Below are positions 1 through 42,833 of a stretch of DNA of 42,833 nucleotides, piece by piece. The translations under genes and the position numbers were made by a program. Origin of the DNA: Eubacterium sp. (GTDB lineage: Bacteria; Bacillota; Clostridia; Oscillospirales; Acutalibacteraceae); NCBI GenBank assembly GCA_022511185.1, contig JAFLSA010000004.1, positions 1 through 42,833 of the forward strand, given 5' to 3'. Positions within the stretch are counted from its first letter, which is position 1, and every line of letters begins with the position of its first letter. Under the pieces are notes generated by a model that did no database searches, was not told the DNA's origin, and worked only from the letters and a program-made list of their open reading frames with translations.

Positions 1-652
1 TGTCAATAATCAGATATTTAGGACAGCAGTATGTAACAAGATTTATAACGTGGAATTCATAACCTGTAATTCTCGGGTTATCTTCCTTCCTGTACTCACC
101 AATCTCGGTTATCAGCCTGCATACCTCATTATGAAGCTCAACTGCCTTACGCAGTGAATCGTCACTGATATCAACGCCGTAAACTTCATTAAGCTTATCA
201 AGTACCTTAAGCTTCATCTGATTTTTGTAATGCTTAATCGTATGAGGCTCTATTTTAAACGGAATATCGGCAATTGACACAAAGAACTTATCATTTTCAA
301 CAAGATTTAAAAGCTCAAAATACTCATAGCATCTGTTCATCTCCGAGCAGGATTCCGAGCCGATAAGAGCCGAAAGAAAATTATATCCGCCCTCGATCGC
401 ACGCTCTAAAAGCGCCTTTGAATATCCGCACAAAAATGAGCTGAGATAATACGTGGCAATATCCATTGAGCCTGTTCTCGGTGCTCTTAAACGAACTGAA
501 AAACAGTTATCAACATTGAGCAGTACCTCAGGGATATGATAACAGGTATAGGCGACAGCCTTTTTACCGTCTGAAACTGCCTGCTTTACAAGCTCGTTAT
601 TCGCCTCTTGAAGTAGGTTTTCAAAATAAATTAAATGCTTTAAATCCTTCAT
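1..652 (-). CDS. 2-hydroxyacyl-CoA dehydratase D-component-like (HgdB/BcrC family) protein, C-terminus cut by window edge
   Basis: Open frame on minus strand from ATG at 652 to the window edge, not in the supplied ORF track. Translation MKDLKHLIYFENLLQEANNELVKQAVSDGKKAVAYTCYHIPEVLLNVDNCFSVRLRAPRTGSMDIATYYLSSFLCGYSKALLERAIEGGYNFLSALIGSESCSEMNRCYEYFELL resembles the N-terminal part of this family. TAATG overlap with the upstream ATPase gene. Confidence 0.7.
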   Translation of the reverse strand, partial: MKDLKHLIYFENLLQEANNELVKQAVSDGKKAVAYTCYHIPEVLLNVDNCFSVRLRAPRTGSMDIATYYLSSFLCGYSKALLERAIEGGYNFLSALIGSESCSEMNRCYEYFELLNLVENDKFFVSIADIPFKIEPHTIKHYKNQMKLKVLDKLNEVYGVDISDDSLRKAVELHNEVCRLITEIGEYRKEDNPRITGYEFHVINLVTYCCPKYLIID

Positions 653-1413
653 TACAGCACCTCTATCTTTTCAAGTGCCTCTCTGACACCCTTTACTACG
701 TTTGACTCACCCGGGAGATTAAAAATATTTTCGCCCTGAATATCAAACATAGACAAATTTTTATCATCTGAAATATAGCTTAAAACCTCTATGCCGTTTG
801 TATCTATATAATCTTTAAGTGATTCGTCTGCCATACGGTTGACGATTGCGCCGATTTTTTCATACATAACAAGCTCGTCTGCAACGCTCTTGATTGTATT
901 GATTACCTGACAGCCCTTTTTGCTCGGGTCGGTTATAAGCAGAAGATGCGTAACCTTTTCCATAACTCTGCGGTTAATCTGCTCAATACCTGCCTCACCG
1001 TCAATTACAACGTAGTCAAACTCATTTGATAAAATAGAAATAACTTCTTTAAGATAAGAATTTATTTTGCAGTAACAGCCTGCCGTTTCAGGTCTGCCGA
1101 CAGCTATAAAGGAATAACCGTCAGTCTCAACAAGAGCATCAAAAATACGGTATTTTGCCTCACCTAAAAGTTCAATAGCACCTCTCGTATCACCCTCGTC
1201 AACAGATGCGATAATCTCTTTTCTTATGTCGTCAATAGTCATTTTGACGTCAATGCCGAGTGCGGTTGAAAGTCCGACAGCAGGGTCAGCATCAACTGCA
1301 AGAATTTTTTTGTCAGGATGCTTTTCTACCAGACAGCGAACAATCGTTGCGGAAAGTGACGTTTTGCCTACTCCGCCCTTGCCTGCAACGGCAATAATAG
1401 TTGTTTTATTCAT
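652..1413 (-). CDS. CooC-like MinD/ParA-family P-loop ATPase (metallocluster maturation type)
   Basis: Deviant Walker A GKGGVGKTS at N-terminus, DADPA, GRPETAGCYCKINSYLK (CxC motif typical of CooC), VVIDGEAGIEQ. Confidence 0.85.
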   Translation of the reverse strand: MNKTTIIAVAGKGGVGKTSLSATIVRCLVEKHPDKKILAVDADPAVGLSTALGIDVKMTIDDIRKEIIASVDEGDTRGAIELLGEAKYRIFDALVETDGYSFIAVGRPETAGCYCKINSYLKEVISILSNEFDYVVIDGEAGIEQINRRVMEKVTHLLLITDPSKKGCQVINTIKSVADELVMYEKIGAIVNRMADESLKDYIDTNGIEVLSYISDDKNLSMFDIQGENIFNLPGESNVVKGVREALEKIEVL

Positions 1414-1565
1414 AATTCATCACCAAATTTCATTATACACAAAAACAGACAATAAAGCAACAAAATTGATATTTTTTTCACAAGCTGTAAAATTTTTGTT
1501 CACTGATTTTTTATGATGCAATAACATAAAATAAGAGTATATATTAAATATTTTCAGAGGTAATA

Positions 1566-2495
1566 ATGAAAAAGGCGTTAAAAATTCCGCTGACCTTGCT
1601 TCTGCTTTTCGCCTTTGGTGCGGCTATATTTGCGGGGGCAATAAGCATTCGCGGAAATTATGATAAATATATACTCCCTGACGGCTTTGAGGAGGCTGTG
1701 AGTAAAGCTGATACATCACGCAGTGATGACACGTACGCAAGAATAATGAGCGCAAATCTTTTGGTGAATTATGAAAGCTGGGGCGGAACTGACGCCCATA
1801 AAAGAGCAAAAATGTTCTTTTACATTCTCGGTGCTTACAAACCGGACGTTGTAGCAATTCAGGAAATGAGCAACCAGTGGTACTGCTGTCTTACAAAAAA
1901 CAGAGGGAGCTTTCGCCTTGTTTATCCCGTTTCTTCAGGTGCAATGCTCCATATGACAGGGTTGATGTACAATTCCGACACAGTCACTCTTCTTGATTAC
2001 GGGCGTATGGAATACACACAGGGCGACAACAAAAAGCTCAGGAGAATTGTCTGGGGATTTTTTGAGGATAACGAAACGAAGAAGCAGTACGTTGTAACGT
2101 CAACACATTTTGATTTAATACGTAAGGGCAATGAAAACGAGGAACTTAACATTATGAATACACAGGCAAGCGAACAGCTCGACATTGCATTAAAGCTTGA
2201 AAAACGCTTTAACTGCCCTGTGATCTCCGCCGGTGATTTTAACGCAATGGACAACGGCGGATATGACAATCAATATTATGCACCAACAGTGTATAACACT
2301 ATTGCCCAAACGCTGACAGACACAAAATATATCGCAAAAACAAAAACCGACGGCGATGGACGCAACGTTGACAAGCCAACATTCGACCATATATTTTTAA
2401 AGGGAGATGTGGCAGTTAACAGATATTCCATAATTTCCGACAGCGTGATGACTCAGATGAGCGACCATTACCCCATATTTGCAGATATAGCATAA
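1566..2495 (+). CDS. Endonuclease/exonuclease/phosphatase family protein with N-terminal membrane/signal segment
   Basis: VVAIQEMSN, TSTHFDL, ISAGDFNAMDN, TFDHIFLKG, SDHYPIFADI motifs of the EEP fold; hydrophobic N-terminus. Confidence 0.85.
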   Translation: MKKALKIPLTLLLLFAFGAAIFAGAISIRGNYDKYILPDGFEEAVSKADTSRSDDTYARIMSANLLVNYESWGGTDAHKRAKMFFYILGAYKPDVVAIQEMSNQWYCCLTKNRGSFRLVYPVSSGAMLHMTGLMYNSDTVTLLDYGRMEYTQGDNKKLRRIVWGFFEDNETKKQYVVTSTHFDLIRKGNENEELNIMNTQASEQLDIALKLEKRFNCPVISAGDFNAMDNGGYDNQYYAPTVYNTIAQTLTDTKYIAKTKTDGDGRNVDKPTFDHIFLKGDVAVNRYSIISDSVMTQMSDHYPIFADIA

Positions 2496-2510
2496 TCGCA
2501 AAATAAAAAC

Positions 2511-2540
2511 CAGCATCTATCAATTTTGAGATAGATGCTG
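2511..2540. terminator. Bidirectional hairpin terminator between convergent genes
   Basis: Inverted repeat cagcatctatc-aattttga-gatagatgctg with flanking A and T tracts. Confidence 0.75.
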
Positions 2541-2552
2541 ATTTTTATACTC

Positions 2553-3827
2553 TTAATTTTTGAATAGTCTGCTTTTATTTTCAATCAGCCAGTTGAGGAT
2601 ATTGATATTTATTTCTGCCAAAGCTTTATATTTTTCCATACTGATAAAATACGAAATGCAAATCATTTGAATTGAAAAAATCAAATAGGGAATTGCATTT
2701 CTTTCTGCGTCTGTTAAATCAACAATTCTCTCATAACCTTTTATAAGAGCGTTATAAACATCAAACCACTTTTCCCTTTTATCAAAGGTTTCTGACAAAA
2801 TTGACGTTGCGCAATAACATATATCAAATATGCGAATATTTTTCTCAGTTAAATCAAAATCAATGAAGCCAAGATTATCCCCGTCGTATAAAATGTTTTC
2901 TAAATTAGTATCACGATGAATAATTTGTTTTCTTAGATTAGGATAAAATGACATCATTTTATCTTTTAATTCCTTACAAAAACCAGTATCCAAATTCATT
3001 ATAGATTTAACTTTTGACAGTAACTTATCAATATCATTCAAAAGATTTGGCTCATTGCAAATTAGCTCATACTCTTCAAGAATCAAATCAAGCCTTCCTA
3101 CTGCCTCTCCGATTTTTTCAGCAAGTTGTATATTTTCATATACATCTACACTTTTTATCGGCTGTGCATTTAACCTTTCGGTGACATAAAAGAAAAGCTC
3201 ACCGTCAGTAAAGTAATCGTCATTACTGTTAGTTTTAACATTAACAGCACAGACAAGTCCTCTATCAATTAAGGATTTTGAAATCGCAATATTATTCTTT
3301 AATCCCTGTTCATTTGTACATACCTTAATTACGTATTTATCTCCAACATACCATACATTATCAGACCTTTTATGCGTATTAATATGGTAACAATCAGAAA
3401 TGCTTTCATCTTGCAGATTCCAGTTTTCAAGAACCTTTCTGAGTTTATTTTGTGTTATCATAATATGCTCCTCCGACAATAAATTAATTTTATACGGTCG
3501 GCTCGCAATATGCATAGTAAAGTATTCACTCGGAGAATATCCGAATTCTTTTACAAAGGCTTTGTAAAAGCCTGAATTTGTTTCAAATCCGTATTCAAGA
3601 GCAGCGTCAATTATCTTCCTGCCCTGTGAAATCTCATAGGCAGCATATAATAATCGCCTTCTGTTTATATAACACTTTACCGATAAGCCTGTAAGAGACT
3701 TAAATACCCTGCAATAATGATACAGAGAATAATTAGCCATTTCTGCAAGCTCATCAATTGTTATATCAGATTTCAGATTATTTTCTATATAATCAATACT
3801 TTTTTGAATTATATCTATGCTCTGCAT
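2553..3827 (-). CDS. AraC-type HTH domain fused to aminoglycoside/choline phosphotransferase-like domain
   Basis: N-terminal double HTH (ITIDELAEMANYSLYHYCRVFKSLTGLS...ALEYGFETNSGFYKAFVKEFGYSPSEYF); C-terminal HRDTNLENILYDGDNLGFIDFD. Start reassigned from 3890 to the ATG at 3827 (MQSIDII) behind an SD-like gagggcggtgag. Confidence 0.85.
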   Translation of the reverse strand: MQSIDIIQKSIDYIENNLKSDITIDELAEMANYSLYHYCRVFKSLTGLSVKCYINRRRLLYAAYEISQGRKIIDAALEYGFETNSGFYKAFVKEFGYSPSEYFTMHIASRPYKINLLSEEHIMITQNKLRKVLENWNLQDESISDCYHINTHKRSDNVWYVGDKYVIKVCTNEQGLKNNIAISKSLIDRGLVCAVNVKTNSNDDYFTDGELFFYVTERLNAQPIKSVDVYENIQLAEKIGEAVGRLDLILEEYELICNEPNLLNDIDKLLSKVKSIMNLDTGFCKELKDKMMSFYPNLRKQIIHRDTNLENILYDGDNLGFIDFDLTEKNIRIFDICYCATSILSETFDKREKWFDVYNALIKGYERIVDLTDAERNAIPYLIFSIQMICISYFISMEKYKALAEININILNWLIENKSRLFKN

Positions 3828-3982
3828 ATTCTCACCGCCCTCAAATGCATTTGACACAACTATGATAACATTGACATTATACAAAAGCATTTCCGTTTTT
3901 GCTATATTAGCGAATAAAAATATTGTATTTAAAACTCATATTTGATAATATTGTTTTAAGCTATCACAGTGGAGGGGAAATT

Positions 3983-4462
3983 ATGCCAAAGCTTGAAATT
4001 ACAAATATGGTTATGATACAAGACGAAGAAACGGGTAAGGTTATAGTTCAGGAGCGTGTAAAAAGCTGGTGCGGTATCTCCTTCCCCGGAGGACACGTTG
4101 AAAACGGCGAAAGTATTTATGACAGCGCAATACGTGAGATAAAGGAAGAAACAGGACTTGATATTAAAAACTTAAACGCCTGCGGTTTTATGTTCTGGTT
4201 TAACAATAAAACAGAGGACAAGTATTTTATACATTTTTATAAAACCACAGACTACAGCGGTGATATGCTTACCAAAACAGACGAGGGAAGGGTCTTTTGG
4301 GCTGATCCAAAGGAATTTAAAAATATGAAGCTCGCGCCCAGCTTTAAAGAATATTTACCAATGTTTTTTGAAGATAAATACACGGAGGCATACTGCTCCT
4401 GGAATGACGATATGCACCCTGATTTTACAAAGGATAACCCTTGGGGTGTAATTTACAGATAA
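3983..4462 (+). CDS. NUDIX hydrolase
   Basis: Nudix box GGHVENGESIYDSAIREIKEETGLD; start moved to ATG 3983 behind ggagggg. Confidence 0.9.
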   Translation: MPKLEITNMVMIQDEETGKVIVQERVKSWCGISFPGGHVENGESIYDSAIREIKEETGLDIKNLNACGFMFWFNNKTEDKYFIHFYKTTDYSGDMLTKTDEGRVFWADPKEFKNMKLAPSFKEYLPMFFEDKYTEAYCSWNDDMHPDFTKDNPWGVIYR

Positions 4463-4475
4463 GATTTAAGAATGT

Positions 4476-4513
4476 AAAAAAGGCAAGGACTAAGATTTGT
4501 CCTTGCCTTTTTT
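4476..4513. terminator. Bidirectional hairpin terminator
   Basis: aaaaaaggcaaggac-taagattt-gtccttgcctttttt. Confidence 0.85.
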
Positions 4514-5215
4514 CATTGCATTATATGAGGTTAGAAATGCCTCTTCACTGATATTACAGCCGAATTCATAAAGAGGTACTTTTGCAAATATCTGCTCTAA
4601 GACATCAAAGAGATTGTCCATTTTCTCAGCATTAACATTTCTTATCGTCTGTGAAAAAATGTTATATACAGCCTTGCTTGTATTCGCCTTTTTTATCCAG
4701 TTATTTTCGCTTCTCTCCAAAAAACAGATGCCTGCAAGCTCGACAACCTTCGGTGTTGAATAATCATACTTTCCGCTCCACGGCGTGCCACAGGCATAAA
4801 CCGTATCGCCTATAAGCCTTATGGCAGGCTTATCGTCATTGAGCATATATGCCCTGTCGCCGAAATGCTTGAGCCATAGCTTAGTATGAGTTGACTTGCC
4901 TGTACCGCTGTCGGCAGAAAAGGCATAAGCCATATCGTCAACAACAATACACGAGGAATGAAGCAGAATACCGCCAAACCTTAAAAGCTCCGTGTAAAAA
5001 TCAGAGCCTGTGAGCATATACTCCCAGTCATCCTGCACAAGTTCAGGATGCTCCTCCATTGCTCTTAAAACCCTTCTTTCGTCAACGTCAATAACGATAT
5101 CAATATGCTGATTTTCGTCCTGATTATCAGAAAGATACGGTCTTGCCTGCTTTTCAGTCCTGCCCTTTGCGTTTACTATATTAACCTTTAATCCTGCAAT
5201 ATCATATATAGCCAT
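4490..5215 (-). CDS. HPr kinase-like P-loop protein (HprK C-terminal-domain-like)
   Basis: SADSGTGKSTHTKLW Walker A, LNDDKPAIR, GTPWSGKYDYSTPKVVELAGICFLER; start at ATG 5215 with SD aggtga. Confidence 0.7.
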   Translation of the reverse strand: MAIYDIAGLKVNIVNAKGRTEKQARPYLSDNQDENQHIDIVIDVDERRVLRAMEEHPELVQDDWEYMLTGSDFYTELLRFGGILLHSSCIVVDDMAYAFSADSGTGKSTHTKLWLKHFGDRAYMLNDDKPAIRLIGDTVYACGTPWSGKYDYSTPKVVELAGICFLERSENNWIKKANTSKAVYNIFSQTIRNVNAEKMDNLFDVLEQIFAKVPLYEFGCNISEEAFLTSYNAMKKGKDKS

Positions 5216-5375
5216 AAAGTCACCTGTCATTTATTCTAAAGTTAGTATAACTTAACTTTATAAAATCGTCAATGATTTTTAATATAAACAGTCTGAAATA
5301 AAATTCACCGTTGACAAAATTGTATTTTTAGAGTATAGTGAACATATGTTCGATAATGCTAAAAACGGTGATAAA

Positions 5376-6605
5376 ATGGAAAAGGAAATTTTACATATTG
5401 ACTGCAACAAGTTTTACGCAAGTGTGGAATGTTATCTGCACCCTGAGCTTGCGAATAAGCCTGTTGCCGTCGGCGGTAGTGAAAAATCAAGGCACGGAAT
5501 AATTCTTACAAAAAATGAGATTGCCTCAAAATACGGACTGACAGTCGGCGAACCGCTCTGGAAAGCGAGACAGAAATGCCCTGACTTGATTGTCGTTCCC
5601 CCGAATTTCCCCGTATATATTGAATTTTCAAACAGGGTCAGAAAAATTCTTGAGGAATATACAGACCTCATTGAGCCGTTTGGTCTTGATGAATCGTGGA
5701 TTGACGTTACAGGTGACTGGCACAAAACAGGCTATGAAATTGCACAGGAAATCAGGAAAAGAGTTAAAAACGAAATCGGAATTACAGTGAGCATTGGTCT
5801 CAGCTTCAACAAAATTTTTGCAAAGCTCGGCTCTGACTACAAAAAGCCTGACGCTGTAACCGTTATAACTAAGGAGAATTATAGGGATATCGTATGGCCT
5901 CTGCCGTGCAGTGATCTTTTGATGATTGGCAGAGCGACTACGAAAAAGCTGAACGCCTACGGCATTTACACCATAGGCGACGTTGCGAACGCTGACGAGA
6001 GCTTTATGAAAAATCTGCTCGGCAAAAACGGACAGATGCTCCAGCGATTTGCACGTGGTGAGGATCGCTCACCTGTCAGGCATATGAATCTTTCAAGAGA
6101 TATCAAGAGCATAGGAAACTCCACTACCACTCCGAGAGATTTAATTGACAATAAGGATGTAAAAATCATTTTTACCGTCCTTGCCGAAAGTGTGACAAGG
6201 AGAATGCGGGAGCATAATCTCAAAGGCACAACACTTACAATTTCCGTAAGGGATCGTGACCTTAACACCTTTACACGCCAGTGCAAAATGCCGTCGGCAA
6301 CAAACGTCAGCAATGAATTTGTAAAGGCTTCAATGGAGCTTTTTAAGGCGAACTACAGCTGGGAAAAGCCTATAAGAAGTCTTGGTCTGAGCGTAACCGA
6401 CTTTGATTACGACAACGTGATTCAGTTTGATTTGTCAGGATCTGCCCAAAAGAGAGAAAAGCTTGAACGTCTTGAAACCGCTGTTGACAGGCTGAAAGAC
6501 AGATACGGCAATTTCTGCGTGCAAAAAGCAACTGCACTTTGTGACAAAGGACTTTCCCACTTCAATCCCTTTGAAGAGCATACGATTCACCCTGTAAGTA
6601 TATAA
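5376..6605 (+). CDS. dinB: DNA polymerase IV (Y-family)
   Basis: ILHIDCNKFYASVEC, KPVAVGGSEKSRHGIILTKNEIASKYG, GLDESWIDVTG, SIGLSFNKIFAKLGSDYKKPDA; start ATG at 5376. Confidence 0.92.
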   Translation: MEKEILHIDCNKFYASVECYLHPELANKPVAVGGSEKSRHGIILTKNEIASKYGLTVGEPLWKARQKCPDLIVVPPNFPVYIEFSNRVRKILEEYTDLIEPFGLDESWIDVTGDWHKTGYEIAQEIRKRVKNEIGITVSIGLSFNKIFAKLGSDYKKPDAVTVITKENYRDIVWPLPCSDLLMIGRATTKKLNAYGIYTIGDVANADESFMKNLLGKNGQMLQRFARGEDRSPVRHMNLSRDIKSIGNSTTTPRDLIDNKDVKIIFTVLAESVTRRMREHNLKGTTLTISVRDRDLNTFTRQCKMPSATNVSNEFVKASMELFKANYSWEKPIRSLGLSVTDFDYDNVIQFDLSGSAQKREKLERLETAVDRLKDRYGNFCVQKATALCDKGLSHFNPFEEHTIHPVSI

Positions 6606-6625
6606 ATTCAGGTATAATAAAATTT

Positions 6626-6650
6626 TACGGGAGGCTAATAGCCTCCCGTA
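6626..6650. terminator. Hairpin between dinB and leuB (possible terminator)
   Basis: tacgggaggc-taata-gcctcccgta; only a weak T tract. Confidence 0.5.
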
Positions 6651-6672
6651 TATTAATTATTAAATAGCAAAA

Positions 6673-7743
6673 CTATAACAATGACACTACCATATCACCC
6701 ATTTGGGAGGTAGTAACTGTATCAAGTCCGTCCTGTTCAATATCAGGCGTTCTCACCTTAGTAAGTGCTGTGTCAACTGCCTTTTCTATTGCATCAGCAG
6801 CCTCACTCTCACCGAGAGAATATCTGAGCATCATTGCACCTGAAAGGATTGTTGCAAGCGGATTTGCCTTGCCCTGACCTGCAATATCAGGCGCTGAGCC
6901 GTGAATCGGCTCGTACATACCGAACGTGCCCTCTGCAAGGGATGCAGATGCAAGCATACCGATTGAGCCTGAAATCATAGATGCTTCATCGGACAGAATA
7001 TCACCGAAAATATTTGAAGTTACGATTGTATCAAACTGGTTAGGATTACGGACAAGCTGCATTGCACAGTTGTCAACATACATATAAGAAATCTCGACCT
7101 CAGGATAATCCTTAGCCGTCTCCTCCATAACCTTTCTCCAGAGCTTTGAGGAATCAAGAACGTTAGCCTTGTCAACGCAGGTGAGCTTTTTGCCCCTCTT
7201 CATAGCGTACTCAAAGCCTGCCTTAACGATACGCTTGATTTCAGGATACGTATAACGCTCCGTGTCATATGCGCCGACTACACCATTTTCCTCATACGTT
7301 CCCCTGTCGCCGAAATAGATACCGCCCGTAAGCTCACGAACAATGAGGATATCAAGCTCTTCACCGATAATCTCAGGCTTTAGCGGAGATGCTGATTTAA
7401 GCGGAGCAAAAATCTTTGCAGGGCGGAGATTTGCAAAAAGACCGAGCGATTCACGGATTGCAAGAAGTCCCTTTTCAGGTCTGATTTCACTTGGAAGCGT
7501 ATCCCACTTAGGACCGCCGACCGAGCCTAAAAGGACTGCATCAGATGCTTTGCAGGCAGTCTCAGTCTCCTTTGGAAACGGCACACCTGTTTCATCAATA
7601 GCGGCACCGCCTAAAAGCTGATAGTCGTAATCAAGAGAAAAGCCGAACTTTTCCCCTGCCTTGTCAAGCACCTTTATACATTCGTCAACGATTTCAGGGC
7701 CGATTCCGTCACCCTTTAAAACTGTAATTTTGTAATTGTTCAT
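6673..7743 (-). CDS. leuB: 3-isopropylmalate dehydrogenase
   Basis: [97 protein letters not shown] ggagg before ATG 7743. Confidence 0.96.
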
Positions 7744-7767
7744 AGTTTCCTCCAACTTGTATAATTA

Positions 7768-7980
7768 CTATTTCATAATAATACCTACGGCACATAATAC
7801 AGCCTGAGCTATTGCTAAAACAGCTACTGCAATTAAATTCTTATTCATCTTATCGGCAATATTTTCTACCTTTTTATCTCTATTACTTTTAATTATGCTT
7901 ATCAAATTTACAGAAGCTATTAGTAATAATATTCCTAAAATTATCTTGAGAACATTTAACACGACAGCAACAGTTTCCAC
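7768..7980 (-). CDS. Small two-TM hypothetical membrane protein between leuA and leuB
   Basis: 70 aa ORF with two hydrophobic segments separated by a basic loop (KSNRDKKVENIADKMNKN); SD aaggaga upstream. Confidence 0.65.
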   Translation of the reverse strand: METVAVVLNVLKIILGILLLIASVNLISIIKSNRDKKVENIADKMNKNLIAVAVLAIAQAVLCAVGIIMK

Positions 7981-7992
7981 AACAATATCTCC

Positions 7993-9729
7993 TTAGCAGA
8001 CGTCGAAAATTCCGGGCATTGTGTCGTCGCGCACTGTGTCCTTTTGGTCACGGTTGATTGCGCATATAATACCCTTCATTGAGGCATAGCTGATATTGTG
8101 GCTTACACCGATACCGAAAACGTCCTTACCCTGTGGATTTTTAAGATGTATATAGCTGATAGCCTTTGAGTCACTGCCGACTGAGATAGCGTGCTCGCTG
8201 TAATCGACAAACTCATAGTCGGTGATACCGATTTCCTTAACAGCTGAGAAGAATGCACCGATAGGACCTGAGCCTGTACCCTCAATTTTCACCGGCTGAT
8301 TATCCTTATACTTAATCTCGCCTGTGAAATGAACGGAGGTCAGATAATTCTCCTCAGTCTTTTCTTCGCTGATTTTATAGTTCATAAGTCTGTAAGGACC
8401 GCAGACGTTTCTGTATTCTTTCTGGAACAAATCAAAGATTTCAGAAGTGTGAAGTTCCTTGCCCTTTTCGTCACAAGCCTTCTGTACTACTGCGCCGAAC
8501 TCAGGGTGCATAGCCTTCGGCATCTTGATACCGTACTCATTTGCAAGGATATATGCAGTACCGCCCTTACCGCTCTGTGAGTTGATACGGATAATCGGCT
8601 CGTACTCTCTGCCTACGTCAGCAGGGTCGATAGGAAGATAAGGCACCTCCCACATATCAGTGCCGCTTTCGTCCATATAAATCTTGCCCTTATTTATGGC
8701 ATCCTGATGAGAGCCTGAAAAGGCTGTGAACACAAGCTCACCTGCATACGGGTGACGTGGCGGAACCGTCATTTTTGTCGTTCTTTCGTAAACGTCTTTA
8801 ATCTTATTAATATCGTGGAAATCAAGCTCAGGGTCAACTCCCTGTGTCCACATATTGAGCGCAAGAGTAACTATATCAACGTTACCTGTTCTCTCACCGT
8901 TACCGAAAAGTGTACCCTCAATTCTGTCAGCACCTGCAAGCAAAGCAAGCTCAGCAGCGGCAACGCCTGTACCCCTGTCATTATGAGGGTGAAGTGAAAT
9001 AATAGCAGCCTCTCGGTTTGGTAAACGACGGCAAAAATATTCAATCTGGTCTGCATAGCCGTTTGGCGTTGAGCCCTCAACAGTTGACGGAAGATTAAGA
9101 ATAATCGGATTTTCCTTAGTGATATGAAGCTCCTCCATAACCTGACGGCAAATCTCAACTGCGTTATCCATTTCAGTTCCCGTAAAGCTTTCAGGACTGT
9201 ACTCAAAGCGGATATTCGTTTCAGGGTTCGACTTCTTCTGCTCCTCTGTAAGTTCATAGATGAGCTTTGCACCATTTACGGCAATATCAATTACGCCCTG
9301 CATATCCGTCTTGAAAACAACCTTGCGCTGAAGCGTTGAGGTTGAATTGTAAAAATGCACGATTACGTTTTTAGCGCCACTGATTGCCTCAAAGGTTTTC
9401 TTGATAAGATGAGGTCTTGCCTGAACAAGCACCTGAATAGTTACGTCATCAGGGATATATCCGCCGTCAATAAGCGTACGCAGAATTTCATACTCCGTTT
9501 CACTTGCTGACGGAAAGCCTACCTCAATTTCCTTAACACCGATATTAACGAGTGTTGAGAAAAGCTCGAGCTTTTCCTGTAAATTCATTGGGTCGACAAG
9601 CGCCTGATTACCGTCACGCATATCGACCGAGCACCATATAGGCGCCTTTGTGATAGTCTTGTCGGGCCATGTACGGTCCGGAATATTTATCGGCTTGAAG
9701 CCGACGTATTTTTCATACCCTTTTTTCAT
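7993..9729 (-). CDS. leuA: 2-isopropylmalate synthase
   Basis: DRTWPDKTITKAPIWCSVDMRDGNQALVDPM, LHPHNDRGTGVAAAELALLAGADRIEGTLFGNGERTGNVD. Confidence 0.95.
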   Translation of the reverse strand: MKKGYEKYVGFKPINIPDRTWPDKTITKAPIWCSVDMRDGNQALVDPMNLQEKLELFSTLVNIGVKEIEVGFPSASETEYEILRTLIDGGYIPDDVTIQVLVQARPHLIKKTFEAISGAKNVIVHFYNSTSTLQRKVVFKTDMQGVIDIAVNGAKLIYELTEEQKKSNPETNIRFEYSPESFTGTEMDNAVEICRQVMEELHITKENPIILNLPSTVEGSTPNGYADQIEYFCRRLPNREAAIISLHPHNDRGTGVAAAELALLAGADRIEGTLFGNGERTGNVDIVTLALNMWTQGVDPELDFHDINKIKDVYERTTKMTVPPRHPYAGELVFTAFSGSHQDAINKGKIYMDESGTDMWEVPYLPIDPADVGREYEPIIRINSQSGKGGTAYILANEYGIKMPKAMHPEFGAVVQKACDEKGKELHTSEIFDLFQKEYRNVCGPYRLMNYKISEEKTEENYLTSVHFTGEIKYKDNQPVKIEGTGSGPIGAFFSAVKEIGITDYEFVDYSEHAISVGSDSKAISYIHLKNPQGKDVFGIGVSHNISYASMKGIICAINRDQKDTVRDDTMPGIFDVC

Positions 9730-9774
9730 TATAAGTCAATCTCCTTTCAATTTGCACAGGAGCAAAAAAATAAG

Positions 9775-10042
9775 CCCCTATACGTTTAAGTATAGGGACG
9801 TAATCTCTACGTGGTACCACCCTATTTCAGCAGAAGAATCTGCCCTTTAGCATCTATCAATGCCTTTGCCTGTAACGCAGCAACACGGCTGTTCCTATTA
9901 ATTCCTATTCAAAACAGCAACTCTGCAGAGAGCTATACACCAAATAATTTGTATTGACTTACACCGACCGTCAACTCTCTTAAACTAAATCATAAGGTCT
10001 TTTTCTGCTTCATAGTCTTTGCTTGGGTACTATTAAATTGTA
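9775..10042 (-). ncRNA. T-box leader upstream of leuA, probably leucine-specific
   Basis: Minus-strand AGGGTGGTACCACG (plus 9810-9823) is the conserved T-box; followed by terminator hairpin GTCCCTATACTTAAACGTATAGGGG plus T tract (plus 9775-9799). AGAGAG bulge and GGTCGGTG apical element present upstream. By hand fold, a CUC (Leu) codon at 9930-9932 lies in an internal loop of Stem I. Confidence 0.92.
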
Positions 10043-10047
10043 ATGAT

Positions 10048-10075
10048 ATTATAACAAATTTTAAAATTTTGTCAA
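10048..10075 (-). promoter_or_regulatory. Sigma-A type promoter for the leuA T-box transcript
   Basis: Minus strand TTGACA (10070-10075), 16 bp spacer, TATAAT (10048-10053). Confidence 0.85.
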
Positions 10076-10168
10076 GAGTTAAATGCTTGTGAACTCCACT
10101 TTTGATATAAACACTGATATTGTGTTATTTTTAAAGCAGTTGTGCCATTTTTGTTTTCGAGACTGTGC

Positions 10169-10846
10169 TCAAGATTCTTTGTTTATTAGTCTGTTTAAAA
10201 CGCTGTAATCTTCATAACTAAACATAATTTTTATATCCACAGGATTGCCTTCAACATAAAGCAAGGTGCATTTATTGCCAACCATGTGTTCTGTTGTGTA
10301 AACACGACCCACCTTTTCGTTTCCGGTCCATATGGAAAATTTACTGCCTCCGCCGTGTGTTTTAGTTATAATTTGCTCCGTATTTTCTCTTTCAAATAAA
10401 CTTACTTTATTTACATTGAAACGATAATACAGTTGATTTTTTGCTTTAATTTTACCGCTTCCAAGTGCTTCTCTTAACTCGTTATCATCAAAAGCAAGAA
10501 TGTTTATGGTATCTTCTTTTCTCCAAATTTTAAACTTTCCTAAATATAATTTTAGAGTAGTATCTTGTATTGTTACAATGTTATACATTGTTGGTGAAGG
10601 TGGTGCAGAATTCAATAATTCCATAAAGTTGTATTGAATAATTGAATTGCCCTTTTCTATGTTTGCCTTTTTTTCTGTTTCTTTTTTTATCTCTTCATTT
10701 CGCTCACCTTTTTTTAACAATCCAACAAAAACCCATAATAAAATAATTGGTGTTAAAAACCCCAAAAAGCCTAAAAATAAACTATCAGTTGCACCAAAAA
10801 CCCATACTCCGATTACGATACCGATTATTAATATTATTGTTGCCAT
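10169..10846 (-). CDS. Hypothetical protein with N-terminal two-TM region and soluble C-terminal domain
   Basis: ATIILIIGIVIGVWVFGATDSLFLGFLGFLTPIILLWVFVGLL then a soluble domain; ATG at 10846 behind aagagga. Confidence 0.7.
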   Translation of the reverse strand: MATIILIIGIVIGVWVFGATDSLFLGFLGFLTPIILLWVFVGLLKKGERNEEIKKETEKKANIEKGNSIIQYNFMELLNSAPPSPTMYNIVTIQDTTLKLYLGKFKIWRKEDTINILAFDDNELREALGSGKIKAKNQLYYRFNVNKVSLFERENTEQIITKTHGGGSKFSIWTGNEKVGRVYTTEHMVGNKCTLLYVEGNPVDIKIMFSYEDYSVLNRLINKES

Positions 10847-10873
10847 AATTATTTCCTCTTTTATATTACTATT

Positions 10874-10895
10874 ATTGCGCCTATATAGGTGCAAT
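10874..10895. promoter_or_regulatory. Palindromic operator candidate O1
   Basis: attgcgcctatataggtgcaat: inverted repeat with one mismatched pair; sits just downstream of minus-strand promoter TTGACT-N17-TATGAT. Confidence 0.65.
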
Positions 10896-10932
10896 TAAAT
10901 CATAACATACAGTTACAATAAAGTCAATATAA

Positions 10933-10954
10933 ATTGTTCTTATATGAGTGCAAC
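10933..10954. promoter_or_regulatory. Operator candidate O2, related to O1
   Basis: attgttcttatatgagtgcaac matches O1 at 16 of 22 positions in the same orientation; immediately upstream of the XRE regulator start. Confidence 0.5.
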
Positions 10955-10967
10955 GGAGGATGACTTT

Positions 10968-11198
10968 ATGAACGCTGAATTCGAAAAGAAATTAGGTAAA
11001 AATATAAGAAATCTAAGAGAGAAAAATAAAATTACGCAAGAAATATTATCTACTAAATTGCAATTATTAGGTTGCGATATTACTCGTTCTGCTGTTGCAA
11101 AAATCGAAGTTGGGCAAAGACATATTTATCCCGATGAAATTAAATTAATAAAAGAGATATTAAATGTGTCTTATGATGAAATATTTGATATAAAATAA
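10968..11198 (+). CDS. XRE-family HTH transcriptional regulator
   Basis: LGKNIRNLREKNKITQEILSTKLQLLGCDITRSAVAKIEVGQRHIYPDEIKLIKEILNVSYDEIF; ATG 10968 behind cggagga. Confidence 0.85.
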   Translation: MNAEFEKKLGKNIRNLREKNKITQEILSTKLQLLGCDITRSAVAKIEVGQRHIYPDEIKLIKEILNVSYDEIFDIK

Positions 11199-11259
11199 CT
11201 TCCAGTATTTTTAATACTCGTTTTTTGCACTTTGTGCAATATAGCTATTAGCAAAAAAC

Positions 11260-11293
11260 AGGGCAACTAAAATTGTATCATTTTAGTTGCCCT
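11260..11293. terminator. Bidirectional hairpin terminator
   Basis: agggcaactaaaa-ttgtatca-ttttagttgccct between convergent genes. Confidence 0.65.
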
Positions 11294-11325
11294 ATAGTGT
11301 TTATGGTTGAGAAAATCGAACCTAT

Positions 11326-11970
11326 TTATAGCAGTGAATATCCGTAACCGTTTGCAATAGCGTCTACCCTCTCGCCTGCTTTGCAGTGAGGACAGTCGTG
11401 CGGAGCATAAGCCTCATAGCCCGGTACGTCATTTTTATTAAATATTGTATTAACCTCTATTCCGTCAATGCTGTCTGCCGCTGAAAAGATTGAGGTCACG
11501 CCCACAGTTCTGCCGCCGTAATAACGCACGCTTTCCATTGCTCTTTCAATCGTTTTACCGCTCGTGATACAGGAAATCAGTATAACAACGTTTTTATCGC
11601 TAATGAGCTTTTTAAGATTATCACGGAAAATGATATTACCCTCTGTGTCATATTCAGGCCCTACGATATAAACGTCATTATCCGGGTTAGGATTGAACAT
11701 ATTAGGTCTTGAAAGCTCGTGTGCAAGATAAGCCCCGAGCGCCTGAGTTTCATAAAGGCATAAAACCGTATTTACTTTAATACTTCTCTCGTTATAATAC
11801 TGAGCCATAAGCATAGCTGCATCAACAGCTACGTTATGATTATGCTTAATATCAGACGTACCTATATAGCAGTTAAGATGAGTTGATGAGGAAATAAAAT
11901 GACCAGGCATTGCGTGAACAAACACCCGCTCATCTCTGTCTGAGGTTATTGTATAAATCGGTTTATCCAT
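11326..11970 (-). CDS. Phosphoribosyltransferase-family protein (orotate PRT-like)
   Basis: VVILISCITSGKTIERAMESVRYYGGRTVGVTSIFS resembles the PRPP-binding loop region; C-terminal CPHC pair. Confidence 0.65.
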   Translation of the reverse strand: MDKPIYTITSDRDERVFVHAMPGHFISSSTHLNCYIGTSDIKHNHNVAVDAAMLMAQYYNERSIKVNTVLCLYETQALGAYLAHELSRPNMFNPNPDNDVYIVGPEYDTEGNIIFRDNLKKLISDKNVVILISCITSGKTIERAMESVRYYGGRTVGVTSIFSAADSIDGIEVNTIFNKNDVPGYEAYAPHDCPHCKAGERVDAIANGYGYSLL

Positions 11971-12085
11971 AATAATATATGCTCCTTAAGGAATATTTTC
12001 ACTATAAATATTTTACCCCACAAAATGTATTTTTTCAACCAAGGTGTATATAAAAAATAATTTACAATATTTGTGGAAAATGAAC

Positions 12086-12116
12086 AAAGGAAACGGCAAA
12101 AAATTACCGTTTCCTT
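12086..12116 (-). terminator. Hairpin terminator after GH43 gene
   Basis: aaaggaaacgg...ccgtttccttt. Confidence 0.6.
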
Positions 12117-12123
12117 TTCTTTG

Positions 12124-13065
12124 TTATACTTTGTCCATATATCTTTCAGCTGTGATGATGCCGTCTTTTACGTTAAGCTTGCAGATTCTTGCATTTCGTC
12201 TGTCACCTGAAAGACCGTCATCCTCAACATCTCTTGCGTGGTAAACCGCATACCACTGACCTTTATATTTAATCATTGAATGGTGACCCGTGCCCTCTTC
12301 AAATTCATTTGCCTTAAGCACAGGGGCGTACGTATCATCATCCGGGTATTTTTCAAACTTGATTTTTGTCAGATCTGTTTCGTCAGTCTTTGCCCTTGCA
12401 TAGCCGATGTAATAAGTAGGTTGCTGATAGCAGTTACCCGAATACATAAGGTACTGCCAGTCACCCTCTTTGAAATAAAATGCGCCCTCGATCGTATGCC
12501 AGTTTACGCCCTTTTCATATCTGTCCCTCATATAGACATCCTCGTCAAGAGTAGGAACTACGAGAGTAACAGGCTTGCCCTCAGCCGTTTGGGGATCAAG
12601 AAGTCTGTCAACAACTATATAAGTACCGGGTCTTTCGCCGTCAAAGCGGTTTGTTGAATAGAAAATGAAAAGACCGCTTTCATTTTTAACAACGTGGGAG
12701 TCGATTGAAAACGGATGCAAAAGCTGCTTTGCATTTTCAAACGGACCGAGCGGACTTTTACTGCTTGAAACGTGCATAGTCTGCCTGTGACCGCCCTTGT
12801 CAGGCGTATCGCCGTAAAATTCAAACGAACAGTACATATAATATGTGCCGTCAATTTCAATCACCGACGGCGCCCAGAAATCCTGAACGTCAGGATATGT
12901 AAATACCATTCCGTGAAATTTCCAATCGCCGAAAAGGTCATCGGCATAGTACGCATAAATTCCGTCATCGCCCGTGGTGTAAATATAAAATTTACCGTTG
13001 CTTTCGAGAATAAACGGGTCAGCCTGACCGATATAATGTTCTTTATCAATTTTCAAAAGGTGCAT
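12124..13065 (-). CDS. Glycoside hydrolase family 43-like protein
   Basis: QADPFILESNGKFYIYTTGDDG, FWAPSVIEIDGTYYMYCS, SIDSHVVKNESGLFIFYS, WHTIEGAFYFKEGDWQYLMYSGNCY, GTGHHSMIKYKGQWYAVYHAR. Confidence 0.88.
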   Translation of the reverse strand: MHLLKIDKEHYIGQADPFILESNGKFYIYTTGDDGIYAYYADDLFGDWKFHGMVFTYPDVQDFWAPSVIEIDGTYYMYCSFEFYGDTPDKGGHRQTMHVSSSKSPLGPFENAKQLLHPFSIDSHVVKNESGLFIFYSTNRFDGERPGTYIVVDRLLDPQTAEGKPVTLVVPTLDEDVYMRDRYEKGVNWHTIEGAFYFKEGDWQYLMYSGNCYQQPTYYIGYARAKTDETDLTKIKFEKYPDDDTYAPVLKANEFEEGTGHHSMIKYKGQWYAVYHARDVEDDGLSGDRRNARICKLNVKDGIITAERYMDKV

Positions 13066-13146
13066 AAAATTTCTCCGTTGCTGTAATATGGCAGTATTAT
13101 ACTATTTAAAAATTGATATTACAATACGAAATTGAGAAAAAACAAA

Positions 13147-13692
13147 CTATTTTACAAATCTTTTTAGCCGATTTACAAGTACCGATGCGATAACAATCTT
13201 AACCGCATCAGGCAAAAGAAACGGTAAAACACAAGTTGAAAAGGCAGAAAGAAACGTAACCTTATATGCAATCACAAACCATATCGTGCCAAACAAATAT
13301 AAGACCAATTCGCCGATTACCATAAAAATAATATTCTGCCATAGCCTTCTGCCGATTTTTTCTGCGGCAAATCCGACTATCAGCGACGTAAAAATAAAGC
13401 CGACGATATATCCGCCTGTAGGTCCTGTTACTGCGGCAATACCGCTTTTAAAGCCTGTAAAGATTGGAAGCCCTACCATACCTAAAAGGATATAAATTAT
13501 AACAGTGAGTGTGCCTCTTTTCCAGCCGAGTAAGCCTGCAGTCAGGCAGACTGCAAAGGTCTGAAGCGTTATTGACACGGTAAGCGGAATGGCTATCCAC
13601 GAGCACACACAAATTAGCGCCGCAAACAAGCCTATGTAAACTATATCGAGTGTTTTAAATTTTTTCCTTCTATTCTCTTCGCTCACAAGCAT
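13147..13692 (-). CDS. bioY: Biotin transporter BioY
   Basis: IPLTVSITLQTFAVCLTAGLLGWKRGTLTVIIYILLGMVGLPIFTGFKSGIAAVTGPTGGYIVGFI. Start is ATG 13692, or GTG 13686, which has better SD spacing. Confidence 0.93.
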   Translation of the reverse strand: MLVSEENRRKKFKTLDIVYIGLFAALICVCSWIAIPLTVSITLQTFAVCLTAGLLGWKRGTLTVIIYILLGMVGLPIFTGFKSGIAAVTGPTGGYIVGFIFTSLIVGFAAEKIGRRLWQNIIFMVIGELVLYLFGTIWFVIAYKVTFLSAFSTCVLPFLLPDAVKIVIASVLVNRLKRFVK

Positions 13693-13711
13693 CTCTCCTT
13701 CTTTTTTGAAG

Positions 13712-13740
13712 ATTATGCCATTTGCAAAACTTATTGTCAA
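13712..13740 (-). promoter_or_regulatory. bioY promoter
   Basis: Minus strand TTGACA (13735-13740), 17 bp spacer, CATAAT (13712-13717). Confidence 0.75.
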
Positions 13741-13765
13741 CTTTTTGTTGTTTTTAGGTTTACAA
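13734..13765. promoter_or_regulatory. BirA-type biotin operator
   Basis: Minus strand TTGTAAAC-N16-GTTGACAA, matching the known Firmicutes BirA site pattern and overlapping the -35 box of bioY. Confidence 0.85.
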
Positions 13766-13862
13766 TTTAAAAATAATGTAAAACAAAATAATTTTTGTTG
13801 AATATTGTATTTTAATAATATATAATTTATTGTGCAGATAGTCTTTACATATGGAGGACACT

Positions 13863-16412
13863 ATGATGAAAAAAGGGTTATCATTACTTTTAAGCATTGT
13901 AATGCTTTTATCAGTTATGACAGGCTTTGCTACTACTGCTCATGCTGCTACACAAAATTATACCTCCGGTGACCTTTCGGTAACACTTGATACCGACTCC
14001 GGTTTATTGACAGTCAGTGGTAACGGCTACGGTTCAAACTATTCGACAACCAATATGCCGTGGAATTCAAACAAAAGCAGTATCAGAAATATCGTTATAG
14101 AAAGCGGCGTTAAAAATATCGGTACATATTGGTTTTACGGATGTACCAATCTGGACTCTATAGTTTTCAGTGAAAACAGTACAGTTGAGGAAATCGGAAA
14201 CTATGCCTTTTACAACTGCAGCAACTCTACTTTCTGGCTTAATCTGCCCGCAAGCTTAAAAACAATAGGTACTAACGCCTTCAACAATACAGGCTTTAAC
14301 TGGGTTACGTTTGATTCTCCTCAGATATCAATACAAACAAATTCCTTCGGTCAGACAGGCTGGGCACAATTTTTAGGATTAACAGGCAGTGGTGTAAAGG
14401 ATTTTGTTGATGCCGGTAAAAAGCTTGGGTATAACTGGAGATATCTTTGCCTTAGAGATCATTCATATACTGTAATTGAACACTCTGACCCAACCTGTAC
14501 CGACAACGGCTATAACATATACAAATGCGCAGAATGTGACACTGATTCTTATACAGAAAGTGTTGAGGCGTTAGGTCACAACTTTACAAGCTCAACTCCG
14601 ACAAAGCGCGGTTCGTTTGCTTATATGTGCTCAAGATGTAATTTGAAAAATCTTGAGGTAAGTGCACTCGGACTGCTGATTGACTTTGAGAATGCTATCA
14701 GTCACGATAATGATAATTCTCCATATAATCAATCAAATTACAACGGTAACTTTGACGTTTACCTTGACGGTTATGTTAATGCGAAGGACTTCATTTTAAT
14801 TAAAAATGAGGCAAAAAATGTTGACGTTACCAACAAGCAGACAACTATCAATACAAACACAAAATACCAGACAATCGACGGCTTTGGCGCTTCTGCTGCT
14901 TGGTGGGCGCAGGATATCGGACGCTGGAGCGATGAGAAGATTGACGTTGTAACCGAGCTTCTTTACGGTGAAACAGGTGCAGGACTTGATATTTACCGCT
15001 ACAATTTAGGTGGCGGCTCTGAAAACGATACTTCAATCGGTGATTGGAGAAGACGTGCTGAGGATTTTCTTTCCCCGTCAAGTGATATCAATAATCCTGC
15101 TACATATGATTGGAATGCCGATGCGGCTGCACAGAGAGTGCTTGCTTCTGCACAAAGAGTAAACAGTAATTTAAAAGTAACCTTGTTTTCTAACACTCCT
15201 CCTGTTTCTATCACAAAAAACGGTAAGGCCTATTGCGACCCGCAGTATACTGAAAAAACAGGCGGCATATTTGGCTCATCAACTAAAGTAGTCTACCAAG
15301 AAAATCTTGACAGCAGTAAGTATCAATCCTTTGCAACATATCTTGCTAACTGTGCTGAGTATTTTATTGATAAGGGTTATAACGTAACAGAAATTTCTCC
15401 GATCAATGAGCCGGGATGGTCCTGGGACGGTCCTTCACAGGAGGGTTGCCATTACTCTGCGGACAGCGCAAGAAACTTTTACAACAACTATATGATACCA
15501 ACTGTTCAGAGCAGAGCAAAGCTAAATAACAAGGTTGGAGTTTCTGTCTGGGAGTGCGAACAGCTTCAGATTAATTCAAGAGACAATAACGATGACTATT
15601 ACAAAAAGTTTTTACCGTATATGTTCTCTTCTGTTACCACCGGATACCCAACCAGTAATAGATACGGAAACTATAACAGCAACATAAGAAGCTATGTTGA
15701 CAGCTTTGATACACATTCATACTGGGCAAGCACGGCTGAAAGACAAACTACTGCTAATGATATTTCAGGCAGCAACTATTCAGCAATCAAAAAGGTACGC
15801 TGCACAGAGTACTGCCAGATGACAAACGACGGCAGTTCAAACGTTCTCGGCTACCTTAACAGTCCTGACAACGGTGGTGACGGTAACGGCATGGATATCT
15901 ATTTCGGTCTTGCTCTTGCCGACATTATTTATCAGGATATGACAATCCTTAATGCTTCGGAATGGGATTGGTGGACTGCCTGCAGCGGCGGTATATATCC
16001 TGACGGACTCGTTTATGTTGACTATAACAACCCTGATAACGTACAGACAGCAAAGAGGCTTTGGGTTATGGGCAACTACGCAAAGTTCATTGAAGAGGGC
16101 GCTACAAGGGTTCAAGTAACAACAGGCAGCAGCTTTGGTAAAAACATCACCACAGCAAAGACCTACGACAGTGATAAAATCAACTATATTGAGCAGACTG
16201 CTTATCAGAATCCTGACGGCTCAATAGTAGTTGTTTACATCAATAATTCTGACACAGATGAATACACAACCTTCGGCACTGCATACAGCACATTTGAAAC
16301 ATATGTAACAGATGCCACACATGATCTTGCAAAGTATCAGTCAGGCAATGCACAAAACACTGTTGTACATATTCCTCACAAGTCAGTAACAACAGTTGTA
16401 CTTGAAAAGTAA
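13863..16412 (+). CDS. Secreted multidomain GH30-family glycoside hydrolase with N-terminal leucine-rich-repeat region and internal dockerin-like half motif
   Basis: Signal peptide MKKGLSLLLSIVMLLSVMTGFATTAHA; LRR_5/BspA-like repeats (IGTYWFYGCTNLDSIVFSENSTVEEIGNYAFYNCS); CTDNGYNIYKCAECD...ALGHNF segment; FDVYLDGYVNAKDFILI; GH30 domain TIDGFGASAAWW...ISPINEPGWSW...CTEYCQM. Confidence 0.88.
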   Translation: MMKKGLSLLLSIVMLLSVMTGFATTAHAATQNYTSGDLSVTLDTDSGLLTVSGNGYGSNYSTTNMPWNSNKSSIRNIVIESGVKNIGTYWFYGCTNLDSIVFSENSTVEEIGNYAFYNCSNSTFWLNLPASLKTIGTNAFNNTGFNWVTFDSPQISIQTNSFGQTGWAQFLGLTGSGVKDFVDAGKKLGYNWRYLCLRDHSYTVIEHSDPTCTDNGYNIYKCAECDTDSYTESVEALGHNFTSSTPTKRGSFAYMCSRCNLKNLEVSALGLLIDFENAISHDNDNSPYNQSNYNGNFDVYLDGYVNAKDFILIKNEAKNVDVTNKQTTINTNTKYQTIDGFGASAAWWAQDIGRWSDEKIDVVTELLYGETGAGLDIYRYNLGGGSENDTSIGDWRRRAEDFLSPSSDINNPATYDWNADAAAQRVLASAQRVNSNLKVTLFSNTPPVSITKNGKAYCDPQYTEKTGGIFGSSTKVVYQENLDSSKYQSFATYLANCAEYFIDKGYNVTEISPINEPGWSWDGPSQEGCHYSADSARNFYNNYMIPTVQSRAKLNNKVGVSVWECEQLQINSRDNNDDYYKKFLPYMFSSVTTGYPTSNRYGNYNSNIRSYVDSFDTHSYWASTAERQTTANDISGSNYSAIKKVRCTEYCQMTNDGSSNVLGYLNSPDNGGDGNGMDIYFGLALADIIYQDMTILNASEWDWWTACSGGIYPDGLVYVDYNNPDNVQTAKRLWVMGNYAKFIEEGATRVQVTTGSSFGKNITTAKTYDSDKINYIEQTAYQNPDGSIVVVYINNSDTDEYTTFGTAYSTFETYVTDATHDLAKYQSGNAQNTVVHIPHKSVTTVVLEK

Positions 16413-16426
16413 AAAATGACATCAAA

Positions 16427-16452
16427 AAAAGGAGTGCTTCGGCACTCCTTTT
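16427..16452. terminator. UUCG tetraloop terminator
   Basis: aaaaggagtgc-ttcg-gcactcctttt. Confidence 0.9.
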
Positions 16453-16455
16453 GTT

Positions 16456-16905
16456 TTATAAAAACTGTCTTACATCAGTTGCCAGCCTGTCCTCAATCTG
16501 AACAAGTCTGCCTGTGATATCTCTTGACTTTTCATCTGCACTTTTGTACTGATTAAGATATCGGCTGAGTGATTTTACACCCATATTGCACCCGTCGGTA
16601 ATTAAATCTGCAACCGTACTGTCAGAGCCGTCAACAGCCATTTTCATATTCGTCTTCATCCAGCTCATACCCTTTGCCATAGGGTTAGGATTTTTGCCCT
16701 CGTCATTATGCTCATTTAAAAGCACGAGGATTTCATCCTTGAGCTTTTCATGCTGAGTCTTGCTGTCGTGAAGAAGATTTCTGAAATCACTGTTTTTCAC
16801 GTCATCAATAACGTCATCAATTGCCGATATACCCATTTTGATACCCGAATCGCATTCCTTAAGGAGCTTTACGGTATCGCCGTCAGCACCGTTTTTATCA
16901 ACCAT
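16456..16905 (-). CDS. Hypothetical helical-bundle protein (possibly ferritin-like/DUF2383-like)
   Basis: 149 aa, predicted mostly helical by residue pattern; no firm family call. Confidence 0.5.
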   Translation of the reverse strand: MVDKNGADGDTVKLLKECDSGIKMGISAIDDVIDDVKNSDFRNLLHDSKTQHEKLKDEILVLLNEHNDEGKNPNPMAKGMSWMKTNMKMAVDGSDSTVADLITDGCNMGVKSLSRYLNQYKSADEKSRDITGRLVQIEDRLATDVRQFL

Positions 16906-16982
16906 ACTATCCCTGCTTTCATAAATTACTATTATAAAGTATTTGCAGCAAAGATAATATTATTCATAATGTTATGTTAAGC

Positions 16983-17435
16983 CTACACTTGATATTTAAT
17001 TTTCTTATATTCATTGTTTTTAAAATCAAACATTTCAATATGCGGATGACTGTTTTCATATACCCACTTTTTTATTAACGTGGGCTTTATTTCATATAAA
17101 ACCTCTGAATCTAATAATGAATACATTTTATAGGAACCCGGAAAACAATTTTTATATTCTTTAATAAATTCCGAATTATCAACAGGCTTTCCTAATTCTC
17201 TGCAAATCCCCTCAATTTGAATATTATCTATACAAAGAGAAACATTAGGATTATTTTCAATCTGTCGGCACTTTTCAAAATTTCTGTCAGTCTGGAAATA
17301 AAAAATACCATTAATTAAAACTATACTCATTGTCCTTGATGTGACCTTATCATCTAAAGATGTTGACAACACCATCGTTTTATAAGTTCCTAATTCATTG
17401 TAAAAATCACTTAATTCACTATTAAATTTTTCCAA
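16983..17435 (-). CDS. Pyridoxamine 5'-phosphate oxidase-family protein
   Basis: TMVLSTSLDDKVTSRTMSIVLINGIFYFQTDRNFEKCRQIENNPNVSLCIDNIQIEGICRELG. Confidence 0.75.
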   Translation of the reverse strand: MEKFNSELSDFYNELGTYKTMVLSTSLDDKVTSRTMSIVLINGIFYFQTDRNFEKCRQIENNPNVSLCIDNIQIEGICRELGKPVDNSEFIKEYKNCFPGSYKMYSLLDSEVLYEIKPTLIKKWVYENSHPHIEMFDFKNNEYKKIKYQV

Positions 17436-17568
17436 AACTTACAGCTCCTCTCCAAGCATATTCACAATTATTATATCAAAACACAGATACATTGCAACGA
17501 ATAAATATTCCTTTTCAATGATTTGACCTAAAACAACACAAATAGTATACTGTATTTGAGGTGATGAA

Positions 17569-18270
17569 ATGAAGGTAATCGTATTTGATTTAGGCGGAAC
17601 ATTGATGGAATTTCAGAATATGCCATTGTCGTGGGTAAATTATTATAAGAAAGGCTTTGAAAGCATTGCAAAAGCATTGAATAATAATATATCGAATGAT
17701 GATATTGATTTATCCGTTGAAATTATGAAATCATATAATCCGCGTGTAAATTACCGTGAAATTGAATATACATCTCAATTTATATTTGAAGAGAGCTTAA
17801 AGCACTGGAAGGGTGATATAGATATCGAAAAGGCAATTAAAATTTTCTTTGACGGTATTAATCTTATGGCTGTGATTTACAGAGATTCAATTGATATGCT
17901 GAAATATTTAAAGTCGCAGGGTTATATCATTTGCGCTCTTACTGACATTCCAAGTGCTATGCCTGATAAATATTTTAAGGATAGAATATCCGAACTGTTA
18001 AAGCATATTGATTTATATGTTTCATCTCAGTCCTGCGGATACAGAAAGCCGAACCCATATGGCATTAAATTGATAGCAGACAATTATAATGTTAGGCTAA
18101 GTGATTTAATATTTGTCGGTGATGAAGAAAAGGACAAGAAGTTATCTGAGAAAATCGGCTGTAAATTCTATCTGATTGACAGAAAAGAGGAAAACAAAAA
18201 CGCAGACATACACAATATGCTTGACCTGAAGAACATATTAAAATGTTCCCTTCCTCTTGAAGTAAAGTGA
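17569..18270 (+). CDS. HAD-family hydrolase
   Basis: VFDLGGTLMEF, ALTDIPSA, YRKPNPYGIKLIAD, IFVGDEEKDKKLSEKIG. Confidence 0.88.
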   Translation: MKVIVFDLGGTLMEFQNMPLSWVNYYKKGFESIAKALNNNISNDDIDLSVEIMKSYNPRVNYREIEYTSQFIFEESLKHWKGDIDIEKAIKIFFDGINLMAVIYRDSIDMLKYLKSQGYIICALTDIPSAMPDKYFKDRISELLKHIDLYVSSQSCGYRKPNPYGIKLIADNYNVRLSDLIFVGDEEKDKKLSEKIGCKFYLIDRKEENKNADIHNMLDLKNILKCSLPLEVK

Positions 18271-18358
18271 ACTATTGCAACGTCTAACCACTCTTAGCCT
18301 TCTCCTCAAGGGGAAGACTTTTGTGTTATTCTCTCACAATGCATAACTTAGAGATAAA

Positions 18359-18386
18359 AAAAGCATACTGCATTTGCAGTATGCTT
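18359..18386. terminator. Hairpin terminator between HAD hydrolase and ferredoxin
   Basis: aaagcatactgca/tgcagtatgcttt inverted repeat with T run. Confidence 0.75.
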
Positions 18387-18407
18387 TTGCTTATTATATG
18401 TACATTA

Positions 18408-18578
18408 TTATTCCTGTGCAGGAGCGCTTACAGGACAAGCACTTTCGCATGCACCACACTCAATACAAGTAGCAGCGTCGATAACGAACTTGCCATCACC
18501 CTCTGAAATAGCGTCTACAGGACATTCACCAGCGCATGCGCCGCATGAAATGCAATCATCAGAAATTACGTATGCCAT
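18408..18578 (-). CDS. 2[4Fe-4S] ferredoxin
   Basis: CISCGACAGECP and CIECGACESACP; ATG 18578 behind ggaggtg. Confidence 0.95.
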   Translation of the reverse strand: MAYVISDDCISCGACAGECPVDAISEGDGKFVIDAATCIECGACESACPVSAPAQE

Positions 18579-18649
18579 TAAAGATACACCTCCCACATCA
18601 AACTTCTACAAATAATATAACAGTATATGAGCAAAAAATCAAGTGATTT

Positions 18650-19477
18650 TTATTCTTTTGCTCTTTTTTCTTTTATGACTATTACATCTTCCCTGTCAAC
18701 GATGATGGGCAGTCCCTCAGGTGACTTGTCAAGCTGAACCTTAAGCTTACCTGTAAGCAGAGATGAATCAACAACAACTCCCCTGCCCTCACGGCAATCA
18801 ACGACTGTATTTTTCCTCGGAGTAATCTTTTGCAGATACTCGTATGAATTCTGCTCATATTTCAGACAGCACATAAGTCTGCCGCAGGTGCCGCTGATTT
18901 TACTTGGTGCAAGTGACAGTCCCTGATCCTTTGCCATTTTAATGGTAACGGAATGGAAATCGTCAAGAAATGTTGAACAGCAAAACGGCCTGCCGCAAAT
19001 GCCAAGCCCGCCGAGAAGTCGGCTCTCGTCACGAACGCCAATTTGTCTCAACTCAATTCTCGTACGAAAATGTGAGCCTAAATCCTTAACAAGCTCCCTG
19101 AAATCCACTCTGCCGTCAGCAGTAAAATAGAAGATAAGCTTTGATCTGTCAAAGGAATATACAGCATCTGTTAAATACATCTCAAGATTATGCGCCTTTA
19201 TTTTTTCAGCGCATACTGCGAGTGCCTCTTTTTCAAGCTTTTTATTTTCCTCAATCACTTCTAAATCTTCGTTAGTAGCAATTCTTTTAACCGGCTTGAG
19301 CGGTGAAACAATCTCGCTGTCTTCAACCTCTTTTACAGCGCTCTGTGCCGCTGCACACTCAACACCATTTGAGGTTTCAAGAACTAACATCTGTCCTTTT
19401 TTTATATCAAGACCCTGTGGGTCAAAGTAATAGGTCTTGCCTGTGTCCTTAAAACGAACACCAACAACCTTTGTCAT
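18650..19477 (-). CDS. ricT: PSP1-domain protein, RicT/YaaT family
   Basis: YFTADGRVDFRELVKDLGSHFRTRIELRQIGVRDESRLLGGLGICGRPFCCSTFL; SGTCGRLMCCLKYEQ. Confidence 0.9.
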   Translation of the reverse strand: MTKVVGVRFKDTGKTYYFDPQGLDIKKGQMLVLETSNGVECAAAQSAVKEVEDSEIVSPLKPVKRIATNEDLEVIEENKKLEKEALAVCAEKIKAHNLEMYLTDAVYSFDRSKLIFYFTADGRVDFRELVKDLGSHFRTRIELRQIGVRDESRLLGGLGICGRPFCCSTFLDDFHSVTIKMAKDQGLSLAPSKISGTCGRLMCCLKYEQNSYEYLQKITPRKNTVVDCREGRGVVVDSSLLTGKLKVQLDKSPEGLPIIVDREDVIVIKEKRAKE

Positions 19478-19492
19478 TTATGTATCCTCCGT

Positions 19493-20473
19493 TTATCTGC
19501 CGACAGCTTGTCTTAAGCTATAGCAGATTTTTGTAATAAGAATTGAATTATTTGAATTTCTAATTGCCATTTCTTTAAGTGTATCACAAACGCTCATTAA
19601 GTCAATAAGTTTTTGTCTGGTAAGTTTTGTTTTTAAAAGTTTTGCGATATCTTTTTGACCTGACAAAAAATCTCCGTTTTCATTATACACCAAAGCATCT
19701 CTGAAAATATTTTTTAAAAAATCACAGGCGAAAACGATTGAATTTCTATCCTTTTGAAATACCGAGCAGGCACATAAAAGCGAATACTCGTTATCGTTGA
19801 CAAGAGCTGTGCAGATATCACAGCACACCCGTGCAAGCTCACTCTGCCTTGAATCAGAAAAGCTTTCAAGCGCTTTGCCGATATTGCCGTTAAAGGTTTC
19901 AAGTGCAGTTTTGGCCTCGTCAAAAGCGATGTCCTCAAAATGCGATGACATATAGCCTGCGCCCTTATCGGCATCAACACTCTCAAGACTGACAACAACA
20001 GACCTTGAAATGACTGTTTCAAGAAGCATACTTTTGGACTGAGCAGTAAGGATAAACACCACATACTGCGGCGGCTCCTCAAGCACCTTTAAAAGGGCAT
20101 TCTGAGCAGATATGCTCATACAATCTGCATTGCCTAATATATATATCTTAAATTCAGCCTCGTTTGGCTGAACATATGCATCCTTAACTACCTCACGGAT
20201 AACGTCAACGTGAAAGGAATTTGCACCGCCCGATGCGCTGTGTTCAAAAATATCGGGATGTATTTTTTCCTTAGCCTTATGGCACTGAGCGCACTCCATA
20301 CAAGGCTTTTCCTCTCCTCTGCAAACAAGAGCCGTTGCCAATGAGCGAGCCAAGGTCTTTTTACCGAGACCCCGTTCCCCCTCAATAACAACAGCGTGAG
20401 GAAAACACTTGGAGTCGATAAGGCATCCAAGCTGTTCTATTATTCTTTCATTTCCTACAAAGTCTATTTTCAT
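19493..20473 (-). CDS. holB: DNA polymerase III delta' subunit
   Basis: GERGLGKKTLARSLATALVC, C-x(8)-C-x2-C-x2-C type zinc motif (CRGEEKPCMECAQCHK), NALLKVLEEPP. Confidence 0.9.
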   Translation of the reverse strand: MKIDFVGNERIIEQLGCLIDSKCFPHAVVIEGERGLGKKTLARSLATALVCRGEEKPCMECAQCHKAKEKIHPDIFEHSASGGANSFHVDVIREVVKDAYVQPNEAEFKIYILGNADCMSISAQNALLKVLEEPPQYVVFILTAQSKSMLLETVISRSVVVSLESVDADKGAGYMSSHFEDIAFDEAKTALETFNGNIGKALESFSDSRQSELARVCCDICTALVNDNEYSLLCACSVFQKDRNSIVFACDFLKNIFRDALVYNENGDFLSGQKDIAKLLKTKLTRQKLIDLMSVCDTLKEMAIRNSNNSILITKICYSLRQAVGR

Positions 20474-20489
20474 ACTGTAATTTTCTGAA

Positions 20490-20813
20490 CTATAACTTTC
20501 TAAATTGATCTACGTCTACAACAAACGCAACTGCTCCGTACTCCTCCACGTCAACAGGCTTTTTAAGAAGTGAACCTTCTATAGTACTTTCAACTCCTGT
20601 TTTACGGACAACACGCTTTGTGACGTTCTTTTCTAAAACACTGAAAAGTAAATCGACCTTATCTTCATCAACGCCAAAAAGAATTGTGGTATGTCCGCCC
20701 TCTAAAAACTGACCGGCAGTTGAAACCTTTGTTGAAAAAAATCCCTCTGCTCCGGTTGCTGCAAGAACCTTTGTCAAATCCTTATTTGAAACGATAACTA
20801 TAACTAATTTCAT
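20490..20813 (-). CDS. darA: Cyclic-di-AMP receptor, DarA/YaaQ (PII-like) family
   Basis: MKLVIVIVSNKDLTKVLAATGAEGFFSTKVSTAGQFLEGGHTTILFGVDEDKVD. Confidence 0.9.
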   Translation of the reverse strand: MKLVIVIVSNKDLTKVLAATGAEGFFSTKVSTAGQFLEGGHTTILFGVDEDKVDLLFSVLEKNVTKRVVRKTGVESTIEGSLLKKPVDVEEYGAVAFVVDVDQFRKL

Positions 20814-20942
20814 ATAAATCACCCTTTAAAATATATTCTGTTCGCCCCTCTTCTCATTCCATTCTTGCAGATATGATTATATATTATTTCAGAAAATAAT
20901 TCAATCTATGTGAATTTCATTTTAAATAAAATTTACAATTCA

Positions 20943-21875
20943 TTAATTTACTACTGTTGCAAGTGCAACGATAACAGGCATTGTTGCGATTGAAAGCACT
21001 GATGACTGTGCCGCAAGTTCTGAGCCGAGTGCAGAATCGTTTTCATACTTTGCGGCGTACATTGCCGTATTCGTTGCGGTTGGAGCAGATGCGGAAATGA
21101 GCATTGCTGTCAGGAGTGAGCCTCTTACACCGCAGATATAAAAGAGTCCGAGCATACAAAGAGGAATAAATACGAGCCTTATAAATGAAGCAAAATATAT
21201 TTCCTTTTTTGAAAACATACTCTTAAAGCTTGAATTGGCAAGAAACGTGCCGAAAACAATCATCGCAAGCGGAGAATTACAGTTACCGACAACCTCCATA
21301 GGATACTCAATAAAATAAGGTATATCAGGCTGGAGAAAGAAAAGCGGCAGACCGATTATTACCGACATTGAACCGGGATTGAAAATCAGCTTTTTAAAAT
21401 TGATTTTTGCTTCCCTGCCTGAAATCTCATAAATACCGTAAGTAAAAGCCACGATATTGAACACGGCGACGTAAACCGAGCAGTAGAAAATTCCTTCATT
21501 TCCGATAACACTTTTGGCAAGCGGAAGCGCTAAAAATGCGGCGTTTGACATAATCATTGCATAATGATAAATGCCACGTTCCTTCAGTGACCTTTTCCTG
21601 AAGGACAGCATTGACACAAGCGCACCGAAAATGTGTGTCACAAAAGCACAGACAAAGGCAATAAGTATACCCCTGATATGCTCCTTTGAATATTCCATTG
21701 TCATAAAGGTATGTATAATCGCAATCGGCAAAATCACATTAAATAGCAAATCAATCAGCCGTTTGCCGTCCGCTTGTTTGAATATACCGATTTTATCCGT
21801 TACAAAGCCTATGCCTGCAATAAGATACAGAATAAGCACCTGAAGTGCGATAGTTTTTAAATTCTCAAAAAACAA
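20943..21875 (-). CDS. AEC-family (auxin efflux carrier-like) transporter
   Basis: About ten hydrophobic segments; LYLIAGIGFVTDKIGIF, SNAAFLALPLAKSVIGNEGIFY, SASAPTATNTAMYAAKYENDSALGSELAAQSSVLSIATMPV. Confidence 0.88.
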   Translation of the reverse strand: MFFENLKTIALQVLILYLIAGIGFVTDKIGIFKQADGKRLIDLLFNVILPIAIIHTFMTMEYSKEHIRGILIAFVCAFVTHIFGALVSMLSFRKRSLKERGIYHYAMIMSNAAFLALPLAKSVIGNEGIFYCSVYVAVFNIVAFTYGIYEISGREAKINFKKLIFNPGSMSVIIGLPLFFLQPDIPYFIEYPMEVVGNCNSPLAMIVFGTFLANSSFKSMFSKKEIYFASFIRLVFIPLCMLGLFYICGVRGSLLTAMLISASAPTATNTAMYAAKYENDSALGSELAAQSSVLSIATMPVIVALATVVN

Positions 21876-21893
21876 AGTCAGATAGTCCTTTTA

Positions 21894-22709
21894 TTATTTT
21901 AATTTTGTGCGTTTATTTATGTCACATAAAATGGTCAATGAAAATACGCCTGACATCAGGTATGTAACCGAGGAAAAGGTCACTTCGCTGAATGTACTGA
22001 AATCCATCATAATCAAAACAATTCTTGGCAAGGCTACTATAAACGCCATAGCCGTAAGCATAAGAGAAAAAAATACAAACGCTCTTGTTGCACCTGCGTT
22101 CTTTTTATCTACTGCTGAAATCATACTGAAAAGAAAGCAAAGTGTTATACAAATCAAGATAAATTCACTGAAAAGCTCGACGTTATTTTTCACGTCAATA
22201 ATTTGTGACATTATTCCGATGAGCTTTGAAAATGCCCACACAACCGGAGCGAAATGGAGAAAAGTGAAATTTTTAAAATCGTAATTTTCATTCCTCTCGG
22301 TCAGTGCCAAGGTTAAAAAATAAAAGCAGCTTATCAGTGCAAACACACCTGAAACACCCATAGGGATAAGGTATACGTAATCAATATAAAACACGCTTGA
22401 GACGTATGAATAGCAGTTATATCCCTGATGGATAAAATCGTAAAAAAACGACAGTGAAAGCAAAGCCGATGATAAAAAAATACTTTTTTTGCCGTTTGAA
22501 ATATCAAAAGTTTCTGCTAAATCTTTTTTAAACACAGAGTAGATAACAGCAAAAACAAAGCATAAAAATATCAGTAAATAAAGTATGTAGGAGTCTGTAT
22601 TACCGTTAAAGGATATTTTACCGAAAAGCTGAAAAAAGCGCAAAACACAAGAAGCAATCACTGTTATTATTATCAATAAAACAGGTAGTCTTGCTCTCGT
22701 CTTTTGCAC
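21894..22709 (-). CDS. Hypothetical polytopic membrane protein
   Basis: 271 aa with roughly seven hydrophobic segments; no family recognised. Confidence 0.6.
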   Translation of the reverse strand: MQKTRARLPVLLIIITVIASCVLRFFQLFGKISFNGNTDSYILYLLIFLCFVFAVIYSVFKKDLAETFDISNGKKSIFLSSALLSLSFFYDFIHQGYNCYSYVSSVFYIDYVYLIPMGVSGVFALISCFYFLTLALTERNENYDFKNFTFLHFAPVVWAFSKLIGIMSQIIDVKNNVELFSEFILICITLCFLFSMISAVDKKNAGATRAFVFFSLMLTAMAFIVALPRIVLIMMDFSTFSEVTFSSVTYLMSGVFSLTILCDINKRTKLK

Positions 22710-22814
22710 TTCTTTTCTCCTTTAAGTTGACGGTAGTCGAAATAATATGGTTTTGAGCCAATCTTTTCCGCCAATACTTCGTTAAATTATTTTTGAATAC
22801 CTTAAATTAAAGCA

Positions 22815-24191
22815 TTATTTTTCAACTCGCCGTGATATATCAACAAACTTTTTTGAATGGCTGACACTCTTATATGCAGGGCGCATAATCTTACCGCCTG
22901 AGGTAAGCTCCTCAAGTCTGTGAGCGCACCAGCCTGCAATTCTTGCCGTGGCAAAAAGAGGAGTGAACAAATCATCAGGTATACCGAGCACCTTGTAAAC
23001 AAGACCTGAATAAAGGTCAACGTTTGCGCACATCGTCTTGTCAACTCCCTTAATTTCTGCAAATACTTCGGGCGTTAAACGCTCGATATTTTCAAGTGTC
23101 TTGAATTCCTTTTCATAACCCTTTTCAAGCGCAAGCTTTTTAGCGTTTTCCTTAAGTATTACGGCACGTGGGTCGGACTTTGTATAAACAGCGTGACCCA
23201 TACCGTAAATAAGGCCTAAGCCGTCACCTGCTTCTTTATTCAGAATCTTTACAAGATAGTCCTTAACCTGTGACGGATCAGTCGAATCAGGAAGTGCCTC
23301 CATAATCTCATTCATCTGTGCCGCTACTCTGAGATTAGCACCACCGTGACGCGGGCCTTTGAGCGAGCCGAAGCCTGCAGTAATTGCAGAATATGTATCC
23401 GTGCCGCTTGATGTCAAAACTCTTGTAGAAAAGGTTGAGTTATTACCGCCGCCGTGGTCAGCGTGAAGCACAAGGCAGATGTCAAGAAGTCTCGCTTCCT
23501 CGTGAGTAAACTTTTTATCAGGTCTCAGCTGATTGAGAATATACTCGGCCGTCGCCTGCTCCTTTCTGATTGGGTGAAGGAACATTGTCTTATTATAAAA
23601 CGCACGGCGCTTAACCTGATAAGCGCTGTTCATAATAGTAGGCATCTGTGCAATAAGCTGAAGCGACTGGCGAAGCACGTTTGGAATTGAGATATCATCA
23701 GGATTTTCGTCAAAGGAATAGAGCATCATAACACTTCGTGCCATTTTGTTCATAATATCCTTTGAAGGATTTTTCATAATCATATCTTCAATAAACTCAT
23801 CAGGGAGTGTTCGGCACTCAGCAAGAACCTCACGAAGACTTACAAGCTGACTTTCAGTAGGAAGCTCTCCGAAAAGAAGCAGCCACACTACCTCCTCATA
23901 ACCGAAGCGGTCATTATCAATACAGCTTTTAACGATATCGTTAATGTCATAGCCTCTGTAGGAAAGCTTACCGTCCTTTGGTATCCTTTCACCGTCAAGA
24001 ATATAGTAGCCCTCAACAGAGCAGATACGAGTCAGACCTGCCATAACACCCGTACCGTCGCTGTTTCTGAGTCCTCTTTTAACGTGATATTTTTCATAAT
24101 CCTCTTTCTTTATGGAGTTATTCTTATCAAGCTCACTGCATAAACTTGAAAGGGCGTCCATCGAAATCGGGGAAATATAATTTGCCGGCAT
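22815..24191 (-). CDS. gltA: Citrate synthase
   Basis: DGKLSYRGYDINDIV, LHADHGGGNNSTFSTRVLTSSGTDTYSAITAGFGSLKGPRHGGAN, GLIYGMGHAVYTKSDPRA; ATG 24191 behind aaaggaga. Confidence 0.95.
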   Translation of the reverse strand: MPANYISPISMDALSSLCSELDKNNSIKKEDYEKYHVKRGLRNSDGTGVMAGLTRICSVEGYYILDGERIPKDGKLSYRGYDINDIVKSCIDNDRFGYEEVVWLLLFGELPTESQLVSLREVLAECRTLPDEFIEDMIMKNPSKDIMNKMARSVMMLYSFDENPDDISIPNVLRQSLQLIAQMPTIMNSAYQVKRRAFYNKTMFLHPIRKEQATAEYILNQLRPDKKFTHEEARLLDICLVLHADHGGGNNSTFSTRVLTSSGTDTYSAITAGFGSLKGPRHGGANLRVAAQMNEIMEALPDSTDPSQVKDYLVKILNKEAGDGLGLIYGMGHAVYTKSDPRAVILKENAKKLALEKGYEKEFKTLENIERLTPEVFAEIKGVDKTMCANVDLYSGLVYKVLGIPDDLFTPLFATARIAGWCAHRLEELTSGGKIMRPAYKSVSHSKKFVDISRRVEK

Positions 24192-24304
24192 AATGTTTCT
24201 CCTTTCGTAGATTTGTAAGAAAGCAAATAACTTATATAAACAAAATAGTATTCGTATCAAGATATTATACCTTTTATTTAATATAAAGTCAAGGAGATGA
24301 CATT

Positions 24305-24457
24305 ATGAAAAAAATACTGATTGTATACGCCGTGATGTTTGCACTGACAATTCTGATACCGGCAATCATCTGTTTTACGGACACGACCTCCGGCAGTCAG
24401 GAGGAGCTTGTTACTATTTTCAGGCAGCAGATCAGTCTAATTGGCTGTTATCACTAA
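24305..24457 (+). pseudogene. 50-codon ORF resembling the N-terminus of SpoIID, probably truncated
   Basis: MKKILIVYAVMFALTILIPAIICFTDTTSGSQEELVTIFRQQISLIGCYH*, preceded by strong SD aaggagatgacatt; below the ORF-track cutoff; 3' end runs into the antisense end of gerC. SpoIID resemblance is from memory and weak. Confidence 0.4.
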
Positions 24458-25571
24458 TTTTTTTGAGTTCGGATTTTACGTTTACTTTCAACTCGACCGT
24501 TTTAAAATAAGTGTCCCATTCATCAGCTACTTTGTCATATGATACCGGACTGTCCTTTGCAAGATACTCCCCTATCCTCAGGCTGTCACTGTTATTCTCT
24601 TTGCAGGCGTTAAATGCTTTGGTGCAAAGGCGTCTTACTTCCTCTTCTGTCTTTGTGCTTATTCTATCAAGGTCATCTTCTCTGAGTTTTGTTAAAATAC
24701 CATTTTCAATTTCATCAATCACAAGCAGATTTTTAATATCCACAATAAAATTTATATTACCGTCAATAATTTCTATACGCTTCTTGACCTTAACAGCGGT
24801 AATATGAACACCTGCCTTGCCAAACTCATCATCCTTAAATTCAACAGAGCAGTTCTTGACCTTGCCTGACATCAAAAGAAAACCCATAGTTTCGTCATCG
24901 TCTGTAACGTAGACAAGCCTGCCTTTACTGAAAAGTCCGATTCCTTTTGACTCTACACTTTCCTTTTCTTTTTCCTTTTTGAGTACAGGCAGATAAATAT
25001 CTGAGGTTTTGTCAGCCGCCATATTGAGAAGTTCGCCAACCGTCACATAAGCGCTGACACCTGCTTCCTCTCCGTTTTTCATAAGATAGACCATATTTTC
25101 ACACGGAACGCCTGCATCATTTTCCTTGCTTTCAATAATGTCCTTTGATTTATCATCGGCTATACATACTGCCACGTCAACACGGGAATCTGACGAACGC
25201 AGGAAATAATCAAGCTTTTCTTTGAAATCAGTCTCGGCAATATCACGGCAGAAAATAATAATTTTATTCTGACCGAAAAACAGCTTTTTGGATACACTCT
25301 TTGAAAGATTAGAGACGGCGTCAACAATCGTGTCGCCCTTTTCCTCAGTATTATACGTTCTGTTTCCCTCGGGGGTTTCACTGCTCGTTGCCGCGCCTAA
25401 TTTAAGCGTCTGAATTATAACGTTCACCTTATCATCACGCATCTCGACCCCCATTCCCTCAACAATAAGCATATCCTTGAGATGAACAGCCTCCATACAG
25501 CCTGAAAGCATTGAAGCTATAAGAACAACACAAGCAATTATTTTAAAACTTTTCAACAAGCTCATCACCAT
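24432..25571 (-). CDS. Ger(x)C-family spore germination lipoprotein
   Basis: Lipobox IASMLSGC; GCMEAVHLKDMLIVEGMGVE; AVSNLSKSVSKKLFFGQNKIIIFCRDIAE. Confidence 0.9.
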   Translation of the reverse strand: MVMSLLKSFKIIACVVLIASMLSGCMEAVHLKDMLIVEGMGVEMRDDKVNVIIQTLKLGAATSSETPEGNRTYNTEEKGDTIVDAVSNLSKSVSKKLFFGQNKIIIFCRDIAETDFKEKLDYFLRSSDSRVDVAVCIADDKSKDIIESKENDAGVPCENMVYLMKNGEEAGVSAYVTVGELLNMAADKTSDIYLPVLKKEKEKESVESKGIGLFSKGRLVYVTDDDETMGFLLMSGKVKNCSVEFKDDEFGKAGVHITAVKVKKRIEIIDGNINFIVDIKNLLVIDEIENGILTKLREDDLDRISTKTEEEVRRLCTKAFNACKENNSDSLRIGEYLAKDSPVSYDKVADEWDTYFKTVELKVNVKSELKKISDNSQLD

Positions 25572-26598
25572 AATTTCTCTTTTTAAAAATCAATGCTAAA
25601 AGCGGAATAATCACACCAAAAACGGCAAACGGAGCAAAATTAACTATCTGCGGCAGAGTGTTGACCTGAACAAGCTCTGTAAAGATAAGCGATACGATAA
25701 ACGCTAAAGAAGCGGAAATTACGCATTTTGTGCTTTTCTTCATAGGCCTGAATGCAATACCTGAGCAGTATATCAAAAGAACAGATTTGGTAAATATACC
25801 GAATATCCAGAAGGAAATATATAAAACGTCAATCCTTTCAAACAGGCCGATCTTTGCATACTGGAACAAAGTATAAATTGGAAAAACCTGAAGTGAAGCC
25901 GCATCGCCCATAACCGCATTGACAAAAAGCACAAGCACAAAAAGCGAGAAAAAGGACGCAATCAAAGACCATACATACGGTTTTACCGCCCTGCCGTTGA
26001 CTTTTTTTGAAAGGCATAAAAACAACGCTAACTCCGTAGAATTTCCCGTCATAGTAAGAATATTATTTATCATTTCATCATTGCTGTTTCTTATTACAGG
26101 ATAGAGATTAATCTCCTGATAATTTTGTAAATTCAAAATAAGTGCAGCAAGAATTGAAGCTACTAAAAGTGAAAACCCGAATGCTGAAAATCTGGACAGC
26201 CCCTCTATACCGAGATATGCACCGTAAAAAGCACAAGCGGCAACTATAATTGAAAACATCCACGCCTGTGAATTTGGGTTAAGCGTAGTCGATGCAAAGT
26301 ATGAAAATCTGCTGATATTTATCCCTGCAATAAATATAAAATAGAGCGAATAAAAAAATCCTACCCACTTAATGTCAAAGGGATTTTTATGCTTTTTATA
26401 ACAGTAAATTGCAGGAAGTGACAAAAGCAGAGTAGCACCCATAGATGCTAAAACGCTTATTAAAAAATCCGTATTCATTAAGCTTACTGAAGTCGACTGA
26501 ACAGTCGTCATACTGACAACTATTCTGCTGATATAAAGCAGAAAAAAAATACTTACAGGTGCTATTTTATCCCTTTTTGCCTGTGTCAATATCTGCAC
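25543..26598 (-). CDS. GerB-family endospore germination permease
   Basis: Amino-acid-permease-like membrane protein between gerA and gerC; overlaps both neighbours as in typical ger operons. Confidence 0.87.
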   Translation of the reverse strand: MQILTQAKRDKIAPVSIFFLLYISRIVVSMTTVQSTSVSLMNTDFLISVLASMGATLLLSLPAIYCYKKHKNPFDIKWVGFFYSLYFIFIAGINISRFSYFASTTLNPNSQAWMFSIIVAACAFYGAYLGIEGLSRFSAFGFSLLVASILAALILNLQNYQEINLYPVIRNSNDEMINNILTMTGNSTELALFLCLSKKVNGRAVKPYVWSLIASFFSLFVLVLFVNAVMGDAASLQVFPIYTLFQYAKIGLFERIDVLYISFWIFGIFTKSVLLIYCSGIAFRPMKKSTKCVISASLAFIVSLIFTELVQVNTLPQIVNFAPFAVFGVIIPLLALIFKKRNYGDELVEKF

Positions 26599-28033
26599 CT
26601 CTCAATTCATTTACACGCACCTTGCGTTTTGATAATTTCAGCCACGTTTCCCTGTAGAATATATCACCAAGCGAATGCTTATCAAGCGGAGAAATTGGAG
26701 CTGAAAGCGGAATACCGAACGGGTCAAGCGAACAGATATTCATAAATATAACACCTGCACCGAATACGATTCCGTACACTCCGAATAAGCCGCCGAATAT
26801 AATAAACAAAAATCTTAATACTGACACGCTCTCATATAACGGATATACAACGTATGAGGATATAGCGGTCATTGCGATTACAACGAGCATAGGTGCACCG
26901 ATAATTCCCGCAGAAACAGTAGTTTCACCGATGATAATACCGCCGATGATTGAAACAGCGTGGCCGATAGCCTTCGGCAGTCTTAAGCCTGCCTCTCTCA
27001 TAATTTCATAAAGAATCAAAAGCATAATAGCCTCTGTCATAAGGGAAAACGGAGTTGTGATTTCCTCCGACGCAATTGTGTATAAAAGATTAGTCGGTAT
27101 CAGCTCCTGATGAAAGGTGCCTATTCCCACATATATTCCCGGCAGAAAAATTGAAATTAGAAAGCTGAAATATTTTAGCACCCTTATAAAACCGCTGTGA
27201 AACGGAGGATTATCATAATCATCAACTGACTGAAAATTATCGCTGAAAAGATACGGAAGGAAAATAACAAAGGGCGTACCCTCAACCATTATAACGACTC
27301 TGCCCTCAAGCAGCTTTGAGACGGCAACGTCAGGGCGTTCGGTATTACCGACACAGGAGAAAAATGATTTTATATCAGTATCAACAAACGGTACAAGCTC
27401 GCCGTAATCAACAACTGTATTGAGCCTTGCTGTATAGAGACGGCGTTCGACCTCACTTACAAGCTCGCTGTCGGCACGGTTGTCAATATAGGCAATGACA
27501 ACTGGAGTATCAGCCGCCGAGCCTAATTTGATTTGCTTGAACTTGAGATGATGCGTTTTAAGCCTTTTTCTGAGCAGAGCCTTGTTGTCATTGAGTGCCT
27601 CGATAAAGCATTCCTTTGCGCCCTTAACGTTGCTTTCATTTGACGGCTCGTCTATCGAACGCCTTGCCCAGCCCTGAATACCGAACACAAGTGCCTTATT
27701 GCAGCCGTCGAGCACGAATACGCAAAAACCACTCATCAAAAAGTAGTAGCAATCCTTAAAGGTTGTCGCCTCATTAAGCTCAAGTGAATTTACAACACTC
27801 AGCTTGATTTGGTTGTAAAGGTCAATATTGTCATCGAATTCAAGCTCCCTTTCAAGTATCGGAGACACTACCATCTGCGAAAGCTGAAGCGAATCAATAA
27901 GTCCGTCCATTGCACAGAAAAATCCTTTTTCACCGCATATAACCGCCTCACGAAGCAGGAAATCCGAGCAGTCTTTAAAATCATCTTCAAATCTTTTTTT
28001 GTTATTGTCATAATCAGGATACAGATTATCCAT
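26567..28033 (-). CDS. GerA-family spore germination protein
   Basis: VVMVEGTPFVIFLPYLFSDNFQSVDDYD, PTNLLYTIASEEITTPFSLMTEAIMLLILYEIMREAGLRLPKAIGHAVSIIGGIIIGETTVSAGIIGAPMLVVIAMTAISSYVV; start moved to ATG 28033 behind ggtgat. Confidence 0.92.
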   Translation of the reverse strand: MDNLYPDYDNNKKRFEDDFKDCSDFLLREAVICGEKGFFCAMDGLIDSLQLSQMVVSPILERELEFDDNIDLYNQIKLSVVNSLELNEATTFKDCYYFLMSGFCVFVLDGCNKALVFGIQGWARRSIDEPSNESNVKGAKECFIEALNDNKALLRKRLKTHHLKFKQIKLGSAADTPVVIAYIDNRADSELVSEVERRLYTARLNTVVDYGELVPFVDTDIKSFFSCVGNTERPDVAVSKLLEGRVVIMVEGTPFVIFLPYLFSDNFQSVDDYDNPPFHSGFIRVLKYFSFLISIFLPGIYVGIGTFHQELIPTNLLYTIASEEITTPFSLMTEAIMLLILYEIMREAGLRLPKAIGHAVSIIGGIIIGETTVSAGIIGAPMLVVIAMTAISSYVVYPLYESVSVLRFLFIIFGGLFGVYGIVFGAGVIFMNICSLDPFGIPLSAPISPLDKHSLGDIFYRETWLKLSKRKVRVNELRGADIDTGKKG

Positions 28034-28113
28034 ATTTATCACCATAGTTACTTTTTGCAAAAGTGCTTTGGTTATTCACAAAAAATAATCACACAATATA
28101 TACGGTGAACATT

Positions 28114-28788
28114 ATGGCAATTAATTTTATAAGAGCAATTGTAATTTACGTTTTTGTTATCATCGCAGTCAGACTTATGGGTAAACGGCAGGTCGGCGAA
28201 CTAAAACCGCACGAGCTTGTTATCACGATTCTTTTAAGCGCAGTAGCACTTATACCGCTTGAGGAAAATTCTATGCCGCTTGCAAACTGCTTAGTACCTA
28301 TACTCCTTTTTATAAGTATGGAAATTATCGTCTCCGTTATTTCAATGAAAAGCCTGTGGTTCAGAAATCTCCTTCAGGGCAGACCCATATTCATTATCAG
28401 GAAAGGCAAGCTCGACCAGAAGAAGCTAAGCGAAATGAGGTTTACAATTGATGACGTAATTGACGCTTTAAGACAAAAGGATATATTTGATTTGTCTGAG
28501 GTTGAGGACGCTGTTATTGAAACAAACGGCTCAATATCAGTTCTGCCAAAGGCTGAAAACAGGCCGCTTACCCCGAAGGATATGGGCATCACTCCAAAGG
28601 ATAACGGCATACCGATAACTATTGTTATGGACGGCAAGCCTGTTAACGAATATTTTAATGAGTATAAAATTGATGACAAAAGAATTGAGCTTGTTATCAG
28701 AAACACACAAAAAGACGTCAGCAAGATTATGCTGCTGACGATTGACGATAAGGGTAACACTTTTTTGATAGAAAAGGAGAATAAATGA
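28114..28788 (+). CDS. DUF421 / YetF-like membrane protein
   Basis: IIAVRLMGKRQVGELKPHELVITILLSAVALIPLE; GRPIFIIRKGKLDQKKLSEMRFTIDDVIDALRQKDIFDLSEVEDAVIETNGSISVLPK. Confidence 0.9.
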   Translation: MAINFIRAIVIYVFVIIAVRLMGKRQVGELKPHELVITILLSAVALIPLEENSMPLANCLVPILLFISMEIIVSVISMKSLWFRNLLQGRPIFIIRKGKLDQKKLSEMRFTIDDVIDALRQKDIFDLSEVEDAVIETNGSISVLPKAENRPLTPKDMGITPKDNGIPITIVMDGKPVNEYFNEYKIDDKRIELVIRNTQKDVSKIMLLTIDDKGNTFLIEKENK

Positions 28789-29162
28789 AAAGACTTTATA
28801 TAGCGATTTTATTTTTAGCAGTTGCGATTTCCCTGTGCATTTTTGAGCAGTACACCGTTACAAGTGCTTACAAGGAAGCCACACAGTATTTAAACACGGC
28901 AATTGAGGAAGTAAAAAAGGAGGACTATAAAAGTGCAAAGGAAACCTGTGAAAACTTGAGTAGCTACTGGTCAGAAAAGCAAAAATTTATGACGGCAATG
29001 ATTGACCACGGCGCACTCGACGACACAAGCATAACGATATATGCCCTTGCAGATTTGGCAGAGAACGAAAGCGACGACCTTGAGAACGAGCTGATAACAG
29101 CAAAGAATCAAATAAAATCAATTCACGATAATCAAAAAATAACATTCGGAAATGTATTTTAG
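28785..29162 (+). CDS. DUF4363-like protein
   Basis: ATGA overlap with the DUF421 gene; N-terminal TM then YLNTAIEEVKKEDYKSAKETCENLSSYWSEKQKFMTAMIDHGALDDTSITI. Confidence 0.75.
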   Translation: MKRLYIAILFLAVAISLCIFEQYTVTSAYKEATQYLNTAIEEVKKEDYKSAKETCENLSSYWSEKQKFMTAMIDHGALDDTSITIYALADLAENESDDLENELITAKNQIKSIHDNQKITFGNVF

Positions 29163-29167
29163 TATAA

Positions 29168-29200
29168 AAAATCGGGCTGAGAAAATCTCAGTCCGATTTG
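29168..29200. terminator. Bidirectional hairpin terminator
   Basis: aaatcgggctgaga-aaa-tctcagtccgattt. Confidence 0.75.
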
Positions 29201-29213
29201 TCTTGTTATATCA

Positions 29214-29753
29214 TTATTGATTAATTACTTGAGATAATATGCTCCAGTATACTTCCATATCAATGACTTCTAAATTGTCGATTGAATCCGAACCTCCTAA
29301 AAAGAGAGGAACTTTGTATCCAACACATTGATTATAATCAATATCAGTTTTACTGTTTTGATACCATTCATTAAAAAATGATAAGGCAAGACATTCTTCA
29401 TTATATTCGGGGATTTCATTATTTAAAAAGCTTAGAAAATCACAAGGAATTTCAAGCACATCGTTAGTCCCGATTTCAAACATTAAAACATTTCCTTTCG
29501 TTTTAGCTCTGCAATCAATTGCAAAGCAACGACCAAGCCAATCAAATCCAAATGCTTTAAAACACCCTGAAAAATTATTATATGCTTCGCCTATTATGCC
29601 ATCCCATTTTTTCAAATCATCATCTTTGAAAACACGAAACATCCCATTATACAATTGCATTCCACCAAAAGATTTAATAAATGCAATAAAAGAATCTGCA
29701 TTTACTTCATAATCAGTATGAATATTAAAGAAGTTCACGAAATTTCTGAACAT
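29214..29753 (-). CDS. Tdi1/DUF1851-like (immunity-type) protein
   Basis: DSFIAFIKSFGGMQLYNGMFRVFKDDDLKKWDGIIGEAYNNFSGCFKAFGFDWLGRCFAID; DMEVYWSILSQVINQ C-terminus. Confidence 0.6.
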   Translation of the reverse strand: MFRNFVNFFNIHTDYEVNADSFIAFIKSFGGMQLYNGMFRVFKDDDLKKWDGIIGEAYNNFSGCFKAFGFDWLGRCFAIDCRAKTKGNVLMFEIGTNDVLEIPCDFLSFLNNEIPEYNEECLALSFFNEWYQNSKTDIDYNQCVGYKVPLFLGGSDSIDNLEVIDMEVYWSILSQVINQ

Positions 29754-29841
29754 AATTATTCCCCCAAATAAATATGCAACTGATTATCAGCTTTCGATTT
29801 TCTTTTTTCTTATCATCAGCTTGTTTATAGCTAAATCACCT

Positions 29842-31659
29842 TTATTCATCATCACTTGACAGCTTGAGGACTGCGAGGAAAGCCTCCTGCGGTACCTCAA
29901 CCTGACCGAACTGGCGCATACGCTTTTTGCCCTCTTTTTGCTTTTCAAGGAGCTTTTTCTTACGTGTTACGTCACCGCCGTAGCATTTTGCAAGGACGTC
30001 CTTACGCAGTGCCTTAACGGTTTCACGGGCAATAACCTTGCCTCCGATTGCAACCTGAATCGGTATTTCAAACAGGTGACGAGGAATATGCTTTTTAAGC
30101 TGTTCGGCAATTTTTCTGGCTCTGGAATATGCCTTTTCCCTGTGAATTATAAATGAAAGAGCGTCAATAATATCGCCGTTTAAAAGCACGTCAACCTTGC
30201 ACAAATCTGACTTACGGTAATCTGCTATCTCATAATCAAATGAAGCATAGCCACGTGTCCTTGACTTAAGCGCATCAAAGAAATCATAGATTATTTCATT
30301 GAGTGGTAATTCATAATGAATATCAACTCTGTCAGGCGTGATATAGTTCATATCCTTAAAAATACCTCTGCGCTCCTGACACATATCCATAATCGTGCCT
30401 ACAAATTCACTCGGCACGTATACGTGAGCATTCGCAAACGGCTCCTCGCAGTAGTCGATATACGCAGGGTCGGGATAATTGGTCGGATTATCAATTTCAA
30501 CCATTGAGCCGTCAGATAAATAAATCTTATAAACAACACTTGGCACAGTCGTTATAAGCTCAAGGTTGTATTCCCTCTCAAGACGTTCTTCAATAATTTC
30601 AAGATGAAGCAGTCCGAGAAATCCACAACGAAAGCCAAAGCCGAGCGCTCCCGACGTTTCAGGCTCAAATGAAAGTGAAGCATCGTTAAGCTGAAGCTTT
30701 TCAAGCGCATCACGAAGATTTTCATAATCAGCACCGTCAGCAGGATAAACACCGCAGAAAACCATTGGGTTGACCTTGCGGTAGCCGGGCAGTGCTTCAT
30801 CAGCAGGATTAGATGCAAGAGTGACGGTATCGCCTACTCTCGCTTCGCTTACAGTTTTAATTGAAGCGGTGATATATCCAACCTCGCCGGCACAAAGCTC
30901 GTTAGTCTTTTCCATAGAAGTTGCACGCATATAGCCGACCTCGACGACGGTAAACTCTGCACCCGTTGCCATCATACGCATTGTATCGCCCGCTTTTATT
31001 TTGCCATCCATAACGCGAACATACACAATAACACCACGGTATGAATCATAAATTGAATCAAAAATCAAGGCACGAAGCGGCTTATCGTCATCACCTGTCG
31101 GGGCAGAAACCTCATTGACGATATACTCCAAGACCTCTTCAACGTTCTCACCTGTCTTTGCACTTACACGCGGAGCATCAAGACAAGGTATACCGATAAC
31201 CTCCTCAACCTCCTCAGCCACTCTGTCTGGCTCTGCGGCAGGAAGGTCAATTTTGTTAATGACGGGGAGAATGTCAAGGTCGTGGTCAAGAGCAAGATAA
31301 GTATTTGCAAGGGTCTGTGCCTCAACACCCTGAGAGGCATCAACAATTAAAATTGCGCCCTCGCAGGCAGCAAGCGAGCGTGACACCTCATAGTTAAAGT
31401 CAACGTGACCCGGAGTATCAATGAGATTAAACTCATAAAGCTCGCCGTTTTTTGCCGTATAGTCAAGCTTAACAGCGTGCGCCTTAATAGTGATACCACG
31501 CTCACGTTCAAGGTCCATATCGTCAAGAATCTGCTCCTGCATATCACGTGTGGCAACAGAGCTTGTAAGCTCTAAAAGCCTGTCCGCAAGAGTGGATTTT
31601 CCGTGGTCAATATGGGCGATTATTGAAAAATTCCTGATATGTTTTTTATCAACTGCCAA
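29842..31659 (-). CDS. lepA: Elongation factor 4
   Basis: [127 protein letters not shown]. Confidence 0.97.
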
Positions 31660-31679
31660 TGGTAGTCCTCCGTGAATGA

Positions 31680-32777
31680 TTATTTTATTTTCTTAATTTC
31701 GCTCAGCTCGTTTTTAGCTGATTTCGAGTTGTATTTTATCTTTGTAAAAAGTCTTACGATATAGTAAAAAGGCAGAAGATACGGCCTTTTTTCAAGCTGT
31801 CTGTAGTCAGCAGTCATCTTCTTTTTATCCGGGAAAATCCGCCTGAATATATACCTCAACTTTGAGCCGTTAAATTCAGAAAGCTTTTTAGAATAATCAA
31901 CAACGAGATTGCCGTAAACGCCGCTGCTGAGTAAAAAGTCAAGCATTTTCTGCTGATTTTCAGTTGCTTCACCGCCGTTAAATATTGCGTTTGTGAGGCT
32001 GATTGCATCAAGGGCAAAATCCTTGATACCGATTTTATCAAGCTCGTCAATCGCCCTGTCCATATCTACACTCTCGCCGTAATTAAGCAAAACGTAAATA
32101 TCGCACAGAAAGCGCACGCCGCAGCCGTTTGTCGCATAGTGCTTGTACATATGGCATATTGTGTAAACAAAATGCTCAGTTGCCTCAACGTAATACTTGT
32201 ACGGATTTTGGTTGTCTGCCTTTGCATTTTTCCACAAATCGAAATGCGGGCAAAACTCGGCTTCATCAAAGAACAATTCCCTGTGCCATTCAAACGTGTA
32301 AAACGGCTCTTTAAAGAAATCATCGGAATTTTCACAGGAGGTAGTGAGCCTGAAGCCACGTGATTTCATAAGCTTTAAGAGCAGATCCCTTTTGCTGTAA
32401 TCATAGAGGATATCAATATCACTCATCTGGCGCATTTTCTGCTGAGGATAGTAATTCCTGAGCACACTGCCCTTGAGAAGCATAAATTTAATTTGCTTTT
32501 CCTGCAAGGCTCGTTCAAGCTCCTCGAGCTCATTTTTCATTGAAAGAAGGCGCAAAAGCTCATTTTTAACGTACACAACAAGCTCCTGTGCCTGCTCAGT
32601 CGGCAGAGCTGAGGAATCAAGCACAGCCGCAATGATAGAGTAAACCTGCTGTTTTTTTGAAATGGCAACAAGCCTTCCCCAATCGATACCGTCGGGCGCA
32701 GTAGGCAAAGCCTCTTTTTTTATTGCTGATTTGAGCAGCTTTACAAGATATTCACTTTCCACAGATGAATACTGCAT
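31680..32777 (-). CDS. Nucleotidyltransferase-family protein (uncharacterised nucleotidyltransferase type)
   Basis: [78 protein letters not shown]. Confidence 0.85.
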
Positions 32778-32779
32778 AA

Positions 32780-33046
32780 TTATCCCTCAATAAGATTTTT
32801 GCTTTTCAGTAAATCTAAAAGTTCCTTAACGTCTGCACGCACAATGCTTTCATCAACGTCGTACCTTTCAAGCATAGCGGCAACAATGCTGTCCTCTGTC
32901 TGCTCAGTTTTAAGCAGCTCAAAGATAAACGCAGCAGTAGGATTGTTCTTAACAAGTCCGTTAAACTCCCTTGCCGCCTTACCTGTTGCAATGGCAAAAT
33001 TCTCACCGTCTATTGAATTTGTAACAATTCCGTCTTTTAATTTCAT
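32780..33046 (-). CDS. PqqD-family protein
   Basis: MKLKDGIVTNSIDGENFAIATGKAAREFNGLVKNNPTAAFIFELLKTEQTEDSIVAAMLERYDVDESIVRADVKELLDLLKSKNLIEG; 2 bp from the nucleotidyltransferase gene. Confidence 0.88.
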   Translation of the reverse strand: MKLKDGIVTNSIDGENFAIATGKAAREFNGLVKNNPTAAFIFELLKTEQTEDSIVAAMLERYDVDESIVRADVKELLDLLKSKNLIEG

Positions 33047-33077
33047 ATCAATCACCTTTTATTTAATTATCTTTTTA

Positions 33078-33614
33078 TTATAGCTGATAAGTTTGCTCAT
33101 TATCAGGCAAATCGCCATAAAACCATAAATCCCTTTCGGATTCAATTAATCCTTCTTCATTAACAATTTTCTCGTGATAACAGATTTCTTGAAGTGATGC
33201 TTTAATATTACGCTTTTTGCAAAAAGAATAATTTTGCTTTATCGGTGTCCAATACTGTTCCGGACCGTTTCTTTTCCAAAAAGATTTGTAATAGCTTTCA
33301 TCATAAAAAATGATAATTTGCGAACGCCAATAATCAGGTACCGATAAAACTGCAACGACCTTGCTAAACGGAATATCACTCGGTTTTTGTGAAATAAACA
33401 TTTCAGTAGTTTCAAGCCATTTCCTGCAAAATTCCGTTTTGGTTTTTCCGCTTGTTCTCTTGCTTCCAATAAAGCTACTACTGGGAACATGAAAATGCTC
33501 GTACTTTTCATCCGCCTCGGAAAAAGGAGTAAACTTATCAATATATCTGAACATAGACTTTAATTTTTGAGACTGTCCACGCTGCTTTTTCCTGTCTTGT
33601 TTTAATTTAAGCAT
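33078..33614 (-). CDS. DUF3916-like hypothetical protein
   Basis: PFSKVVAVLSVPDYWRSQIIIFYDESYYKSFWKRNGPEQYWTPI; family assignment from memory. Confidence 0.55.
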   Translation of the reverse strand: MLKLKQDRKKQRGQSQKLKSMFRYIDKFTPFSEADEKYEHFHVPSSSFIGSKRTSGKTKTEFCRKWLETTEMFISQKPSDIPFSKVVAVLSVPDYWRSQIIIFYDESYYKSFWKRNGPEQYWTPIKQNYSFCKKRNIKASLQEICYHEKIVNEEGLIESERDLWFYGDLPDNEQTYQL

Positions 33615-33648
33615 TCACATTATCTCCTTGAAATGGTAAAAGCTATCA

Positions 33649-34404
33649 TTATGGCATATATTTTGCAAGTATTTCCAAAATATCAGTCTTATAAATATTG
33701 CCCTGAAGGACGTCACCGTTTGGTGAAACACAGATTGCTCGGATATCCTGTGGATTCTCGGCGTATGGGCTGATATAAGTGGTATTTGAATCAAAATATT
33801 CTTTAAAATACTTAAGTGCGTTGCCTTTTGGAAGAATTACGTTTCCGCTTGACACCGCAATTCCCAACTCTTGAAACTGAGCAAGTATCTCACGTGTTTT
33901 GCGATTATAAGGATTGTCTGCCTCAGTATCCACAAGCCATGCAGGGTGAACACGGAGTCTCGGAATCCCTGCATCAATAAGTGCTTTTGCAAATGTCATT
34001 ACAGGTTCAAGCGGAATGGTCTCCTGATGAAATGCGTCTACCGAAAGCAAAATATCATTCACACCGTTATCGACAAGTCCCTGTGCGACGAGCCTTATTT
34101 TTTCTGTATCGCGGCTGAAAAATCCGTTTGTAATCATCTGGCGTTTTGGAATACCCATTTCCCGTGCCATTGAATGTATTTTATATACCTCACCAGGATA
34201 AAGCAACGGCTCGCCGCCGAAGGTCATAAGTGATTCTATACTGTAATTTTTCGCTGTTTTGCGTACCATTTCCGCCGCTAAGTCACCATCAATATGCTCA
34301 CCGTTAGCATAATGATCACCCTCTGAGCAGTGCTTGCACCGTCCTGTACAGGCTAAAGTGACCATAAACTCAATTCGGTTTAAATTTTGAATATATTGAT
34401 TCAT
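33649..34404 (-). CDS. Radical SAM protein
   Basis: CTGRCKHCSEG (Cx3Cx2C), LMTFGGEPLLYPGEV, QMITNGFF; short C-terminus with a single Cys where a SPASM-type domain would be. Confidence 0.88.
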   Translation of the reverse strand: MNQYIQNLNRIEFMVTLACTGRCKHCSEGDHYANGEHIDGDLAAEMVRKTAKNYSIESLMTFGGEPLLYPGEVYKIHSMAREMGIPKRQMITNGFFSRDTEKIRLVAQGLVDNGVNDILLSVDAFHQETIPLEPVMTFAKALIDAGIPRLRVHPAWLVDTEADNPYNRKTREILAQFQELGIAVSSGNVILPKGNALKYFKEYFDSNTTYISPYAENPQDIRAICVSPNGDVLQGNIYKTDILEILAKYMP

Positions 34405-34408
34405 ACTG

Positions 34409-35767
34409 TTATCCTTCTTTTATTATCAATGCTACGCATTCGACGTGAGGGGTGCGGGGGAACATATCGACGGCTGTTACTTTTTGGGTAACATAGTTTT
34501 TTTCTTTGAGTATTGCCAGATCTCTGGCAAGGGTTGCGCTGTCGCAGGAGACGTAGACAATTCTTTTAGGGGACAGCTCCTCAATAGTATCAAATAGTGA
34601 TTTATCACAGCCCTTGCGTGGTGGGTCGAGGATAATCACATCAGGCTTAATGCCCTTCTTTTTCAGAATCTCTGCACCCTTTGGTGCGTCTGCACATATA
34701 AACTGCGCATTTGTGATGCCGTTAATTTTTGCATTTTCTTTAGCATTTTCAATTGCCTGCGGAATAATTTCAATTCCCACAAGCTGTTTAACGCTGTCTG
34801 CCATTGTCAGTCCGATTGTACCCACGCCACAGTAAAGGTCAAGCAGAATTTCATCACCTGTGAGATTTGCAAGCTCACTTGCCTTTTTATAGAGCTTTTC
34901 GCACTGATTATGATTCACCTGATAAAAGGAGTCGGGCGAAATTAAAAATGTTTTTCCAAGCAGCTTGTCCTTAATATTTTTCTCGCCCCAGATGATTTTT
35001 GTTTCTCTGCCTAAAATAACGTTCGTTTTTTCTTTATTAACATTGACTGCGACCGAAATCAAGCCGTCAACATTTTCCTTTAAAAGAGAAATGAGAAGGT
35101 CACTGTTTGGTATACTGTCTGCGTTGATAACAGCACACGCCATTATCTCACCTGTTGCAAAGCCTTTTCTAAAATAAATATGGCGTAAAAGTCCTCTGCC
35201 TGTCTGCTCGTTATATGATGTGATATTTTCGCTTTCAACCCATTTTGAAAATGCTTTTAAGCCCTGTTCAAACTCAGTCGGCTGTAATTTACAATCGGCA
35301 CAAGGAATAATTCTATGGCTCTTATAGGCATAAAAACCCGCGAGCATTTCACCGTCTGCTATATCGACAGGGTACTGTGCTTTGTTTCTGTAATGTGCTA
35401 AATCATCAGCGCCGATTATTTCGTCAACCTTGACGTCAATATGCCCTATTCTTTCGAGTGCGTCCTGCACCCTGCTCTTTTTATATTTAAGCTCTTCATC
35501 ATACGTCATATGGCGAAATGAGCAGCCGCCGCATTTTTTAGAATATGGACAGTCGCTTTCGATACGCTCAGGGCTTGGCTGAATTATTTTATCAATTATA
35601 CCGACAGCATAATTCTTCGACCTTTTAATTATATGGGCGATTATTTTATCCTGAGGAACAGTACCTCTGACAAACACGGCAAGTCCGTCATATCTGCCGA
35701 CTCCGCTACCCTCTGACGTCAGGGAATCAATCGTTAATTCAATTTTATCGTTCTTCGACAGCTCCAC
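34409..35767 (-). CDS. rlmD: 23S rRNA (uracil-5-)-methyltransferase, RumA/RlmD family
   Basis: TRAM-like N-terminus, CPYSKKCGGCSFRHM cluster motif, LDLYCGVGTIGLTMA, ILDPPRKGCDKSL, IVYVSCDSATLARDLAIL. Confidence 0.93.
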   Translation of the reverse strand: MELSKNDKIELTIDSLTSEGSGVGRYDGLAVFVRGTVPQDKIIAHIIKRSKNYAVGIIDKIIQPSPERIESDCPYSKKCGGCSFRHMTYDEELKYKKSRVQDALERIGHIDVKVDEIIGADDLAHYRNKAQYPVDIADGEMLAGFYAYKSHRIIPCADCKLQPTEFEQGLKAFSKWVESENITSYNEQTGRGLLRHIYFRKGFATGEIMACAVINADSIPNSDLLISLLKENVDGLISVAVNVNKEKTNVILGRETKIIWGEKNIKDKLLGKTFLISPDSFYQVNHNQCEKLYKKASELANLTGDEILLDLYCGVGTIGLTMADSVKQLVGIEIIPQAIENAKENAKINGITNAQFICADAPKGAEILKKKGIKPDVIILDPPRKGCDKSLFDTIEELSPKRIVYVSCDSATLARDLAILKEKNYVTQKVTAVDMFPRTPHVECVALIIKEG

Positions 35768-35846
35768 TTAAATCACCGCTATATATAATTTCGCACTTTA
35801 TATAATAACACATATATTTAAAATAATAAAGAGGAAAATAAAAAAA

Positions 35847-35876
35847 GAACGACTTGTTCAAATAAACAAGCCGTTC
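35847..35876 (-). terminator. Hairpin terminator after GtrA-like gene
   Basis: Minus strand gaacggcttgtt-tatttg-aacaagtcgttc followed by ttttttatttt. Confidence 0.8.
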
Positions 35877-35893
35877 CAAATTTATTCAATGAA

Positions 35894-36550
35894 TTATGCA
35901 GCTGCTTCCTCTTCGCCGTCTGCTTTCTTTTCCTTAAGAAGTACGAACTTCTCCATCGGGAAGAGAACGAGCATCTGTACAAGACCTGCTGCAAGACCAG
36001 CAATTGTTCTTGCAAGGTTGTTGAGCCATGCCCAAGGAGCCTTTGCAATAACGCCAACGATCCAGCCCTGAAGCCATGTAGAGAACAGGATAAGAGCTAT
36101 CATAAGTACGATATAGATAGCAAAGTTGTACCATGGAGCATCTGACTTAAATGTTGTCTTCTTGTTCTGATAGAAGCCATAGATGTTAGCAATAAGGTTT
36201 GAAAGGAAGAACGGAAGGAGATAACCCCAAGTAACAATACCGCCAATAACAACGCCGTTTTCAATAGTACCGCCGATTACATACTTCGCAACCTGTTCAG
36301 CGCCTTCAACTGTTGAGGCATCAAAAATTACATTTGGTGCAAATATTGCCTGTAAGAATCCAGGAAGTGTAGCTGTAACACTATCAAAAATAAGCGGAAG
36401 TACGTTTGCAAGTACAAGCTGAATGATAGTTACAAGGCCTGAAACTACAAGGAACTTTACAAGCTGCCAAACAGTTTTAATAAATGAGCCTTTTTCCTCT
36501 GCTGCACTGTCAATGCCGCCGAGGCTGATTTTTTTCTTTTCGTCTGCCAT
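35894..36550 (-). CDS. GtrA-like four-TM membrane protein
   Basis: VWQLVKFLVVSGLVTIIQLVLANVLPLIF, LSNLIANIYGFYQNKKTTFKSD; charged/alanine C-tail. Confidence 0.6.
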   Translation of the reverse strand: MADEKKKISLGGIDSAAEEKGSFIKTVWQLVKFLVVSGLVTIIQLVLANVLPLIFDSVTATLPGFLQAIFAPNVIFDASTVEGAEQVAKYVIGGTIENGVVIGGIVTWGYLLPFFLSNLIANIYGFYQNKKTTFKSDAPWYNFAIYIVLMIALILFSTWLQGWIVGVIAKAPWAWLNNLARTIAGLAAGLVQMLVLFPMEKFVLLKEKKADGEEEAAA

Positions 36551-36622
36551 AAATTTTCTCCTTAAAAATAAAATTTTAACAAAACCATTATATCAGCATT
36601 GAAATATAATTTCAACAATTAT

Positions 36623-38293
36623 TTACAATAAACCTAAAAAAGCAAAGCCTGTAATGCTATGAATAATAGCAACGACAGCCCAGACGATAAGCGCAAGGAT
36701 TCCCAAAACGACTGCCAGAAGAAGAATTACTATAAGAATAAGGATCAAAAGAACGAGTGGGCCTTTCTTGCTCTTCTTAACCGTATCTTCTCTTTGTGCC
36801 TTTTCTTCTGCCTTCGGTGCAGGGTTTTCATCGTCATAAAGAGGATAAAGCGGAAGTGTTGCCCCTGAATCCTTGAACTCGCTGTCTTTCCAGAGAAGCG
36901 GCTCAACAAGAGAACGGACGCTTGTTGCACCCTTAAGGAATTTGCCTATGCTGAGATGAATTGTGTCAAGGAAGGAATCTATGATATTAAGAAATCCGCA
37001 GGTAAGCTTATACTCCCTTGTTTCAGGGCCGTACGGAGAGTCACCGCAGTAGAGATTCTGTACAAGCTCAAGTATAAAATCAACTACCCTGTTGTCTGCA
37101 ATATCGGCAATATCTGATTTCTTAAGTCCGCTTTCCTTTTTACAAAGCTTCCATATTTTCTTAAACGTAAGCTTATTGAGGAATTTGCCGATCGGTTTTA
37201 TAAGCCAGCCGATCTTTTTAACCTTTTCACCCGGGATTGAAAATGCAGGTGTCATTTCTGCAAGAACGTCAATATCATTGCCCATTGCCCAGATGACCTT
37301 TGCAATCATACCGAAGAAAAAGCCCTTCATATAATCCGGGAAGGATTTGCCGTTTGTATCAAGTCCCTCAACGTTGTCAACAAATACCGTATCTACATCA
37401 ACCTTGGCATTTTTAGGGTCGATGATTACGTTTCTCATAACCGGAGGGCAGCCGATAAGGGCACCGCAGGCAACGTCATAAAATCTGTTGCCCTTTGGAG
37501 TTGTTATATAGCTGATGTTATGCACATGGGTATGGCCTGTGAGCATAACCTGTATTCCGGCGTCTGCAAAGATTTCTCTCGTAGTTTCGTGATTTCGCTG
37601 CATATCGCCCTTGCCGATTATTGAGTAAAACGGTGACGGAGAAATCATCGGGTGGTGGGTCATTGCAATAACGAACTGGTCGTTCTTTTTTGCATCCTCA
37701 AGCTGTTCCATAATCCACTTCATACAGCCGTCGCTATAGCCTGAACCACGCTCTCCGTCAGGCTTGTCATTAGTATCGTCATTAAGTGCGAACAAACGGT
37801 AGCCGGGTGCAAGCTGAACGACGTAGCAAAGTGAATCCTTATATGTAGAAATCGCTTCGTTCGGGCCAAATTCGTAATACATATCCCAGAGATCAGCCCT
37901 ATGCTCTACAGCAGGAACCTCAATTTGCTCATCACCTACAAAGCCCTTTGAAATACCTCCGCCGCGAAAATCGTGAGTAGCCGTGATAACGTAAACTCTC
38001 TTGCCGCGCTTTTTTAAATCTCTGAGCATTTCAATAAACTCAGCATGAGAAGTAAGCTCGCCGTTTCGTGTAGTGTCACCCGAAAGAACGACTATATCCG
38101 TTGACGTGTCCTCACAAAGCATATCAAAGGCTCTTTTCAGTACAAGATCACTGTCCTTGACAACCATCTGAGATTTAGACTCATCCTTTTCGTAAGCCTT
38201 GCCCTCTGTTCCGTTTTTTCTTGAGTAATAATGAGTGTCAGTTATAAACTGAATTTTTAAAGGTTCATTATTACTTCCATAAATTTTACCCAT
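36623..38293 (-). CDS. Metallophosphoesterase (calcineurin-like) with C-terminal membrane anchor
   Basis: QFITDTHYYS, VVLSGDTTRNGE, TATHDFRGGG, AMTHHPMIS, MLTGHTHVHN; C-terminal PLVLLILILIVILLLAVVLGILALIVWAVVAII. Confidence 0.9.
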   Translation of the reverse strand: MGKIYGSNNEPLKIQFITDTHYYSRKNGTEGKAYEKDESKSQMVVKDSDLVLKRAFDMLCEDTSTDIVVLSGDTTRNGELTSHAEFIEMLRDLKKRGKRVYVITATHDFRGGGISKGFVGDEQIEVPAVEHRADLWDMYYEFGPNEAISTYKDSLCYVVQLAPGYRLFALNDDTNDKPDGERGSGYSDGCMKWIMEQLEDAKKNDQFVIAMTHHPMISPSPFYSIIGKGDMQRNHETTREIFADAGIQVMLTGHTHVHNISYITTPKGNRFYDVACGALIGCPPVMRNVIIDPKNAKVDVDTVFVDNVEGLDTNGKSFPDYMKGFFFGMIAKVIWAMGNDIDVLAEMTPAFSIPGEKVKKIGWLIKPIGKFLNKLTFKKIWKLCKKESGLKKSDIADIADNRVVDFILELVQNLYCGDSPYGPETREYKLTCGFLNIIDSFLDTIHLSIGKFLKGATSVRSLVEPLLWKDSEFKDSGATLPLYPLYDDENPAPKAEEKAQREDTVKKSKKGPLVLLILILIVILLLAVVLGILALIVWAVVAIIHSITGFAFLGLL

Positions 38294-38298
38294 TTCGT

Positions 38299-40995
38299 TT
38301 ACCCTCTTTTTTCTCTTATTTCAAGGACGCCTGACTTAACATTCTCATCAAATGTAAACTCAAGCGAGCCTTTGTTTCTTTCGTTAAACTGAATTTCCTC
38401 ACCGTTAAGAAATGCTGTGTACTCAGCATCATCAGAAAGCGTAACAATCATTGTATACCGCTCATTCTCACCAAAATATTTAAAGGAAATTTCAGCGCTT
38501 TTATCGGTAGTTTTCTGATAATCTGTCCAGACATCAAAGCCTGTTGTGACCGTCTGAGGCTTGAAATATGCATTTGCCCAGATGCAAATCGGAGCTGAAA
38601 GTCCGCCGAAATTATGGAACCAGCCGCCACGCCTTGTGGCTATGCCGAAGCATTCATACGTGTAATAGGAAAAGTCCGTCTCCTCCTTCCACATATCAAG
38701 CGCACGCTCAGCAATCTCAAAAGCAAAATCAGCTTCGCCGTTATCAAGCATCGTTTTCCACACATACCACTGATGGCTCATCCAGACGTTGCCGTTCCAG
38801 TAGCCGTCATCAAAATAGTATGATGCGGACATATCAACGGCGGAAATGCCTGCCTGTGACCACATTTCATCAGGGTTTTTGATATGCTCGATAATTCTCT
38901 TTTTACGCTCACCCTTGACTGCACCTGCAACGATAGGATAGATACCGTCCATACCCTTGTTCCAGTTTTCGCCGTCGGCAGTTTTCATAATGCCTGTTAT
39001 GTTCCCCTGCTCGTCATAGAGCGTGTAGCCGAAATATCCGCTTTCTTCATCCCATGCAAACTCGTTGAGTGCTTTCGTTGAATATTCAATATCAGCGTCA
39101 TAAACCTTGATATCATCAAGTCTGCCGAGTGAATGTGCAACCATTTTCATAATCTTTCCTGCACGGATAATCTGAGCAGTAGAAAGACAAGGGCACGTAT
39201 ATTTTTCTGCCTTATTTGCAATCATTTCCACCTGAGCAGGATAATCGTCCATACCGCAGTGAGAATACCAGTAATCGTATGTAGTTAAAAGTCCGTTATT
39301 GAACTTTGCGCAGGTTGACGCGTGATTTCTGCCACGCAAAAACTCATAGTAAATCTTTGCTTTATCATAAAGGAATGCAATTTTTTCCTTATCCTCAGTC
39401 CTCTTTAAAAGCTCAAGATACTCTGCAAACTGAGTAGGCACAAGCGAGCCGTGAAGGAGAAATGCAAAGTCCTTGTTCGTATCGTCACAAAGGTACATAT
39501 CAAGCGCATATTGGCACAAGTCCTTAGAAAATTCCAGAAGACCCATACCGATAAAACCGCTGTCCCAAGTATAAAAGCTGTCCCACCTCTTGCCCGGTGC
39601 GTGATGGATTACGTTCTCGCCATGGCGATAGACGGGATAAACAACATTAGTTAAAAGAGTTGATTTGAGAATTTCAGTAGAAAGACTGTATTTTTTGCCT
39701 GCCTCGTTAAACTCTGTTACTGTGTCACCCGACTTGGCATTTTCATAGATTTTCTCATATTCATCATCAGTGAGAGGCTTAAACACCTCATTTGACAAAA
39801 CGACGTATTCAATATGTGAGGTATTTGGTTTGATGAAAATTGACTTGATAAGCGTATTATGAAAAAATCCCTCGTCACTTGATTTTCGCAGAAATGAACC
39901 TGAGAAGGTTTCCTTTAAATCGTCATAAGTGTGGTCGCCGTTTGAAAGACGGTTGATAAGCGCATCCTCAAGCGAGCCTGACTCCAACACTCTTTCCCTT
40001 GTGTTTTCGTTGTGAGTTAAAATGTAAAACGGCGTTTCAACTCCGTCATATGTAAGAGCAGTTCTGTGACCTTTTCCTGCTTTCTCTGTTTTAATCTCAG
40101 GAACATATGGAAAGGGCACCTTTTCAGTTGTAAGCTTTGATTTGTCTTTCTCCTCAATCACTGCAAGAAAATCAAGCTCAACACCTGCCGTGCCTGCGCT
40201 TTCAAGCGTGAACGCTTCCATATACGGAAGATAAGCAAAGGTAAGCTCGTCACTGTTTTTAAGAGTAATGCTGACGCCGTTCATGTCAAAAACAGCATCG
40301 CCGTCTGTAACGCTCCTGTATCTTACGGCAATTACAGGATTATCAAAGCCGTCTGCCTTGATTTTATACGAAACCTTATCCCCTTTTTCGCAGCCGAACG
40401 GCTTAAGATTCAAGTAGTGAACGTGGTCGTTACCGCATCTGTCGCCAAGACCTTTACCGAGATAAAAGTCCTTATCGGCAAACATACCTTTAAACATACC
40501 GTCAGGATTTTCCTCATCCCATGGGCGTGCAACCTTGTATGAATATTCCTCATAATCATTAGCCGTTTTTAAGACACATTTATCAGGCGTATTAACCTTA
40601 CAGTAGGTAGGATACGGAAATTCAAGTGCGCCGAAAACGTTTAATATACAGTTTTGCGTAAGTGGTGTGTTATTAAAAAATTCACAGCGCATTAAATATG
40701 AGTTGTCCTTTATTTTTGAAAAGGAAACATCGGCATAAACCTGATCCTTCCACATAAGCTCATATCTGTAGGAAAAATACGTATAATCGCTTTTACAGTG
40801 CCACAAATGGTAATTTGAGGGAACTGTAACGTTTGGCACAGGCGTTGCGCTGTTCCAAAGAGTAGGATGAACAGAAAAATCAAATCTTGCACCGACATCT
40901 CTCATTGAGTCGATAATCTTTGAAATTCCCATGTATTTTTTAGAATACGGTCCCCATTCGGGCATCATAATTTTATTTGAAAAAGTCTTGCTCAT
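38299..40995 (-). CDS. Cytoplasmic six-hairpin-type glycosidase (MGH1/GH63-like)
   Basis: No signal peptide; KRWDSFYTWDSGFIGMGLLEFS, PAQVEMIANKAEKY, FAWDEESGYFGYTLYDEQG, DGYWNGNVWMSHQWYVWKTMLDNGEADFAFEIAERALDMW. Start moved to ATG 40995 behind gaggaatt. Confidence 0.65.
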   Translation of the reverse strand: MSKTFSNKIMMPEWGPYSKKYMGISKIIDSMRDVGARFDFSVHPTLWNSATPVPNVTVPSNYHLWHCKSDYTYFSYRYELMWKDQVYADVSFSKIKDNSYLMRCEFFNNTPLTQNCILNVFGALEFPYPTYCKVNTPDKCVLKTANDYEEYSYKVARPWDEENPDGMFKGMFADKDFYLGKGLGDRCGNDHVHYLNLKPFGCEKGDKVSYKIKADGFDNPVIAVRYRSVTDGDAVFDMNGVSITLKNSDELTFAYLPYMEAFTLESAGTAGVELDFLAVIEEKDKSKLTTEKVPFPYVPEIKTEKAGKGHRTALTYDGVETPFYILTHNENTRERVLESGSLEDALINRLSNGDHTYDDLKETFSGSFLRKSSDEGFFHNTLIKSIFIKPNTSHIEYVVLSNEVFKPLTDDEYEKIYENAKSGDTVTEFNEAGKKYSLSTEILKSTLLTNVVYPVYRHGENVIHHAPGKRWDSFYTWDSGFIGMGLLEFSKDLCQYALDMYLCDDTNKDFAFLLHGSLVPTQFAEYLELLKRTEDKEKIAFLYDKAKIYYEFLRGRNHASTCAKFNNGLLTTYDYWYSHCGMDDYPAQVEMIANKAEKYTCPCLSTAQIIRAGKIMKMVAHSLGRLDDIKVYDADIEYSTKALNEFAWDEESGYFGYTLYDEQGNITGIMKTADGENWNKGMDGIYPIVAGAVKGERKKRIIEHIKNPDEMWSQAGISAVDMSASYYFDDGYWNGNVWMSHQWYVWKTMLDNGEADFAFEIAERALDMWKEETDFSYYTYECFGIATRRGGWFHNFGGLSAPICIWANAYFKPQTVTTGFDVWTDYQKTTDKSAEISFKYFGENERYTMIVTLSDDAEYTAFLNGEEIQFNERNKGSLEFTFDENVKSGVLEIREKRG

Positions 40996-41174
40996 TAGTA
41001 ATTCCTCAACGCTTAATGGTATAAATTTATTATCTAACTTTTGGGTAACTTTGTCAATAGGCAAAGCAGCTCAAATCCAAACCGCCTAAAACAAACAAAG
41101 TAATATTGACAAAACAGGTAACATGGAGTAACATATATAGTGATAAATTATAGTTTAGAAAGACGGAGAAAGAT

Positions 41175-41936
41175 ATGAATATTGATGCAAATGTTCAAAA
41201 AATTATTACCCTTCTCATAAAAAGATGGAAAATAATCATTTTATTTGCACTTTTAGGAACACTGCTTGCATATTTCTATACTGCTAATTTCACGACCCTG
41301 ACATATTCGTCAAGCGTTGAGTTTTTGGCATATGCGCAGGATACACAGCAGGAGCTGTCTGATTCAACAGCGGCTGCTCAGCAGGCAAGTAATACAAGCA
41401 AAATGAATTATGCCATTAAGATGCTTGACACTTATATCGAGCTTTTCAAGACAAACGAATTCAACCAGACTATTGCAACTGATTTAAACGATACTTATAA
41501 CACCTCTTACACCGCAGGGCAGATTAAAGGCGCTGTTTCGTATGAGGAGGTTAATGGTACGTCAATGTTCAAGGTTACGGTGACAACTACCAATGCCGAT
41601 ATGTCCTATCAGATTGCAAAGCAGCTTGAGACAAGCATTCCCGAAAAAATGAAAAACACAAATAACAGTCTTGTTATGGCATCTGTAGAGGATACGGCAC
41701 TCAAAGCAAGTGCTTCGGAAAGTCTCGGCTATCCTAAAAAATGCTTAGTCGGCTTCGTGGCAGGTGCAGTGCTTGCAGCTGCTTACATCATTTTGCGCGA
41801 TCTGCTTGACGTTCGTATTAGAGGTAACGATAACTTAAGCGATCGTTACGGCATACCTGTACTCGGCACGATACCTGAATTTGAATTAAAAGTATCCGGC
41901 AATAAGAACTCAAAACAGAAAGGGGGCAGCAAATAA
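41175..41936 (+). CDS. Wzz/YveK-type polysaccharide chain-length/kinase-activator protein
   Basis: N-terminal TM (KIIILFALLGTLLAYFYT), LMDTYIE-like segment KMLDTYIELFKTNEF, C-terminal TM and VLGTIPEF. Confidence 0.9.
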   Translation: MNIDANVQKIITLLIKRWKIIILFALLGTLLAYFYTANFTTLTYSSSVEFLAYAQDTQQELSDSTAAAQQASNTSKMNYAIKMLDTYIELFKTNEFNQTIATDLNDTYNTSYTAGQIKGAVSYEEVNGTSMFKVTVTTTNADMSYQIAKQLETSIPEKMKNTNNSLVMASVEDTALKASASESLGYPKKCLVGFVAGAVLAAAYIILRDLLDVRIRGNDNLSDRYGIPVLGTIPEFELKVSGNKNSKQKGGSK

Positions 41937-42778
41937 TGGCTAATAAAAAATCAAGCAAGCTTTCAGCTCAATCGTCTTCCCGTTATTTGCTTGAAAACGC
42001 CCCTATTCAGCCGTCTCTAAAATTCAGAATTGAAGAAGCATACAAAACTATCCGTGCAAATATTATGTTCTCCGTAATGAAAAAGGGCTGTAAAATAATA
42101 GTTGTTTCATCTTCTATTCCAAATGAAGGAAAGACAACGACCACGGTTAATTTAGCTGTAAGCATTTCTCAGGCAGACCAAAAGGTTTTGCTCATTGACG
42201 GAGACCTCAGAAAGCCAAAAATTCATAATTATTTTTCTATTGCAAATTCTCCGGGACTTACAAATTATCTTGGAGATAAGATTTCAGGTAAGAGATATGC
42301 TGATTTGTTCAGTGTTATCCACCCTACTGAATATGAAAATCTCAGTGTGCTTTGCTCAGGTACAGTTCCGCCTAATCCCGCAGAGCTTTTAGGCTCCGAG
42401 CTTATGGCTGAATTTCTGAATGACGTCAGCAAGGATTTTGATTATATTATTATTGACACTCCCCCTGTAAACGTTGTGTCAGACTCTCTGCCTCTTATCA
42501 GAGAATCAGACGGTGTTGTCCTTGTTGTGCGTTCTAACCGTTCAACACATCCTGAGCTTCAGAAAGCACTTTCGGCTCTTGAATTTATTGATGCAAAAAT
42601 CTTAGGCTTTGTTGTCAACTTTGTTGAATCAAAGGCAGGCAAAAGATCCTCATACAAATACGGCAAGTACAGTAAATACGGCTATAATTCCTACGGAGGC
42701 TATGGCTATGGATACGGCTATGGATATTATAATTCTAACAGAAATAAATATGAATCCAGAAACGATCCAAGAAATTAA
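41936..42778 (+). CDS. CpsD/CapB-family tyrosine-protein kinase
   Basis: EAYKTIRANIMFS, SSSIPNEGKTTTTVNLAVSISQADQKVLLIDGDLRKPKIH, DYIIIDTPPV; Tyr-rich C-terminal tail. TAATG overlap with upstream gene. Confidence 0.95.
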   Translation: MANKKSSKLSAQSSSRYLLENAPIQPSLKFRIEEAYKTIRANIMFSVMKKGCKIIVVSSSIPNEGKTTTTVNLAVSISQADQKVLLIDGDLRKPKIHNYFSIANSPGLTNYLGDKISGKRYADLFSVIHPTEYENLSVLCSGTVPPNPAELLGSELMAEFLNDVSKDFDYIIIDTPPVNVVSDSLPLIRESDGVVLVVRSNRSTHPELQKALSALEFIDAKILGFVVNFVESKAGKRSSYKYGKYSKYGYNSYGGYGYGYGYGYYNSNRNKYESRNDPRN

Positions 42779-42792
42779 GGAGTGTTTTAAGA

Positions 42793-42833
42793 GTGCTTAT
42801 TAACAATCTTGTAGAAACTCACTGTCACATACT
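42793..42833 (+). CDS. CpsB/YwqE-like PHP-domain tyrosine phosphatase, N-terminal fragment cut by window edge
   Basis: GTG at 42793 behind aaggagtg; translates (M)LINNLVETHCHI with the PHP HxH motif, in the position expected for cpsB after cpsD. Confidence 0.6.
   Translation, partial: MLINNLVETHCHI

Follow-up and report, generated by a model that had tools for sequence, protein, structure and literature searches.

An AcsF/CooC-like ATPase gene at a contig edge begins a conserved six-gene operon encoding a predicted double-cubane reductase and an ACS-like protein in gut and other anaerobic bacteria

The left edge of a 42,833-nucleotide stretch of DNA from Eubacterium sp. (GenBank assembly GCA_022511185.1, contig JAFLSA010000004.1), analysed here at full length and termed the window, raises the question of why a CooC-type ATPase should be encoded together with a protein of the HgdB/BcrC type. 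The two genes are located on the minus strand at 652-1413 and 2-652, where the stop codon of the former shares one base with the start codon of the latter (TAATG, written TGTAATGAAG), and a divergent gene is found at the operon start on the plus strand (1566-2495). The original prediction held that the locus continues beyond the window, and that the pair may constitute a metallocluster enzyme in which a MinD/CooC-type ATPase serves electron delivery or cluster assembly. Its description of the pair was confirmed in each respect: among PDB entries, the ATPase family matches CooC best (3kje, E 6e-20), with an alignment that spans the CxC motif, and the partial ORF at 2-652 matches PF06050 at 5.9e-42 in a profile search (model positions 1-171 of 342).

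The window-edge pair is the beginning of a conserved six-gene operon, which occurs in gut and other anaerobic bacteria and encodes, in this order, the ATPase, two PF06050 proteins (HG1 and HG2), an ASKHA activator, a microprotein with a single transmembrane (TM) segment, and a protein resembling the A2 domain of acetyl-CoA synthase (ACS). The window represents an entire contig of the assembly (G000:C144), whose end interrupts HG1 after its N-terminal 217 aa (2-652, minus strand). As anticipated, the locus continues elsewhere: contig C32 of the same genome (4,302 bases) opens with PF06050 model positions 171-342 and carries the remainder of HG1 (L004 1-555), followed by the genes of HG2, the activator, the 52-aa microprotein, and the ACS-like protein in one shared direction. 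The ends of both contigs display an exact 10-base overlap (ATTATTGACA), and the joined HG1 of 398 aa is colinear with an intact gene from the same genus, to which it is equal in length and 90.5% identical. We infer the join from this overlap, the reading frame, and the synteny in relatives. Within the operon, neighboring genes either overlap or have at most about 15 bases between them, a terminator-like hairpin is situated 3' of the ACS-like gene (L004 3772-3798; 1 found versus 0.1 expected), and no promoter signal above chance was detected before the operon. In a literature search covering open-licence papers, we found no description of the operon or its gene combination, which thus appears to be undescribed so far as that literature goes.

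A scan of the ATPase core against about 85,000 species genomes yielded at least 406 confirmed relatives, the best 80 of which were examined for their genomic context. All five profiled genes (ATPase, HG1, HG2, activator, and ACS-like) were present in 61 of these 80 loci, and 17 of the other 19 stop at a contig end shortly past the last visible gene. Since 78 of these best 80 loci either show the operon genes in an identical order or run into a contig end, the pairing of the ATPase with PF06050 proteins is conserved and cannot be ascribed to chance. The two exceptions are L063, where the activator and the ACS-like gene are absent nearby, and L088, where the ATPase stands alone. Among the same best 80, the locus names are mostly those of Clostridia, including Oscillospiraceae, Lachnospiraceae, Vallitalea, and Clostridium algidicarnis, plus a single Treponemataceae and a single Spirochaetales bin. 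In a sample of one family (Lachnospiraceae, by locus names), the ACS-like gene was found in 30 of 397 genomes, with the activator directly upstream in 28 of these 30; at one locus, L204, the activator is missing within about 1.5 kb. In the loci found with the ATPase core, a microprotein carrying the motif (I/V)Y(F/W)(F/W)NLD(M/Q)K or a near variant of it is encoded between the activator and the ACS-like gene.

When a wider sample of the phylum was searched, the ACS-like protein proved rare, with 2 positive genomes among 399, and the ATPases of these two share 40% identity. The second positive genome (G306), related to that of the window at phylum level only, harbors the set in a different order, namely HG1, HG2, two activators, the ACS-like gene, and the ATPase, and no microprotein was seen at its locus.

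The core of the operon can be assigned with some precision. PF06050 matches of 145, 167, and 150 bits (cut-off 28.4), the last belonging to the 513-aa HG2, place HG1 and HG2 in this superfamily. Cysteines 37, 75, 102, 270, 302, and 338 of HG1 are near-invariant (at least 63 of 64 sequences) and align with Cys 36, 73, 100, 263, 293, and 327 of BzdN, which have been named as the ligands of its [8Fe-9S] double cubane (PMC11971306). Three of these predicted ligands are encoded within the window on the minus strand, Cys37 at 542-544, Cys75 at 428-430, and Cys102 at 347-349, corresponding in the profile alignment to BzdN Cys36, Cys73, and Cys100, respectively. In HG2, Cys 181, 210, and 444 are invariant; Cys 181 and 444 align with Cys 95 and 380 of BzdO, and Cys 210 falls at or next to Cys 128, which is one of two adjacent cysteines (128/129). 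The AlphaFold model of HG2 (pLDDT 83.5) gives its best fold matches with the catalytic subunits BzdO, HadB, and MbdO.

The third gene after the ATPase encodes a canonical activator (TIGR00241, E 2e-62, 211 bits versus a cut-off of 125.4), whose two [4Fe-4S] cysteines are preserved in 64 of 64 (C129) and 63 of 64 sequences (C168). Such an activator nearby had been named beforehand as an observation that would speak against a MinD/CooC-type ATPase replacing the ASKHA protein in electron delivery. As it is encoded in the operon itself, just beyond the contig break and outside the window, ASKHA-free electron delivery by the ATPase was rejected. The notion of a metallocluster enzyme with a CooC-type ATPase is retained, with cluster assembly or maturation as its better half. 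What makes the locus unusual is encoded outside the window, namely the ACS-like protein and the TM microprotein.

In view of the cysteine positions, the fold matches of HG2, and the ASKHA activator, the core resembles BzdNO, and a double cubane is predicted in HG1 and a catalytic [4Fe-4S] cluster with three cysteine ligands in HG2. Like BzdNO(PQ) and MbdONQP, the operon combines two PF06050 subunits with an ASKHA activator, and each of the six [8Fe-9S] cysteines of BzdN has a counterpart in HG1, as has each of the three [4Fe-4S] cysteines of BzdO in HG2. It differs from both in that its common form possesses a single activator gene rather than two, in the N-terminal extension of HG2 (about 160 aa), and in the additional genes for the ATPase, the TM microprotein, and the ACS-like protein, and it stays far below all bzd/bcr cut-offs. 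The double-cubane proteins DCCP/DCCP-R (6eno, 7yyl) are alike in the six-cysteine site and the single ASKHA-type activator, whereas DCCP is a homodimer and the operon is predicted to form a heterodimer with a catalytic-type HG2; the DCCP equivalog NF040772 reaches merely 52 and 95 bits with the two halves of HG1 and 51 bits with HG2, against a cut-off of 350. Because the equivalogs for bzd/bcr and HadBC (TIGR03190, TIGR02263, and NF052456) likewise score far below cut-off, family membership does not reveal the substrate; the precedent of the family would suggest a CoA thioester or a small molecule whose reduction takes place at very low potential.

The 253-aa ATPase, encoded by the first gene of the operon (652-1413, minus strand), combines overall similarity to the nickel-insertion ATPase CooC with a deviant Walker A motif, which spans residues 11-18 (GKGGVGKT, 1360-1383) and is invariant in its clade, and with the CxC of GRPETAGCYC (residues 113-115, 1069-1077), corresponding to the metal-binding motif of CooC. 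C115 is kept in 65 of 65 sequences and C113 in 64 of 65. A tree that also contained AcsF-like and CooC-like genes of CO dehydrogenase (CODH)/ACS clusters groups the operon ATPases in a separate clade, supported at 96/91 with G306 included, and CooC proper branches apart at 100/100. The clade is hallmarked by the signature EAG[IV]EQ[IV]NRR, located in the window ATPase at residues 140-151 (EAGIEQINRRVM, 961-996, minus strand), in place of the EH or EN..R of CODH-linked ATPases. This motif agrees with the neighboring genes: among the extra loci examined, ATPases with EQ[IVL]NRR adjoin PF06050 or operon genes with one exception, a second copy in G071 (L117), whereas the EH/EN ATPases often adjoin CODH or ACS genes and were never observed beside PF06050 genes.

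A relative on a long branch, bearing EQLNRR, resides inside a benzoyl-CoA-reductase-like cluster (L130), and the link between EQ-type ATPases and PF06050 reductases may therefore be wider than the six-gene operon. This cluster (G570:C2, 9992-19901) contains several PF06050 pairs, two ASKHA genes, and a small ferredoxin-like ORF in addition to the CooC-like ATPase, and no ACS-like gene was seen in the 20 kb read.

The last gene encodes a protein of 231 aa that matches PF03598 (CdhC) at 2e-7 (31.4 bits versus a cut-off of 24), and in sequence profile alignments it covers ACS residues 324-481, which correspond to the A2 domain. The only significant fold matches of its AlphaFold model (pLDDT 90) are with ACS (E 8e-11). 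A low-stringency profile-profile alignment against nine AcsB sequences (97% probability) runs into the motif C206-x2-C209-x5-C215 and places it on the C-x2-C-x8-C of the A-cluster [4Fe-4S]. This alignment lies at the end of the homologous domain in a poorly modelled region (residues 202-205 with pLDDT below 50), and the putative correspondence of the cysteines to the A-cluster is the weaker part of the argument; the three cysteines themselves are invariant in 65 of 65 sequences. Compared with AcsB/CdhC (about 710 aa), the protein thus shares the fold and sequence of A2 and a CxxC..C at the ligand position, and lacks A1 and the rest of A3, its chain ending before the fourth [4Fe-4S] cysteine and the CGC nickel site. 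Pairwise BLASTP against ACS returns E values of about 0.05-0.1, so that this piece of ACS, too diverged for a simple BLASTP search, is easily missed.

Taken together, the six genes are best accounted for, in our judgement with somewhat better than even confidence, by an ATP-driven double-cubane reductase that is accompanied by an AcsF/CooC-type maturase. The ASKHA activator, presented as a homodimer with one bridging [4Fe-4S] cluster, would accept a low-potential electron from ferredoxin and, upon ATP hydrolysis, drive it into the HG1-HG2 heterodimer, where the [8Fe-9S] double cubane of HG1 would store the electron and the three-cysteine [4Fe-4S] cluster of HG2 would be catalytic, as in BzdNO. 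The ATPase would be a maturation factor rather than an electron donor and would load a metal, most likely nickel, via its CxC motif. Its target is probably a metal site, perhaps containing nickel, on the ACS-like subunit, which would offer three of the four A-cluster [4Fe-4S] ligands and is tentatively taken as the most likely client by analogy with AcsF and ACS. The microprotein may conceivably tether the complex to the membrane.

Nickel is tentatively suggested as the likeliest metal by the homology of the ATPase, although certain observations count against it, since profile searches of 52 operon genomes yielded neither HypB nor NiFe-hydrogenase nor CODH in 22 of them, and the ACS-like protein has no CGC. 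HypB exceeded the cut-off in 29 of the 52 genomes and the large subunit of NiFe-hydrogenase in eight, and 20 genomes possess HypB without CODH or NiFe-hydrogenase. In some Lachnospiraceae, an IsrA-like FAD/FeS oxidoreductase of about 940 aa is encoded downstream of the operon (L064, L067, L068, L070, L087, L093, and L096), together with HypA in all of these loci except L087, which reaches a contig end, and HypB just precedes the ATPase in three of them (L068, L070, and L087). Such a cassette is known from the isoprene reductase operon, and among 988 IsrA-type homologues 73% lie near HypA and 56% near HypB (PMC10134865). In other genomes the oxidoreductase and HypA/HypB form a separate cassette elsewhere, and they are absent beside most operon loci. 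The HypA/HypB genes were consequently downgraded as direct proof of nickel, as they travel with the IsrA-like cassette and HypB did not exceed the cut-off in 23 of the 52 operon genomes; the context is nevertheless compatible with this metal. In the window's genome, HypB and HypA follow NuoE/F/G-like (HydABC-like) genes (L097, G000:C125, 4939-10407), and contig C24 gives a match to the large subunit of an Ech-like NiFe-hydrogenase.

Among the alternatives, the one that survives best, as a possibility to which we would give roughly a quarter of our credence, is that the ATPase acts on the Fe-S clusters of HG1/HG2 as an additional factor for maturation or redox supply and that the ACS-like protein is an accessory subunit for CoA binding or docking without metal chemistry. 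The A2 domain of ACS is the part proposed to bind CoA, and the L130 cluster, in which an EQxNRR ATPase stands beside PF06050 pairs and two ASKHA genes without an ACS-like gene in the stretch read, hints that it may be the PF06050 enzyme with which this type of ATPase is constantly associated. The L130 ATPase, however, forms a very long branch whose placement is open, and the invariance of the ACS-like cysteines suggests a metal site. Moreover, BzdNO produced in E. coli from a bzdNO plasmid still carried the [8Fe-9S] cluster in the absence of such an ATPase (PMC11971306). A dedicated ATPase is thus not generally needed for double cubanes, which renders the ACS-like subunit the more attractive client, and a dedicated double-cubane maturase has been retained as a rival only.

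It is rather improbable that the operon encodes an ordinary 2-hydroxyacyl-CoA dehydratase or benzoyl-CoA-reductase-like enzyme, acting on a CoA substrate, with minor accessory genes. The core subunits and the activator do belong to that family, and (R)-2-hydroxyisocaproyl-CoA dehydratase (HadBC/HadI) is alike in fold and activator type, but every NCBIfam equivalog of characterised members remains far below cut-off, HG1 displays the six-cysteine pattern of double-cubane proteins, while two of these positions are occupied by other residues in HadC, and the three extra genes are conserved in order over dozens of species, which is atypical for minor accessories. We know of no CooC-like ATPase accompanying HadBC/HadI.

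The weakest proposal, that the ATPase works for a CODH/ACS from elsewhere in the genome and owes its neighborhood to coincidence, draws on the CooC/AcsF homology and was rejected as hardly credible, because a search of the window's genome (91% completeness) gave no Prismane/CODH match, which refutes it there, CODH exceeded the cut-off in only 2 of the 52 operon genomes, both of which have separate CooC/AcsF-type genes at or near CODH, and the operon ATPases, in a clade of their own, keep their gene order in dozens of loci beside PF06050 rather than CODH/ACS genes. A link to the activation complex of methyl-coenzyme M reductase was also considered and set aside, as CooC and ACS are unmentioned in its paper and the ATP-driven idea alone is common.

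The operon brings together, in one conserved unit, components of two ancient systems of anaerobes, namely the double-cubane reductases driven by ATP and the nickel system of ACS/CooC. Should the ATPase and the ACS-like protein turn out to be a metal-loading pair, a CooC-type maturase would be present in the PF06050/ASKHA reductase superfamily, for which we know of no earlier example, and an as yet undescribed low-potential reaction would be expected in roughly 8% of the sampled Lachnospiraceae genomes (30 of 397). A far bolder reading, to which we attach only a slim chance, is that the double-cubane reductase acts on a nickel centre of the ACS-derived [4Fe-4S] subunit, constituting a route of nickel-carbon chemistry besides CODH/ACS and methyl-coenzyme M reductase. 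It could then support, for instance, CO, methyl, or acyl transfer in anaerobes without CODH/ACS, and the operon would become a candidate for the CODH activity and acetogenesis of 'Candidatus Galacturonibacter soehngenii', a member of the Lachnospiraceae in which no CODH/ACS genes were found by BLASTP (PMC7000372). A search of that type would probably overlook the ACS-like protein.

Several minor observations concern the surroundings of the operon and of the window. A second HG1/HG2-like pair follows the operon directly on the opposite strand in L094 (15588-18403), and in L099 (G071:C19, 9692-15897) HypB, an IsrA-like oxidoreductase, and a second HG1/HG2 pair are arranged in a row, and another contig of that genome (G071:C35, L129) encodes a further EQVNRR ATPase without PF06050 genes. 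PorA/PorB-like genes (pyruvate/2-oxoacid:ferredoxin oxidoreductase) are located within about 10 kb in L059, L060, L063, L066, L073, and L075. Elsewhere in the window, a T-box leader (RF00230, 120 bits; 9791-10022, minus strand) precedes a leuA-like gene (7993-9729).
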